Assembly (NCBI GenBank): GCA_963924555.1
Contig: OZ004587.1
Span: 5,782,075-5,846,074, forward strand
DNA length: 64,000 nucleotides
Source of the DNA: Crambe crambe
Taxonomy: Eukaryota; Porifera; Demospongiae; Poecilosclerida; Crambeidae
Reading direction: 5' to 3'
Shown here: one piece after another, positions 1 to 64,000 of the stretch
How positions within the stretch are numbered: the stretch's first letter is position 1
Layout of the letters: the number at the start of each line of letters is the position of its first letter
Made by a program: the position numbers and the translations under genes
The notes under the pieces: generated by a model
Databases searched by the model: none
What the model was told of the DNA's origin: nothing
Seen by the model: the letters and a program-made list of their open reading frames with translations, nothing else

Positions 1-1
1 A

Positions 2-330
2 GAGACTACTGTACCAGCAACTACTGTACCAGCAACTACTGTACCAGTGACTCCTCTACAAGGTACTATGTTTAATGATGTAGTTAGCTTTGTTTCCAGA
101 CATTTATATTGTATAGCTACTGTATGTAGGATATTCATAGATAATAATTACAGATACTCTGACGGTATCATTCCGTGCATTTCCCATCAATGCAATATTG
201 TGTTTCTCAAAGGGATTTCAACACCCGATTTGGAGCTCGAACTCACTGATGGAGATATATTATCTTCAGAGTTGATCATGGTTCGAATTGGAGTACTAAC
301 AGAAGGAGGCTGAATATTCTCAGTATAGAA
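2..330 (+). CDS. 3' part of an unidentified gene with TTVPA repeats (partial)
   Basis: The window opens inside an open frame that starts at base 2 and encodes three tandem copies of a five-residue Thr-Thr-Val-Pro-Ala unit (15-bp DNA repeat, 2-46). The frame stays open to a TGA at 311-313. An alternative reading splices at a GT at 62 to an AG at 161-162, which changes the frame of the last part. Nothing in the following residues resembles a family I know. The Thr/Pro repeat suggests an extracellular or linker segment, but this is a guess. The upstream part of the gene is outside the window. Confidence 0.3.
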
Positions 331-1053
331 GTATAGGTGTATCCTTTTGCTAAAAAGTGAAGAACACAACTATAGCTAGTACCAGGATTTTGTGCACACT
401 GAATTTATTGTAGCAATGTAGATATGCAGGAAAGTTAACAGTGGCTATGAATTGTTTGTATAGCATAGTGATACCTTTGGTATAGGCCTCATGATTTTAT
501 TTACCAGACCAAGCGGCTGCATCATTTTTTGAGCATTCTCTCTGCTCAGATCTAAAAATTTGTGGCCATCAATATAACTAGGGTATGTTCGTGTAACATA
601 TTCAATCGGTGAGCGAAGCAGTTGGTGAAAGTCATTAGTACTTTGACTTACTAAGATATTGCAGCTGCATACATAGGAGGCTGTATAATGCTTACCACAA
701 GCACTTAGAAAGCCAAGCGCCTACAATCCACTTAGCACCTCTATGACAAAATGCTGTAGAAAACAATAAGCTCAAGCTGTTTGTTCTAAGTGCTATGGGC
801 ACGTTTCATTTGTGGGGTCAAAGGTCAAACGAACGTGCGCATGCGTATTATTAATTATGCCCGCTAGCTATTGACGTACGTATATAAATAGTTGACATAC
901 TAGAGATGCTCGTATAGCATTAGTTGGGCGAGCAAGCAGCCAGTGGTCATTTCAATGTGCTCCTCCCTCACTTATGATTATATAGCCCCAACAGTGACTT
1001 TCGATATCTAGCTATTCAGGTTGTTAACTGACTTGGTGCATTCCCAGTTAGCA
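331..1053. other. Non-coding stretch with interspersed repeats
   Basis: No convincing coding sequence. It holds a piece of an interspersed repeat at about 690-785 (described separately). A block at 583-630 recurs in inverse orientation at 12169-12225. A block at 838-900, with a GACGTACGTATA core, recurs near 12030-12060 and 1478-1530. These look like transposon debris. Confidence 0.4.
690..785 (+). repeat. Interspersed repeat R1, copy 1
   Basis: Contains a block reading GCTTACCACAAGCACTTAGA followed by a CTACAATCCA box and an AAAATGCTGTAGAAAACAAT box. The same ordered boxes occur at 60225-60330 and 60690-60780 on this strand, and at 21768-21848 and 24676-24755 on the other strand. A dispersed repeat, probably a MITE or SINE-like unit; no ends or target duplications were defined. 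Confidence 0.6.
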
Positions 1054-1395
1054 TTAGAGTGTCTTCTCTGAACCCAAGCTACCACTCCTGTTCAGACTCA
1101 GTAGCCAGTCTCTCAAATAATGAGCCCTCATATGCTGTAATCTGGCAGCTCTGTGTTCTGCTGACTCTGCTCTCCTTCTAGCTCTCATTCTGCTGACTCT
1201 GTACATTCCCTCCTCCTGGCTCTATCTGTCGCATTTCTTTGCTAGTCTTGTTTTTCTCTGTTCCTTTGACTCTGTTCTCCTTCTAGCTCTGTCTCTTTCA
1301 TTTCTTTCATGAGGTCTCGCTCTTCTTTGCTGGTCAGTTTCTAGAGGGTGTTCTGGGGCCCTCCTTCGCTTGTTTTCTGGTTCTCTGGGTTCCAT
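1054..1395 (-). pseudogene. Arg/Glu-rich repeat ORF fragment (STPR-like), interrupted
   Basis: Reading from an ATG at 1395-1393 gives a very basic, Arg- and Glu-rich protein of 114 codons ending at a TAA (1056-1054), with one in-frame TAG at 1224-1222. It contains two imperfect copies of a segment of the type RARRRTESKEQRKTRLAKK and RARRRAESAEHRAARLQHMR. Such ~23-residue repeats are known from STPR-type proteins and from N-terminal regions of some transposon-encoded helicases; I recognise the style rather than a specific gene. The stop codon and short length suggest a decayed copy. Confidence 0.45.
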
Positions 1396-1768
1396 AATAC
1401 TCGCTACAATAGTGTTTCAACTTCAAGCTTAACGAAAACGATTGCTTATTATGACGTTGCTTAGTAGCTATTTCATGCGCATGCGTAAGCGCATGCGCAT
1501 TTTGAGTGACGTACGTGTAACATATAAATATCGCAATTTTCCATTTTGACCAATTAGTGTGGGGCTTCGCTCGCTTCGCTCGCTCGCCAACTATGGCAAG
1601 CCATCAGTATCAAAAATAAATTCAGATGTACTTCCCACACCTACGTCTTAAACGTACGTCCGAAATAAACACGTACGTTCGAATTGGAAAACACGCATGC
1701 GCAGTTAACGACATTCCAGTTAGCAGCTGCATGCTTGCGGCAATCACTCTATATAGTGCCTACAATAA

Positions 1769-2002
1769 TTGAGAAGAGAGAAAGAAGTGATTGAACAGAA
1801 GGAATTAGAAGCGTACATCAAGAGCAAACTTCCTTGTTCGAGTTCCAACTCCCCACTCCTGCTACCATATGACGATGGTTGTCCTCAGGTGCGGGGTAAT
1901 TATATATTATCAGGGCTTGGTCGACGTCCTATAGCACATACTCGTGATTGTACTCTTGAACTCCCCACAACATATATGAACTATGATCCAATCGATTCTT
2001 AG
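1769..2002 (+). CDS. Hypothetical small protein inside the 1.6-3.5 kb TIR element
   Basis: An open frame of 77 codons follows a TATATA box near 1750 and is followed by an AATAAA box at about 2012, so it looks like the end of a transcription unit. It has no ATG at its upstream end and a stop codon just before it, so the 5' part is missing or lies in another exon. The protein is charged at the N-terminus and then Pro/Ser/Leu-rich. I do not recognise it. Its stop lies only 74 bp from the stop of the convergent integrase-like gene, so it may be a second gene of the element. Confidence 0.3.
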   Translation: MRREKEVIEQKELEAYIKSKLPCSSSNSPLLLPYDDGCPQVRGNYILSGLGRRPIAHTRDCTLELPTTYMNYDPIDS

Positions 2003-2075
2003 CAAAGTTAATAAAGAGTTTTCTTTTTGAATGGATGCACTGTGACTGAACTGCTAACATAGGCTAGTCATCTAG

Positions 2076-3268
2076 CTAGCTTATCATGTATCTGAATTTT
2101 ATAATAAAAATTACACTTGGGTCACTGTAGAGCGATATGTATTGTAATGTTTCTTCATAAATGTCTACGCCATGGTTATCTGATGAACCAAGTGGATTGA
2201 TGGCCAGTTTTAGGGCTCTGATATCTTGATCAGAAAATTTAATTCTGTTTTCAGGAACCACCACTCCATCCTGATCATCAGTCTCAAGAGTTCCATCCAG
2301 ATCTACACCATAGTTACTATCAACAGAATCATCAAAGTCAAGGGCATCAATATTGGAATTCTGTAGTATCAAACAACCAGCAGTGCATGTATAATTGTTG
2401 AAGGGTTTTATGGTTGGCAATTCTTATGGAATGATTGTTCCAACATTGAGAAAACTCAATCAAACTTCTGTTAATTCTTGGGATGTATACATAATGCAGA
2501 GCCCACAAAATCTAGTAACTCTTGCTCCTCCATTAAGAAAATCTCGTACACACTATAGAAGCACGATTGTTGGAAGTGCATCTTAAATAGATTATTAGCC
2601 GACTATAACCATCGATGGCACCATTCTCCATCTAATCAGTTTATGGTGAGAGTCTGGTGAGAGTCTGATAATAATAAACACAGCACAAAGAAAGGCTTTT
2701 AATAAATCAATGGTATAGCTATAATGAGTTAGGTCCAGGTACTGAATAAGGTTGCCATCTAATAGAGCCTGGTAAGCATCACAACACAATGGATTGCAGT
2801 ATATTTCATACTCTTTCTCTGGATGATAATTACCTAGCCACTTGATATACATACGTACCTGTAGAGAGTCATTCTACTGATACCAATTATTGCTGCAATT
2901 TCTGTCCATTAATAAAGGAAAGAGATGACAAGTATTTGGAAACATCAAAAGAGGGTCTTCCTCGACCAGTCGACAACATCATAATTATGTGGACATGGTG
3001 AATATTGGTGATGATCACCTTCCAGCATTGTTATAGCTATACTCCTCCCATTTTTTTTTTGCATAGTATGCAAACGTTTCAAAAGCTGAGATAAAGAAGC
3101 TATACATTCTTGCAGCTCTGATTGTTCCGAACTTCTACTAATGCTATCAAGCAAGCAAACTGGAACAGGTAGAAATGCACAGCTCAAGTCTCTCAATAAC
3201 ATATTCAGAGTGGCTATGCCAAACTGCCGCTCGGCTCCTTCGGTGAATTGAACTTGTATACTGCTCAT
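2076..3268 (-). pseudogene. Integrase-core (rve-type) transposase-like gene, frameshifted and internally deleted
   Basis: Read right to left. It starts at an ATG (3268-3266) with a Leu/Ser-rich N-terminal region. A GRGRPSFDV segment near 2965-2940 follows, then, after a frame change, a helix-turn-helix WTEIAAIIGISRMTLYR at about 2900-2850. An HHKLIRW motif near 2650-2625 runs after another frame change into GAIDGYSR, the typical start of a DDE integrase core in animal rve-type proteins. The next expected part, with the second catalytic Asp and the Glu, is missing. The sequence jumps to the alpha-helical RINRSLIEFSQCWNNHSIR region (about 2470-2415) and ends with a conserved C-terminal tail at 2076. 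Family assignment rests on motifs remembered from sponge and coral proteins. The copy cannot encode an active enzyme. Confidence 0.6.
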
Positions 3269-3455
3269 GTGATAATCATGTGATAAAAAAAGGGGGGAAA
3301 AATGTGTTCAAGAAGTATGCGCGCGTGCGCAGAATGAAATTAGACGTACGTGTTTATTTCGGTCGTACGTTTTAACGGTGTTTCGAAGGTACGTTTCGGA
3401 CGTACATCTGAATATAATTTTGATACTGATGGCTTGCCATACGAGCGAAGCGAGC

Positions 3456-4048
3456 CTCTCTCTGGTCATGTAAACAGTCCGCAGGCCAGCGTACCGGAAG
3501 TGCTATTACCTAATACAATTTTACTTGCACGGGATTCGTCACTATTTGACCTTTGACCCCACATTGTTGCTTGGATACTTCCTCTTTCCAGTTCATTATT
3601 TCGATACAGATGGGCGGAGTTGACTCAGCCGTAGCAACTACGGGTTAAGAGTGCATTGACATTCATTTCTGCGATAAATTGAACCCTGCAGACAATAACC
3701 GTTTGTTTTATAGTGCATTTACTGTTTTTCTACTCTGAGTTCTTTTCAGTGGGGCCGTTTTTTTTGCACAGTACACTGGAAATTTGAAGGTAAATATGAA
3801 TGATTGTACCAATAATTAACATATAGGACAGCATAAAAATTGTGTCCACCCACTTCTTTATAATGAAAGCACACAATTGTTTAAAATACATCACTAGTGC
3901 ATGTGCATTGATCAGCTAATCGAATGGTAACATTGCAGCTGTGTGTACAATCAATCTATAGTGTAGACTTTCCAAGTAGACACTTCATAATCCTGTCAAA
4001 AAGAACACAACAAAAAATTAATATTACTACTGCAATAATATTCACAGG
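3456..4048. other. Upstream region of the CXC/nuclease gene
   Basis: No protein motif was found. A possible 5' exon ends at a GAAG|GTAAAT donor (3789), and a matching acceptor CACAG lies at 4043-4047 just before the ATG at 4049, which would give a ~260-nt 5' intron. A GGGGCCGTTTTTTTTGCA box at 3753-3770 resembles GGGGCCATTTTTTTTTGCA at 6465-6483 after the gene, so the gene may sit in a repeated unit. Confidence 0.3.
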
Positions 4049-6433
4049 ATGACAAGTTTAAGTGAGTCAGAGGTGAAGGTGGGGACTAGTTCAAAGGGAC
4101 CATGTATTCTGTGTGGAAATGCTTCCATGAAATACAAATATTTCAGAAATCTAAGCCAAAATGCACAAACATTGATTTTTCAACATTCACCTGAGGGGAC
4201 AGCATGATGACTTCGTATGTTATAAATGTGCGAAACAATCGGAGCGTAACACCCACAAAACTGAATTTCATAACTGGAAAAGAGAAAACAGAGGACACTA
4301 ACATCAAAGCTATGCTGGACGGAATACTTCAGCATGGGATGTTTCATGAGTGTGATGAAAACCAAGGGCTTTGGAATATTTTCACTGATTATAAAGCTAC
4401 AGCAGAGCAGTCACATGACATGCTAAACTACAGAGAAATTGGCCAGGTATAGGGTTTGAGACATACGTTTCTGGCAAGATCCTCAAGCAAGTCAGCACAA
4501 AGGCTCCTTTAAGGAAAAAAAAGTTGTGTACATTCACTGTTTCAAAAACGGAGAAACAGAGGGTGAAACAGATTGACAGGGAGAGGAAACTCACTCAGCG
4601 TTTCCTGAAATGTCACCTTTCAAGGCTTGTTAACAACCCAGGACAGGAACAGATAGACCCAGAATTACTCTGTGGACCAATATCAGCGATCCCAAGAGCA
4701 TTTACAGATTCAAATGGGCTTCCCTACAAATCAGCCAAACACACTGCTACAGCCTACCTAGAGAGGCGCTACAGTAGCATACCAGTGGTCCTCCACACTC
4801 TGCCATCTAACTGGATTCCTGACTCAGTCATACTAGAGGGCGTTCATGATACAAACCTATCCTCTTTCCCACATGGAGACCATGGACTCATATGCAAAGC
4901 TGCTACTACAGAAATATGTATGTCCTCATTTATTTGCAGGGGCAACAGAAGTCCATATCGTATTTGACAATCCTAGCTCACAAACTGAGTCTCCAAAAGA
5001 GATAGAGCAGTTTAGAAGAGACCAAACAGCTACTACAGAAAACCATGATTGTGCAGTGTTTCAAAGTTCTTCCAAAACACCTCGAGACTGGAAATCAACC
5101 CTTGGCTGCAGACAGTGCAAGAACAATCTTATCGTCTATGTTGCATCTGAGATGATCCGTCTATCTCCACCCTACCTCAAAGGTACACAAGCAGTCATAA
5201 CTAACATTGGGACACATGCACTCAGAGTGTCTGCTAATTCTACGACCCCAACACAGAATCACACACTCAGTTCGAATGCCAATGAAGCTGATTTAAGGGT
5301 GTGGCTTCACTGTCAATGCTCTTATGGGACAAAAAAGCTCATTTTCAGTCCAGATACTGATGTCTACCACATTGGACTCACAATTGCTCGGGTTATCCCA
5401 TCATGTGACATCATGATACAATTGAACAAGAGTACAGTGGAGGATCAAAAATATATTCACCTCAATGGATTACTCCAAGCTCTCGATACTGATCCAGACC
5501 TAGCAACTACCAATTGTGCTACACGTCCACAAATACTGACAGGATGTGACTACATATCATACTTCCAGGGCATAGGAAAAATAAGTTTTTTGGCTACCTT
5601 TTTTCAACATGTCAACTTTATTGCTGGGGACCCCAATCTTCCTGGGTCTATAGGCACTGTAACTCTACTTCCTTCCAACCCAGAGTTATACTCATTCTTC
5701 GCCTTGTTGGATGTGCATATTTCAAAGCCAATGTCTCCGGCTTTAGGCATCATACACCTGAAGCTATGTTTTATTCCATTCAAGGAGCTATCACACCACT
5801 AGACCAACACTCAAAATGGCTAGCTGAAATCAGACAGGTTGTATGGGAACGTGCTGAGAGTGAAAATAAAATGTTACCTTCTACAGAGGCATTGATATTA
5901 CATTGGACAAGATGTCTACGGGTAATTGAAATGTGGCACCAGTCATTACAGAATGTATTGGATTTACCGAGTAAGTTGGATTAATAATTTCAGTATTGGT
6001 ACCTACATTGACAGGTATAATTGCATGTACAGGTCTTGAAAAATTTGGCTGGAAAAGGAGTGATGGCAAGCTTGAAGTGATCTGGGAAGTGCCAGAAAAC
6101 ATAGCAAAGGTCCAACAAAGAATCCAATATACATTCTCTGGCTGCAAGTGTAAAAAGGGGTGTGGAACAAGAAGATGCAAATGCATCAAAGAAGGGAAAA
6201 AGTGTGGACCAGGATGCAGATGCCTCTTATGCACTAATGTGAATCGAGTGAAGGTACCTGAATTGCCACAAGAGTTGAGAGCATTAGAAGCCGAGATGAC
6301 GATGACAGACAATGAAAATGAACTTGTTGAAGATAGCGATGATGACTTGAGTGAGATAGACGTGGACTCTGAAACAGAACAAATAATCCAATCAGTATTA
6401 AATTTTGGTAGTGACTCAGAAGCAGAGGACTAG
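4049..6433 (+). pseudogene. FEN1/XPG-like nuclease with zinc finger and CXC (TSO1-like) domain, frameshifted
   Basis: Starts at ATG 4049 with a C-x2-C pair (CILC) and, after a frame change near 4203, a second pair (CYKC), i.e. a four-cysteine zinc finger. A long basic region follows. Further frame changes occur near 4446, 4845 and 5695. The middle (about 4850-5800) has HIVFDNP, an NEADLRVW acidic motif, FSPDTDVYHIGL and a TGCDYISYFQGIGK segment. These resemble the acidic active-site and helix-two-turn-helix parts of FEN1/XPG-type nucleases. A 62-nt intron (5971-6032, GTAAGT...TACAG) joins DLPS to LEKFGWKR in frame. The C-terminus has CKCKKGCGTRRCKC and CGPGCRC, a CXC domain as in TSO1/tesmin proteins, then a 50-residue acidic tail. 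I know similar multicopy genes in sponges and cnidarians, but not their role. At least four frame breaks suggest a pseudogene; sequencing error is the alternative. Confidence 0.6.
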
Positions 6434-6847
6434 CTATTAACAGCTACCTAGTAGACTTTGTGATGGGGCCATTTTTTTTTGCAAGAACTACAGTTAAAAT
6501 ACTACCACTAACATGAATGAATTATAGTAATATACATTCTACCACAAACTTAACTGTGTCCGGTCAATCATCATGGAGAAGATCGCAGTAGAGAACCCGG
6601 GGTTAGGGCGCCATTAATCCTTCAAAAGCACCTTCTACGCACTTTTCCTGATTTCTAGTCTTACTTTTACCTCTAACCACTCCATCAGTAGGTAGTAAGA
6701 CTATCGTTAGCTAGAATCAGCGCGAAGATCATCCCAGCAGAGTCTTCTGGAACAGGCAGCGGTCCAAAAAGATCAGCACGCTTTACAAACAGGAAGCTCA
6801 CCTGACACGGCTATGACGTCATTCTACGGATGCAAGTAAATTTGAGT

Positions 6848-6878
<31 letters not shown>

Positions 6879-6883
6879 GCTGG
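6434..6883. other. Non-coding flank with homopolymer G tract
   Basis: No coding signal. A run of 29 G lies at 6848-6876, just left of the hAT-like insertion, and shares its last G with the insertion's left target duplication. Its length may be an assembly estimate. Confidence 0.5.
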
Positions 6884-7290
6884 TAGGGGTGTCCACATTA
6901 TTCTTATTTTTTGGCCCAATATGCTTTTCAGAAATTCCAGTTAAGATTACCCATTATGCTTCAATTTTATCCCATTATGCTTCAATAATATTCATCGTTT
7001 ATTAGGAATTCTTCTCTTCCGCGCTAAATCAGATGAAGCTGGACCTTTCAGTACATCCAGTAGGAACCTCACAGAACCTCAGTGTCGCTAGAACTTGTAG
7101 CAGTAAAGCTAGGACTAGAAATAGCATCTGGAGAGAGCTACAGGAGCTAGAGTTCATATCCTTTTCTGGATATAGCATACCTTATCCATCTGAGCATGCT
7201 CGATGGTGGGTATAAAGAGCCTATTATGCTTGTATGCTAGGGTCAGCCCATTATGCTCAAAATTATGCTAGCATAATGTGGACATCCCTA
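6884..7290. mobile_element. Non-autonomous hAT-type MITE with 8-bp target duplication
   Basis: The left end reads TAGGGGTGTCCACATTAT; the right end is the complement of TAGGGATGTCCACATTAT, one mismatch in 18. The unit is flanked on both sides by the identical octamer GACGCTGG (6876-6883 and 7291-7298). Eight-base target duplications and ends of the (T/C)AGGGGTGTCC type are typical of the hAT superfamily. The 407-bp interior has repeated CCCATTATGCT boxes and no transposase. After removing one octamer, the flanks join a CTGGCCTGCGGACTGT block also found inverted at 3473-3490, so it inserted into an older repeat. Confidence 0.85.
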
Positions 7291-7328
7291 GACGCTGGCC
7301 TGCGGACTGTAAACGGGAGCTCGAGATA

Positions 7329-7368
7329 TATATATGTGACCGGCTCTGGGAAAACCCTCCGTCCGGTG
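7329..7368 (+). repeat. Dispersed 40-bp repeat, copy at 12060
   Basis: The segment around ATGTGACCGGCTCTGGGAAA is repeated in the same orientation at 12060-12097. It is probably an end fragment of another transposon family; no partner end was found here. Confidence 0.5.
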
Positions 7369-7392
7369 CAAAAATCAATTATCAGATATGAG

Positions 7393-9491
7393 CATAGATA
7401 CTATAACCTCCGGACACGGGATTGGAAACGGGTGGTTCGCGCGAGATTTTAGAATACAATCCGCGTTGTTTGCTGAGTCAGCAAAGACGTTGCCAAACAG
7501 TAGTGAAGGCAAGTATTTCGCAAATAATGGCTGAAGCTATAGGAGAAACGTCTTCAACTACAAGTAAGCATAGTAAGTTAAAGATTGTAACCTTAAATCC
7601 AGCTATGTAATTCACTTTTTAGGCCCCTCTCAGTGAGTCTGAGATATTAATTCAGGCAGTAAAAGAAGGTAGCTAATGGGTTTAAAATTCCTTCATCAGA
7701 TGCTTCTGCATCTCTGCAATGGATTAAAGCAAAACTTGAAAGCTGACATTCATTCCTGCAGTCCAGGCACCATGCATATAACTCTCTTGCAGCTAGCAAA
7801 CTTGAAACAGCTCTGACTATTTAAAGTCAGCTGTAAACAAAGGTGGGAGTTTATAATTATAGCATTTGTTCATCGGATGAATTCATCTTAATGTGGAAGA
7901 AAATGTGATGAATTTCCCATCTTCCAGAATATCATCTGATTTTTTTTTAGGTGAATCTACTGTTACAGCAGCATGTCCTTTCTCTTATCAAGAGCCACTT
8001 TGAGGTATGCTGCTGGATACATAATTATATAGAACTGTGAAGGACAGAGTCCATGGTATACTATTGTAGGAGCAATTAAGAAATGTCATGTAGAAAAAAG
8101 ATGAAATCATGGGAGAAGTAATGAATTGGTCTATATATTAGGATGAATGTCAAAATTGGGAAGGAGTTGCTGAAAATGATCATTGAAGGGTGGATCAAGA
8201 TGAGGGAGTTCTCATTTGGTGATGCGTGGTTGAAACTTTAAGCAGAAGTCCCTCCAACATTCTAAAGGTCCTCATCACCAATAAATCAAGAATTCATGCA
8301 GCATGCATATTTTTTCTGAATATATTATAATGATTCATTCATGTTTGGAAATCATTCTCCGCTTTGCATTTTCTTTTTCTGAATCAGGCTTGGAACTGTG
8401 AGCCCTGCAATTGCCTCTAACTGGACCTCTGCAAAATGTATTAATCACCCATAGTGCTTGAGTGTTGTTGATAAATTCCTTGACACTAGGATTATCATGA
8501 GTTCCACCTCTTTGTCGCTGGCACCCACAAAACTTTTCAGTGGATCCTGGCAAAGGTGCTCACTCAAATTTTTTTTTCCACTCCATCAATGGAAAACAGA
8601 ATATTCCATTAATGATAATAGAATATTAGCAAGCTAACAAGAAGCTCTAGCTAGCTAGCTACCTGTCATTTTCAAACCCAGCAAGGTCTCAGGGCTAAGG
8701 AGCATTTTCTTTTTCTCAACTTTGGAAAACCCTTTCATTGCTTTTATACTCCATCCAAAATAGACAAGAAACTCTTCTTTTAGCCACTATATATAAAATA
8801 AAATGTAATAATAAAAATCATCACAGGTAGGAGTATAACCATGCATTTAGTTCAGAGTTGACCCAATTGGGTTTTTAAAGTTTATGGTTATAGCATATTT
8901 ATGATGTGTAACTTAAGGCTTACACTAAAAGTCAACTCCTCTAACTATGCACATGCAAAACTACTTTTATTTTGCTACAACATCAACTAGTTATTTTTCA
9001 TAGTAAACTTCTCCCAGACTGGTAAATTGAGCACACAATTACAAACATTAATGGCCTCCTGAACTTACAAAACCCAGATTTTTTCCCAGTAATATTCAAG
9101 TCTTAGGGGAAAAAAGCATTCTATAACAAACTTTATCTCTATGTATACCATTTGGTGGAAAAATTAATGCAAAATAGTTTAATTCAACACAGAAAACCTT
9201 TCACACAGTTTTCTTCTCCAGGAATTGACCAACCACGGCAAAACTAGCCATATCAATGAACTAGGGTTTAAATTTTTGTTTTAAGTATCAAAATGAGTAG
9301 TATAAAGTATTAGATAAATTATTTTCTTACCGGCTCGCTCTATTCATCTGCTTCAGAGCGCTGTCTTTATTCTCCTTTTATGTGCAGTCAACAAAAATTA
9401 CAACGCGGAGTGCACGCAAGCAATTCAATGGTTGTCATAGGCGCACGTGAGCCCGTTTCCAATCCCGTGTCCGGAGGTTATAGTATCTATG
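7393..9491. mobile_element. P-element-like transposon, copy 1 (contains transposase relic)
   Basis: Near-perfect ~40-bp inverted repeats lie at 7393-7432 and 9452-9491. They begin CATAGATACTATAACC and end with the core CGGGATTGGAAACG. ATATGAG flanks the unit on both sides (7386-7392 and 9492-9498); the identical block can be stretched to ten bases. The - strand interior has fragments of a P-type transposase (8335-8790). Two shorter units with the same outer CATAGAT and inner core lie at 15411-16519 and 17597-18547. P elements classically make 8-bp duplications; here symmetric ends leave 7 bp. Confidence 0.8.
8335..8790 (-). pseudogene. P-element-type transposase, C-terminal fragments
   Basis: Read right to left. 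About 8785-8660 encodes a segment ending LLSPETLLGLKMT, which matches the style of the P/THAP9 transposase region before the insertion domain (LTSQT-EGLRVT in relatives). At 8553-8335, STEKFCGCQRQRGGTHDNPS then FINNTQAL and GPVRGNCR correspond to the C-terminal DPLEKFFG-QR-RGG-NDNPS region of P-type transposases. The two parts are separated by a GTAGCT-like junction and AT-rich sequence that may have been an intron. The N-terminal THAP and catalytic parts were not found, so the copy is dead. Assignment is from remembered family motifs. Confidence 0.55.
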
Positions 9492-9893
9492 ATATGAGCA
9501 CCAGTCTAATCGCCAGTGGACGTAATTAATTACCACGTATTAGCGATGACGTCATAAATTGTAGTCGAAAAACAGAAATTGTGCGGGTGTTTTGTATGGA
9601 CTGTAACTGCCTCTTAGAAGCCGAAGAAGCAATATGGAGAGCACTTTCTGCTAAAGATGAAACCTAGGTAAGTATTACTGCACAGTAAACATTGTTGCAA
9701 GCTATAAACAGGCAGAAAATTCAGCTATATGTTGCCTCTGTTGCTTGGCTAGTTTCATCACGTCATAGTGTTTCTTGCTAGAATTTTCGTTCCTAGCAGT
9801 GGACACTTCAGATTCTAGCTGGATCCTGTGTAGTATTACTTGTATAATATACAGTAGCAATTTTGTGGATGTAAGTATTGCAAAATGCAAATG
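9492..9893. other. Flank between P-like element and CXC/nuclease relic
   Basis: No recognised gene. A 23-codon ORF beginning ATGGACTGTAACTGC at 9597 ends at a TAG directly followed by GTAAGT; it could be a first exon but nothing supports it. Confidence 0.3.
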
Positions 9894-10815
9894 TCACACC
9901 CATTCATCCTGTCTTTCATTTAGTTCATGTTCTTCATCACTCTCTATATTATCTCCTATCAATTCTTCGTTCTGTTTCTGAAGTTCATCAATGTTTACAG
10001 CTCCATCACTGCTTCAGGATGATTGAGACTGTTGTCATAGCTATTTAAACAGTTGACACACTTGCATCCTGGTCCACATTTGTATGCTTGTCAATTTTCA
10101 GCCACACCCATTGAAAACAAAATCCTGAACTCTTGCCATGTTTTCAGGAACGTCTAAGACACTTTGGACTTTTCCATCCAACCATTTCCAGCTATATAGG
10201 TAAATGTATGTGTGTCAGTGAGCTAGAAATCGAATCTTAATTACATTTCTCAAACAGCTAACTTACCTACCTGGAAGATCAATGTCGTTGGAAGTTGCAT
10301 GATGCCACATCTCTAATACCACAGGGAGCGATTCCAGTGGAGCTTTAGAGCTTCGGTAGAGGGCATGGTCATGTCTGCTCACTCCCACACTGTTCTCCTG
10401 ATGATAGTGCAAGTCATGGAGAGACTCTGATTTCATTGAATAAAAGAGGGTGATTGGTGAAGATTGGATAAATATACTCTAAAATATCCACAGCCAACAA
10501 GTCGGAGGGAAGGGGAGGCAGGATCTGCTGTCACTTGTCCTAGTGAACCACACAGTGTTTCATTATTGATGAAGGAGAAAAATGATAGAATGTAGAGAGA
10601 AAACTGGTATTCCTGATCCCATGAAAAAGGAGTACAGACATTAAGTGTGGTAGTAGCTCTTCTGTGATAGTGTTCAAAGAGAGACAAGGGCATTCTGATT
10701 CAGGAACCTATAGCATCTTTAGGATGAAAATCTTACTCCCAGGAAACATAATAGTATCAAACGTATGTGATACACATCTGTACCTATCAAGAGAGAATAT
10801 CAACTTTATCTGGGG
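9894..10815 (-). pseudogene. Second, 5'-truncated copy of the CXC/nuclease gene
   Basis: Read right to left. GTDVYHIRL near 10780 corresponds to the DTDVYHIGL motif of the copy at 4.0-6.4 kb. SLRLVGCGYFRVYL (about 10510-10470), PSTEALKLHW and LEMWHH (about 10360-10300) match the same order of blocks. A 79-nt intron (10192-10270) sits where copy 1 has its intron, just after the DLP motif. Then come WKWLDGKVQ, DVPENMARVQ, a broken CXC domain retaining KCGPGCKCVNC, and an acidic tail ending at a TGA (9896-9894). Several frame breaks are present and the zinc-finger half is absent. Conservation of the intron position shows the copy arose by DNA duplication, not retroposition. Confidence 0.6.
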
Positions 10816-12228
10816 TTGGCCTGGGGTATTAAAAGATTGGTGGTGCTGTATGTCAGTTTTTTACAGTTCTGAATACAATAAATTGTTTCTGTTCGTAGCT
10901 ACCTGCTTGGTTGGGCAGCCATCAAGGATGGAAATTTTTAATGTTAGCTAAGGGTTTTCCTTTTGATTTGCTTCATGGAAGCCTGGCAGAGGTATCCGTG
11001 TCTGAAAGTGTCCCATGATGATTAATAGTCAATCAATATTTTTAAGTGTGTATCTGAATGATCACTGCTTACAGAGTGACATGGTCCATGGGCAAGGGTT
11101 GTCATTGCTATAGTGTGTGTATAGCTATAGTAAAAGATTGGGATGGACTACTGCTAGCTAATAGCTAATACCAACACACCATTCTTATTCAGTAGGCCAT
11201 TATATTCAATGAACAGTATAGCTTCAAGCTATGAGCAGCATTCAAAGGCTCTATAAAGCAAAGGCTGTATTACAGACATGCACTAATGGACAGTTAATTT
11301 TATTACGCATAACATGCCACTTATAATAGGAGGAGCTCTACATACCTTCGCAGTAGTGGCAGGAAGTGTGAAATACAAATGTCACAGCCCACAACACGAT
11401 TGATTATCACAACATCAAAGACCACAAAAATGTAGCAGCTGCTTCGCACGTGCAGCTGCATTTGCTACTAAAATTATAGTGGAGTTAGTACCGTGCAAGG
11501 TGCAGCTACAGGCAGCTTTATGCCTTCTGTAAAGGGAAAATCTCGGCACTACAACTAAAGGAAGTGAATTTGACCACAAATACTCTCTCCGGATACTTCC
11601 GTAAACTTGTGAGTGATAAAAGTGCGTGTCTGTGCAATTAAAGTTGTATTAGCCCTATGGGCCTCGCCGACGCTGGCGATTAGACTGGCACGTTTAGTTG
11701 GCAGTGCCAAAATTTGGCTAAAAATTTTTTTAAGCATAAATGACAACTATGATCCTTGAACAAAGCACAGATGAAGTTTGGAGCTCAGACTACAAGTACA
11801 AAGGCTTCAAATGAAGCGCTAAAGTTAGCTAGTCAGCCATTGAAGCTTCGTGCATGGAGATTCTAGTCAGGCTGAAATTCATTGAACTTTAGGCAGGCTT
11901 TCCAGCTTATGCGCTGGGAAATATGAACTTACTAAGCTATCTGCGCTACCTTCGGTACCTTGCTTCTCTTCTCGGAGCTTTGGTTGGACCTTTCTCGAGC
12001 CAAAAGGCAAGAAACTAGCTTCTTACTAACTATGCCCGCTAGCCATGACGTACGTATACATATGTGACCGGCTCTGGGAAAACCCTCCATCCGGTGAAAA
12101 TTAAAAAAATTTTGTTATGGTAAGATTTATTATCTATGGCCCTTTGGCTCTTTATTGCGCAAATTTACTTTCACCAACTGCTTCGCTCGCTCGCCGATTG
12201 AATATGTTACACGAACATATAATAGTTA
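10816..12228. other. 1.4 kb without recognised genes
   Basis: AT-rich sequence with no supported coding region. 12030-12097 repeats blocks seen at 859-900 and 7329-7368. 12169-12225 is the inverted counterpart of 583-630. The short - strand frame at 11555-11746 has no recognisable features. Confidence 0.4.
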
Positions 12229-12365
12229 GACAACGAGACCGAGGGATCTACCGTCTGTATAAACCCGAAGGCCCTGGGCTGTAGCGTCCCGAGCGTAGCG
12301 AGGGCGCTACTAGGGGCCTGAGGGTTTATACAGACGGTAGATCCCGTTGGTCGAGGTGTCTAACT
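12229..12365. repeat. 137-bp foldback element
   Basis: A GTTAGACAACGAGACCGAGG arm (from about 12229) runs into GATCTACCGTCTGTATAAACCC, and the complement lies at about 12326-12365. The loop is GC-rich (CCGAGCGTAGCGAGGGCGCT). Similar in size to the other foldbacks of the window but with its own sequence. Confidence 0.75.
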
Positions 12366-12442
12366 AATTTAGAACATGGCAATAACCTTGACAACCTAGC
12401 GCTATAGCTAGCTAGCTAGTTTCAAATACTCGGCGACTCGCC

Positions 12443-12658
12443 ATGCTTAGACTATTTGACGTGAACAACCGAGACATAACAGACGAGCTAGACTACTGTA
12501 GCAACCCAAGCTGCCCTCTACCTCACTCGAGCTCCATCCCTGGTCCTGGCCCTGGCCTTACCTTAGAATACGCTGGGGTTGTTCAGTTCATCTGTGATGT
12601 CTACGTTGTTCTTGCCATAAAATCTCAGCGCTACAGCTACTTCCTTGGAAACGGTTAG
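12443..12658 (+). CDS. Hypothetical 71-residue ORF / possible first exon
   Basis: ATG at 12443 in a CCATGC context opens a frame with an acidic N-terminus, a Cys-Asn-Pro-Ser-Cys motif, a Pro-Gly-rich stretch and a hydrophobic segment (VVQFICDVYVVLAI). A possible donor GTTAGT lies at the end of the frame (12653), so it could be a first exon. No family is recognised and there is no downstream exon I can attach to it. Confidence 0.25.
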   Translation: MLRLFDVNNRDITDELDYCSNPSCPLPHSSSIPGPGPGLTLEYAGVVQFICDVYVVLAIKSQRYSYFLGNG

Positions 12659-12824
12659 TGCGTTGCTAAGTTCTAATCAGGCACGGAGTGAATATATGTA
12701 GACTTACCTATGCCCTGAGAGGAGGTAAGTATATATGTAGACACCTCCCAGTAAATAAGTGAACTAGTCTACCTCTAACTGACCAATCAAATTGCAGGAA
12801 TCAATCAAGCCATGTTCTAAACCC

Positions 12825-15406
12825 TAGTTATTAACCAAGCGCTAGGTTTGTAGTCGAATTATAAGCACGAGGCCCGAGTGCTTATAATTCACTACAAACC
12901 GCACGCGCGGTTAATAACTATTTTATAGCCCGCGCGAGTCGTCGTGATTCGTATGGTACCGAACTATCTTTCACTCTATAACCCACCCACTCACTGTGTT
13001 GCCCACGTAAGGTAGGGGCACAGTGTCATAATTATGGTTGGACGCTGAATGGCAAGTAGGGCAGCTAGTGCAGAATACCAGCCACGCTGTTACACAGCTC
13101 GCAAGTTCTGCCTTTTATGCTGGCTACTCTCTGAAAAGCTTGTTGGGTTTGAAATGGGGAATGTGGTCAATGAATATCATTATAGTAGTGATACCGGATG
13201 CTATGGTGGGCGGGGTCAATTTTTATACGTAAAGATAATACTGCAGGACGGCACCAAAAGTGACCAAGATATAACCTGGCTGCGAAGGTCCAGATCCAAA
13301 GAAATTCAGAAAAAAAGCATATCAACAGAATCCTAATATTCTAGAGAATCTAACTGTGACAGTTTCTTTTAGATATAGTGCTAAAATTAGATTTGATGTT
13401 CAAAAACATATTTAAATTTCGATTTTCTTATGATATAACGCTTGAATAGGTCATGAAACCATATTTTTTGGAAACTTCATCAAAAACTGATTCTGGTACC
13501 TTGGATAACTTCTTGCATCAAGCGGAAAAGAAGGCACGCAAGAAGGATAAGGCATTCAACTTATATAACTGATAGGTCAAAGTTCACGACCTCAACCCTT
13601 TCCCGCTAAATTTGAATCTGTGCTGCCTCAGGTGAATAGCCTAACCCCCCTCACCCCCATAGTACACATTTTAATGTAAAATAAAAGTTGTGAAAAAGGT
13701 TTGAATTCTGAATCAATCTCTGAACAACACAAATCAGTTCTGGCTGTGGAGTCATAGTTGATTAATGCTGCAGTCTGAATTCCTTAATAACAGCAAAGCT
13801 CTCAGATCCTGTACATGACTTTGAACATCAATCACTGTCCACTGCAAAGCTTGGAAGCAGAAATTACAGGTTTAATGCCACAAATTCTAAAATATAGCAA
13901 AGCCGTAATACAGTAAATTTGAAATGAGCAACCAAAACACGTTTTAGATGGGGAGGGTAGGCCTACTCAAGTTCCTAACTTTGTCAATGTTGTGTACATT
14001 CAGAACAGGGACAGACTCTAGGACAAATTAATAACGATTGTACAACAGTTTCTACTAGTCTGGTGTAGTCCAGACTACATGGCCTTTTTTTTATTTACCC
14101 TTAGTTCTATACTCACTTTCATACTCTTCCATATGAACTTTGTTTGAAGAAAATCCATCCAGTAGATCCTAAGATACGAGCAAAAGATTGCAGTACTATT
14201 AGCCATTATGACCTTTAACCTACTTGGAAAGGTGCCGTTTTTTTTAATTAAAAGAAAGTAAAATTTTCCTGTACAATTTCAATTGTAAAACGTTACGTAT
14301 CTCTGCTTCTACTGGATGGATTTCTGTCGGATAAAGTTTATCTGGCTGAGGAAAGAGAGCTTAATATTTTTAAGAAATGAATTTATAGTTTCATAGTATT
14401 TTTAAAAATAGCCCGGTATCACTAATTATAGCGTGCGCACCGTGTTCAATGAATAATATTAAAATTCTTTTCTGAGAGTAGTTAGTATAAGGACAGAACT
14501 CTATACTGTCACATACTCACCTTTCAGTCTAGTCACAACTCCTTAAAAGTGCAATATCAACTTTGCAGAATCTATATCTAACTTTTCCCTGTAAACACCA
14601 CCCCAGGCTACAATTACATGCACTGTATCACATTTATAAATCCATGTAAATCAGTCAGTTACCATGGCAACGGGCTATAAAAATATTTATAGCTCGTTGC
14701 CATGGTAACGGGCCGATTTACATGGATTTATAAATGTGATACAGTGCATGTAATCATAGCCTGGGGTGGTGTTTACAGGGAAAAGTTAGATATAGATTCT
14801 GCAAAGTTAATATTGCACTTTTAAGGAGTTGTGACTAGACTGAAAGGTGAGTATGTGACAGTATAGAGTTCTGTCCTTATACTAACTACTCTCAGAAAAG
14901 AATTTTATCATTGAACATGGTGCGCACGCTATAATGATATTCATTGACCACATTCCACATTTCAAACCCAACAAGCTTTTCAGAAAGTAGCCAGCATAAA
15001 AGGCAGAACTTGCGAGCTGTGTAACAGCGTGGCTGGTATTCTGCACTAGCTGCCCTACTTGCCATTCAGGGTCCAACCATAATTATGACGCTGTGCCCCT
15101 ACCTTACGTGAGCAAGTTAAAGCACTCGCTCGAGTGGGTGGGTTATAGAGTGAAAGATAGTTCGGTACCGTATGAATCACGACGTTGAAGTGGGATGGCC
15201 ATATTCTTGTAAGCAGCCAAAAAGTAGCTACATCGCTATAGAGACAGAAGCACTGAGCATGCGTAGTAAACTCGCGCGGGCTATAAAATAGTTATTAACC
15301 GCGCGCGTGCGGTTTGTAGTGAATTATAAGCACTCGCTCCTCGGGCTTCGCCCTCGGGCCTCGTGCTTATAATTCGACTACAAACCTAGCGCTTGGTTAA
15401 TAACTA
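12825..15406. mobile_element. 2.6-kb element with long (~370 bp) inverted repeats
   Basis: The left end begins TAGTTATTAACCAAGCGCTA (12825) and the right end is its complement, finishing at 15406. Homology of the arms continues inward to the CCGGTATCACT/AGTGATACCGG boxes at 14414-14425 and 13182-13192. The right arm has ~80 extra bp (about 15185-15265) and a 509-bp foldback inserted at 14427. Each arm itself holds a small hairpin (GTTTGTAGT...ACTACAAAC). The loop (13200-14410) has no recognisable gene. The same short frame, beginning MDxEWQVGQLVQNTSH, is read inward in both arms only because the arms are inverted copies. No clear target duplication was seen. Confidence 0.75.
14427..14935. mobile_element. 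509-bp near-perfect foldback nested in the long-TIR element
   Basis: Two arms of about 250 bp are almost exact complements with a short centre around 14680-14700 (GCTATAAAAATATTTATAGC). The outer ends read ATTATAGCGTGCGC and GCGCACGCTATAAT. Comparison with the uninterrupted left arm of the host element (12825-13192) shows that this block is an insertion. No coding capacity. Confidence 0.85.
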
Positions 15407-15410
15407 TTAC

Positions 15411-16519
15411 CATAGATATAAGAGGTTTACGGGATTGGAAACGGATCACGTGCTCTCGTTAGCAACTAACAACCGAGGCGCGTTGACAGCTGAATGACAT
15501 AGCACTTTTGTCAAAGTTGCTGTTCTGACAAGATCCATGAGGTAAGACTTATGCCAATGATACTATAATACACTAGGGCATAGATTTACTGTATGAAATA
15601 AATTTTAGCTCAGATTTTCAAGTTTAATCCTACAAATACTACTGTAGTGGTTAATGGGACTATAATCCCTCTCACGCTTGATAGAATCAATTGCTGTTGC
15701 CCATTTTCTGATCAAAAGGCATGTAAACTTTAGCTACATGGAATAGTAATGTTAGTTTTTGTATTAGCTGACATATATTGTCTCTAGCATTTGCAAGTGG
15801 TGTTAAAACTGTAATCCCTCTCCCAAGAAATAGATTAACAATATTGCAACTGTATTAGTTATTTCAGGGAAAGGATAGAACAGTAAATGGAATTGGTGCA
15901 TTCGTTTTCTATACAATAGTCATCCTATGGAGATGGCAAGCTTACTATATTTCCCCCCTAATATCCATAGGGTCCACAGGACAGCTGACTGAGCCGAATT
16001 CTTGAGGTGGATGGTGTCAAAATCCAACAGCCAAAAGCTGGAAGTATTGCAATAATGCTGATGAGGGAGAACTGAGCAGAAACTGGCGGATAACTTTGGG
16101 GCAAAATTATCTAGCTATAATAATGATGAATTTATGTCTAATTTTAATACCAAAAGTCATTCTGGCCTTTCTTTCAAATCAATCACATAAAATTAATGTA
16201 TAATGAGCAATGATAGGTACTCATAGTTATAATTACAAGGAAAAAAGTTATGAATAATTAATAACTTCCTTCCTCAGACTCTCCAACTTCAACTCTCTGA
16301 CTCTTCACTTCTTCAATACCTTCCCCTTAGCTTACTTGTACTATTCTGTGAGCTGTAGGGGCAGAACATCACTTTAACTGCCTTGAAAGGAGTGAATATT
16401 GATCTCCTTTCACGGCCATTAATATAATTAATGCTGCATGCGCGTGCGCATCTGTCAACGCGCCTCGGTTGTGCAGTTCATTGGGCGTTTCCAATCCCGT
16501 AAAACCTCTTATATCTATG
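15411..16519. mobile_element. P-element-like MITE, copy 2
   Basis: Inverted ends at 15411-15443 and 16486-16519 begin CATAGATATAAGAGGTTT and reach the core CGGGATTGGAAACG. The heptamer CTATTAC flanks both sides (15404-15410 and 16520-16526). The subterminal GACAGCTGA/GCGCCTCGGTTGT region is also inverted. The 1.1-kb interior has no transposase. Its left target duplication overlaps the last bases of the long-TIR element, so it inserted next to an already present element. Confidence 0.8.
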
Positions 16520-16576
16520 CTATTACATATATCCCACCTAGATCACGATTATTGAGAGATTACAATGGGCCCTATG

Positions 16577-17101
16577 CATAATAAAATCTCCAAATAACGC
16601 ACACTTTTTTTCTAAATGACGCACACTTGCGCGAATTTACCGCGAGGTCGAGGGGTAATGACCTGAGCTTGTAAACTGTCAATTTTGAACAGCTGCTGCG
16701 CGTGAGCTATGTGCTAAATAACCACAGACAGAGCCTAGCAACAGCAAGATAAAACCTTGTACAAGTGTTACAGCTATTGCAGGTAAACTAACATAGTGCA
16801 TGCGCTGCAAAATGCAGCTTAACCTTTTTAGAGGTGGGGTACTCTTGAGGCGCATGCACTATGTTAGTTTACCTGCAATAGCTGTAGCACTTTGTACAAG
16901 GTCTTGTCTTGCTGTTGCTAGGCTCTGTCTGTGGTTATATAGCACATAGCTCACGTGCAGCAGCTGTTTGTTGTGGTTCAAAATTGACAATTTATTTACA
17001 AGCTCTGCGGTTGTCAGGTAATTACCCCAGAAATGGTTCCCGGTAAATTCGCTAGTGTGCGTCATTTAGAAAAACAGTGTGCGCTATTTGAAAATTTTAT
17101 T
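16577..17101. mobile_element. 525-bp foldback element
   Basis: Inverted arms of about 230 bp: left starts AATAAAATCTCCAAATAACG, right ends with the diverged complement at 17101. The centre is near 16825. An AAATGACGCACACT box lies subterminally in both arms. The arms differ at several places, so it is older than the 14427 foldback. Short frames in it are arm repeats, not genes. Confidence 0.8.
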
Positions 17102-17596
17102 ACCCATTCCCCCCATGGGGAAAATTGGCGTATGCGCAAACAGTGGGTACCAGGCTCTTTTATCTGCCTCCGCAAAATTAGAGCCTGGGGACGAGGCTAG
17201 GAGGGCCTGGTACACGAAAATATCGCAAAACCATAGAAACCCCATAGCGTGGGTGTGTCCAAGGAAACGCATTCCCATCGCATACGTCACCATGACGAAT
17301 CGGTGCTACAACTACGCACTAGCACATGGCCCAGTCAGGCCTAAGAAAGAAGAGGCGTTGAGCCATTGAGCTGCCACTCAGTTCGAGTTTTGCTACAGTA
17401 TCGGAGCTGCCTATCATTAGATAGTAAAGCTATCAAATAGTCTAGATTTTAGGCTTAGCTGGATTATAAATAGATTGGCCTCAAAATTCTTCATGAGTTA
17501 TAGTAAGTCCTTGGTTGTATAGCCATAGTGAATTGGTCTTTTAGTTGTAGTGAAACAGCAGAAGTTCTTCTGAATACCTGGTGCCTTTAGGTCGAT
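17102..17596. other. Non-coding spacer with a small imperfect inverted repeat
   Basis: GGTACCAGGCTCT at about 17146 and AGAGCCTGG...GGCCTGGTAC at 17180-17213 form an imperfect hairpin. The open + frame across 17079-17369 is basic and unlike any family known to me. Nothing else was recognised. Confidence 0.35.
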
Positions 17597-18547
17597 CATA
17601 GATTGTATAGACTACGTAGCTAACCGGGATTGGAAACGCAATATAAACTGCCCGGCTACTCCTTATTGCGCATGCCCGCATTAATTAATACAACATGAAA
17701 AATCAAATTTGGGTATTAAGTGTGCAGCCATTGATCCTGGTGATTTCTTTCAGGTTCTTCTTCACCTCTGCACCTTGTTCTCTGCCCGAACTATGAGTGA
17801 AGATTTTGAAGCCTCCCTATCTGTTGATCATCCCTGAGGACTATAATATTAAAAATTAATGTACTCTAATCATTGAGCTTTTTCTTGGCAAGGGAATGCA
17901 CACATTTGGAAAATAGGTGAGGGCATGAAGGAATAACTACTTGTTATGAATATAAATTGGGGTCACTAGAAACAACTTCACTTTTTTCAAAAAGGTACGC
18001 AAAGACACACCGTCCTAGCAAATATGAACTATTGGCTGAAACTGTAAAGTTCGCTACATTTTAGGTATGAGGGCATGAAGTAGAGTGTATACTAAACTCT
18101 GAAACTGTAAGTTGCAAATTTATTCTTTCATGTAAGGAGATACAGGTACACAAAGTCAAAAACAGGCTAAAACAGGCTGGTATGGGTGTCCTAGCAGCAA
18201 AAAATTAGCTTTTTTCACGAGTAAGGTGGTGAAGTTACTAGCTATACTATGGACTTACTTCTGAACTTCAAGATGTCGATTCCTCCACGTTAGGCTTTTT
18301 CAGCTCTTCTACGCACCGCAGTACGGATTGTACAGTCAATTGCAGCTCCGTTTGAACATTCCGTATGAAGCATATGGTTTGTGCGTGCCATAAATAGAAG
18401 TGTTGATAGGCCCAAATTTGTATGGCCCGCACAAACCATACGCTTCCGGCAGAAATTCAAACGGAGCTGCAATCGACTGTACCACGCAGGTTGTATTGTT
18501 GCTATGGGGCGTTTCCAATCCCGGTTACGTAGTCTATACAATCTATG
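17597..18547. mobile_element. P-element-like MITE, copy 3, with nested hairpin
   Basis: Inverted ends (left from 17597, right to 18547) begin CATAGATTGTATAGACTACG and reach the core CGGGATTGGAAACG. The flanking heptamers are GGTCGAT and GGTCAAT (17590-17596, 18548-18554), one mismatch. The left end has four extra bases between outer and inner boxes. A 151-bp hairpin with arms TACAGTCAATTGCAGCTCCG and complement occupies 18331-18481. No coding sequence. Immediately right, at about 18555-18575, the outer end block AGATTGTATAGACTACGTA occurs again. Confidence 0.75.
18331..18481. repeat. 151-bp hairpin nested near the right end of copy 3
   Basis: The arm TACAGTCAATTGCAGCTCCG (18331) pairs with its near complement ending at 18481; inner boxes CATATGGTTTGTGCG and CGCACAAACCATACG also pair. 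The structure resembles the foldback at 47515-47663, whose arms carry a related CCGTTCGAATATTCCGTATG block. Confidence 0.7.
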
Positions 18548-18574
18548 GGTCAATCCTAGATTGTATAGACTACG

Positions 18575-19018
18575 TATTGGGTTTTGCAACTAATACTGCG
18601 AGAACGCCACGCGCATGCTCATTTATGAGTTGCTCATAAATTGTCTTGGTTCCCGGCTCCTGACATCGACAGTGCTTATTATGATGAGTATTAGTGCCAG
18701 AGTAACTCTTCAAGTACTTCCTACTCCAGGCCAAATTCTAGTAAATATAGATAGCTAGCTAATAGCTGTCGATGTGGTAACCAAGACTATTTGTGAGCAT
18801 GCGTGTGGCGACCCCCAGCCCATGACATCGACAGCTATCTTTAGCTAACTATCTTGAACTTGGCCTGGAGTAGGAAGTACTTGAAGAGTTACTCTGGCAC
18901 TAGTACTCATCATAATGAGCACTGTCGATGTCAGGGGCCGGGGGTAACCAAGACAATTTATGAGCATACGCGTGACGCTCTCGCGGTGTTAGTTGCAAAA
19001 ACATTGCAAAACCCAATA
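18575..19018. mobile_element. 444-bp foldback element
   Basis: The arm starting TATTGGGTTTTGCAACTAAT pairs with its complement ending at 19018. The pairing continues through CATCGACAGTGC and ACTTGGCCTGGAGTAGGAAG-type blocks to a centre near 18790. The right arm has an extra ~10 bases near its end. No coding capacity. Confidence 0.8.
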
Positions 19019-19021
19019 TTC

Positions 19022-19290
19022 CAGTTTGCGGGAATCTTGCAAATGCCAGTCGTCAGGCATCATCCGTAAACCGACTACTATGCAAGCGTACTGTTTGAAC
19101 TTTTAAAAATGCGCTCGAATTTGGTGAGAAGTAACTTCAAATAAGCCTTGAAGAGCTGGCTGGTGACTGTTCTAGTATACTTCTAACCTTTGGTGTACAA
19201 TTAACCTTCTCCAGTGAGATTTTTCAAGGCTCAACGACGAGCATGCGCGAGAATGCACACTCAGCATTTGCAAGATTCCCGCAAACCGGA
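19022..19290. mobile_element. 269-bp small TIR element
   Basis: Ends CAGTTTGCGGGAATCTTGCA (about 19022) and its complement (19265-19290) form ~26-bp inverted repeats with one or two mismatches. The interior is unique and non-coding. Confidence 0.65.
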
Positions 19291-19298
19291 GTACAGTA

Positions 19299-19382
19299 AC
19301 TGGGATTGGAAACGCAATATAAACTGCCCGGCCACTCCTTATTGCGCATGCCCACATTCTGGGGTATAAAACACCCCAGAAT
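19299..19382. repeat. Fragment of P-like element end plus short hairpin
   Basis: 19303-19360 repeats the inner part of the left end of copy 3 (GGGATTGGAAACGCAATATA and the following AAACTGCCCGG block, compare 17631-17690) without its outer CATAGAT box. It is followed by a perfect hairpin ATTCTGGGGT/ACCCCAGAAT at 19356-19382. Confidence 0.6.
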
Positions 19383-19634
19383 GGCCAACCTATATACTCC
19401 AGCATGCACTACAGTAGCTACATAGTGAACAGGTCAGCAAATCAGCTAGCTAAACTATAAATATTCAGAGTAGCTAGGATGCCAGATTTGAGGCTATAAC
19501 TTCAAACTGATTACAACTATGCAAATTCAATAATGATGACTCTAGACTGTTTCAGTATAAACAAGCTACATTTAAATGATTTTTATCTCCTTTTTCTAGC
19601 TAATAGGCTGTGAATTTCATTATTTATTATTCAG

Positions 19635-21036
19635 TTCCTCCTACCATTCTGACCACTTCTCCCCAGTCCACTTCCATCACTTTAACATGGAGCCAGTCTC
19701 CAGGGGATGTGGTGGACTCCTACCAAATCTCATACTCATTCACTATTAGAGGCTGTGGGAACTCAGGCAATGATATAGCATCAGCAGCTGGTTCCTCCAG
19801 AGAGTACACTTTGACAGGACTGGAGGAGAACACTTTCTTCACCATTTCCATCACAGCCATGAATGGAGCAGGGAGTAGTCCACCTGCCACCACCACTGTA
19901 AGGACTGCAATAGCAGGTAAGATACATCCATCATGATTATGCAGCTAGTGCACAAATGTCATGTACTGTACACTGCAGCTCCCTCTGCTCCTCCAGTTGA
20001 TCTGATAGTCTCCTCCACCTCTCCCACTAGCATCTCCCTCTCATGGGGAGAAGTTCCATGTGCTGATAGGAATGTGAATGGGATCACTGGATACCAAATA
20101 GTCACTAGGACCACCTCTGATAATGAGATTAGAGGAAGGGAAAGAGATCACAGTGCTAGAATGTTCACTGTTGATCGTCTCATTCCAAGGACAAACTACA
20201 CATTTGAAGTTAATGCTCGCTATGATGATGTGAACTTAAATGATCCATTATTAGGACCAGCAGCTGTCATAACAGGAGTCACTGCAGTGCCACAAGGTAA
20301 GTCTTGTTGGTGTAAATTGCTTACTAAGATATATATCACAATCCTGCAGCTGTTGGTTTCTTCTTGAGAGGTGTGTTGTACCCCAACAACAGTGTGGTGT
20401 CCCTGACTGATATAAGAGAAGGCTACAATGCTCTGCACTGTCTCACTGACCTCACCACCTGCTGTAGAATAAGAGATGGTGGTTCAGCAGGAGAGTGGTT
20501 CCTTCCAGGGCAGACTAGTCGAGTGGTCGGTGTCAATGCTCCTAATGCAAGCATAGAGAGCTTCACTAAAAGTAGAAGTCCCAGTGCAGTCCTCCTCAAT
20601 CGTAGGACTGGTGCTGTAGGGCCCACTGGACTGTACACCTGTCAGGTGCCTGATAGGAGTGGTATGGAGAGAACTTTATACATAGGAGTTGGTGCAGGTA
20701 CAGACTATATATACATCATGTGATATACTGTAGTATAAGTCTTCTCCTTGTTAACTTTCACAGGTGTTCCTACCATCATTGACCTTGACTATGATCATGC
20801 TTTGGGGACCTTGACATGTATATCTAATGGTGGACCTGTGGACTCAGTCACTTGGATGAAGGATGGGTCACTCATCACAGGAAACACTTCAATATTCTCT
20901 CTAAATCAGACCATTACTAATGCAATTTTGTCTACTTATTGTCATACCCTCTCCAGTTCAAACTCCTCTAACTTTATGGGGAGCTTTACATGTACTATCA
21001 GGGATGCAGAAGGCAATAGTAACAGCAGAACTCATG
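19635..21036 (+). CDS. FN3-FN3-Ig-Ig exon block, possible 5' part of gene A
   Basis: Four exons: 19635-19916, 19979-20296, 20350-20697 and 20764-21036. All begin and end in phase 1, all are multiples of three, and all have GT/AG borders. The first two encode fibronectin III domains (PPTILTTSPQ...ITLTW...YQISYS; then APPVDLIV...ISLSW...YQIVTR). The third encodes an Ig-like domain with GFFLRGVLYP, an ALHCLT strand and GLYTCQVPD. The fourth is another Ig domain with LTCIS, TWMKDG and SFTCTIRD. The last donor (GTATGC) is in phase 1 and fits the next acceptor at 23731, so this block may belong to gene A across a 2.7-kb repeat-filled intron. Alternatively it is a truncated gene of its own. The 5' end is not seen: sequence left of 19635 is transposon debris. 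Confidence 0.7.
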
Positions 21037-21609
21037 GTATGCCAATGCATGTGTAGTGATTTATCAGAGAGAGTGGTAGCTCTCTCTATGTACAGTTGAA
21101 TTGCCAATGCATCGGAAGTCCATTACCTTAACTAATACAATGTTAATTTCACGAGAATACAAACAGTATTCAGAAAATTACTCCAAACTCAAACTACTAT
21201 AAAGAATGGCAGCTGTTTTAGTGTGAGTTTTAAGGCTTTATTCTAGCAAATGTCAGGGGTGCTGGAAACTATTTTTGACTGAGGGGGCTGTACAGCACGC
21301 ATTTCATGATCATTCAAATATATGTACAAACAACATAATTATAAACTGAACAGTCAGGTACATACAATAATACAATAAGCATGCATGCACTTTCTAGCTG
21401 CCTGTAAATTGCTAGGTTGGCAATTTTACTTTAATGTACAGTATTGCTAATTTAGAAATTTACAGGCAGCTGCTTCTTGCTCTGAGTGCTCCCAAGGGCC
21501 CCCCCCCCCCCCAGCTCAAAATCTGGGGGGCCAGTGCCCCCTGGCCCCCTGCTTACAGCACCTATTGAAGGTTTGGTTTATTCAAGAAGGTAATGATGCA
21601 TGCTTATGA

Positions 21610-21860
21610 AGTAGCTAGTTCAGCAAGCAAGCATGTCATGACTCATTGAAAGTATTATATATAGCTATAGGTCTACACTCCAAAATGCCCCAGGCGTAGG
21701 TAGTAGTGCCCTGCGCCCTGTGTGTGCATTATGTGCATGCTTCAATTGTAATTGCTTGATTGATTTCTACAGCACTTTGTTATAGCAGGATAGATAGTGG
21801 GTGCTTGGCTTATCTAAGTTGTAAGCATTACAGCTTTCTATCCATGCAGCTGCCCACACA
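21610..21860 (-). repeat. Interspersed repeat R1, copy 2
   Basis: Shares with 24530-24860 and 60560-60920 the ordered boxes CATGACTCATTGAAA, GTCTACACTCCAAAATGCCC and the GGCTTATCTAA...GTAAGCAT block. Orientation is opposite to the copies at 0.7 and 60 kb. Confidence 0.6.
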
Positions 21861-22499
21861 GAGCCATTATGTATCAGCTGTAGTTAAAAGCCATAGGTAT
21901 TGTGCCATAGATTAGTAAATCTATGATTGTGCCCAGGCTCAGGCTGTTCCTAGACACAGCACATTGCTTCAAGTAGCAAAAGATTAATTGCTACAAAGAA
22001 ATCTTACAACAACACATGCAGAGCATGGAGTCATGCATGAGAATGAATCACATGGCTAGACTAAACTAGAGAGCATGTGCATTTGGTTTATATAGTTCTA
22101 GGCAGCTGGCATGGCTTCCTGCTTCACATTCTCTGCCTTGCATCCTGTCTCCACCTCCTGTGCCATGCTCTCTTGTTCTTGGTTCTCCATTGGGGTGCCC
22201 TTCATTAGTGTTCACAGACTGACATGTTAATTCCATCAGAAAATATTAAAAGTTCAGTTAAGTCAAGTACTAACTGTTGATCCATGCACTTGCATTTCCT
22301 TATCCTTGTGCAGCACTGCCACCTGAACATTGACACGATCCATCTACCCCATTCCATGTTGTTCAACAAGAGGCATGCCTATTAGGGTACAGTTGCCATC
22401 TAGTAGCTAGCTGATGAGGGGAAGATACGTAGTAGTGTTTGGGTTACTGGTGGAGGAAGTATCAGCACTTCGGGAGCCTTGGAGATTTAAGGAAGGTTT

Positions 22500-22565
22500 A
22501 AGCCCCACATAGACTACCTGTATTTCTGTATGGCTGTGAGAACTGGGTGCTCACAGATTCACTGA
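22500..22565 (+). pseudogene. Possible non-LTR retrotransposon RT remnant
   Basis: One frame reads LYGCENWVLTDSLNARLD, close to the LYGCE-W motif found after the reverse-transcriptase core of many animal LINEs. Flanking frames are closed and no other RT motif was seen, so this is a small relic at best. Confidence 0.35.
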
Positions 22566-23731
22566 ATGCTAGATTGGATTGTTTAATATACATAGGCAAA
22601 AGTGAGTGCAGATGAATCCATAGATCTAGATCCTTGGGTATGGGTTGCTTCGATGTTCAAGAATGTACGTATACAATCCCAATTATGCACTTCCATCCTT
22701 TGTCCATTGTGTTGTCCCAAAGCTTGAGCCATGCACCCACATACACAGTTGATCTTTCTGCACACTTCCTCAGTGTCCTCTCACTGTCCTGCCATTGAAT
22801 ATCTTTCCCCACCACCCTCAAAACCACTCAATAATGTAAGATGGTGCTTCAGATGAAAGAGCTTGAGGAGGGAGCATCACGACTTCCTTCCAAAGAGATC
22901 TTGGCTTTTGCCTGATTATGATCCAATCTAGCATATGATGCTGTAAGAATGAAATGTGTACTGCACACTGAATTGTCTCTATACACACAATTAAAAAACT
23001 AAAGAGTGCATGTATGTATTGGGACAAAATAGTGTGTAGTAAACACTTCCATTTTTATAATGGTATACCCCTTCAACCCCTTAGTGAGCATATCGCTGTA
23101 TGTGCACATGGAAATGAAGTGGAAGTGGCTCAGTTATAGAGTAGAAGTAGGTTGGAATTGAAAAGGAAATACTGGGAAAATGGCGGAAGGAAATTGCCCT
23201 CATACTATTCACCCAAACGTTTTGGTTTGTGAATCTTAAAAGGGGGAAGTGGCGGAACCGGTCCAGCTGCTCCGGTTTTGGCTGGACCAGATTTTCTATA
23301 AGGTGGGCGTGGTTGGTTATGGTCATCGAATTCGGCATGGTCAGCTGATATCATGGACGAAGCACCTCAGAATTTAGATTTCCTAAGAGAAAATTTGGAT
23401 AAACGAAAGTAGTAGAGCACTCTTTCTGTTCAGATTGGTCAAGTGAAAGGTCCTTCAGTGCAATGCGACGAGTGAAGTTATATCTGATGATCAACTTTGA
23501 CTCAAGAGAGACTATGATTTTATATGTGCACAAGGAGATAATAGATTTTATTTCACTTTCAGATAGACGTAGCTAATAACTTTGTAAGTAAGTGTGAACA
23601 TAGACTGAATATAGCTATTTGGCAAATTTTAATAATGCTCTGTACTCTGTTGGCCTGACCACTGAAAAAATGCTTCTGCTGCCCATACTAAGTTACCACA
23701 GATAGCTACTATTTCTTTTGTGTGTATGCAG

Positions 23732-24033
23732 ATATAATAGATGAGTGTGCCGGTACTAACAACTGTGACTCTAATGCTACATGTACCAACACTCCTGGAA
23801 GCTATACCTGTACATGTAATCATGGTTACAGTGGAAATGGCAACACTTGTGATGGTAAGTACATCTTGAATCCATTTTTGTATGGCTATACTATTTCTTT
23901 TGTGTGTATGCAGATATAGATGAGTGTGCCAGTACTACCAACTGCAACTCAAATGCTACATGTACCAACACTCCTGGAAGCTATACCTGTACATGTAACC
24001 TTGGTTACAGTGGAAATGGTGTTTCCTGTGTTT
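23732..24033 (+). CDS. Gene A: two calcium-binding EGF exons
   Basis: Exons 23732-23854 and 23914-24033 each encode one six-cysteine EGF domain beginning D-I-(I)-D-E-C, with [19 protein letters not shown] and GYSGNG. The DxDEC start and the C-x-N-x4-Y-x-C pattern are the calcium-binding and Asn-hydroxylation consensus of cbEGF. The first exon has an extra Ile codon (ATA duplicated). The intron between them is 59 nt and contains an in-frame stop, unlike those of gene B. The second exon ends on GTT T rather than a Gly codon, leading into the Cys-rich module. Confidence 0.85.
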
Positions 24034-25339
24034 GTAAGTAGCTATATAGCTAGCTGTGATTTGTTAGAGTGCAGCTGTTGAATTAATTATACCTAATCAG
24101 TGTGGAAATCAGTAGGTTATGTTATAGCTGTGTATATTATGGCACATTCAATGACAGTAACTTTTTGGATAACAATTTTTGGTACTTATAGTAATTGTGA
24201 GGCCTCATGAAGTCATATGCTATGGCAGTTCAAGTTGTGGAGGTTCTTTTGAGGTCATCACACGAAATGACTGTTGTACCCATGGCATAGGATCAGTTGG
24301 TCTTTCATTTCTAATTAGTGAACATGGGAACTGTCAACCTTGTCCCATGGGTAAGAAAACAATAAATGACTTGATCCAGCCTCTCAGGAGGTTGATGAAT
24401 GATTAATTTTATTGACCTCAATGCACCAATCCTACGTATGACAAGTGACAATTAAGTAACTACGTAGCTATAGCTAGATCTGCATAGTTGGCAAGATTTA
24501 TCTTGCATCAAGTGAATATTTTTAGTTGCAGCGAGTGAGTGCAGTGAGCTGACTCTCAGGTCATGACTCATTGAAATTGATCTATGTCTACACTCAATAA
24601 TGCCCCAGGCACATGTACAGTACGTGTGTGCAATAGTAGCGCCTGCGTGTGCATAATGTGTAACTAAATTGTTTTCTACAGCCTTTTATCATAGAGGCAC
24701 TAGGCTTATCTAAATGGATTGTAGGCGCTAGGTGCTTGTGGTAAGCATTCTATATATGGAGCTACTGTTGTAACCACCACTAACATGACTCTTGTCTCTG
24801 ACAGCAATATCAAGCACTGGAGCCAGCTACTTTAATTGCTCACTTGCTCACTGTCAAATGCTGCATATTACTATAGACTATAGTAGAGGTATCTAAGTGT
24901 TTTGCATTATGTATGTATGCATGCAGCAGCCTGCCTCTCATATTATAGCTAAATCAAACAAAAAAATCTTATTAACTATAAGGAATTGAAGCACAAAATG
25001 ACCATCAGCTCAAAAAGCCTATAGAAAAAATAGTTTGTTTGCTTGCTCACTGTGACTGAAATGTTGCACATTGCTCTAGTTACTTTAATAAGTATGTAAT
25101 AGTTATAGCATGCCTTCAATGGCTGTATGTAATTTACATATTGCCTGAGGTAAAGGCTTGCATGCTATTTCCATATTTCTCACCATCCATAAACTTCCAG
25201 GGCTGATAGAGAAGTGTCTAGATATGTAGCTATATAGGTTTTCCTATTTTTATCTCTCTCTATAGCTATAGGTTATTTGCATGCATGATTGTGGAAGACT
25301 TGGGCTTTTTTAAAATCATAATTCCAAAAGTCGTATGTT

Positions 25340-25375
<36 letters not shown>

Positions 25376-28300
25376 ATGCAATCAATCATAGTGTTTGGGT
25401 TTAATCAAACTGAATTTATTGGAAATGAGCGATTACAGAATCATGCTGTTGGAATTGGCTTTCTATCGGGATCGGTCTCTCAAGATGTCATAGGTTCAAT
25501 CCAATTGACTCCCATAACTGCAGGTAATAGCTATTATTATATTGCATGCATGCTATGCATGCTAGCTAATGACTGTGATGGACTACTTTATACTTTAGGG
25601 ACAGGAGATGTACGTTTGCTAGGTGGAAATATCATAAATATTTCTTCTGGAAGTACTGATCAACAACTTGTTCATTTTGCACTACTAGTGGATGCAGTTG
25701 CCCAAGAAGAAGATGAGACATTTATCATCTCATTGAACCTAAACACTCCATTATCTGTCCTTGGAAACAATATGATAATCATCAGCAAAGTGAAGGGAAC
25801 AATAATAGATACCAATGGTGTGTCATCTATTGATCCTGAATTAGTTTTTGTATCCTATAGCTATGCATATTCTGAGTCTATTAAAGCAAGGAACCAATTT
25901 ATGCAAGTATAGCTAGCTAACCATAATGATCTAGCAACCTTGCTAAAGTGAGATTATAAATCTGTCATGGAATTTTCAACATTTCATAGTTGCTGAGTTC
26001 ACAATACCTGGATGCAGCTACTGGGGCAAAGAAGAACCAAATGCAGTGATGCCAGTGAGAGTTCTCAAAAGCCAGTCCACATTCCTTGCCAATCCTGTAA
26101 TATTGAAGTTAACTCCATTGACAGTTGGTGCTGCTCAGTCAAGAGGCATCATTGGTGATTTTCCTGATGATGCAATATCTCCTAATAGAGCACGTAAGAT
26201 TGCAATTTTGATTTGACATAATTATATTGATTTACGCATTTTCCTATAGAGGAGGCAGATTTCGATGGATCTGTGCTTGAGATCATTTTTCCTGCTGATG
26301 AAAACTTATCTGAGCCTATCTTTGAATTATCAGCCGATATTCCTATTGTCAACGATGAAATTGATGAAGCAAAAGTACAACAGTTTGTTGTCTTTCTTCA
26401 AGTTGATTCAGCTTTACAGACTTCTGGGGTAGAAATTAAACAAAATAAAAGCATCTGCAATATCATTGATGATGATTGTGAGTCCATAATGATTAACTAG
26501 AATCTAGTTTATAGATGGTATATCAATGATCCTTAGTATTATTAGCTACACCCTTTCTTTAACAGCTCTTAAGATTGGCTTTTCACAACAATCCTACAAC
26601 TTTCAAGAGCCCGACCAGAGGAAGTTATTCAGAAATGTGACTCTAATCAAGGAAGATAATCGTATTACTGAGCAAATGTATTCTGTGGCAATTAATGTCA
26701 ATTCCAGTGGTATAGGCTTACAAGCTGCTACACTACAATCTGTGAATGGCATCAGTTATGACTACAACATTGGACCACCAGGAATAGTGTACACCATCAT
26801 TGACTTCCCCCCAGAATTGCAGAACGTCACATTCCCTTTTTTTCTAAACCATGATACTCTTCCAGAAGGTACAGAGACTTTCCAAGCAAGTGCTGCAGCC
26901 AATAATGGGTTTCCTTCTTTTGAAACTCCAACTAACCTTTCTGTGAATACCTTAATAAACATTATTGACAATGATCGTAAGTTTTTTGATTTCTAATATC
27001 ATTTTTAGCTCTATTGGAATGTAATTTCCAGCCGTTATAGTTGGATTTGAGCAGCTCCAGTACTCAGTTAGTGAGGCCAATGGTTTCGTGGAAATTTGCA
27101 TCGTTATGACCAACCCACCACCAGATGAAAGTCTAATATTTGAAGTAATCACTGAATATACTTCAGTCAGAGGAACTGCAGGTGAAATACATGCATAGCC
27201 AGCTGCATAATTATTATGCAATTCTTGCATGAATTTGAGTCATCAGTTTATATCAACTATAGATGGAGGTGATTTCACTGAAATTGGACTTTCTCAAAGA
27301 TTTCCGATCAGCAATGGTTCATCTGAGCCACGCAAAGTTTGCTCTAATGTTTCCATCATTGATGATGATGTCTATGAAAGAGATGAAAGTTTTACTCTTC
27401 TCTTGCATCCCAGACAGCAGTCTCAATCGATGTTCACTCTGTCAATAGAGCCCAGGAAAACAACAATCACAATCATAGATGAAGATGGTACCCATAAAAT
27501 CAGTTACCTAACTATACCATTTATAGCTATGTACTCAGAAATCTTTAAGTTTGTAGCAAGTTAACTAGTTAACTTCTTTGATAAGAATCATACTATGGTA
27601 TAATCACAGATGTGGTCATTGGATTCATCAATGCTCCATATGCTGCTAATGAAAATGATGGAAATGCTGTTTTTGAGATTGGCATCATTTCAGGACGTCT
27701 CCAAAGGGAAGTGTCTGTAGAATTTTCAATATTTAGTGGATCTGCTGTTGGTAAATGAATTTGTAGCTACCTACAGCTAAAGTCTCGTGAATTATATATG
27801 AAAATTAGGTTTTCCAGTAATGATTTCAGCTGCTATACATACATACTATACTCTATTTTTTTACACAAGCTATATGTAATATTATTTTGGTTTGTAGTTG
27901 GCAGTGATATTAGGTATTTGGGACCACAGACATACACTTTTGATGCTTCCAACAGTGTCTTTGCTATCAATGTTCCACTCGTTAATGATAATATTTTTGA
28001 AATCAATGAGACCTTCCAAGCAAGGTTGAATTTTTCTGATCAGCCACCAGAACGTGTGAGGATGGACACTGATAGTACACATGCTACCATTCTAGATGAT
28101 GACAGTAAGTTATCAATAAGGACTATGATTAGTTCAGCTATACAAATTGATTTTTATAGCCATCAATTTTAATTTGAGCCCCACTGGATATTCTGCTGAT
28201 GAGAATAGTGCTTCTCAAGCTGTGACCATCAATTTGGTTGGTGAATTTGTTAGAGAACTAAGTTTCATTGTGACTGCTGGCACTGAAGAAAATGATCGAG

Positions 28301-31207
28301 CGGCCACTGCCACTGGTTAGTTTACTCCGGACATCTTGTATACAACTAACATATATTCTCATAGCTGGAGTGGATTATACTGCAGTGTATGGGACCAGTT
28401 TAACTTTCAGCAGTGGTGCTAGTAGAACCCAATCATTTGAAGTCCCCATCATTAATGATAACATTACTGAGTTACAAGAGACTGTCGTCCTCCGTCTTGC
28501 ATCAGCAGCTGTTGTAATGAAGAGTGGGGTACAGCTCTCTCTCACACATCAAGAAAGAACAAGGATTGTGTTTGGAGCTGTGATTGGTTCAATCACTATT
28601 AATGACGATGATTGTAAGCCAGACAATCTTGTTGGATAGACCATAGGCCATAGGCATAATAGCTACATGGATCCTGAATCAAATTAATCTTGTATATTTT
28701 AGTTGCTACAATAGGCTTTGATCCTGTTGAGTATAATGTTAGTGAAGGAGCTAGATCTGTGGAATTTACACTCAGAGTCTTACAAGGAGAACTGGGATTT
28801 AATGTGAATGTGTTATTCTTTACTTCTCAAGGATCTGCTACTGGTATGAGACTCCAGCAAATACATTAGTCTTAATCAAAGTGGAATTTTCTCCTATCAT
28901 GTTGTCCAGATGGTCATGATTACATTGGGAGCAACACCTCTATTATACTGAATGGTACAGGGTCTACTACTTTACAAGTCTCCATCAAGGATGACAAAGA
29001 ACTAGAGGCACTTGATACTGAGAACTTCTTTGGGATTATTGGATACGCTTCTTCTTCCCTCTCAAATGTCCAATTTGATCCTGCTCGTGCGGTTATCAAT
29101 ATTCTTGATAATGATGGTATAGCTAACTATATGTAGCTAGCTAGCTAATAGTGCTATAGCTATTATTTAAGAGTTGAGATAAATTCTTTGTATCATTATC
29201 CAGAGGTTGTGATTGGTTTTATCAATCAACCATATAATGTCAATGAAGATGATAGAATGGCTTGTGTGGAGGTTGGAGTGATATCAGGAATTCTAGGGAG
29301 AAATGCATCCATACAACTTGCCTTCTCCAGTAAATCAGCCATTTGTAAGTAAAATCATACCAAATCATGGCTATTTTCATTATTATAACCACTACTCTTA
29401 TACAGATGGCACGGACTATGGAAATAGCACTGGTTCTCTGGTATTCACTTTCAATGCTACACAAAACAACTATGTAGTTTGCATCTCAATTATAAAGGAT
29501 GACATATTTGAACTTACTGAGGTGCTAGAGGCAACACTGAGGTTATTGGGACAGCAATCTTTGTCACTTGTATCAGTTGCTTCTTCTACATCTGTTATCA
29601 CCATATTTGATGATGATGGTAGCTAAATCAAACTGCTTAGTGTAGCTATTGTTCACGTATTTGTTTGTTTTCTAGTCCTAACTTTCAACTTCAACCAATC
29701 ATCTTATGAAGTTAGTGAAGATGTAGGAAATGCCACCATTAATGTGTCTCTGAGTGGAAATCTAGGAGTGTTCACTGCTTTTGTATCTGTTAGCACTGAT
29801 GACGCTAGCACACTAGCATCAGCAAGAGGTAAATAAAGTGCATAGAAGCTCTGATAAAGGACCCTCCAAGAAAGGACAACCTCCCAACAAGGATGCTCTT
29901 TTGAGCCCTTTTCCCTAGTACATTCTTAACCTCTGAGAAAAGGGCAACCTCTCTATAAAGAACTATGTGGTTGATCCCAAAGTGTCCTTTACCACTGTAG
30001 TTAAGTATAAATCAATTATCTTTATTTGCTAACTTTTCCAGCTGAAAGTGACTACACAATGTTGCCTTCAACTTTCCTTACCTTCACTAATGGCAAAAGA
30101 TTCCAGACGTTCACCATTGCTATTATTTCTGACACCATCCCTGAACAAGTGGAGACCATTGTAGTCAACATAACAAGTGTCATCATTACAAGAAATGGGA
30201 CATACATGACCCTCTCTCCACATGAAAAGAGTCGAATTAAAATCTTTTCTGATTATACTAGAGTGATCATTAACGACTACTTGATTTGTAGTAAGTTACA
30301 GCCGTTGTAGGAGTGGGGACTTTATATGCATGCTAGCCATTATTGGCCACAATTTAGTAATAATCACTCATACCATTTTATAGCTACAACCCAGGAAGGT
30401 TACATATTTAGGCATGACAAACTAGCTAAGTTTCATGTGTGTATGATATTAATTTCATAGGTTCTCCTATGTTAACCCCTCCCATGGCATAGCTATAGTT
30501 CTAAACTAAGTACATTTTTTTTTTAGATCTTCAGGCTCCTACTGTGTTTCCTCAGTGTGCAGCAGTTATTTGGATACCACCTAACAGAATCTGTGGAAAG
30601 AATGGCTATGAGCTTCATTTTTTCAACACAAATACCAATAAATCTTTAAGCAGAATGATCTCCCATATGTTGTTTTGGAGAACTACTGAAATTATTCAGC
30701 TGGGACCAGAAGAAGCTACTTTAATTCGGGTATGATCCTGGTTAATAGTGAAGTGCTGCTTTCATACTGGCATGCAATTAAGATGCTGTTCAGATATTAT
30801 GACTGCATGCCAAGCCATGCACTTTATTAGCTACTGGTTTCTCTTAATATGTAGCAAAACCTCTCGATGTGGACCCCCCCAAAAATCTCATATTTCTGTT
30901 TCCCATTGAATATTACACAAACATTTATTTATGCACTATTCCAATTAATGGGTCATCCTATATATAGAGACTACTCTAGAGACTACTATAACTATAATCA
31001 TACTCTCTGATTACTATAATGGTCCCATGTCCAGCTAAATGCAAATTTAGATAGCTATATGTTACCATACATAGCTAATGGAATTTTTTTTCTCCCTCAC
31101 TCCTGGGTACAGAATGTGATACAGAATTTTCATTCTTAAACTTTGCGTAGGTCCGTGTTACTAATGGAACTTGGAGTCAACCTTTAAACATGTGTCAAAG
31201 ATCATGA
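23732..31207 (+). CDS. Gene A: secreted EGF / Cys-rich / Calx-beta (x9) / FN3 protein
   Basis: Twenty-two exons (donor GT, acceptor AG): 23732-23854, 23914-24033, 24192-24350, 25392-25523, 25599-25817, 25990-26193, 26250-26477, 26566-26976, 27032-27181, 27263-27487, 27610-27750, 27898-28104, 28160-28315, 28365-28613, 28703-28843, 28910-29116, 29204-29344, 29406-29618, 29676-29828, 30042-30290, 30527-30729, 31151-31207. All internal exons are phase 1-1 and divisible by three; the last intron is phase 0. Together they encode about 1,360 residues: two EGF, one Cys-rich module, nine Calx-beta-like domains, and an FN3-like end with a TGA at 31205-31207. No membrane segment follows, so the product is probably secreted. 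It is the tail-to-tail twin of gene B. Its own start and signal peptide are not seen; FN3/Ig exons upstream may belong to it. No frameshift was found, so it looks functional. Calx-beta arrays occur in matrix and adhesion proteins, including sponge aggregation-factor proteins; the exact role here is unknown. Confidence 0.75.
24192..24350 (+). CDS. Gene A: Cys-rich module between EGF and Calx-beta parts
   Basis: A 53-residue module with the pattern C-x5-C ... D-C-C-T-H-G ... C-x2-C-P, ending PCPMG. The same module, with one extra Ile codon and a few changes, is in gene B (37130-37291). The double cysteine and C-x2-C ending are faintly like TB/8-Cys modules, but I do not assign a family. It is always placed between EGF and Calx-beta parts in this window. 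Confidence 0.7.
24530..24860 (-). repeat. Interspersed repeat R1, copy 3 (in gene A intron)
   Basis: A ~330-bp block that is the reverse-strand counterpart of 60560-60920. Shared boxes include GACTCTCAGGTCATGACTCA, CCTTTTATCATAGAGGCACT and AACATGACTCTTGTCTCTGACAG. It lies in the intron between the Cys-rich exon and the first Calx-beta exon of gene A and is missing from gene B's equivalent intron, so it was inserted after the duplication or lost from B. Confidence 0.65.
25341..25375. repeat. 35-base C homopolymer beside a splice acceptor
   Basis: Uninterrupted C from 25341 to 25375, ending 14 bases before the AG acceptor of the first Calx-beta exon of gene A. It occupies the position of the polypyrimidine tract. 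Gene B has instead a T-rich tract with A interruptions in this place. Confidence 0.8.
25392..30290 (+). CDS. Gene A: nine Calx-beta-like domains in 17 exons
   Basis: Domains are coded mostly as half-domain exon pairs. The first half has the form GF-x-Y-x-V-x-E...G-x-V...; the second half begins G-D/S-D-Y and ends in an acidic I-x-D-D-D turn. Pairs: 25392-25817, 25990-26477, (26566-26976 is one unsplit domain of 411 nt), 27032-27487, 27610-28104, 28160-28613, 28703-29116, 29204-29618, 29676-30290. The acidic turns (IIDDD, IFDDDG, ILDNDG) are the calcium-ligand region of Calx-beta. The fourth, sixth and last domains have longer second halves with R-I-K or R-I-V before the final strand. The first acceptor (AG 25390-25391) lies just after a 35-base C run. 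Confidence 0.8.
29836..30005 (+). repeat. Intronic repeat shared with copy C
   Basis: Matches 62805-62960: CTCTGATAAAGGACCCTCCA, TTTTGAGCCC, AGTACATT, GGGCAACCTCTCTA and GTGTCCTTTACCACTGTAGT in the same order. It sits in the homologous intron between the two halves of the last Calx-beta domain in both copies. Gene B has only a ~56-nt intron there, so B lost it or never had it. Confidence 0.7.
30527..31207 (+). CDS. Gene A: FN3-like C-terminal domain and terminal exon
   Basis: 30527-30729 encodes [11 protein letters not shown], a GYELHFF strand and [10 protein letters not shown], an FN3-like fold. After a 421-nt phase-0 intron the 57-nt terminal exon supplies the last strand, VRVTNGTWS, and a stop. 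The same two exons end gene B, and the first is present in copy C. The protein ends right after the domain, without a transmembrane helix. Confidence 0.65.
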
Positions 31208-32035
31208 AACTAAAAGATGCACTGTGTGAATTTATTATAGCTACAGTTTGTATTATAATACTACTTTGTACCTATTAATAATCTAGCTAGTTATACAGTG
31301 CACATGACTATAATAACTGTTTGTATAATATAGTATGGAACAAAGGACTTGGTTGGTAGAAAAATATGTAGATGAAATTCTATAGATGAAGCCCTGTTTG
31401 AATAACCAAAGATAAAATAGAGAGAATCATATGTACGTAGCATACCTTGGCAATGATTCTGATTATGAATACACTCTTCACCCAAACACTATAGTGAGCA
31501 GTAGCTAACTTCATGGTTGCTGTATAGCTAACTGACAGCTATCACTGACAGAGGTATTAAGACTGCAAGTTCAGCACTATCTATAAGGTAGCTATAACTA
31601 CTATAACTAGTTATATATGTACTTCCTAACCTTAAGGTTTGCTCATCCAAATAGCTATAAGTTCAGATTTGTATACATCAGTCATCAATTCATGATATAG
31701 CTAACTGTAGCTAGAATTCAGAACTATATTATATTGAGATGCATGCACATGTTGAAAGTAACATCCAATCTAAATTTTCAATCTAAGATAAAATGAAGAC
31801 CTATATTGGATGGAGCAGAATTCAATACTAGGGCTGTCTAAACTCTCACACATTTTCAGCACTAGTTCAGTACATAGGAATGTTAGGTAATAAATAGCTA
31901 ACTATCTACTGAGTGATTTTAGAAGCAAGCTAAGCTACTATGCTAATCAAAACAATCAGAAATACATATATAGCATTGATAGGTAAATATAAAAGTCATT
32001 AGCCTTGGTAGCAGAAGAGTTGTCTGTAATTACTT
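31208..32035. other. Spacer between convergent genes A and B
   Basis: About 830 bp of AT-rich DNA between the stop codons of the two inverted genes, which would hold both 3' UTRs. No coding sequence. No obvious inverted homology across the centre was seen, so the junction of the inverted duplication is not visible by eye. Confidence 0.5.
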
Positions 32036-32387
32036 TCAAGGACACAACTGTACAGGTTCACTCCAAGTCCCATTAGTAACCCGAACCTAAAAATGAAAAA
32101 CAGTTAATTTCTGGCAACATGCAACCATGCATGCATGCAGGGCAGAAGAATTGATAGCTAGCTAACAGCATTATAAATTGCCTGAAAATATGTAGCATGT
32201 TGTGGCCCTAATGAAGGAGTGACAGTGGAAGATAAAAAGAATACAGTTGAACTCCTTCCATTATAAACTCTATCAGTTATAGTGTTGAAGAAGTGGATTT
32301 CATAGCCATTGATCCTTCCACATGTTCCACTAGGTGCCTCCCATACCACAACCAAACATGCAGTGTGGACAACAGGAGCTTGATGTG
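32036..32387 (-). CDS. Gene B: FN3-like end with a GC-AG last intron
   Basis: 32387-32182 encodes the FN3-like segment with INGYEIHFF. The terminal exon 32086-32036 supplies [11 protein letters not shown] and a TGA. The intron between them (32181-32087) begins GCAATT after CAG, where gene A and copy C have GTATGA and GTATAT, so gene B seems to use a GC donor. Confidence 0.6.
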
Positions 32388-35300
32388 CTGCATAAGGGGG
32401 GAGGGGGGAGGAAGGTGAAATAGAATTAGTTGCATGGCCCCTCACTCTATAACTTAATTACCGCATTGAATATTATCATAGATGATCACTCTAGTATAAT
32501 CAGAAAGAACTTTGATTCGACTCTTTTCTTGAGGAGAGAAGGGCATATATATCCCATTTCTTGAAATAATGATTCCAGTTATGTTCACTACAATGGTCTC
32601 CACTTGTTCAGGGATGGTGTCAAAAATTATAGCAATAGTGAATATCTGGAATCTTGTGCTATTAGAGAAGGTAAGGATTGTTGAAGGCAACATCATGTAA
32701 TCACTTCCAGCTAGGAAAAAAAATCAAACATGAACACTAAGATATTCATAATTAGTGTTAACAAACCTCTTGCAGTAGCTATTGTGCTAGTATCATCAAT
32801 ACCAACAGATACAAAAGCAGTGAACATTCCTAGATTCCCACTCAGAGACACATTAAGGGTGGCATTCCCTACGTCCTCATTAACTTCATAGGATGATTGG
32901 TTGAAGCTGAAAGTTAGGACTAGAAAAAATGAAAAGCATTTGTACATAGCTACCTTGTAAGCTTAGTTGCTAAGCTAATTTTCTACACTTTGATAACTAA
33001 ATAATCATCCACTTTAGTTACATCAGACTTCCATCACAATCTGAGTACTGAGAGCACTCTGCTCTTCTTTAATACATTCATAGAGTTTATATAAGTGATT
33101 GCAATAGTCTTCTAGATGAGCAAAAGGTAATAAAATTAATTTTTCAGCTACCAGTGCATGGTTATTAGCTATATTTGCTGCTTATAAATTCTCTTGCATG
33201 CATTCAGCAGCAGATCAAACAATTTTGTAACAGTTCAGGAAAATTGAACGCAACTGATTGTTTAACCCCTTAGCTAATAACACGTGCATGCATACGTAAC
33301 TGCAAAAAGTCAGACAGTGGTTAATTTAACTGTCTGATTTGCATGAAATAATATAGCTACCATTCCGAAATGATATTTTCTCGATGAACAATTGCATAAA
33401 GAGCATTGAAACTGAGATGACAGTGTAGCTAATGCATGAACCAAGGAGAACAATTTTTTTACTTACCATCATCATCAAAAATGGTGGCATGTATAGTATC
33501 AGGGCTTATCATCACACGTTGAAGTGGCTGACCATGGAAACTCAACCTTGCTTGGAAAGTCTCATTGATCTCATAAACATTATCTTTCATGAATGTAATG
33601 TTGATAGTGGAGACATTGGTTGAAGCATTGAAAGTGTATGTTTGTGGTCCTGAATAACTGAAATCACTGCCATCTATAGGAATAAAAAATGTTAACTTCA
33701 TGATAATATTGAATAGAGGTTTCTTAAAGCTTCTAGCTTTGGCTTCATTTACCAACAGCAGATCCACTGATAATTGAGAATTCTATAATCACTTCTCTTT
33801 GGAGACATCCTGAAATGATACCAATCTCAAAAACAGCATTTCCATCACTTTCATGAGCAGTAGATGGAGCATTGATGAATCCAATGACCACATCTGTGTT
33901 TATAATTGATCATCTAACTTATGGCATCCTATATTTACAATAATTTATTGTATAGCTAAAGTAGATTTTGTTAATCGATACATGAGCTAGCAGCTCACTG
34001 TAATATTTTTTGATTCTATGGGTCTACAAGGCAATAATTATACCATCTTCATCTATGATCGTGATTGTTGTGATCCTGGGCTCAATCGACAAAGTGAACA
34101 TTGACTGAGACTGCAGTCTGGGATGCAAGAGAAGAGTAAAATTTTCATCTCTCTCATAGACATCATCATTAATGATAGAAACATTAGAGCAAACTTTGCG
34201 TGGCTCAGACAAACTACTGCTAATAGGAAATCGATTAATCCTTTGAGAATGCCCAATTTCAGTGAAATCACCTCCATCTATATATAATCAAAAAGAATTA
34301 GCTAATGTAAATCTGAGAATTTTCATTATAAAATAATTAGTCATTTTATCTACAAAAAAATTACTAGTGTCAAGGCAATTATCACCTGCAGTTCCTCTAA
34401 CTGAAGTATATTCAGTGATAACTTCAAATTTTAGACTTTCTTCTGGCTGTGGGTTAGTCATGATGATGCAAATTTCCATGAAACCACTAGCTTCACTAAC
34501 TGAGTACTGGAGCTTTTCAAATCCAACTATTACATCTGAAAAGTTTTGTGCCAATAAAAATATAATACCTCTTAGCTGCTAGAAATTGAAAAGCTTACCA
34601 TCATCATCGATAATGCTTATCAAGGTATTTGCAAAAAGGTTCGTTGGTGTTTTAAATGTAGGAAATCCACTGTTGGCTACAGCACTTGCTTTGAAAGTCT
34701 CTGTACCTTCTGGAAGAGTATCATGGTTGAGAAAAAAAGGAAAGGTGATGTTCTGCGATTCTGGGGGGAAATTAATGAGAGTGAATACTCTTCCTGGTTG
34801 TCCAATGCTATAGTCATAACTGATGCCATTAACAGATTGAAGTGTAGCAGCTTGTAAACCCATATCACTGGAATTGACAGTAACAGCCACGGAGTATGTT
34901 TGCTCAGTAGTACGATTATCTTCTTTGATCAGTGTCACATTTCTGAATAACCTCCTGTGGTTAGGCTCTTGAAAGTTGTATGATTGTTGCAAGAAGCCTA
35001 TCTTAAGAGCTGAAGAAGTATCAGAAAAATAATACTGATAAATTATTAATTCATGGACTTACTGTCATCATCAATTATATTGCAGATGCTTGTATTCTGC
35101 TCTATCTTCACCTGTGAAGTATGTAAGGCAGAAAAAAGTTTCAGAGAAACAACGAACTGTTGTACGTTTGCTTCATCAATTTCATCATTAACAATAGGAA
35201 TATTGGCTGGTAATTCAATGATAGGTTCAGGCAAGTCTTCATCAGCAGGGAAAACTATCTCTAGTATAGATCCATCGAAATCTGCCTCCTCTGTAGAGTA

Positions 35301-38300
35301 AATTGGAAATGTGTGAAATGTGTATAGTTCTCATGAAGTGAATCTATTACATCAGCAAATGAAATTGCAATCTTACGTGCTCTATTTGGAGATATTTCAT
35401 CATCGGGAAAATTACCAATGATGCCTCTTGACTGAGCAGCAGCAACTGTCAATGGAGTCAACTTAAATGTGATAGGATTGGCAAGGAATGTGGACTGATT
35501 TTTGAGAACTCTCACTGGCATCACTGCATTTGCTTTTTCCTTGGCCCAATAGCTGCATCCAGGTATTGTGAACTCAGCAACTGTGAAAGTATAATGACAC
35601 TTTCCTAAAGCAAAAAGGCTAACGAGGTAAAGTTAGCTAAATATTATTGACATAGCTAGCTATTTGATGTTCATAGCTACAGCTAAATTATTGAATTTAA
35701 CAGAGAGCTAATCTACAGAATTAGAATCTTGTTTCAAACTCAGAAGGTAGCTACATAAAATGAAATAAAATGAGGCTAACTTCAAAATAAGAGAATCAAT
35801 AGATGACATACGATTGGTATCTATAATTGTTCCTTTCATTTTGCTGATGATTATCGTATTGTTTCCAAGAACAGATAAAGGAGCGTGTAGATTCAATGAG
35901 ATGATAAATGTCTCATCTTCTTCTTGGGCAACTGAATCCACTAGTAGTGCAAAAATAACGAGTTGTTGATCAGTACTTCCAGGTGATATGTGTATATTCC
36001 CACCTAGCAAACGCACATCTCCTATACCTAGAGAGAAAGTATGTATTATCTAGTTATTCATTTTGATGCCATGCACTTACTTGCAGTTACAGGAGTCAGT
36101 TCGATCGAACCCTTGACTTCTTGAGAGGCTGATCCTGATAGGAAGCCAATTGCAACAGCATAACTCTGTAACCGCTCACTTCCAATAAATTCAGTTTGAT
36201 TGAATCCAAACACTATAATTGAATGGATGAAAAAAAACAAAAAAACAAAACAAACAATTTTTGGAATATAATTTTTTTTTAAATCCCCTGGGTCTTGTTT
36301 CACTTCCACTGCAAATGACCTAGCTATAGAGAGGGGGTAAAAATAGGAAAAGCTATACACTACACATCTAAACCCCTGTTTACACGGGGGTTCTAACCCG
36401 GATTCGACCCGGATTAGCTTCGCGTGTGAACGGTACCAACCCAGATTCCAATCCGGGTAGCCCAACCCATATCAATTAGGTGGATTGGAATTCAGATTGA
36501 ATCTCAACCCGAGTTGGACGCGCATGTAAACACGGCTTAAGTGAATTTTATAGATTGTGATAGTACATCTCTATATAACAACAGTTTCATAGAATGTATT
36601 AGACCTGCCTGTCTAGACACTTCTATATCAGCCCTGGAAATTTATGGATGGTGAGAAATATTGAAAGATGGTTTGTTGATCACTGCTTATTCACTGCAAG
36701 CCTGAGTCTGTATCCCAGATACCACCTAGCGAGCTAGTGCAGCTGCATGCTTGCCTAAAATTACTGCAACCTTAGACATCATTGAGGAGTTGTCTAGATA
36801 TGGCTAGTTGCATAGCTACTTTCTAGCAGATGATGTAGCTATGTAGCTAAAATTACCAGACAGCTGTAAAATAGTTATAGCAAGGGCAATATGTAAATCA
36901 CATACAACCCTCGAAGGCATGCTATAATATAACTTGATGCTTACAACTATGCAGATCTAGCTATAGCTAGCTATCTTACTTGTCATTTGTCAATAGGATT
37001 GGTGCATTTGAGGTTGATAAAATTAATCATTCATCAACCTCCAGGAGAGGCTGGATCAATAGGATTGCTGTTCATAATGTTGGACCAATGGAATATCGGT
37101 ATTAAGTTGGTGATTATTGTTTTTCTTACCCACAGGACAAGGTTGACAGTCCCCACGTCCACTATTTAGAAATGAAAGACCAACTGATCCTATGCCATGA
37201 GTACAACAGTCATTTCGTGTGATGACCTCAAAGGAACCTCCACAACTTGAACTGCCATAGCATATGACTTCATGAGACCTCACAATAATTACTAAAAATA
37301 GCCAAAAATAAAAGTTATCCAAAAAGTTATTATCATTAAATGTGCCATAATGTATACAGCTATAACATAACATTGATTTTCACACTAAGTGTTTCATTAG
37401 AATAATTATCAGCTGCATTCTAACAAACCAGAGCTCTAGCTACTTACAAACACAGGAGACACCATTTCCACTGTAACCTCGGTTACATATACAGGTATAG
37501 CTTCCAGGAGTGTTGGCACATGTAGCATTTGAGTCACAGTTGTTAGTATTGGTACTGGCACACTCATCTATATCTGTATACACACAACAAAAGATATGAG
37601 AGTAAAAACATTTCTTCTAAATGAAAGAGTGATGTAGGCTTGACTACATGACTATAAAAGTATGGAAACAAGGTGCTCAGCTGGCTATGTCACAGAATTG
37701 ACAAACCCTACATTGCTGCATGGACTGCAGTGCTCTGCTAACTGTCATAAAATTGACATAAACCCTACATCGCTGCTGCCATGTTATCCTTTTTGGCTAC
37801 ACCTTGCAGCGATGTATGGTTTATGCCAATTTTATGACAGTTAGCAGAGTACTGCAATCCATGCAGCAATGTAGGGTCTGTCAATTCTGTGACATAGCCA
37901 GCTGAGCACCTTGTTTCTGTACTTTTTATAGTCATGTAGTCAAGCCTATATACATCACTCTTTCATTTAGAAGAAATATTTTTACTCTCACTTGTTTGCA
38001 CACTTTTTCGGGGCATGGCTAAGGATTCAAGAACGACCCTCTACCAAATAATCTTACCAAGACAGTTTTTTTCTCAGTGTATAAACTAACTGTGTCTACG
38101 AAGCGTTCTAGCATTCTAATGTTATCTACGAAACGTCTATATAGCGTCTAAAAAGTGTATAAACTAACTCTGCTGTCTACGAAGCATTCGAGAATTTGAG
38201 TCGTCCACAAAGGCACTCGAACAGCAATTGACAGTTAGGACTTGAGCTTTACTTCAATTTGAACAATACCATTCCTTACCTGAGGTGTAGAGCTTCAAGA

Positions 38301-38480
38301 TGGTACCAAGATTGTAGATATAGGATGAAGCAGTCAGGAGTTATGGCTGTCAAGTGCCCATGAAGGCACTTGGACAGTTAGGACTTGAACTTCCTTAGAT
38401 CAGGTGTAGGGCTTCAATATGGTACCAAGATCGTAGATATAGGATGAAGCAGTCGGGAGTTATGGCTGTCAAGAAGATTA

Positions 38481-38515
<35 letters not shown>

Positions 38516-40364
38516 AGCGTGGGCGTTTTGCATGTCAAGCCTACATAGAGAGTGCTACTGCACTCTCCGATAGTAGCTAGCTAGCTATTATGTACTTACC
38601 CTCACAAGTGATGCCACTTCCATTGTATCCATGGTTACACGTACAGGTATAACTTCCAGGAGTGTTGGTACATGTAGCATTTGAGTCACAGTTGTTAGTA
38701 GTGGCACACTCATCTATATCTGCATACACACAAAAGACATAGTAGCCATCAATGGATTCTAGATGTACATACTTACCATTACAAGTGATGCCACTTCCAT
38801 TGTATCCATGGTTACATATACAGGTATATATTCCAGGAGTGTTGGCATATGCAGCATTTGAGTCACAGTTGTTAGTAGTGACACACTCATCTATATCTGC
38901 ATATACACAAAAGACATAGTAGCCATCCATGGATTCTAGATGTACATACTTACCATCACAAGTGACGCCCTTTCCTCTGTATCCATGGTTACATGTACAG
39001 ATATAGCTTCCAGGAGTGTTGGTGCATTTAGCATTAGAGTCACAGATGTTAGTGGCACACTCATCGTCTGAAACAAAACAAAGCAAACAATCTTCCACAA
39101 CTATGTTGCACTCCCAATTAAAAGGCACTAATCCTCCAGGATAAACATAAGAGACGTCTTTTGCAAATCCATCAACAGATACACCGATCCTTGCATCAGA
39201 GTCAACATTCAAGAGTGTGTGGTTTCCAGCAGATATGGCCACTCTAACAATGTATCCACAAATGCGACCACTTGAGCAATAAATTCTATTCCATCTTGAA
39301 TGATATAGACTTGCAGAGTCAAGAAGAATCTTTCCAAAATAACTTGGGGATAAATATATTGTGATATAGTTCCTTGTGAATCTTGATGGGATATTGAAGA
39401 TATAGTTATTACTGTACTGTTCTACTGACTGTATTATCCTCATGAAAGGATCCCCAGTAATGTCATCTTCTCTATGTCCAAGTGCAAACTGAGCAACCAG
39501 TATTGGAGCAGAAGATTCGATATTGCAGAAGCTATTTGGGTTGATCTTAAACTCGGTCCAATTTCCAGCAACTAAAAGTGAGTAGACCTCCACTTGAGGG
39601 AATGTTGTACAGTTCACACTGATGGTGGTAGAATTCTGAGCAGCAATGATCCTGATGATCTCACCAGACATTCTTCCCTCAAGGGAGGCCACAAAGAAAG
39701 AAGTGTTCCATGTAGATGTTGGTGGTATCTGTTCTGTCAGGTCACAAGCTCCTCTATTTGTAAGTATGTCAGTACATTTGTGGTTGCTGAAAAAAGATAT
39801 TGGCCTTGTGGATGTTATTCTCACACCAGTAGAGTCAGAACTTGAGATCAAATATGTTTCCAGACGATTTAATACGAATATAGTTGAGGGAGTAGTGATT
39901 ATAGTGTTATCTTCACATCCAACAATGAGTATGTCACTTGTAGAAGCTAGTCGAGGATATGATATCCCATAATACTCATATTCATCTACTGCTAGGTTAC
40001 TGCAAGGCAAGGCTAGGAATTCATCACTAGTACCAGCTCCATTGGAGAAGCCATATACAGTTAGTTTACTATCTCCCTCAGCTTTGACATGTATCCCCTG
40101 CTCAGTGATGTTGTTTGATTGGACTTGAAATGTAGAAGGTAAAGTCACAGCTATTGTTGAATCATTTGTAGCCACTCCAATGAAGGTAAATCCTCTGGCC
40201 TTCACCTTGAAGTTAACAGGATTGGATTCTGATGTGCTTATAAGGAGTTGAAGGGTAACCGACACAGCATCATAATTAGCAGAAAATCCCAGAAAATATT
40301 CATTAGCTGCATTCTCAATTATTAACCCTGAAGAAAATAATAACTGACTAGCTAATATTGCCAT
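32036..40364 (-). CDS. Gene B: secreted IgGFc-binding / EGF (x4) / Cys-rich / Calx-beta (x6) / FN3 protein
   Basis: Read right to left: first exon 40364-39068, EGF exons 39067-38954, 38896-38777, 38719-38600 and 37573-37448, Cys-rich 37291-37130, Calx-beta exons 36212-36081, 36027-35812, 35580-35377, 35290-35063, 35009-34599, 34535-34386, 34277-34044, 33893-33753, 33673-33467, 32919-32767 and 32710-32462, FN3-like 32387-32182, terminal 32086-32036 (TGA). The sum is 4,521 nt, 1,506 residues, in frame throughout. Start: ATG 40364 gives [13 protein letters not shown], a short signal-peptide-like stretch; but TTCTTCAG at 40334-40328 looks like an acceptor, so the true first exon may lie upstream. 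Compared with gene A it lacks six consecutive exons (three Calx-beta domains) and has two more EGF domains and the IgGFc head. The last intron starts with GC. No frameshift seen; probably functional and secreted. Confidence 0.75.
32462..36212 (-). CDS. Gene B: six Calx-beta-like domains in 11 exons
   Basis: Exons match gene A's one to one for the first nine (36212-33467), then skip to the equivalents of A's last two Calx-beta exons (32919-32462). A's exons at 28160-29618 have no counterpart. Sizes of nine of the eleven exons equal those in A; the second is 3 nt shorter and the seventh is 9 nt longer, keeping frame. Acidic IIDDDS, IFDDDG and IIDEDG turns are present. All introns are GT-AG. Confidence 0.8.
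36366..36540. repeat. ~175-bp MITE in a gene B intron
   Basis: Ends CCCTGTTTACACG and CGCATGTAAACACGG are imperfect complements. The interior repeats AACCCGGATT-type boxes in both orientations. It lies in the intron before the first Calx-beta exon of gene B and is absent at the equivalent place in gene A. Confidence 0.6.
37130..37291 (-). CDS. Gene B: Cys-rich module
   Basis: Homologous to 24192-24350 of gene [35 protein letters not shown] and CQPCPVG. It has one extra Ile codon at the start. Donor GTAAGA and acceptor TTTAG are intact. Confidence 0.7.
37448..37573 (-). CDS. Gene B: fourth EGF exon
   Basis: Encodes [13 protein letters not shown] then [27 protein letters not shown], a complete six-cysteine EGF. 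It ends on GTT T like the second EGF of gene A, so it is the orthologous exon. It is separated from the third EGF by an ~1.0-kb intron that contains a foldback and a tandem repeat. Confidence 0.8.
37597..37990. mobile_element. 394-bp foldback in a gene B intron
   Basis: Arms start TGAGAGTAAAAACATTTCTT and pair with the complement ending at 37990. The arms are about 190 bp and nearly identical, with the centre near 37795. Subterminal TGATGTAGG boxes and the AAGTGAGAGTAAAAA end resemble the foldback at 40899-41200 and fragments at 42303, 48160 and 57955, suggesting one family. Confidence 0.85.
38205..38512. repeat. Two-copy 120-bp tandem repeat and ATT microsatellite
   Basis: GGTGTAGAGCTTCAAGATGG at 38283 recurs as GGTGTAGGGCTTCAATATGG at 38403, period 120 bp, both followed by GTAGATATAGGATGAAGCAG. 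A run of ATT/TTA triplets follows at about 38477-38512. All are inside the intron between the third and fourth EGF exons of gene B. Confidence 0.75.
38543..38572. repeat. AGAGAGTGC hairpin, inner member of a flanking pair
   Basis: TACATAGAGAGTGCTACTGC then ACTCTC; the inverted counterpart AGAGAGTGCGGTAGCACTCT then CTATGTAGGG lies at 40379-40409. Each is itself a short dyad. The two face each other across the IgGFc exon and first three EGF exons of gene B. A related AGAGAGTGGTAGCTCTCTCT block is at 21068. Confidence 0.55.
38600..39067 (-). CDS. Gene B: three tandem EGF exons with 57-nt introns
   Basis: Exons 39067-38954, 38896-38777 and 38719-38600 each encode a cbEGF (DDEC or DIDEC start). 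The two introns are each exactly 57 nt, near-identical in sequence, and have no in-frame stop, so an unspliced transcript would also stay open and insert a 19-residue linker containing GYYVFCVYA. The middle EGF has lost one of its six cysteines: AAYANTPG replaces ATCTNTPG. High similarity of exons and introns shows recent tandem duplication. Confidence 0.85.
39068..40364 (-). CDS. Gene B: IgGFc-binding-type N-terminal domain
   Basis: One long exon of about 430 codons. The segment with [42 protein letters not shown], then [15 protein letters not shown] and a later [14 protein letters not shown] is the pattern of the IgGFc-binding N-terminal domain (as in FCGBP-like and many invertebrate secreted proteins). 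It has several N-x-S/T sites and paired cysteines. The join to the first EGF is unclear. A CAG acceptor sits at 39070-39068 but no convincing phase-1 donor precedes it closely, and reading straight through keeps the frame open ([15 protein letters not shown]). Confidence 0.7.
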
Positions 40365-40898
40365 AGTTAGGTATATCAGAGAGTGCGGTAGCACTCTCTA
40401 TGTAGGGTTAGTACAGAATGGGCGTGGCTTCTCTTATTATAACAATACAAACTAGATTCTGTATCTCTTCCATTCTTGCTACAGGCTCAACTAAACTTCT
40501 TACATCTGGAAAACAATGCAGAAGATGATGATATGACCGCTCAAACTCCTCCAGAACAATGTCAACGATCGGCACCAGCCGCCGCCTAAATCTAAAATTT
40601 TTATGATTTGTTCATCATCATCATCCTCTTCTTTGACGGCTGTAACTCCATGATCCTTTCACATACGACAATGAAATTCATATCAACTTGTGCAGTTATA
40701 ACCACATAATGTGCTTTTACCATCGTTATATCCTTCAAAATAATCACTCATATTGAACGACTTTCATTATAACTATGTCAGCCATTTAAAAATGACATCA
40801 TTTGTCATGTGCGTGCGTCTCTCACTGTCACGTGCACGTACGTGCGTGCCAACTAGCTATTTTTACTTCAAACTTTAGGTCGTACAAAAAGTAAACAA
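40365..40898. other. 5' flank of gene B
   Basis: Contains the second AGAGAGTGC hairpin (40379-40409). 40483-40590 has an AG acceptor-like site and an open frame ending in TAA with no known motif. 40800-40860 is rich in GTGCGTGCGT/CACGTGCACGTACGTG. A promoter must lie here or upstream of an unseen first exon, but no core element could be assigned. Confidence 0.35.
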
Positions 40899-41200
40899 AC
40901 AAGTGAAAGGAAAAAATTTATGCTAAATAAAAAGGCCATGTAGGGTTAGTCTGTACTTTAAACAGTTTCAGTCAACAAAAATCAATGCTGCCTTCAATAA
41001 TAATCCCTACATCACTGCCTAAACCAAGCAGTACACTTTTATACTGACATGAACAATTAAAGCAGCTTGGTAGAGGCAGTGATGTAGGGATTATTATTGA
41101 AGGCAGCATAATTTTGATTTTTGTTGACAGAAACTGTTTAAAGTACAGACTAACCCTACATGGCCTTTTTATTTAGCATAAATTTTTTCTTTTCACTTGT
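40899..41200. mobile_element. 302-bp foldback element
   Basis: Arms begin ACAAGTGAAAGGAAAAAATT and pair with the complement ending at 41200; the GCCATGTAGGGTTAGTCTGT block pairs too. Centre near 41055. An internal part of one arm is related to 42303-42340 (ACAAGTAAAGGAAAAAATAT). Confidence 0.85.
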
Positions 41201-41669
41201 ACATGATAGTATTCTCTAAGTAGGGATGGCACGGACTGCCCCATTGCACTAATATAAAACATTTTCTTTCATTAAGCAGGAATACTTCTCTTCTACTATT
41301 AACAACTCCTGACTTGTAGACAGAACACCTTCAATGTGCTAGGACTCAAGTATGAAGAGCAGAAGATAAAGCAGTGTCATTTTACAGCAATTCCTAAAAT
41401 CGCCATTTTCATCTGGTCATTTATCATCTTTCACGCCATTATTTCAGAAATAGTTCATTCAAATGCTTTATACCAAACTACTTCAAAACGGTTCCACTAT
41501 AATCTTTTACCTTTAACTCAACATGCTCAAAAATACTAAATACTTCGTCATTTTCAACCTGCTAGCTTTCACCCTTGAACACGGCAGACATTTTTGCAGT
41601 GCACTATATAGAAACATGCCCCGCCCCTTGATTCTCTGAACCTTGTGTCTGACAGTGCTATTGACATTA

Positions 41670-42179
41670 GTCTCGCGAGCCAGACCTCTTTCTTTTTTTT
41701 CGCAGAGCTGAGGAAAAAATAGGGTCTGGTCAAACTCCTATACTAAACTTGTGTTGCACTGTCAGCTATTGGGCATGGAATGTTGATATAATATCCATAG
41801 TAGAGAGCGGAAAGAAACTAGGATACAGAGGCTATGACTGTAGCACACAACTCCAAGAAATCCAATGGCACAATAGATAATGCTCTGAGAACATCCTTCA
41901 CTTCTTTACAACGGGGCCCATGGATCAAGCCTCTTTTTCTTCCTACGGTCAGAGGACACAGATCTAGAACACAAGCAGCAAACTGACATCTTTTCGGTAG
42001 CTAGCTAGCTTTGCTTTGCGTGCTTTTTTTTATCTGACCACATGCTAATGATTATTCAATTAACTGTCCATGATTTTTGTGGACAGTGCAACACAAGGAG
42101 TTTGACTAGACCCTATTTTTTCCTCCGCTTTGCAAAAAAAAAAGCAAAAAAAAAAAGCGGTCTAGCCCACACACAAGAC
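41670..42179. mobile_element. 510-bp TA-flanked MITE
   Basis: Left end GTCTCGCGAGCCAGACCTC, right end GGTCTAGCCCACACACAAGAC, bounded by TA on both sides. Subterminally the complementary blocks AGGGTCTGGTCAAACTCC and AGTTTGACTAGACCCT and the GACAGTGCAACACAA box form ~90-bp imperfect inverted repeats. The TA borders and GTCT ends match 48562-49104 and a 39-bp mini-copy at 47277-47315. TA target use is typical of Tc1/mariner-type transposition. Confidence 0.7.
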
Positions 42180-43164
42180 TATATTGACATGTATTATAAA
42201 AATCAATATTGTTGGATCATTTTGATAGCTACAGGCCTTGATTCTTATGCCAACTGGAAACATGGACTCCACCATACTTTCATCTCTACCTAAAACGTAG
42301 ATGAACAAGTAAAGGAAAAAATATTTATTCTAAATAAAAAAGAGGAATAGGGATGGCTGTGTATGGTTCAAAAAAGTTCAGCAACAAGAGAGTGAACTTC
42401 AGTCAAGTAACCCCTACCCATCACCAATGAGCTAATTATTCCTACTTCACTCCCTTAGAGTGATGTCATTTGTTGAAAGGTTTGTCCGCTTTCAAAGTGT
42501 CCTTGTTGGAGGTTCCACGTATTGTACATTTAAATACGTAGTAGCGTAGCCTACCGATTATCGACCAGAAGTTATTCCTCGTACCATATCTCCTTCACCG
42601 ATGGTCGTCAAAGTCTCAAACAACAACCATAGGAAAGATAATTTCATCCTCTAATGTCATATGAATAATTTTTCTCATAATTGGATAGAAATTTTGCTAT
42701 ACTGAATCAAGTGTGAAATCATTTATCGAGCACCATTACCTATTTTTGACCACCCGTTGAAAATCATAATATCAATCATCGTCTGTTCCATTCTTTCTTT
42801 CAGTTTTGCTCCACTACATGTTAGGCCCCTTAAAAAGATACCGTTATATTTTTATGCTATAAAATACATCATCATAACAAATTATATAAAAAATGAACGA
42901 AGCTTTTCAATCATAAACTACTTCACAATTTAACGGTGGAATGGAACTGCTGCAGAAGCTCTCCTTTTCGCTGGATTCAGGTGATACTTTTCAGACACAG
43001 TCTTCATTGGTCTGTGTTACATATTTTACAGAATCGAGTCATAATGTATACTTCATAATAATAAATCCACCCCTGAAATGAAGCCACCCCTCTATAATCA
43101 GGACACTTCTGCTGGCCCCAAAGGTAGCCAGATTAGAGGGAGTCTACTGTATACCATCATTGGG
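42180..43164. other. Non-coding stretch
   Basis: Apart from a foldback-related fragment at about 42303-42420 and a block at 43080-43150 (CCACCCCTCTATAATCAGGA... TTAGAGGGAGTCTACTGTA, which looks like a transposon end), nothing is recognised. Confidence 0.4.
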
Positions 43165-43640
43165 TAAGTTACTACCCATGTAGAACTTAGCGCGAAATAG
43201 CGCACAATCTAACGATAATCGTGTTATTACGCGTATCAACTCCTTTCAACTCCTTTTATCGCGCTACAAAATATGCGCAATGCATCAACGCAAAAATGTG
43301 CGAAATCGCGGAAATCTGTACGCGTACGCGCAGTGGCTTTACATTTTTTTGGTGGATTTTATTTTTGTTGATATGGCCTTGGCTAATCTCTTTACCATGA
43401 GCGACAAAAATATTTCTTTCACCAAATTATTGGACTAAACTTCGCGAAAATGCGCTATCGAGCGTAGCATGCACTGCGCGTTAATGTGCGCTAAATGGCG
43501 CTCTTACGCGAATTTACGTGGCCATAATAACGCGTAATCCACGACTTTTTACGTGAGATGACGTTACTACGCGTCGATTTTGACAGCGAATTAACGCATT
43601 ATTACGCGCTATATTGTGCGAAGTTCGATACGGGTAATTC
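43165..43640. repeat. GCG-rich imperfect TIR repeat
   Basis: ACCCATGTAGAACTTAGCGC at the left and GAAGTTCGATACGGGT at the right are imperfect complements. The interior is full of ACGCGT, TACGCG and TGCGCTA boxes in both orientations. A related block with TTTACGCGAGATTACGCGAG occurs at 59440-59560. Confidence 0.5.
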
Positions 43641-44436
43641 TTATTTGTAAACTTTGGTGTCTCTAATAATTGAGTGGCTACTACATACGTAGTAGCTAGC
43701 ATTGTACAAATGTATCACAGTCTGTTTTACCACCTTTGCAACGGGCAACTAAGCGGTCTCTAAACCACAGTTTACACAATGACATTTCTCTGCTATTGTG
43801 TCTTTGACCACGTGCTGAAGGTGTGCATTAATAGAGCTAGTTTTGAGCTTGATGGATAGACAAAAAAACTAGTGGAGAAGTCAGTGGATACCCAGGTACC
43901 TCTAACTATCAGTGGGGTTATCAACCTCAGGTATCCTATCAACCTCAAGTATCCATCTCCTCTTTCCCTGTTGCTCATGGCTATGCTCAGAGTCCAGATC
44001 AGGTGGGTGTGCTATATAGCTATTTACTGTCGCACGCCTTTTCTAGCTATAGGCTACAGCTAGCACCTAGCAGGCCAATAGTAACTAGCTGGCTATCAGC
44101 AATCAGTGGAATGGATATTTTTCTTGTCAAAATTATCAGGTTGGGCCCTCAGAAGCTAAGAAGTACAAGTATTTGGTGCTATTTGTTAATCTTGATCAGA
44201 AAAGTCAATATGTCACCAAAATTTGGCACAATGAGCATAGCAAGTTTAAGTCCATCAGCCATCTGAAACAAAGCTTGTGTGAGAGTTTTGAGGATAAGCT
44301 AAATGGATCTGAAAATTTTGTGTGTGGCTATTTGGACAAAGCTTCAAAGCAATGGATAGAAGATGATCAAGATCTTGAAGCCATGTATCAATTATTCAAG
44401 AATCATGATTGTGATGTGACACTCTGGTATATACCG

Positions 44437-44563
44437 TAAATCGGGAAATTTTTGCGTACAATATCTTCGCGTTTTATTTTTTCGATGTGTTTATTATTCG
44501 TTTTTTGAATCACCCACGAATTATTTTCAACAATGAAAATTTCGCTACTATATCCAGGGCGGC
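44437..44563. repeat. TACCGTA MITE, copy 1 (worn right end)
   Basis: Begins TACCGTAAATCGGGAAATTT. Shares CCACGAATTATTTT and a TTTTCGATG box with the copy at 44869-44989. Its right end (CTACTATA) has decayed. It interrupts the region between the PB1-like and HIRAN segments. Confidence 0.6.
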
Positions 44564-44868
44564 AAGTGCTAGCGTAGTTCCAGATCACTTACTGTGTTCG
44601 TGGCTACCATGTGTACCGTAACATGTGGGATGCCAGTCTAGGTGAAATGCTAGAGTGTGAGGGAGCCAATGAATGGAAAGGACAGGTACGTACACGGTGG
44701 CAGTGAAGAAATCAGGTACGATTGTAGGACATGTGGTCGAAAGAAAATCTCAAACTAACTAACTCTGCCTCCACTTCACAATTCGCTCGAGCAATAGCCG
44801 GAAGACCATCTTTCTGCTGAAGAGAGACTGCAAGCTAGCTAGCTAGCTAATAATACGCAATGTGCTTC

Positions 44869-44989
44869 CTACCGTATATTTTCAATGTTTTAATAATCCG
44901 TTGTAGAAAATATTTCACGTGTTTAATTTTCGATGTTTGAGCCAACCACGAATTATTTTTAACAGCGAAAAATTCCCGATTTACGGTAG
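44869..44989. repeat. TACCGTA MITE, copy 2
   Basis: 121 bp from TACCGTA to TACGGTA, with partially palindromic interior (GGGAATTTTTCGCTG complement at the right). Same family and orientation as the copy at 44437. Confidence 0.65.
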
Positions 44990-45599
44990 CTGAAAAACAT
45001 GGTAAAGTGAAAAACTGAGGAATCAGAAGAGGCAGCACCAACCAAACGTGCAATGGAACTACGTGAGAAGCATGGTGAATAGTACAATTTTAGACAGCTA
45101 CAGCTCTGGGCTCGTATGAAACTCAATGGTCAACATACTAACTTGGAACACTCTCCCTGTATTCCATTATTTAGTGGAGCCAATATTAAGCCTGCTAAGA
45201 GAGAATATTTGAGTGATGCTCTAACTGGTGCGGCTACTGCTGTAGTAGGTATTTTAAAAGATAATATACCCACAGAAGGTACTAGCTATGTCTCCAGGAA
45301 AATGTGCTCAAGTTTCAGGCCAATACTTGGAGCAATTGGAAAAACTTCTAAAATTGCAGGAGTCAAGTGCACTAACTGCTTCCGAGTTTGAGGAACAGAA
45401 AGAAATAACACTTGCCAACCTCAAACAACTATGGTGTAATAATTCAATGTGTAAGTCAACATTCAAACCATTATTTTATTATGCATACTGATTCCATCAT
45501 TGTACTGAGCTTGCTACTATACTCAAACTATTATATGTATCCACTGTGTTCCATCCAATTTTGGCTGTGATCATTGCAAATGATGCTTCTATTATGTAA

Positions 45600-46490
45600 T
45601 TCATTGGCTATTTGAACCAATGAGTCATTTGCTCTTAATAAACTTTTTGACTTTTGAAAAATATTCCTCTATGGGATTCAAATTGGGGGAATAAGGTGGC
45701 AGGTAGCTAGATAAATAGTGCTCCAGTTGATTCTGAGAGATTCAACTTTCGGTACGTGGTGAATACTGGCATTGTCTAGAATAACAACACTATTTCTATT
45801 GATCCCATTGAATGGAAGTAGTTGAGGCAGAAGTTTACATTCTACAAACTCATAAAATAAGTCCCCATCTACACTTTGCTTAGTGATTGAAATGTCTAAG
45901 ATCCCATCAATACCCATGGCACTTATTACTGAATGCCTCTTCCCTCTCACAAGCACTTTCTTGGCTCCTCTTTCAAAGCATACCCATACTTATGTAAAGA
46001 TGACCTCTTGTCAGTACCTGTTTCATCTACGAATATGAGCATTTCTGGTTCGTACACAGTCATTTCAGTCTTAAACTTTGCTCGTAGCTCATCACTTCTC
46101 TGCTGTGCTCTAAATGCTAGTTTCTTGTGTGAGAATTTGTTTTTATGTAAAAGTTTACATATAATTATTGGCAGTGCTTATGTCTGTGCCAGTCAACTGC
46201 TGGAGGTGGTGCTTTAATTCATGCAAATAGATAGCAGGGTTCTCCACTACAGCTGTCAGTATAACAGCTTCATCACGTGGAGTTAGCTTCTTCTGTGGCT
46301 TTTCCCTGTAACCTTGAATACTGCACACTGTCCCTGCATGTTTCTTCAAAGAGATTTACAACTCTGTACACAGTAGATTTGTCAACATTAAGATGCCTAG
46401 CTATTTCAGGGTAGGGCAGTCTTAGGGTACATCCATTCTCCACCTTAAATCACTAGAGTAAGCCTTTGATCTTTCAGATTGCATAGACAT
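45600..46490 (-). pseudogene. Tc1/IS630-type (DDE) transposase, frameshifted
   Basis: Read right to left from ATG 46490-46488. An N-terminal helix-turn-helix with LPYPEIARHLNVDKSTVYRV is followed, after a frame change, by QKKLTPRDEAVILTAVVENP (second DNA-binding part). After another frame change comes LRAKFKTEMTVYEPEMLIF then VDETG (first Asp). LVRGKRHSVISAMGIDG and VVILDNASIHHV (second Asp) follow, then YLPPYSPNLNPIEEYFSKVK (Glu) near 45700-45640. The catalytic triad residues are all still present in the pieces. At least three frame breaks make it non-functional. It lies inside the 43719-46637 TIR unit and converges on the HIRAN-type relic. Confidence 0.7.
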
Positions 46491-46637
46491 CTTGAACTAT
46501 AACACCACTGTCAATATTTGAATCTGGTGCCTTAGTGAGGTCATGAGTTCACTAGTGCATTCCAGGGGTAAGGATTGTGTAAACTGTGGTTTAGGGCTTC
46601 TGGAAGTCCTGGTTACAATGGTGGTGAAACAGACTGT

Positions 46638-47514
46638 AATAATTCTTTGATCTTGATCACATACGTATAGGTTCTATAGTAGATGAAACCCTGACAATGG
46701 ACCTTGAAATAGCATTTCTAATAGCATTGCTTAGTCTTGCTTGCCTATTGGATCCAATTTTCCCAGATGCCTGAAGCTAGTATCATGGACCAGTGGAAAA
46801 AAAAATGTATTGTGGAAATTATAACCTGAAGCCATAAAAAAAAAGTGGTCTGGCCCGCAAGATTATAGCCTGAAGCCACATATTATGTTTATGGGAGATA
46901 GCAATTCTGTGAGGCCATTTCATTGGACATTTTTTGATAAATCAATGGTGAAAACCAACTTCCATTGGTTTGATGAAGGGGACTAGCTAAGTCTGCATGT
47001 AGCTAGAAAATCTTCATATGGAATCGTACAGGGGCATACGTATCTGTCTTTGTCGGTGGAATGGGGAAGTCTGAAATAAATAGGCCTATAGTTATTTTGC
47101 CCCACCCACTTATCTGCATGCCTTTTTCCATTATTTTTATTGTGCAAGTCAACAAACAACAACAACTACAACAACAAGGTCTGGTGATCATGCATACTCC
47201 CTGTATGATTCTTGTTAGCTGGCTCAATATAAAGTCAAGTCTGCTTCTAGCTAGAGTCAGAATAAATGATTAGATAGTCTTGCGGGCCATACCAAGTGGC
47301 TATGGCACGCGAGACTATTATACCACATGGCTTTAATATAACTTACTGGTTCGCAGCAAACTGGAAGGCCTATTATCAATAGATGTCGATAACGATTCGT
47401 CGCATAGCCCTGCAATGAAACTCAACAGGAGTAAAATTGAGCTTGAATCCATTTCTGATAGACTATTCACGGTTATTATACAGTCTAATCGCCACCCGGA
47501 CCCTAGTCTGGCAT
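46638..47514. other. Non-coding stretch with MITE debris
   Basis: 46846-46880 (GTGGTCTGGCCCGCAAGATT) is an end of the GTCT/TA MITE family. A 39-bp mini-copy with ends GTCTTGCGGGCCA and TGGCACGCGAGAC, bounded by TA, lies at 47277-47315. Nothing else was recognised. Confidence 0.4.
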
Positions 47515-47663
47515 ACAGTGGATTTACGTTCCGTTCGAATATTCCGTATGCCGTGCAAAGGAAGCGTATGCTTTGTGCTTACATACATTTATATTTAAAA
47601 ACAAGGCATAAGCTTCCCGTGTACGGCATACGGAATATTCGAACGGAGCGTAAATCCGCTGTA
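47515..47663. repeat. 149-bp foldback
   Basis: ACAGTGGATTTACGTTCCGT... pairs with its complement ending at 47663, including ATATTCCGTATGCCGTGC and GTACGGCATACGGAATAT. The centre, near 47590, is AT-rich. Frames crossing it are palindrome artefacts. Confidence 0.8.
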
Positions 47664-48561
47664 GCACTACCCGGACCCGTAAATCCTATTTTTTGCTCAC
47701 GTGATTCTCCGCGGAATTTTCTGAGCCTGCTCACAAGCCCAGAACATTTCTGACTGACAATCCAACGTTTTCATAACTATAGCTCTAAAAAAATGCAGGC
47801 TACTAGCTAGCTAGAGAAAGCAGGCACCGGAGCTTGCTTTGTGAACAAAATTATCTCAGTCATTAATTTTTTAATTGCAGGGAAGCCATACTATACCATC
47901 TGGGAAAGCTTCTCTTCTTCTTGCAAACAGTCAGGGAGTCTCAGGATTATGTTCTATAGCCTTTTGAACAAAGTGAATGCAATTATCTTTGACAGATTAA
48001 AAAAATTACCACTAGCTAGCTAGCTATATCTAGATGTGAGAGTGCATGAATCTGAAAGACTGATTCTGCTATCAAGATTCTGGCGTGGTTATTGAAATTA
48101 GGAGGGCTAGGAGTGATAGGAATGCAGCTAGATTTTATGGCTATCCCTACTTCACTTTTTTGTTTAGAAGAAATTTTTGCGCTCACTTGTTTCCATTCTG
48201 TAATTAGCTAGCTATAATAATAGAGAAATTCATAACATAAATTTTTTTTTAAATCTTCCTCTTTTATAAGTACATATAGCACTGGATATGGAAGATCAAT
48301 AGCTATCAAACTTTACAGCGACAGCATGTAAATGATATGTGCATGGCATGACATGTAGAATGGCATGACATGTAGAGCCTCCAACCACACTGATTCCTCA
48401 ATATTTTTACTCCAAATATACTGAACATTTTATATAGCATTACTAACTGAAATTCATGGTAGCTTAATGGGAGCATTTTAATCAAAGTTTACAGGTTGGA
48501 GGTGCACACACTGGCATGATGAAGTGAGCAGACTAGCTAGCTACATACAGCCATGTAGGTA
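47664..48561. other. Non-coding stretch
   Basis: Only a fragment related to the foldback ends of 37990 and 41200 (AAATTTTTGCGCTCACTTGT at 48170-48189) and a short direct repeat (GGCATGACATGTAGA twice at 48346-48375) were noted. Confidence 0.4.
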
Positions 48562-49104
48562 GTCTGGCTGCGCCGACCCTTTACTTCCTTACCTCCTTTT
48601 TCTTGGGGGCGGGGGGAGGGAAAGGATCTGGTAACTCTAGCATATACAAGTTGTGTCAACGCTGCCAGGATGGTGGCCCAATCAGATTGCTAGAAATTTG
48701 TGCGCGCGCTCTTCTTAATTACCCGCGTGCTTCCCGGCATGGCTAGTAGTGTAGCGATGGCAAAACAGCTACCTAGTGATCACAGTTCCCCTGTGCATGA
48801 TGAGCGCTTCAAGAAGCATTTAGATTCGACTAAATAAAGCCTGAATAGTTACAGGCTGTAGCAGGGGTAATTATTCTGAGAACAGCCTCAAGATCCAGGC
48901 TCTCTCCCCTTCTCCTCTTCTACAAACTTGTTCTTCAGTCATTTATCAGTCTCCTGTCTCCAAACATACTGAGCCATGACTAGCAGTAAGCCCCACCCAT
49001 CGATTGCAAATACGTGCGCGAAAATATTTATTGTGATGTTATCTGTGATGTAATGACACAACTCTGACCCTTTCCCCCTAGGTAAAGGGTCGGCGCCGCC
49101 AGAC
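48562..49104. mobile_element. 543-bp TA-flanked MITE next to the giant element
   Basis: Ends GTCTGGCTGCGCCGACCC and GGGTCGGCGCCGCCAGAC are complements with one mismatch, continuing into TTTAC/GTAAA, and are bounded by TA (48560-48561 and 49105-49106). A GGGGGCGGGGGGAGGGAAAG tract follows the left end and a CCCTTTCCCCC tract precedes the right. No coding sequence. Confidence 0.8.
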
Positions 49105-49110
49105 TAGGAT

Positions 49111-49393
49111 GCAAGTATTATTCGGATAAAAAATTAGGCTAGGACCCATTTCTAAGGACCTAAATGACGTCATCTTTAATTGATTTAACCCCATACATTC
49201 GGATTAAACGAGCTACTTGCAGTGCTACTTGCAGCTACTCAATAAGCTACTGGACTAAAATCTAGCTAAGTGGCATGGATCCAGGCAAGTGTAATATATC
49301 TAATACATTGAGGAAGGAGTATGAAGTAACCTCAGAGCATCTCACTTACTTCCATCAATGTAAAAGAGTAATATAATATTCAAGAAGAAGAAT
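49111..49393 (+). repeat. Left terminal inverted repeat of the giant element
   Basis: Contains GACGTCATCTTTAATTGATT, ATTCGGATTAAACGAGCTAC and GAGGAAGGAGTATGAAGTAA, each with its complement in the right end (57530-57811). A direct GCTACTTGCAG duplication occurs at about 49210-49232. Confidence 0.8.
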
Positions 49394-49405
49394 GGTAAAA
49401 AAAAA

Positions 49406-52400
49406 TTAAGGATCCATGGCCATTACTGTCCTAAACGATAAGGTGCATTCTGTTCCAATGGTCACCAGTATCCTCTATGCTAGTACAAACTATATATAAT
49501 TTATATCACTATTCCTAGTTGAGGAACATTGTTTTCTAGAAGAGGAGTTGATTAAGGACCCATAGCCGTTACTCTCCAAATAGATAAGGTGCGTTCTGTT
49601 CCAATGGTCACCAGTATCCTCTATGCTAGTACTAACTATATCTGCACTTGATGATGTATATCTCTATTCCTAGTTGAGGAACATTGTTTACTAGAAGAGG
49701 GGCTGATTAAGGACCCATGGCTGTTACTCTTTGAAAAGATAAGGTGCATTCTGTTCCAATGGTCACCAGTATTCTCTATGCTAGTTAAAACTATATCTGC
49801 ATTTGACGATTTATATCTCTATTCCTAGTTGAGGAACATTGTTTTCTAGAAGAGGGGTTGATTAAGGATCCATGGGCCGTTACTCTCCAAAAAGATAAGG
49901 TGTGTTCTGTTCAAATGGTCACCATTATCCTCTATGCTAGTACAAACTATATCTGCACTTGATGATCTATATCTCTATTCCTAGTTGAGGAACATTGTTT
50001 ACTAGAAGAGGGGTTGATTAAGGACCCATGGCTGTTACTATTCGAAAAGATAAGGTGCGTTCTGTTCCAATCGTCACCAGTATTCTCTATGCTAGTTAAA
50101 ACCATATCTGCACTTGACGATTTATATTTCTATTCCTAGTTGAGGAACATTGTTTTCTAGAAGAGGAGTTGATTAAGGACCCATGGCCGTTACTCTCTAA
50201 AAAGATAAGGTGCGTTCTGTTCCAATGGTCAAACTATATCTGCATTTTAATGATCTATGATCTATATCTCTATTCCTAGTTGAGGAACATTGTTTTCTAT
50301 AAGAGGGGTTGATTAAGGACCCATGGCCGTTACTCTCCAAAAAGATAAGGTGTGTTTTGTTCAAATGGTCACCAGTACCGTCTTTGCTAGTACAAACTAT
50401 ATCTGCACTTGGTGATCTATATCTCTATTCCTAGTTGAGGAACATTGTTTTCTAGAAGAGGAGTTGATTAAGGACCCATGGCCGTTACTCTCCAAAAGGA
50501 TAAGGTGTGTTCTGTTCGAATGGTCACCAGTATCCTCCATACCATATCTGCACTTGATGATCTATATCTCTATTCCTAGTTGAGGAACATTGTTTTCTAG
50601 AAGAGGAGTTGATTAAGGACCCATGGCCGTTACTCTCCAAAAGGATAAGGTGTGTTCTGTTCAAATGGTCAGCAGTATCCTCCATACCATATCTGCACTT
50701 GATGATCTATATCTCTATTCCTAGTTGAGGAACATTGTTTTCTAGAAGAGGAGTTGATTAAGGACCCATGGCCGTTACTCTCCAAAAGGATAAGGTGTGT
50801 TCTGTTCAAATGGTCACCAGTATCCTCCATACCATATCTGCACTTGATGATCTATATCTCTATTCCTAGTTGAGGAACATTGTTTTCTAGAAGAGGGGTT
50901 GATTAAGGATCCATGGGCCGTTACTCTCCAAAAAGATAAGGTGTGTTCTGTTCAAATGGTCACCATTATCCTCTATGCTAGTACAAACTATATCTGCACT
51001 TGATGATCTATATCTCTATTCCTAGTTGAGGAACATTGTTTACTAGAAGAGGGGTTGATTAAGGACCCATGGCTGTTACTATTCGAAAAGATAAGGTGCG
51101 TTCTGTTCCAATCGTCACCAGTATTCTCTATGCTAGTTAAAACCATATCTGCACTTGACGATTTATATTTCTATTCCTAGTTGAGGAACATTGTTTTCTA
51201 GAAGAGGAGTTGATTAAGGACCCATGGCCGTTACTCTCTAAAAAGATAAGGTGCGTTCTGTTCCAATGGTCAAACTATATCTGCATTTTAATGATCTATG
51301 ATCTATATCTCTATTCCTAGTTGAGGAACATTGTTTTCTATAAGAGGGGTTGATTAAGGACCCATGGCCGTTACTCTCCAAAAAGATAAGGTGTGTTTTG
51401 TTCAAATGGTCACCAGTACCGTCTTTGCTAGTACAAACTATATCTGCACTTGGTGATCTATATCTCTATTCCTAGTTGAGGAACATTGTTTTCTAGAAGA
51501 GGAGTTGATTAAGGACCCATGGCCGTTACTCTCCAAAAGGATAAGGTGTGTTCTGTTCGAATGGTCACCAGTATCCTCCATACCATATCTGCACTTGATG
51601 ATCTATATCTCTATTCCTGTTTGAGGAACATTGTTTTCTAGAAGAGGAGTTGATTAAGGACCCATGGCCGTTACTCTCCAAAAGGATAAGGTGTGTTCTG
51701 TTCAAATGGTCAGCAGTATCCTCCATACCATATCTGCACTTGATGATCTATATCTCTATTCCTAGTTGAGGAACATTGTTTTCTAGAAGGAGTTGATTAA
51801 GGACCCATGGCCGTTACTCTCCAAAAAGATAAGGTATATTCTGTTTAAATGGTCACCAGTATCCTCTATGCTATATCTGCACTTGATGATCTATATTTCT
51901 ATTCCTAGTTGAGGAACATTGTTTTCTAGAAGAGGAGTTGATTAAGGACCCATGGCCGTTACTCTCCAAAAGGATAAGGTGTGTTCTGTTCAAATGGTCA
52001 CCAGTATCCTCCATACCATATCTGCACTTGATGATCTATATCTCTATTCCTAGTTGAGGAACATTGTTTTCTAGAAGAGGAGTTGATTAAGGACCCATGG
52101 CCGTTACTCTCCAAAAGGATAAGGTGTGTTCTGTTCAAATGGTCAGCAGTATCCTCCATACCATATCTGCACTTGATGATCTATATCTCTATTCCTAGTT
52201 GAGGAACATTGTTTTCTAGAAGAGGAGTCGATTAAGGACCCATGGCCGTTACTCTCCAAAAGGATAAGGTGTGTTCTGTTCAAATGGTCACCAGTATCCT
52301 CCATACCATATCTGCACTTGATGATCTATATCTCTATTCCTAGTTGAGGAACATTGTTTTCTAGAAGGAGTTGATTAAGGATCCATGGCCGTTACTCTCC

Positions 52401-53395
52401 AAAAAGATAAGGTATATTCTGTTTAAATGGTCACCAGTATCCTCTATGCTATATCTGCACTTGATGATCTATATTTCTATTCCTAGTTGAGGAACATTGT
52501 TTTCTAGAAGAGGAGTTGATTAAGGACCCATGGCCGTTACTCTCCAAAAAGATAAGGTGCGTTCTGTTCAAATGGGCACCAGTACCCTCTATGCTAGTAC
52601 GAATTATATCTGCACTTGATGATCTATATCTCTCTTCCTAGTTAAGGAACATCGTTTCTAGAAGAGGGACCCATGGCCGTTACTCTCCAAAAGATAAGGT
52701 GCATTCTGTTCAAATGGTTACCATTATCCTTTAAGCTAGTACAAACTATATCTGCACTTGATGATCTATTTCTCTATTCCTAGTTGAGGAACATTGTTTT
52801 CTAGAAGAGGAGTTGATTAAGGACCCATAGCCGTTACTCTCCAAAAAGATAAGGTGCGTTCTGTTCTAATGGTCACCAGTATCCTCTATGCTAGTACAAA
52901 CTATATCTGCACTTGATGATCTATATCTCTATTCCTAGTTGAGGAACATTGTTTTCTAGAAGAGGAGTTGATTAAGGACCCATAGCCATTACTCTCCAAA
53001 AAAATAAGGTGTGTTCTGTTCCAATGGTCACTATTATCCTCTATGCTAGTACAAACTATATCTGCACTTGACAATTTATATCTCTATTCCTAGTTGAGGA
53101 ACATTGTTTTCTATAAGAGGGGTTGATTAAGGACCCATGGCCGTTACTCTCCAAAAAGATAAGGTGTGTTTTGTTCGAATGGTCACCAGTACCCTCTTTG
53201 CTAGTACAAACTATATCTGCACTTGGTGATCTATATCTCTATTCCTAGTTGAGGAACATTGTTTTCTAGAAGAGGGGTTGATTAAGGACCCATGACCGTT
53301 ATGTTCAGGTATGCTTGGTCACCAGTATCCTCTATGTTAGTACAAATCATCTGCACTTCATGATCTATCTTTCTATATATCTAGTTGAGGAACTC
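49406..53395 (+). repeat. Left satellite array, ~150-bp monomer, about 26 units
   Basis: Monomers of roughly 134-156 bp run head to tail. Each starts ATTAAGGACCCATGGCCGTT, continues with GATAAGGTG(C/T)GTTCTGTT, AATGGTCACCAGTATCCTC, a GCACTTGATGATCTATATCT block and CTAGTTGAGGAACATTGTTT, and ends CTAGAAGAGG(A/G)GTTG. Short variants lack the GCTAGTACAAA part. A higher-order repeat of 1,041 bp (from 49861 and again from 50902) copies seven monomers with their private variants. All frames are closed frequently; it is non-coding. Confidence 0.9.
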
Positions 53396-55144
53396 ATGGC
53401 TGTTTTACTACTGAGCAGTGAGATGAGTGAATTCTTTGCCGCCTGATTGAAAACTTCTGCCACTTCTGTGAAACTGGATGCTGTTCATTTTTTTCTATGA
53501 TTACTTGCTAGCAAGCAAATTCTATATCATGACTTCTTATTAATTCATCATGAAATTTAAGGAGTGATGTACATCAAGTAATGGGGTGGAAACATGTATG
53601 GTATTCTGCTGCCCTGAACTCTGGTTGGTAGCATCCAACGTCCCTGAACTCTGGTTGGTAGCATCCAACGTTCAGCATGAAATGTGCAAGTAATGGGGTG
53701 GAAATGTGTATGGTAGTCTGGTGCCCTGAACTCTGGTTGGTAGCATCATGAAATGTAGCATTCAGCAGGTAATGGGGTGGAAACATGTATGGTAGTCTGG
53801 TGCCCTGAACTCTGGTTGGTAGCATCATGAAATGTAGCATTCAGCAGGTAATGGGGTGGAAACGTGTGGTGCCCTGAACTCTGGTTGGTAGCATCCAACG
53901 TTCAGCATGAAATGTAGCATTCAGCAAGTAATGGGGTGGAAACGTGTATGGTAGTCTGGTGCCCTGGTAGCATCCAACGTTCAGCATGAAATGTAGCATT
54001 CAGCAGGTGATGGGGTGGAAACGTGTATGGTAGTCTGGTGCCCTGGTAGCATCCAACGTTCAGCATGAAATGTAGCATTCAGCAGGTGATGGGGTGGAAA
54101 CGTGTATGGTAGTCTGGTGCCCTGGTAGCATCCAACGTTCAGCATGAAATGTAGCATTCAGCAGGTGATGGGGTGGAAACGTGTATGGTAGTCTGGTGCC
54201 CTGAACTCTGGTTGGTAGCATCCAACGTTCAGCATGAAATGTAGCACTCAGCAGGTGATGGGGTGGAAACGTGTATGGTAGTCTGGTGCCCTGGTAGCAT
54301 CCAACGTTCAGCATGAAATGTAGCATTCAGCAGGTGATGGGGTGGAAACGTGTATGGTAGTCTGGTGCCCTGAACTCTGGTTGGTAGCATCCAACGTTCA
54401 GCATGAAATGTAGCATTCAGCAGGTGATGGGGTGGAAACGTGTATGGTAGTCTGGTGCCCTGAACTCTGGTTGGTAGCATCCAACGTTCAGCATGAAATG
54501 TAGCATTCAGCAGGTGATGGGGTGGAAACGTGTATGGTAGTCTGGTGCCCTGAACTCTGGTTGGTAGCATCCAACGTTCAGCATGAAATGTAGCATTCAG
54601 CAGGTGATGGGGTGGAAACGTGTATGGTAGTCTGGTGCCCTGGTAGCATCCAACGTTCAGCATGAAATGTAGCATTCAGCAGGTAATGGGGTGGAAACGT
54701 GTATGGTAGTCTGGTGCCCTGAACTCTGGTTGGTAGCATCCAACGTTCAGCATGAAATGTAGCATTCAGCAGGTAATGGGGTGGAAACGTGTATGGTAGT
54801 CTGGTGCCCTGAACTCTGGTTGGTAGCATCCAATGTAGTCAGCATTCAAGTGCATGGGTACACCATGTATTCATCAAAGGTATGTAATTAAGAGTACATT
54901 TCTGCTGTTAATTAACATAATCATTTTGTGTGTGTGTGTTTTTTCGTTGTTTTTTTTTTTTTTGGAGTCAGATTTCTCAGTAGCTGGTGGTAGAGAAGTT
55001 CTCTTCAGGGATAATTTCTGAATCAGCAAGTCTTGATCATTGTAGCATTTTATATGATTGTACCTCCTCCTATTATTGCACATACAGGGAAGCTCAACTC
55101 CATCTGAGTGTCCTGGGCATGAGAAAGAGATATAGATCATCAAG
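53396..55144. other. Centre of the giant element outside the minisatellite
   Basis: The spacers 53396-53578 and 54837-55144 are unique and not inverted copies of each other, so the palindrome is interrupted here. The right spacer has a GT microsatellite followed by a T-run (about 54927-54964). No gene was recognised. Confidence 0.5.
53579..54836 (-). repeat. Central 90/78-bp minisatellite, about 15 units
   Basis: Unit: GGTAATGGGGTGGAAACGTG, TATGGTAGTCTGGTGCCCTG, (AACTCTGGTTG), GTAGCATCCAACGTTCAGCA, TGAAATGTAGCATTCAGCA. The bracketed part is absent in the 78-bp variants. Both lengths are multiples of three and the unit has one stop-free frame on the - strand, giving long artificial-looking ORFs of repeated LNATFHAERWMLPTRVQGTR type. 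Low confidence that this is translated. Confidence 0.85.
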
Positions 55145-57510
55145 TGCAGATATGGTTTGTACTAGCATAGAGGATACTGGTGACCATTGGAACAGAACAC
55201 ACCTTATCTTTTTGGAGAGTAATGGCCATGGGTCCTTAATCAACTCCTTTTCTAGAAAACAATGTTCCTCAACTAGGAATAGAGATATAGATCATCAAGT
55301 GCAGATATAGTTTGTACTAGCATAGAGGATACTGGTGACCATTTGAACAGAACACACCTTATCTTTTTGGAGAGTAACAACCATGGGTCCTTAATCAACC
55401 CTTCTTCTAGAAAACAATATTCCTCAACTAGGAATAGAGATATAGATCATCAAGTGCAGATATGGTTTTAACTAGCATAGAAAACACTGGTGACAATTGG
55501 AACATAACACACCTTATCTTTTTGGAGAGTAACAGCCATGGGTCCTTAATCAACCCATCTTCTAGAAAACAATGTTCCTCAACTAGGAATAGAGATATAG
55601 ATCATCAAGTGCAGATATGGTTTTAACTAGCATAGAAAACACTGGTGACAATTGGAACATAACACACCTTATCTTTTTGGAGAGTAACGGCCATGGGTCC
55701 TTAATCAACCCCTCTTCTAGAAAATAATGTTCCTCAACTAGGAATAGAGATATAGATCATCAAGTGCAGATATGATTTGTACTAGCATAGAGGATAATGG
55801 TGACCATTGGAACAGAATGCACCTTATCTTTTGGGGGAGTAACGGCCATGGGTCCTTACTCGACTCCTCTTCTAGAAAACAATGTTCATATAGTTTGTAC
55901 TAGCATAGAGGATAATGGTGACCATTGGAACAGAATGCACCTTATCTTTCGGAGAGTAACGGCCATGGGTCCTTAATCAACTCCTCTTCTAGAAAACAAT
56001 GTTCCTCAACTAGGAATAGAGATATAGGTCATCAAGTGCAGATATAGTTTGTACTAGCATGGAGGGTACTGGTGACAATTTGAATAGAACGCACCTTATC
56101 TTTTTGGAGAGTAACGGCTATGGGTCCTTAATCAACTCCTCTTCTAGAAAACAATGTTTCTCAACTAGGAATAGAGATATAGATCATCAAGTGCAGATAT
56201 GGTATGGAGGATACTGGTGACCATTGGAACAGAACACACCTTATCTTTTTGGAGAGTAACAACCATGGGTCCTTAATCAACTCCTCTTCTAGAAAACAAT
56301 GTTCCTCAACTAGGAATAGAGATATAGATCATCAAGTGCAGATATACTTCGTACTAGCATAGAGGATAATGGTGACCATTGGAACAGAACGCACCTTATC
56401 GTTTTGGAGAGTAACGGCCATGGGTCCTTAATCAACCCTTCTTCTAGAAAACAATGTTCCTCAACTAGGAATAGAGATATAGATCATCAAGTGCAGATAC
56501 ACTTCGTACTAGCATAGAGGATAATGGTGACCATTGGAACAGAACGCACCTTATCTTTTTGGAGAGTAACGGCCATGGGTCCTTAATCAGCTCCTCTTCT
56601 AGAAAACAATGTTCCTCAACTAGGAATAGAGATATAGATCATCAAGTGCAGATATACTTCGTACTAGCATAGAGGATAATGGTGACCATTGGAACAGAAC
56701 GCACCTTATCGTTTTGGAGAGTAACGGCCATGGGTCCTTAATCAACCCTTCTTCTAGAAAACAATGTTCCTCAACTAGGAATAGAGATATAGATCATCAA
56801 GTCCAGATATACTTCGTACTAGCATAGAGGATAATGGTGACCATTGGAACAGAACGCACCTTATCTTTTTGGAGAGTAACGGCCATGGGTCCTTAATCAA
56901 CTCCTCTTCTAGAAAACAATGTTCCTCAACTAGGAATAGAGATATAGATCATCAAGTGTAGATATAGTTTGTACTAGCATAGAGGATACTGGTGACCATT
57001 GGAACAGAACACACCTTATCTTTTTGGAGAGTAACAACCATGGGTCCTTAATCAACCCTTCTTCTAGAAAACAATGTTCCTCAACTAGGAATAGAGATAT
57101 AGATCATCAAGTGCAGATATACTTCGTACTAGCATAGAGGATACTGGTGACAATTGGAACATAACGCACCTTATCTTTTTGGATAGTAATGGCCATGGGT
57201 CCTTAATCAACCCCTCTTCTAGAAAATAATGTTCCTCATAGAGATATAGATCATCAAGTGCAGATATAGCTTATACTAGCATAGAGGATACCGGTGACCA
57301 TTTGAACAGAACACACCTTATCTATTTGGAGAGTAACGGCCATGGGTCCTTAATCAACTCCTCTTTTAGAAAACAATGTTCCTCAACTAGAAATAGTGAT
57401 ATAAATTATCAAGTGCTGATATAGTTTGTACTAGCATAGATGATACTGGTGACCATTGGAACAGAATGCATCTTATCGTTTAGGATAGTAATGGTCATGG
57501 GTCCTTAATT
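55145..57510 (-). repeat. Right satellite array, inverted, about 15 units
   Basis: The same monomer as the left array on the other strand, e.g. CCATGGGTCCTTAATCAACC, GAAAACAATGTTCCTCAACT and AGAGATATAGATCATCAAGT in each unit. It has fewer and less homogenised units than the left arm, plus its own local duplication (55441-55590 and 55595-55740 share private changes such as ATAGAAAACACTGGTGACAA). Confidence 0.9.
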
Positions 57511-57529
57511 TTTTTTGATCATTCCTCTT

Positions 57530-57811
57530 CTTGAATATTATATTACTCTTTTACATTGATGGAAGTAAGTGAGATGCTCTGAGGTTACTTCATACTCCTT
57601 CCTCAATGTATTAGATATATTACACTTGCCTGGATCCATGCCACTTAGCTAGATTTTCATCCAGTAGCTTATTGAGTAGCTGTAAATAGCACTGAGTAGC
57701 ACCGAGTAGCTCGTTTAATCCGAATGTATGGGGTTAAATCAATTAAAGATGACGTCATTTAGGTCCTTAGAAATGGGTCCTAGCCTAAAATTCTATCAGT
57801 ATAATACCTGC
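57530..57811 (-). repeat. Right terminal inverted repeat of the giant element
   Basis: Complement of 49111-49393 with a few substitutions and small indels around the GAGTAGCT boxes (57690-57710). Confidence 0.8.
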
Positions 57812-57817
57812 AGGATG

Positions 57818-59652
57818 AGCATCTATACTGAGGAGTGGCCATCTTACCGGAATAGATAGCTAGCTAAACAATCGAAGTACATAGCTAATCTGCTGCAGTC
57901 AAAGTACATGATCTAGCTAGATTTTGGCTTGTTTGATATGCTGCTACAGTGATAAAATTTTGGCTTAACATTTTTATTTGCACTCACTTATTTCCATTCT
58001 TTTTTCTTGTAATTATATTTAGCTATGACAATTCATTGAACACTTTCAGGGTATTTTGCAATGAATTTATCTTTCTTTTATGTAGCCTAGCTATAGCTGA
58101 AGTTTTGTTGTCTCTAGGGAGAGTATGACCACCTTGAAGGAGTGATTGCAGCATAAATTGTAGAACACTGTCTGATCAGAATAACTAGCTAAACTAATCA
58201 TTATAAATGGCTGCTGAGATTTGGTTGAGTTGCTTGAGGGAGGGGGTGAGGATCTGTATCTGCAGTGCAAATGAGCAGTCTTGAGCGTTTTCGCACATGT
58301 GGCTCCTCTGGTGCGTGCGCTATAGCCCTGTGCACGTGCATGCACGTGTTTTAATACAGCGGAGAATTTTAGCTAGCTGCTATTGATAGCACTGATTTCG
58401 TATAGTACACTCTCAGGTTTGAGGGTACTGACAGATTTCACTATTTGTGTGTCGGTGCATAATGGCCATTAAAAAATAGCACATCCGACATATTAGCCGG
58501 TTTTGGCCGTGTATTCTGCTGCGATAATACATGGCCAAAATCTTAGGTACCAATTTTAGAATAAAAGTACGCCAGCTAGATCCTTCTAAATATGTTGGAT
58601 GTACTATTTTGCAACTAAAAGATGCTAAAATACTTACTTCCAAAGCTTTGTAATGGCCAGGAAGAGTCGATGGATCATTTGCAGTCCAAATATCAAGTTG
58701 CTGGCGTGTTCATTTTAAATTCTATTAGCTCCACCCAGTTTGCAGCTGGGAAGTTGAATTGTTGAATGGTTGTAGTAGTAGCTTGGGGCTACCAGTAAGT
58801 CTGTAGGCTTAGTTGGTATCGTGTACTGTGTGATTTCTACTAGGAGGTATCCGATTATCAATGAGATTGCCCGATGTTAAGTGATCTTTGGACGTTTCTT
58901 TTGTGGTGGATTCTCTGCACGGTATTATTCCATTGATCCCTCGCGCTTCATATTTAATTTTTGCCCTATCTTTATTTTATTAATGTCCATGCAGGCTGTC
59001 CTCTGCAGTGTCCGTTCATATATGGCGGTCGATAATTGAAAATCTACTCTATAAGATACACGTCTTACACTGAACAGGAGAAATGATTTTTGACTGCAAT
59101 TAGCTAGTATTTTTATCAGCCATGATTTCATGCACTGAGAATGTATTTTAAAAGGTCCAGTAAAATATTATTTATCAAGAGGAGAGTGAAGAAGTTCATA
59201 TAAAATGCTTTCAGAAGTCCTGATAGCCATAAGTGGAGAGCAATGGAAAATAGCGTGATTGAGAAAATTCCTGGCTTTTGCTAAGAACTGCGAAGAAAGA
59301 TTTAGGTAAGGCAATACTAGGGCATTAGCTACTGGTTATATTCCACTCACACTTACGTAGTGCAATCAATTGTAGTTGCATTTAATCTGATAGAAAGATA
59401 TGTACTTAGTTACTTGCATTAGCTGACATATCCCGTGTTGACTTTATCGCGCATTTGCACGCTAAAGCGCGCTAAATCGCGACAATAAACGGCGCATGTA
59501 GACGTTATTTTACGCGAGATTACGCGAGATTATTGCCGTTTCTACGCCTTTTTCTACTAAACTCTCTAGCTACCTGACATATCAGCTAAGATTATAGGCT
59601 TCTTATTGATAATACATAACTGCATGTTCATGATGTTTCCTTTTTTTTTCAG
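57818..59652. other. 1.8 kb without recognised genes
   Basis: 57955-57990 is a foldback-family end fragment. 59440-59560 is a fragment of the GCG-rich repeat of 43165-43640. Short - strand frames at 58091-58345 and 58413-58643 show no known motif. The last bases (59640-59652) are a T-tract and AG acceptor of the following exon. Confidence 0.4.
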
Positions 59653-59899
59653 CTGGAAGTGACTATGTAAAAATACCAGGAACTAGGTTTGCATTTTCAG
59701 ACGGTGTGCAATACCGGACTTTCACACTTGGTATCATCTCTGACACCATTGTCGAGCCAGTGGAGACTGTTATAGTCAACATTACTGACGTTATCATTTC
59801 AGTCAAAGGGATACAAATCTCTCTCTCCCAACAGGAAAGAAGTCGAATTAAGATCCCTATAAATCATGCCAGACTCTCCATTTATGAGACTTGCATATG
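59653..59899 (+). pseudogene. Isolated Calx-beta half-domain exon
   Basis: Homologous to the last Calx-beta exon of genes A, B and C: AGSDYVKIPGT, FTLGIISDTIVEPVETVIVN and SLSQQERSRIKI. It has a good acceptor but ends in ATATGG|TAA, with no clear phase-1 donor. It is more diverged than the others and has no neighbouring partner exon within 1.4 kb. It could be a leftover of a further copy. Confidence 0.6.
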
Positions 59900-59945
59900 G
59901 TAATTTGACGTCATACTATTGGAATTTCTCTCATACCTAGCTACT

Positions 59946-60157
59946 CATCATGCTATCAAAAAAAACAAAAAACAACAACAACAAAAAAACACAAACAAAA
60001 CAAAAATAAAAGAAAAGCAAACAATTATTAATGCACTTTCATTTGGGTATAATTGCATGAGAAACTGGCTAGGTAATTGCACAAGGCGAAGCCGAGTGCA
60101 ATTTTAGACAGTTTCAAATGCAATTATACCCAAATTGCACGAAAAAGCAATTAATTA
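59946..60157. repeat. A-rich tract followed by a ~130-bp foldback
   Basis: CAAAAAAAACAAAAAACAAC-type sequence at 59957-60022 is followed by a palindrome with arms TTTGGGTATAATTGCATGAG and complement at 60105-60133, loop GGCTAGGTAATTGCACAAGGCGAAGCC. Another small foldback family. Confidence 0.6.
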
Positions 60158-60224
60158 TATTATGGTAGAGTACTTGTAGCTATCAGCCGGGGCAGCTGCA
60201 TGTAGGAAGCTGTTTATGTGAACC

Positions 60225-60920
60225 TGTAATGCTTGCCACAAAACACTTACTTCAGCCTAGTGGTGGCCTACTAGGCCAACAATCCACTTAACCTAGCGCC
60301 TACAATTCACCCTGTAGAAATCAATCAAGCTTGCCTATCATCTTCAGAAATGTCGTTACTAGGTTAGTCTGCACATGCGTAGTAGGTAGGAGTGAAATTA
60401 TGAACTACGAGTGAAATTAGGATTAATTTCACTCAAACTAATGAGGGTAAATGTACGAGTAAATTTTAACCATATAACTAGGGCAATGTGCAACATTTGA
60501 CAGCAAGCAATCATTTCAACTCTTTAGAAGATTTATTTATATGTAATAAGCCTTGAGCCTCTAGCAATGTGCAGAATTGGACTGAGCAAGTGAGCATTCA
60601 ATGTAGCTGATAGGCTCCAGTGCTGTCAGAGACAAGAGTCATGTTAGTGGTTATTCCAGCCTGGAAGCTACTTACATAGAAAGCTGTAAGTGCTTACCAC
60701 AAGCACTTAGATAAGCCAAGCACCTACAATCCACCCTACCCTCTCTATGATAAAAGGCTGTAGAAAACAATCTAGCTTGATTACAATTGGAACATGCGTA
60801 TTATGCACACACAGCGCTACTAATTCGGGACATGTAGGTACCTACGTATGCCTGGGGCATTTTGGAGTGTAGACCTAGACAATTTCAATGAGTCATGACC
60901 TGAGAGTCAGCTCGCTCATC
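60225..60920 (+). repeat. Interspersed repeat R1, copies 4 and 5
   Basis: 60225-60330 and 60690-60780 both carry the GCTTACCACAA / CTACAATCCA / CTGTAGAAA boxes. 60560-60920 as a whole is the + strand counterpart of 24530-24860. The second copy ends at GAGTCATGACCTGAGAGTCA, a box shared with 24565. Confidence 0.65.
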
Positions 60921-61003
60921 AATAACGGACAAGTTGGGAGCAAACATATTGTCTATTGTAGAGAGGCATCCTTTATACAGAAGTTAAAATGCATTATAAT
61001 TAT

Positions 61004-61180
61004 ATCACTCTTTGTAACTCTTTTCTAGCTCTAAGTGTTTTAATGCACCTGCACAAGAATGATGCTATAATGCTCGAGGTGAATGTAATGCACGAGCCTC
61101 GTGTATTACATTCACCTCGAGCATTATAGCATCATTCGAGTGCACTATGCATTAAACACATGGCACTAGAAAAGAGTGAT
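61004..61180. repeat. 177-bp foldback
   Basis: TATCACTCTTTGTAACTCTT... pairs with the complement ending GAAAAGAGTGAT at 61180; the inner arms CTATAATGCTCGAGGTGAAT and complement are perfect. The centre is near 61098. Confidence 0.8.
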
Positions 61181-61341
61181 CTAAACATTTTAGTGCTGAT
61201 CACATGACTTGTGACCAATTTAAAACGCAGTTGTGTATCTTGATGGCTTTATATTATAGAACTGATACTTGAAAATCCTTCTATGTATCTCTGAGTGAGT
61301 TATGTTCTGAGATAAAGGCTTTAAGATTGTCCCACCAACTG

Positions 61342-63742
61342 TTGGAGTGGATTATATTGCAGTGTCTGGGACCAGTCTAACTTTCAGCAGTAGTGCTAGT
61401 AGAACCCAATCATTTGAAGTTCCCATCATCAATGATGGCATTGCTGAGTTGCAAGAGACTATTATCCATCAACAGCTGTTGTTATGAAGAGTGGAGTACG
61501 GCTCTCTCTCACACATCAGGAAAGAGCAAGGATTGTGTTTGGAGCTGTGATTGGTTCAATCACTATTAATGATAATGATTGTAAGTCAGACAAATTTTGC
61601 TGGATTCTCAAGTATAGAGAACTTAGACCATAGGCATAATAGCAATTATGGATCCTGAATTAATATTAGATGATAGAAATTAATGTTGTATATTCAGTTG
61701 CTACAATTGGCTTTGATCCTGTGGAATATAATGTTAGTGAAGGAACTGGATCTGTGGAATGTACACTCAGAGTCTTGCAAGGAGAACTGGGATTTAATGT
61801 GAATGTGTTATTCTTTACTTCTCAAGGATCTGCTACTGATATGAGACTCCAGCAAATACATTAGTCTTAATCAAGTGGAATTTTGTCCTATCATGTTGTC
61901 CGGATGGTCATGATTACATTGGGAGCAACACCTCCATTGTACTGACTGGTACAGGGTCTACTACTTTACAAGTCTCCATCAAGGATGACAAAGAACTAGA
62001 AGCACTTGATACTGAGAACTTCTTTGGGATTATTGGATACGCTTCTGCTTCCCTCTCGAATGTCCAATTTTACCCTGCTCATGCAGTTGTCAATGTTCTT
62101 GATAATGATGGTATTCATAGCTAGCTATAGCTATTATTTAAGAGTTAAGATACATCTTTGTATAATTTTCCTGCAGAGGTTGTGGTTGGGTTTATCAATC
62201 AACCATATAATGTCAGTGAAGATGATAGAGTGGCTTGTGTGGAGGTTGGAGTGATATCAGGAATTCTAGGGAGAAATGTATCCATACAACTTGCTTTCTC
62301 CAGTAAATCAGCCATTTGTAAGCAAAATCTTACTGAATAATGGCTATATTTATAATCACTACTTTTGTACAGATGGCAGGGACTATGGAAATAGCACTGG
62401 TTCTCTGATATTCACTTTCAATGCTACACAAAACAACTATGTAGTTTGCATCTCAATTATAAAGGATGACATATTTGAACTTACGGAGGTGCTGGAGGCA
62501 ACACTGAGGTTATTGGAACAGCAATCTTCACTTGTATCAGTTGCTTCTTCTCCACCTGCTATCACCATTTTTGATGAGATGGTAGCTAAATCAAACTGTA
62601 GTGTAACTGTTATTCCAAGTTATTGTTTGTTTGTTTTCTAGTCCTAACTTTCAGCTTCAACCAATCATCTTATGAAGTTAGTGAGGATGCAGGAAATGCC
62701 ACCCTTAATGTGTCTCTGAGTGGAAATCTAGGAATGTTTACTGCTTTTGTATTTGTTGGTATTGATGATACTAGCACACTAGCTACTGCAAGAGGTATAA
62801 GTAAATACAGTGGAAACTCTGATAAGGGACCCTCCAAGAAAAGGACAACCTCTTTTGAGCCCCTTTCCCTAGTACATTTTTAACCCCAAGAAAAGGGCAA
62901 CCTCTCTACAAATTAAGGACAAAGTGGTTGATCCCAAGGTGTCCTTTACCACTGTAGTTAACAGTACTGATACAGTTCATTTAGCTAAAGTTATCATCAT
63001 TTGCTAACTTTACCAGCTGAAAGTGACTACACAATGCTGCCTTCAACTTTCCTTACCTTCACTAATGGCAAAAGATTCCAGACGTTCACCATTTCTATTA
63101 TTTCTGACACCATCCCTGAACAAGTGGAGACCATTGTAGTCAACATAACAAGTGTCATCATTATAAGAAATGGGGCATACTTGACCCTCTCTCCACATGA
63201 AAAGAGTCGAATTAAGATCATTTCTGATTATACTAGAGTGATCATTAACGACTACTTAATTTGTAGTAAGTTATACTATGGGTATGAATTTCATATGCAT
63301 GCATGTGCTATAGTTCATTGCAGTGGCATAAGAATTATTATAGGCCACATCAAATTTCAATGATCACTCATATAATTTTTTATAGCTGGTATAGCTACAA
63401 CCCTCAATTTCAAGAGGTTACATATTCAAGCATGACAAAAAAAACTAAGTTTCATGTGTGCATGATGGGTCCTCCTAGGTTGATCTCCTCACATGACATA
63501 GCTATAGCCATACTAAGCTACGTATGTACATTTTTTTAGGTAATCAGGCTCCTACTGTGATTCCTCAGTGTGCAGTTGTTTTTTGGATACCACCTAACAG
63601 AATCTGTGGAAGGAATGGCTATGAGCTTCATTTTTTCAACACAAATACCAATAAATCGTTAAGCAGAATGACTTCCCTTGTGTTGTTTTGGAGAACTGCT
63701 GAAATTATTCAGCTTGGGCCAGAACAAACTACTTTAATTCAG
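61342..63742 (+). pseudogene. Copy C: decayed 3' half of the gene A family
   Basis: Exons homologous to A's: 61342-61580, 61698-61838, 61904-62110, 62177-62317, 62373-62581, 62642-62794, 63017-63265, 63540-63742. Defects relative to A: the first exon's acceptor is TG and it has a 10-nt deletion. The second exon's donor is AT instead of GT. The third exon's acceptor is GG instead of AG. The fifth exon has a 3-nt and a 1-nt deletion (frameshift in the IFDDDG turn). The last three exons and their splice sites look sound. The expected terminal exon would be to the right of the window. Very close in sequence to A, so decay is recent. Possibly only the 3' part is still transcribed from elsewhere. 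Confidence 0.75.
62805..62960 (+). repeat. Intronic repeat shared with gene A
   Basis: Counterpart of 29836-30005, in the homologous intron of copy C. It confirms that A and C share introns and are closer to each other here than to B. Confidence 0.7.
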
Positions 63743-64000
63743 GTATATCCTGGTTAACAGTACAAGTGCTTTTTTCATACTGGCAATTAAGTTGCTGTTC
63801 AGATACTATGACTGTAGCCATGCACTAAATTATTGGTTTCTCTTAACATGCAGCAGAACCTCTCATTGTGCCCCTGAAATACCACATTTCCATGTTTCCC
63901 ATGGAATGTGAATGAAAATTACACACATTCCCAGATGTAGCTATTTATAATAAATATTATATTATGTTAATTATGCTTTGCACTATACTCATCTGTGCTA

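Follow-up and report, generated by a model that had tools for sequence, protein, structure and literature searches.

Satellite arrays carried in the inverted arms of a dispersed, apparently non-autonomous foldback-type transposon family in the sponge Crambe crambe

A stretch of 64,000 nucleotides of the Crambe crambe assembly (hereafter the window) contains an 8,699-bp mirror-symmetric element, other copies of which were found elsewhere in the genome. In our favored interpretation, to which we assign a probability of roughly 0.6, these copies belong to a family of foldback-type DNA transposons, dispersed and apparently non-autonomous, which create 7-bp target duplications, carry satellite arrays in their arms and are likely moved in trans by a P-type transposase, with the arm units as its predicted binding sites.

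Results

Structure of the element

The mirror symmetry described by the first-pass annotation was confirmed. The element occupies positions 49112-57810, starts with CAAGTATTAT, finishes with ATAATACCTG, and has the termini CA...TG, whose positions were fixed by comparison of copies. On the plus strand it begins with an outer terminal inverted repeat (TIR) designated 'A' type (49112-49400; 40 scored genome matches), followed by satellite arm A (49405-53301), in which the unit map shows about 26 units, mostly of 140-156 bp, and TRF finds 26.1 copies of a 155/145-bp unit. The middle consists of a segment preceding the minisatellite (53302-53611; 20 genome matches for 53380-53600), a minisatellite of 79/90-bp units detected by TRF (53612-54833), and a segment following it (54834-55125; 25 genome matches for 54840-55120, nine of them partial), all read on the plus strand. 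Satellite arm B (55126-57509, minus strand) has about 15 units in inverted orientation relative to arm A according to the unit map and two TRF rows of 4.9 and 10.6 copies, and the minus-strand 'B' type outer TIR (57514-57810) completes the element. Thus, the two opposite arrays of one satellite, of about 26 and 15 units, and the central minisatellite unrelated to it were correctly recognized at first sight. The inverted ends, originally estimated at ~280 bp, are 93% identical over ~290 bp (match at C10:5839588-5839885).

All frames of at least 60 codons in the window copy are short, and the longest ATG frame (148 codons) lies inside the minisatellite; judged by frame length, this copy has no coding capacity, as befits a non-autonomous element. 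With its long inverted arms, built of tandem repeats, on either side of a middle segment, the element has the layout of a foldback element. The satellite-core pattern had 515 matches in the genome, compared to none for the reversed-pattern control. Because, in addition, the layout recurs at many loci with different flanks, and 8 of 11 two-ended loci have exact 7-bp duplications, it stands above chance.

Target duplications and empty sites

Genome searches located an end of the element at no fewer than 28 loci and some part of it at no fewer than 33, among them loci on different contigs with the same two-armed layout and differing unit maps. Older relatives retain the satellite, the minisatellite or both. 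The target duplication is 7 bp long and is exact at eight of the 11 loci having both ends (L009, L012, L013, L014, L015, L016, L022 and L019/L020). The window copy is flanked by TAGGATG (49105-49111) and CAGGATG (57811-57817), neither assigned to a strand, which agree in six of seven positions; the AGGAT(G) duplication noticed earlier is therefore present, but it is longer than the 5-6 bp initially assumed. Two two-ended loci (L011 and L018) have no matching duplication. Uninterrupted empty sites matching across the join were found for four of the eight insertions tested (L012, L013, L015 and L016), and the three of these that were inspected are letter-exact over 30+7+30 bases with a single 7-mer; the search gave none for L009, L014, L022 and the copy in the window. 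Multiple insertions with different target duplications and empty sites are what is expected of a mobile element, and they support the earlier suggestion that a whole satellite array is carried by an (apparently) non-autonomous transposon.

The single-ended loci L023 and L028 are both flanked by CTAGCTG. The idea that they represent two halves of one element was rejected because both contain the minisatellite and part of the segment following it.

Order of units in the arrays

Unit maps were made for 17 copies, a set that does not include L019-L021, L026 and L029-L032, and the table of positional unit matches covers all 17. The three outermost units of arm A had median identities of 100, 98.1 and 98.7% across 13 chosen copies (L018, L022, L025 and L028, which has no arm A, omitted; L015 and L024, representing one insertion, both counted), as compared to 89.7% for neighboring units. 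The corresponding values for arm B across nine chosen copies (L010, L013, L015, L018, L025 and L027 omitted; arm B is absent from L023 and L024) were 98.7, 100 and 97.3%, with 86.4-90.8% for neighbors. Further inward the positional match declines to about background. Since the outer units keep their order across insertions, the arrays travel ready-made: an existing order of units is transported between sites.

Most units have a match of at least 98% in another insertion: 191 of the 225 in arm A and 116 of the 140 in arm B. For the A units the best match was in another insertion in 130 cases, in the same array in 30 and equally good in 65, whereas for the B units these numbers were 110, 13 and 17, a comparison biased towards other insertions because those offer more units. 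It comprised 12 copies of arm A (without L017, L018, L024 and L025) and ten of arm B (without L010, L017, L018, L025 and L027), and was restricted to units longer than 100 bp and shorter than 200 bp.

The arrays differ in length. Arm A has between 6 and 26 unit sites over the 16 mapped copies possessing it, and even the single insertion represented twice, by L015 and L024, has 19 and 16 sites, respectively. In the window copy, an offset scan shows that a block of arm A units (49808-50749, plus strand) recurs 1,041 bp downstream (50849-51790) with 99.6% identity, a pattern absent from the unit-length maps of the other copies. Two copies show arm exchange: A-type units are present at both ends of L010 and B-type units at both ends of L022. 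A third candidate, L013 arm B, was rejected as its odd first unit has no match to the A type. Unit number may have changed by unequal exchange within arms, and ends may have been swapped through recombination or conversion between the inverted arms.

Satellite inside and outside the family

Family loci whose sequence was examined accounted for 466 of the 515 satellite-core matches. Two further matches are in a ~400-bp remnant (L044), 11 at family loci on C9 and one at C5:4699985, and 35 have no listed position. Likewise, 191 of 208 minisatellite-core matches fall in examined family loci, and 17 have no located position. At least nine in ten detected satellite copies thus sit in such elements. 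An element that is mobile together with ready-made arrays could in principle disperse satellite DNA, as the first-pass annotation proposed; whole arrays are indeed carried, and free arrays seeded in this way were not seen among the located matches (all but 35 of the 515).

Candidates for the transposase

A P-type mover appears likely, though this is less certain than insertion by a transposase from another element, because the 7-bp duplication is accompanied by an abundance of local P-superfamily elements. The P-type transposase domain had 150 scored matches in the genome. Members of this superfamily make 7- or 8-bp target duplications, and the element has 7 bp. Both termini are available for three local P elements, of which two (L037 and L040) have exact 7-bp duplications and CA...TG termini; the third (L039) has perfect 33-bp TIRs and no 7-bp duplication. 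Six sampled P loci start with CATAGATA or CAGAGATA, and the Crambe element with CARGTATTAT. The only near-matches in the element to the inner motif of the P loci, GGGATTGGAAACG, are 12 minisatellite units with at most three differences.

No autonomous partner emerged from searches with the terminal sequence. When up to three mismatches were allowed, a 28-base pattern of the terminus occurred at 30 places, all of them family loci, and the terminal 70 bp (E up to 10) matched 40 places, comprising 38 known family loci and two new loci on C5 known by the match only. A 20-base pattern with up to two mismatches gave 269 places, part of which were listed, against 240 for the reversed control. Five near-matches were examined as candidate partners. 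A scan of L033, L034 and L035 for inverted termini revealed none of the element's type, and L042 and L043 gave no BLAST match to the element.

Insertion would be catalyzed by transposase supplied in trans from another element, and the repeated arm units would offer it many binding sites. By analogy with some Galileo repeats, for which transposase binding was shown by others, the satellite units are predicted to bind transposase. The TIR contains the sequence AGGACCCAT, which is also present in 226 of 263 distinct satellite units; the BLAST match (E = 2) being no better than chance, the motif is a lead only as a transposase site common to TIR and unit.

The L009 insertion sits in a P-type TIR, and L019/L020 is near a run of CATAGATA. 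A preference for P-element ends was not borne out by the available flanks of 19 loci (for L019 without the left flank), in which the motif was found at L009 only.

Alternative explanations

The same non-autonomous foldback-type element might be moved by a transposase of another superfamily leaving 7-bp duplications, or by one now lost, and we regard this as possible, if rather doubtful. Dada-type elements, for example, make 6-7 bp duplications. The different start of the six sampled P loci and the failure of the terminal searches to reveal a partner speak for such a mover. However, six loci are a small sample of 150 domain matches, the 7-bp duplications and CA...TG ends of two of the three two-ended local P elements fit the Crambe element, and Galileo, a foldback-like P element, also leaves 7 bp according to the cited passages (PMC4168063).

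Other explanations dispense with transport of the arrays or with transposition. If the satellite had grown at each insertion from a short seed unit, the variable number of arm A units, the copy-specific block duplication and the fading of the positional match towards the interior would be easily understood. Such growth predicts copy-specific unit order, though, and the outer units are orthologous across insertions; the best matches are mostly in other insertions, even if that comparison favors them, and the satellite, the minisatellite or both persist in older relatives, making local growth very improbable. Equally improbable is spread by segmental duplication or ectopic conversion. It does account for L015 and L024, one insertion lying in a duplicated segment with flanks 99.7 and 99.1% alike (the right-flank comparison beginning 12 bases into the flank), and perhaps for four C9 copies with similar partial ends, which may be duplicates, but it is contradicted by the different 7-bp duplications at eight loci, for those eight, and by the empty sites of four insertions. 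Least probable of all is that the symmetry is an assembly artefact: tandem arrays are easily misassembled and the evidence is assembly sequence rather than reads, but two arms with different unit maps are present at loci on separate contigs.

Discussion

One can tentatively go beyond the favored interpretation, that of a transposon family likely moved by a P-type transposase, and imagine a selfish element in which the satellite itself constitutes cis-acting machinery, its dozens of inverted units serving as landing arrays for the transposase that are copied ready-made and afterwards grow, shrink and exchange arms. If so, the insertions would amount to dated replicates of one experiment in satellite turnover, all within a single genome. 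Because satellite arrays offer no landmarks, their dispersal and rate of length change are difficult to measure. In the Crambe family, many sites represent defined insertion events, frequently marked by a 7-bp duplication and in some cases by an empty site, and the outer units can still be aligned from copy to copy, so that turnover and exchange between inverted arms become directly countable. This bears on the reason why foldback elements retain tandem arms, and provides a case of transposon carriage without free satellites visible among the located matches in the assembly.

It had been assumed that no element with this layout was described, but Tetris (PMC4079207) and a Galileo copy (PMC4168063) are similar in the cited passages, and the Crambe element, apparently non-autonomous and of foldback type, is closest to these two. 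In Tetris of Drosophila virilis, each TIR comprises an outer flanking domain followed by ~220-bp tandem repeats, and the middle is non-coding and variable; Tetris is also non-autonomous, has no known autonomous partner in the cited account, and its repeat number varies between alleles (PMC4079207). It differs in its 8-10 bp target duplication, as against 7 bp, and in having three structurally complete copies, and, unlike Tetris, the Crambe element has a second, unrelated central array and about 26 units in one arm. Tetris repeats also occur in arrays as long as 66 units, and many of these arrays are on contigs that lack the flanking domain, although fibre-FISH, as reported there, did not find repeats-only arrays (PMC4079207); in Crambe, at least 466 of 515 satellite-core matches are inside the family.

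One Galileo copy of D. willistoni contains ~140-bp tandem repeats within TIRs of 4.2-4.7 kb (PMC4168063). As far as the cited passages go (PMC3573991, PMC4168063, PMC3688188), Galileo shares with the Crambe element the 7-bp duplication, long TIRs, some copies in which units of ~140 or ~210 bp are repeated in tandem, and chimeric copies combining TIRs of different groups with unmatched 7-bp flanks. In contrast, some Galileo copies contain a transposase segment, the tandem repeats are few and confined to some copies, and the Galileo target consensus, GTANTAC (same sources), is not apparent on visual inspection of the Crambe element. The likeness to Galileo is one of layout and duplication length rather than of termini compared letter by letter.

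Drosophila FB elements have inverted repeats made of short tandem repeats, and the resemblance to foldback elements noted at the outset holds for the tandem-repeat-built inverted arms, the two being set side by side by description only; FB units are much shorter and FB duplications are 9 bp. Helitrons and Helentrons transpose by a rolling-circle mechanism and lack TIRs and target duplications, whereas the Crambe element has TIRs and 7-bp duplications. The Helentron satellite carriers of Crassostrea gigas, reported to disperse short satellite-like arrays (PMC7492417), nevertheless resemble it as mobile elements that spread arrays of this kind.

Structure of the element and its copies

The element in the window is 8,699 bp long and extends from position 49112 (CAAGTATTAT) to 57810 (ATAATACCTG). 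Sequence comparison showed its outer ends, about 290 bp each (about 280 bp in the first-pass annotation), to be 93% identical in inverted orientation. Inward of the left end comes satellite arm A, with about 26 units (49405-53301). It is followed by a segment of the element's own, a minisatellite of 79/90-bp units (53612-54833), a second own segment and satellite arm B (55126-57509, about 15 units), oriented opposite to arm A; the two opposed arrays and the central minisatellite described before are thus confirmed. As judged by frame length there is no obvious protein gene, the longest ATG reading frame, situated in the minisatellite, having only 148 codons.

Copies were searched for in the 143-Mb genome (119 contigs), in which the window occupies C10:5782075-5846074. 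Among 40 scored matches to the outer end, 28 formed 14 inverted pairs, 4.5-10.6 kb apart. Merged searches with the ends yielded at least 28 loci with one end or more, and searches with the inner parts added at least five without ends, two of which (L029 and L030) were read, bringing the family to at least 33 loci; these counts are lower bounds, only the best candidates being scored per search. The element is a member of a mobile family.

The target duplication of the family is 7 bp long. It was exact at 8 of 11 two-ended loci (GGAAACG, AGTGCAA, ACTCGAA, CAAACAG, CCTCAGC, AAACACG, GTATAAT and AAAATGG) and matched at six of seven positions in the window copy (TAGGATG/CAGGATG), so that the border duplication noticed earlier is present, but with a length of 7 bp rather than 5-6 bp. 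No target duplication was found at two of the two-ended loci, L011 and L018. Recombination between copies would give mismatched flanks, and such flanks are reported for chimeric Galileo copies (PMC3573991).

For empty sites, the joined flanks of eight copies, with one 7-mer kept, were compared with the genome, and the best 40 of 474 candidates were scored. Among these, uninterrupted matches across the join were obtained for L013 (99-100%), L012 (99%), L016 (96-99%) and, with small length differences, L015 (90-93%); the window copy, L009, L014 and L022 gave no such match. Three fetched empty sites were letter-exact across the single 7-mer and 30 bases on either side of it; over 463-498 columns their similarity was lower (84.7, 82.9 and 65.1%), likely because they are situated within other repeats and short stretches were fetched. 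Further copies, differing duplications and empty sites (the last for four of the eight copies), which the first-pass annotation had proposed to look for, were all found.

Transport and change of the satellite arrays

Comparison of the copies indicates that the satellite arrays travel ready-made between insertions. Counted from the outer end, the unit lengths of arm A are 146, 155, 155, 156, 155, 140, 155 and 145 in the window copy, L009, L010 and L013, and depart slightly from this series in other copies; arm B begins, from the outside, with the series 155, 147, 155 in 8 of the 15 copies that have arm-B sites. Median identities of the outer three A units to their counterparts were 100, 98.1 and 98.7% (78 pairs, 13 chosen copies), as compared with 89.7% between outer A units and neighbouring units; for the outer three B units the values were 98.7, 100 and 97.3% (36 pairs, 9 chosen copies). 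Inward this positional match fades towards background level, as expected if unit number changes. With position ignored, a match of at least 98% in another insertion was present for 191 of the 225 A units and for 116 of the 140 B units. The best match lay in another insertion for 130 A units, in the same array for 30 and equally in both for 65 (110, 13 and 17 for B units), a comparison biased towards other insertions because those offer more units.

A 33-base satellite core, allowing up to three mismatches, had 515 genome matches (reversed control, 0), 466 of them within fetched family loci. The remaining 49 comprised 11 at family loci on contig C9, one at C5:4699985, two in a remnant of about 400 bp (L044) where no ends were found, and 35 without assigned location. 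The minisatellite core had 208 matches, of which 191 fell within fetched family loci. No free satellite array was seen among the located matches (all but 35 of the 515), and a modest free array, or arrays that the assembly lacks, may exist. Of the earlier proposal that a transposon carries satellites and would offer a way to seed them around the genome, the first half is borne out by arrays whose outer counterpart units are 97-100% alike (medians); of the satellite-core matches, at least nine in ten lie inside the family.

L015 and L024, whose left flanks are 99.7% alike over 764 bp and right flanks 99.1% over 666 bp, are a single insertion inside a duplicated segment. Arm A has 19 unit sites in L015 vs 16 in L024, a difference that would have arisen by unit gain or loss, or by conversion; L024 has also lost everything from the minisatellite into the right flank. 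The window copy contains a duplicated block of about seven units (offset 1,041 bp, 99.6% identity), absent from the unit-length maps of the other mapped copies. In L010 both ends have A-type units (the outer ~100 bp are missing on one side), and in L022 both have B-type units, which shows that sequence is exchanged between the arms. The satellite, the minisatellite or both persist in older relatives (L029 to L032; piecewise identity 82-94%), so that the association of these parts goes back to an older ancestor.

Four older ends (82-91%) lie in one orientation within 126 kb (C5:2237522, 2250155, 2306390 and 2363238); at one of them, L032, satellite units are present and the sequence inward is different. 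On C9, a stretch of 235 kb holds four partial copies that resemble one another (C9:7121557, 7154775, 7260510 and 7356067) and are possibly segmental duplicates. Arm B of the C3 copy includes about 5.1 kb (L019:2080-7209) without similarity to the window element, with a longest frame of 134 codons.

A candidate transposase

The P-type transposase domain is abundant in the genome (best 150 of 197 candidates scored). Both termini were found at three of six fetched P loci (L037, L039 and L040), with exact 7-bp duplications at L037 (GTTTCAC) and L040 (GTGCCTG) and no 7-bp duplication at L039; in L037 and L040 the main frame matches PF21787 well above the cut-off. As the termini and duplications of these two show, local P elements have CA...TG ends and are able to make a 7-bp duplication, like the window element. 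At all six loci, however, the termini read CATAGATA or CAGAGATA, unlike the CARGTATTAT of the family, with GGGATTGG further in at four, and no autonomous partner with family termini was found in genome searches with the terminal sequence or among the six P loci. P-type mobilisation of the element is likely, given the shared CA/TG ends and 7 bp, but the termini otherwise differ and the partner was not found. The satellite units might serve as putative transposase binding sites, as in Galileo, whose long TIRs are reported to contain THAP-domain binding sites within their tandem repeats (PMC3688188).

In both L037 (1842-6342) and L040 (611-4841) a further frame, of 321 and 263 aa respectively, converges on that of the transposase; neither has a Pfam hit at E 0.001. 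The family copy L009 is nested inside a P-type terminal repeat (CATAGATAGTATATTACCGCCCCGGGATTGGAAACG, L009:980-1015).

Relation to known elements and other features

The first-pass annotation knew no described element with this layout. This is not supported: Tetris is reported to have the same plan (PMC4079207), and one D. willistoni copy of Galileo, which also makes a 7-bp duplication, has TIRs of 4.2-4.7 kb that contain as many as nine tandem repeats of ~140 bp (PMC4168063). Transposon-internal arrays are among the satellite sources named in a review (PMC12628747). No description of two satellite arms, inverted to each other and flanking a second tandem array unrelated to them, was found in the literature searched, which was seen mostly as titles and abstract openings and lay largely outside subscription journals.

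Elsewhere in the window, a 605-aa frame with IgGFc_binding and EGF domains (38577-40394, minus strand) is overlapped by a 177-bp tandem repeat (38593-39065), and long homopolymers occur at 6848-6876 (29 G) and 25341-25375 (35 C). L034, fetched as a near-match to the terminus, contains in 1-5101 several internal inverted repeats and a 422-aa frame that by eye resembles a subtilisin-type protease.
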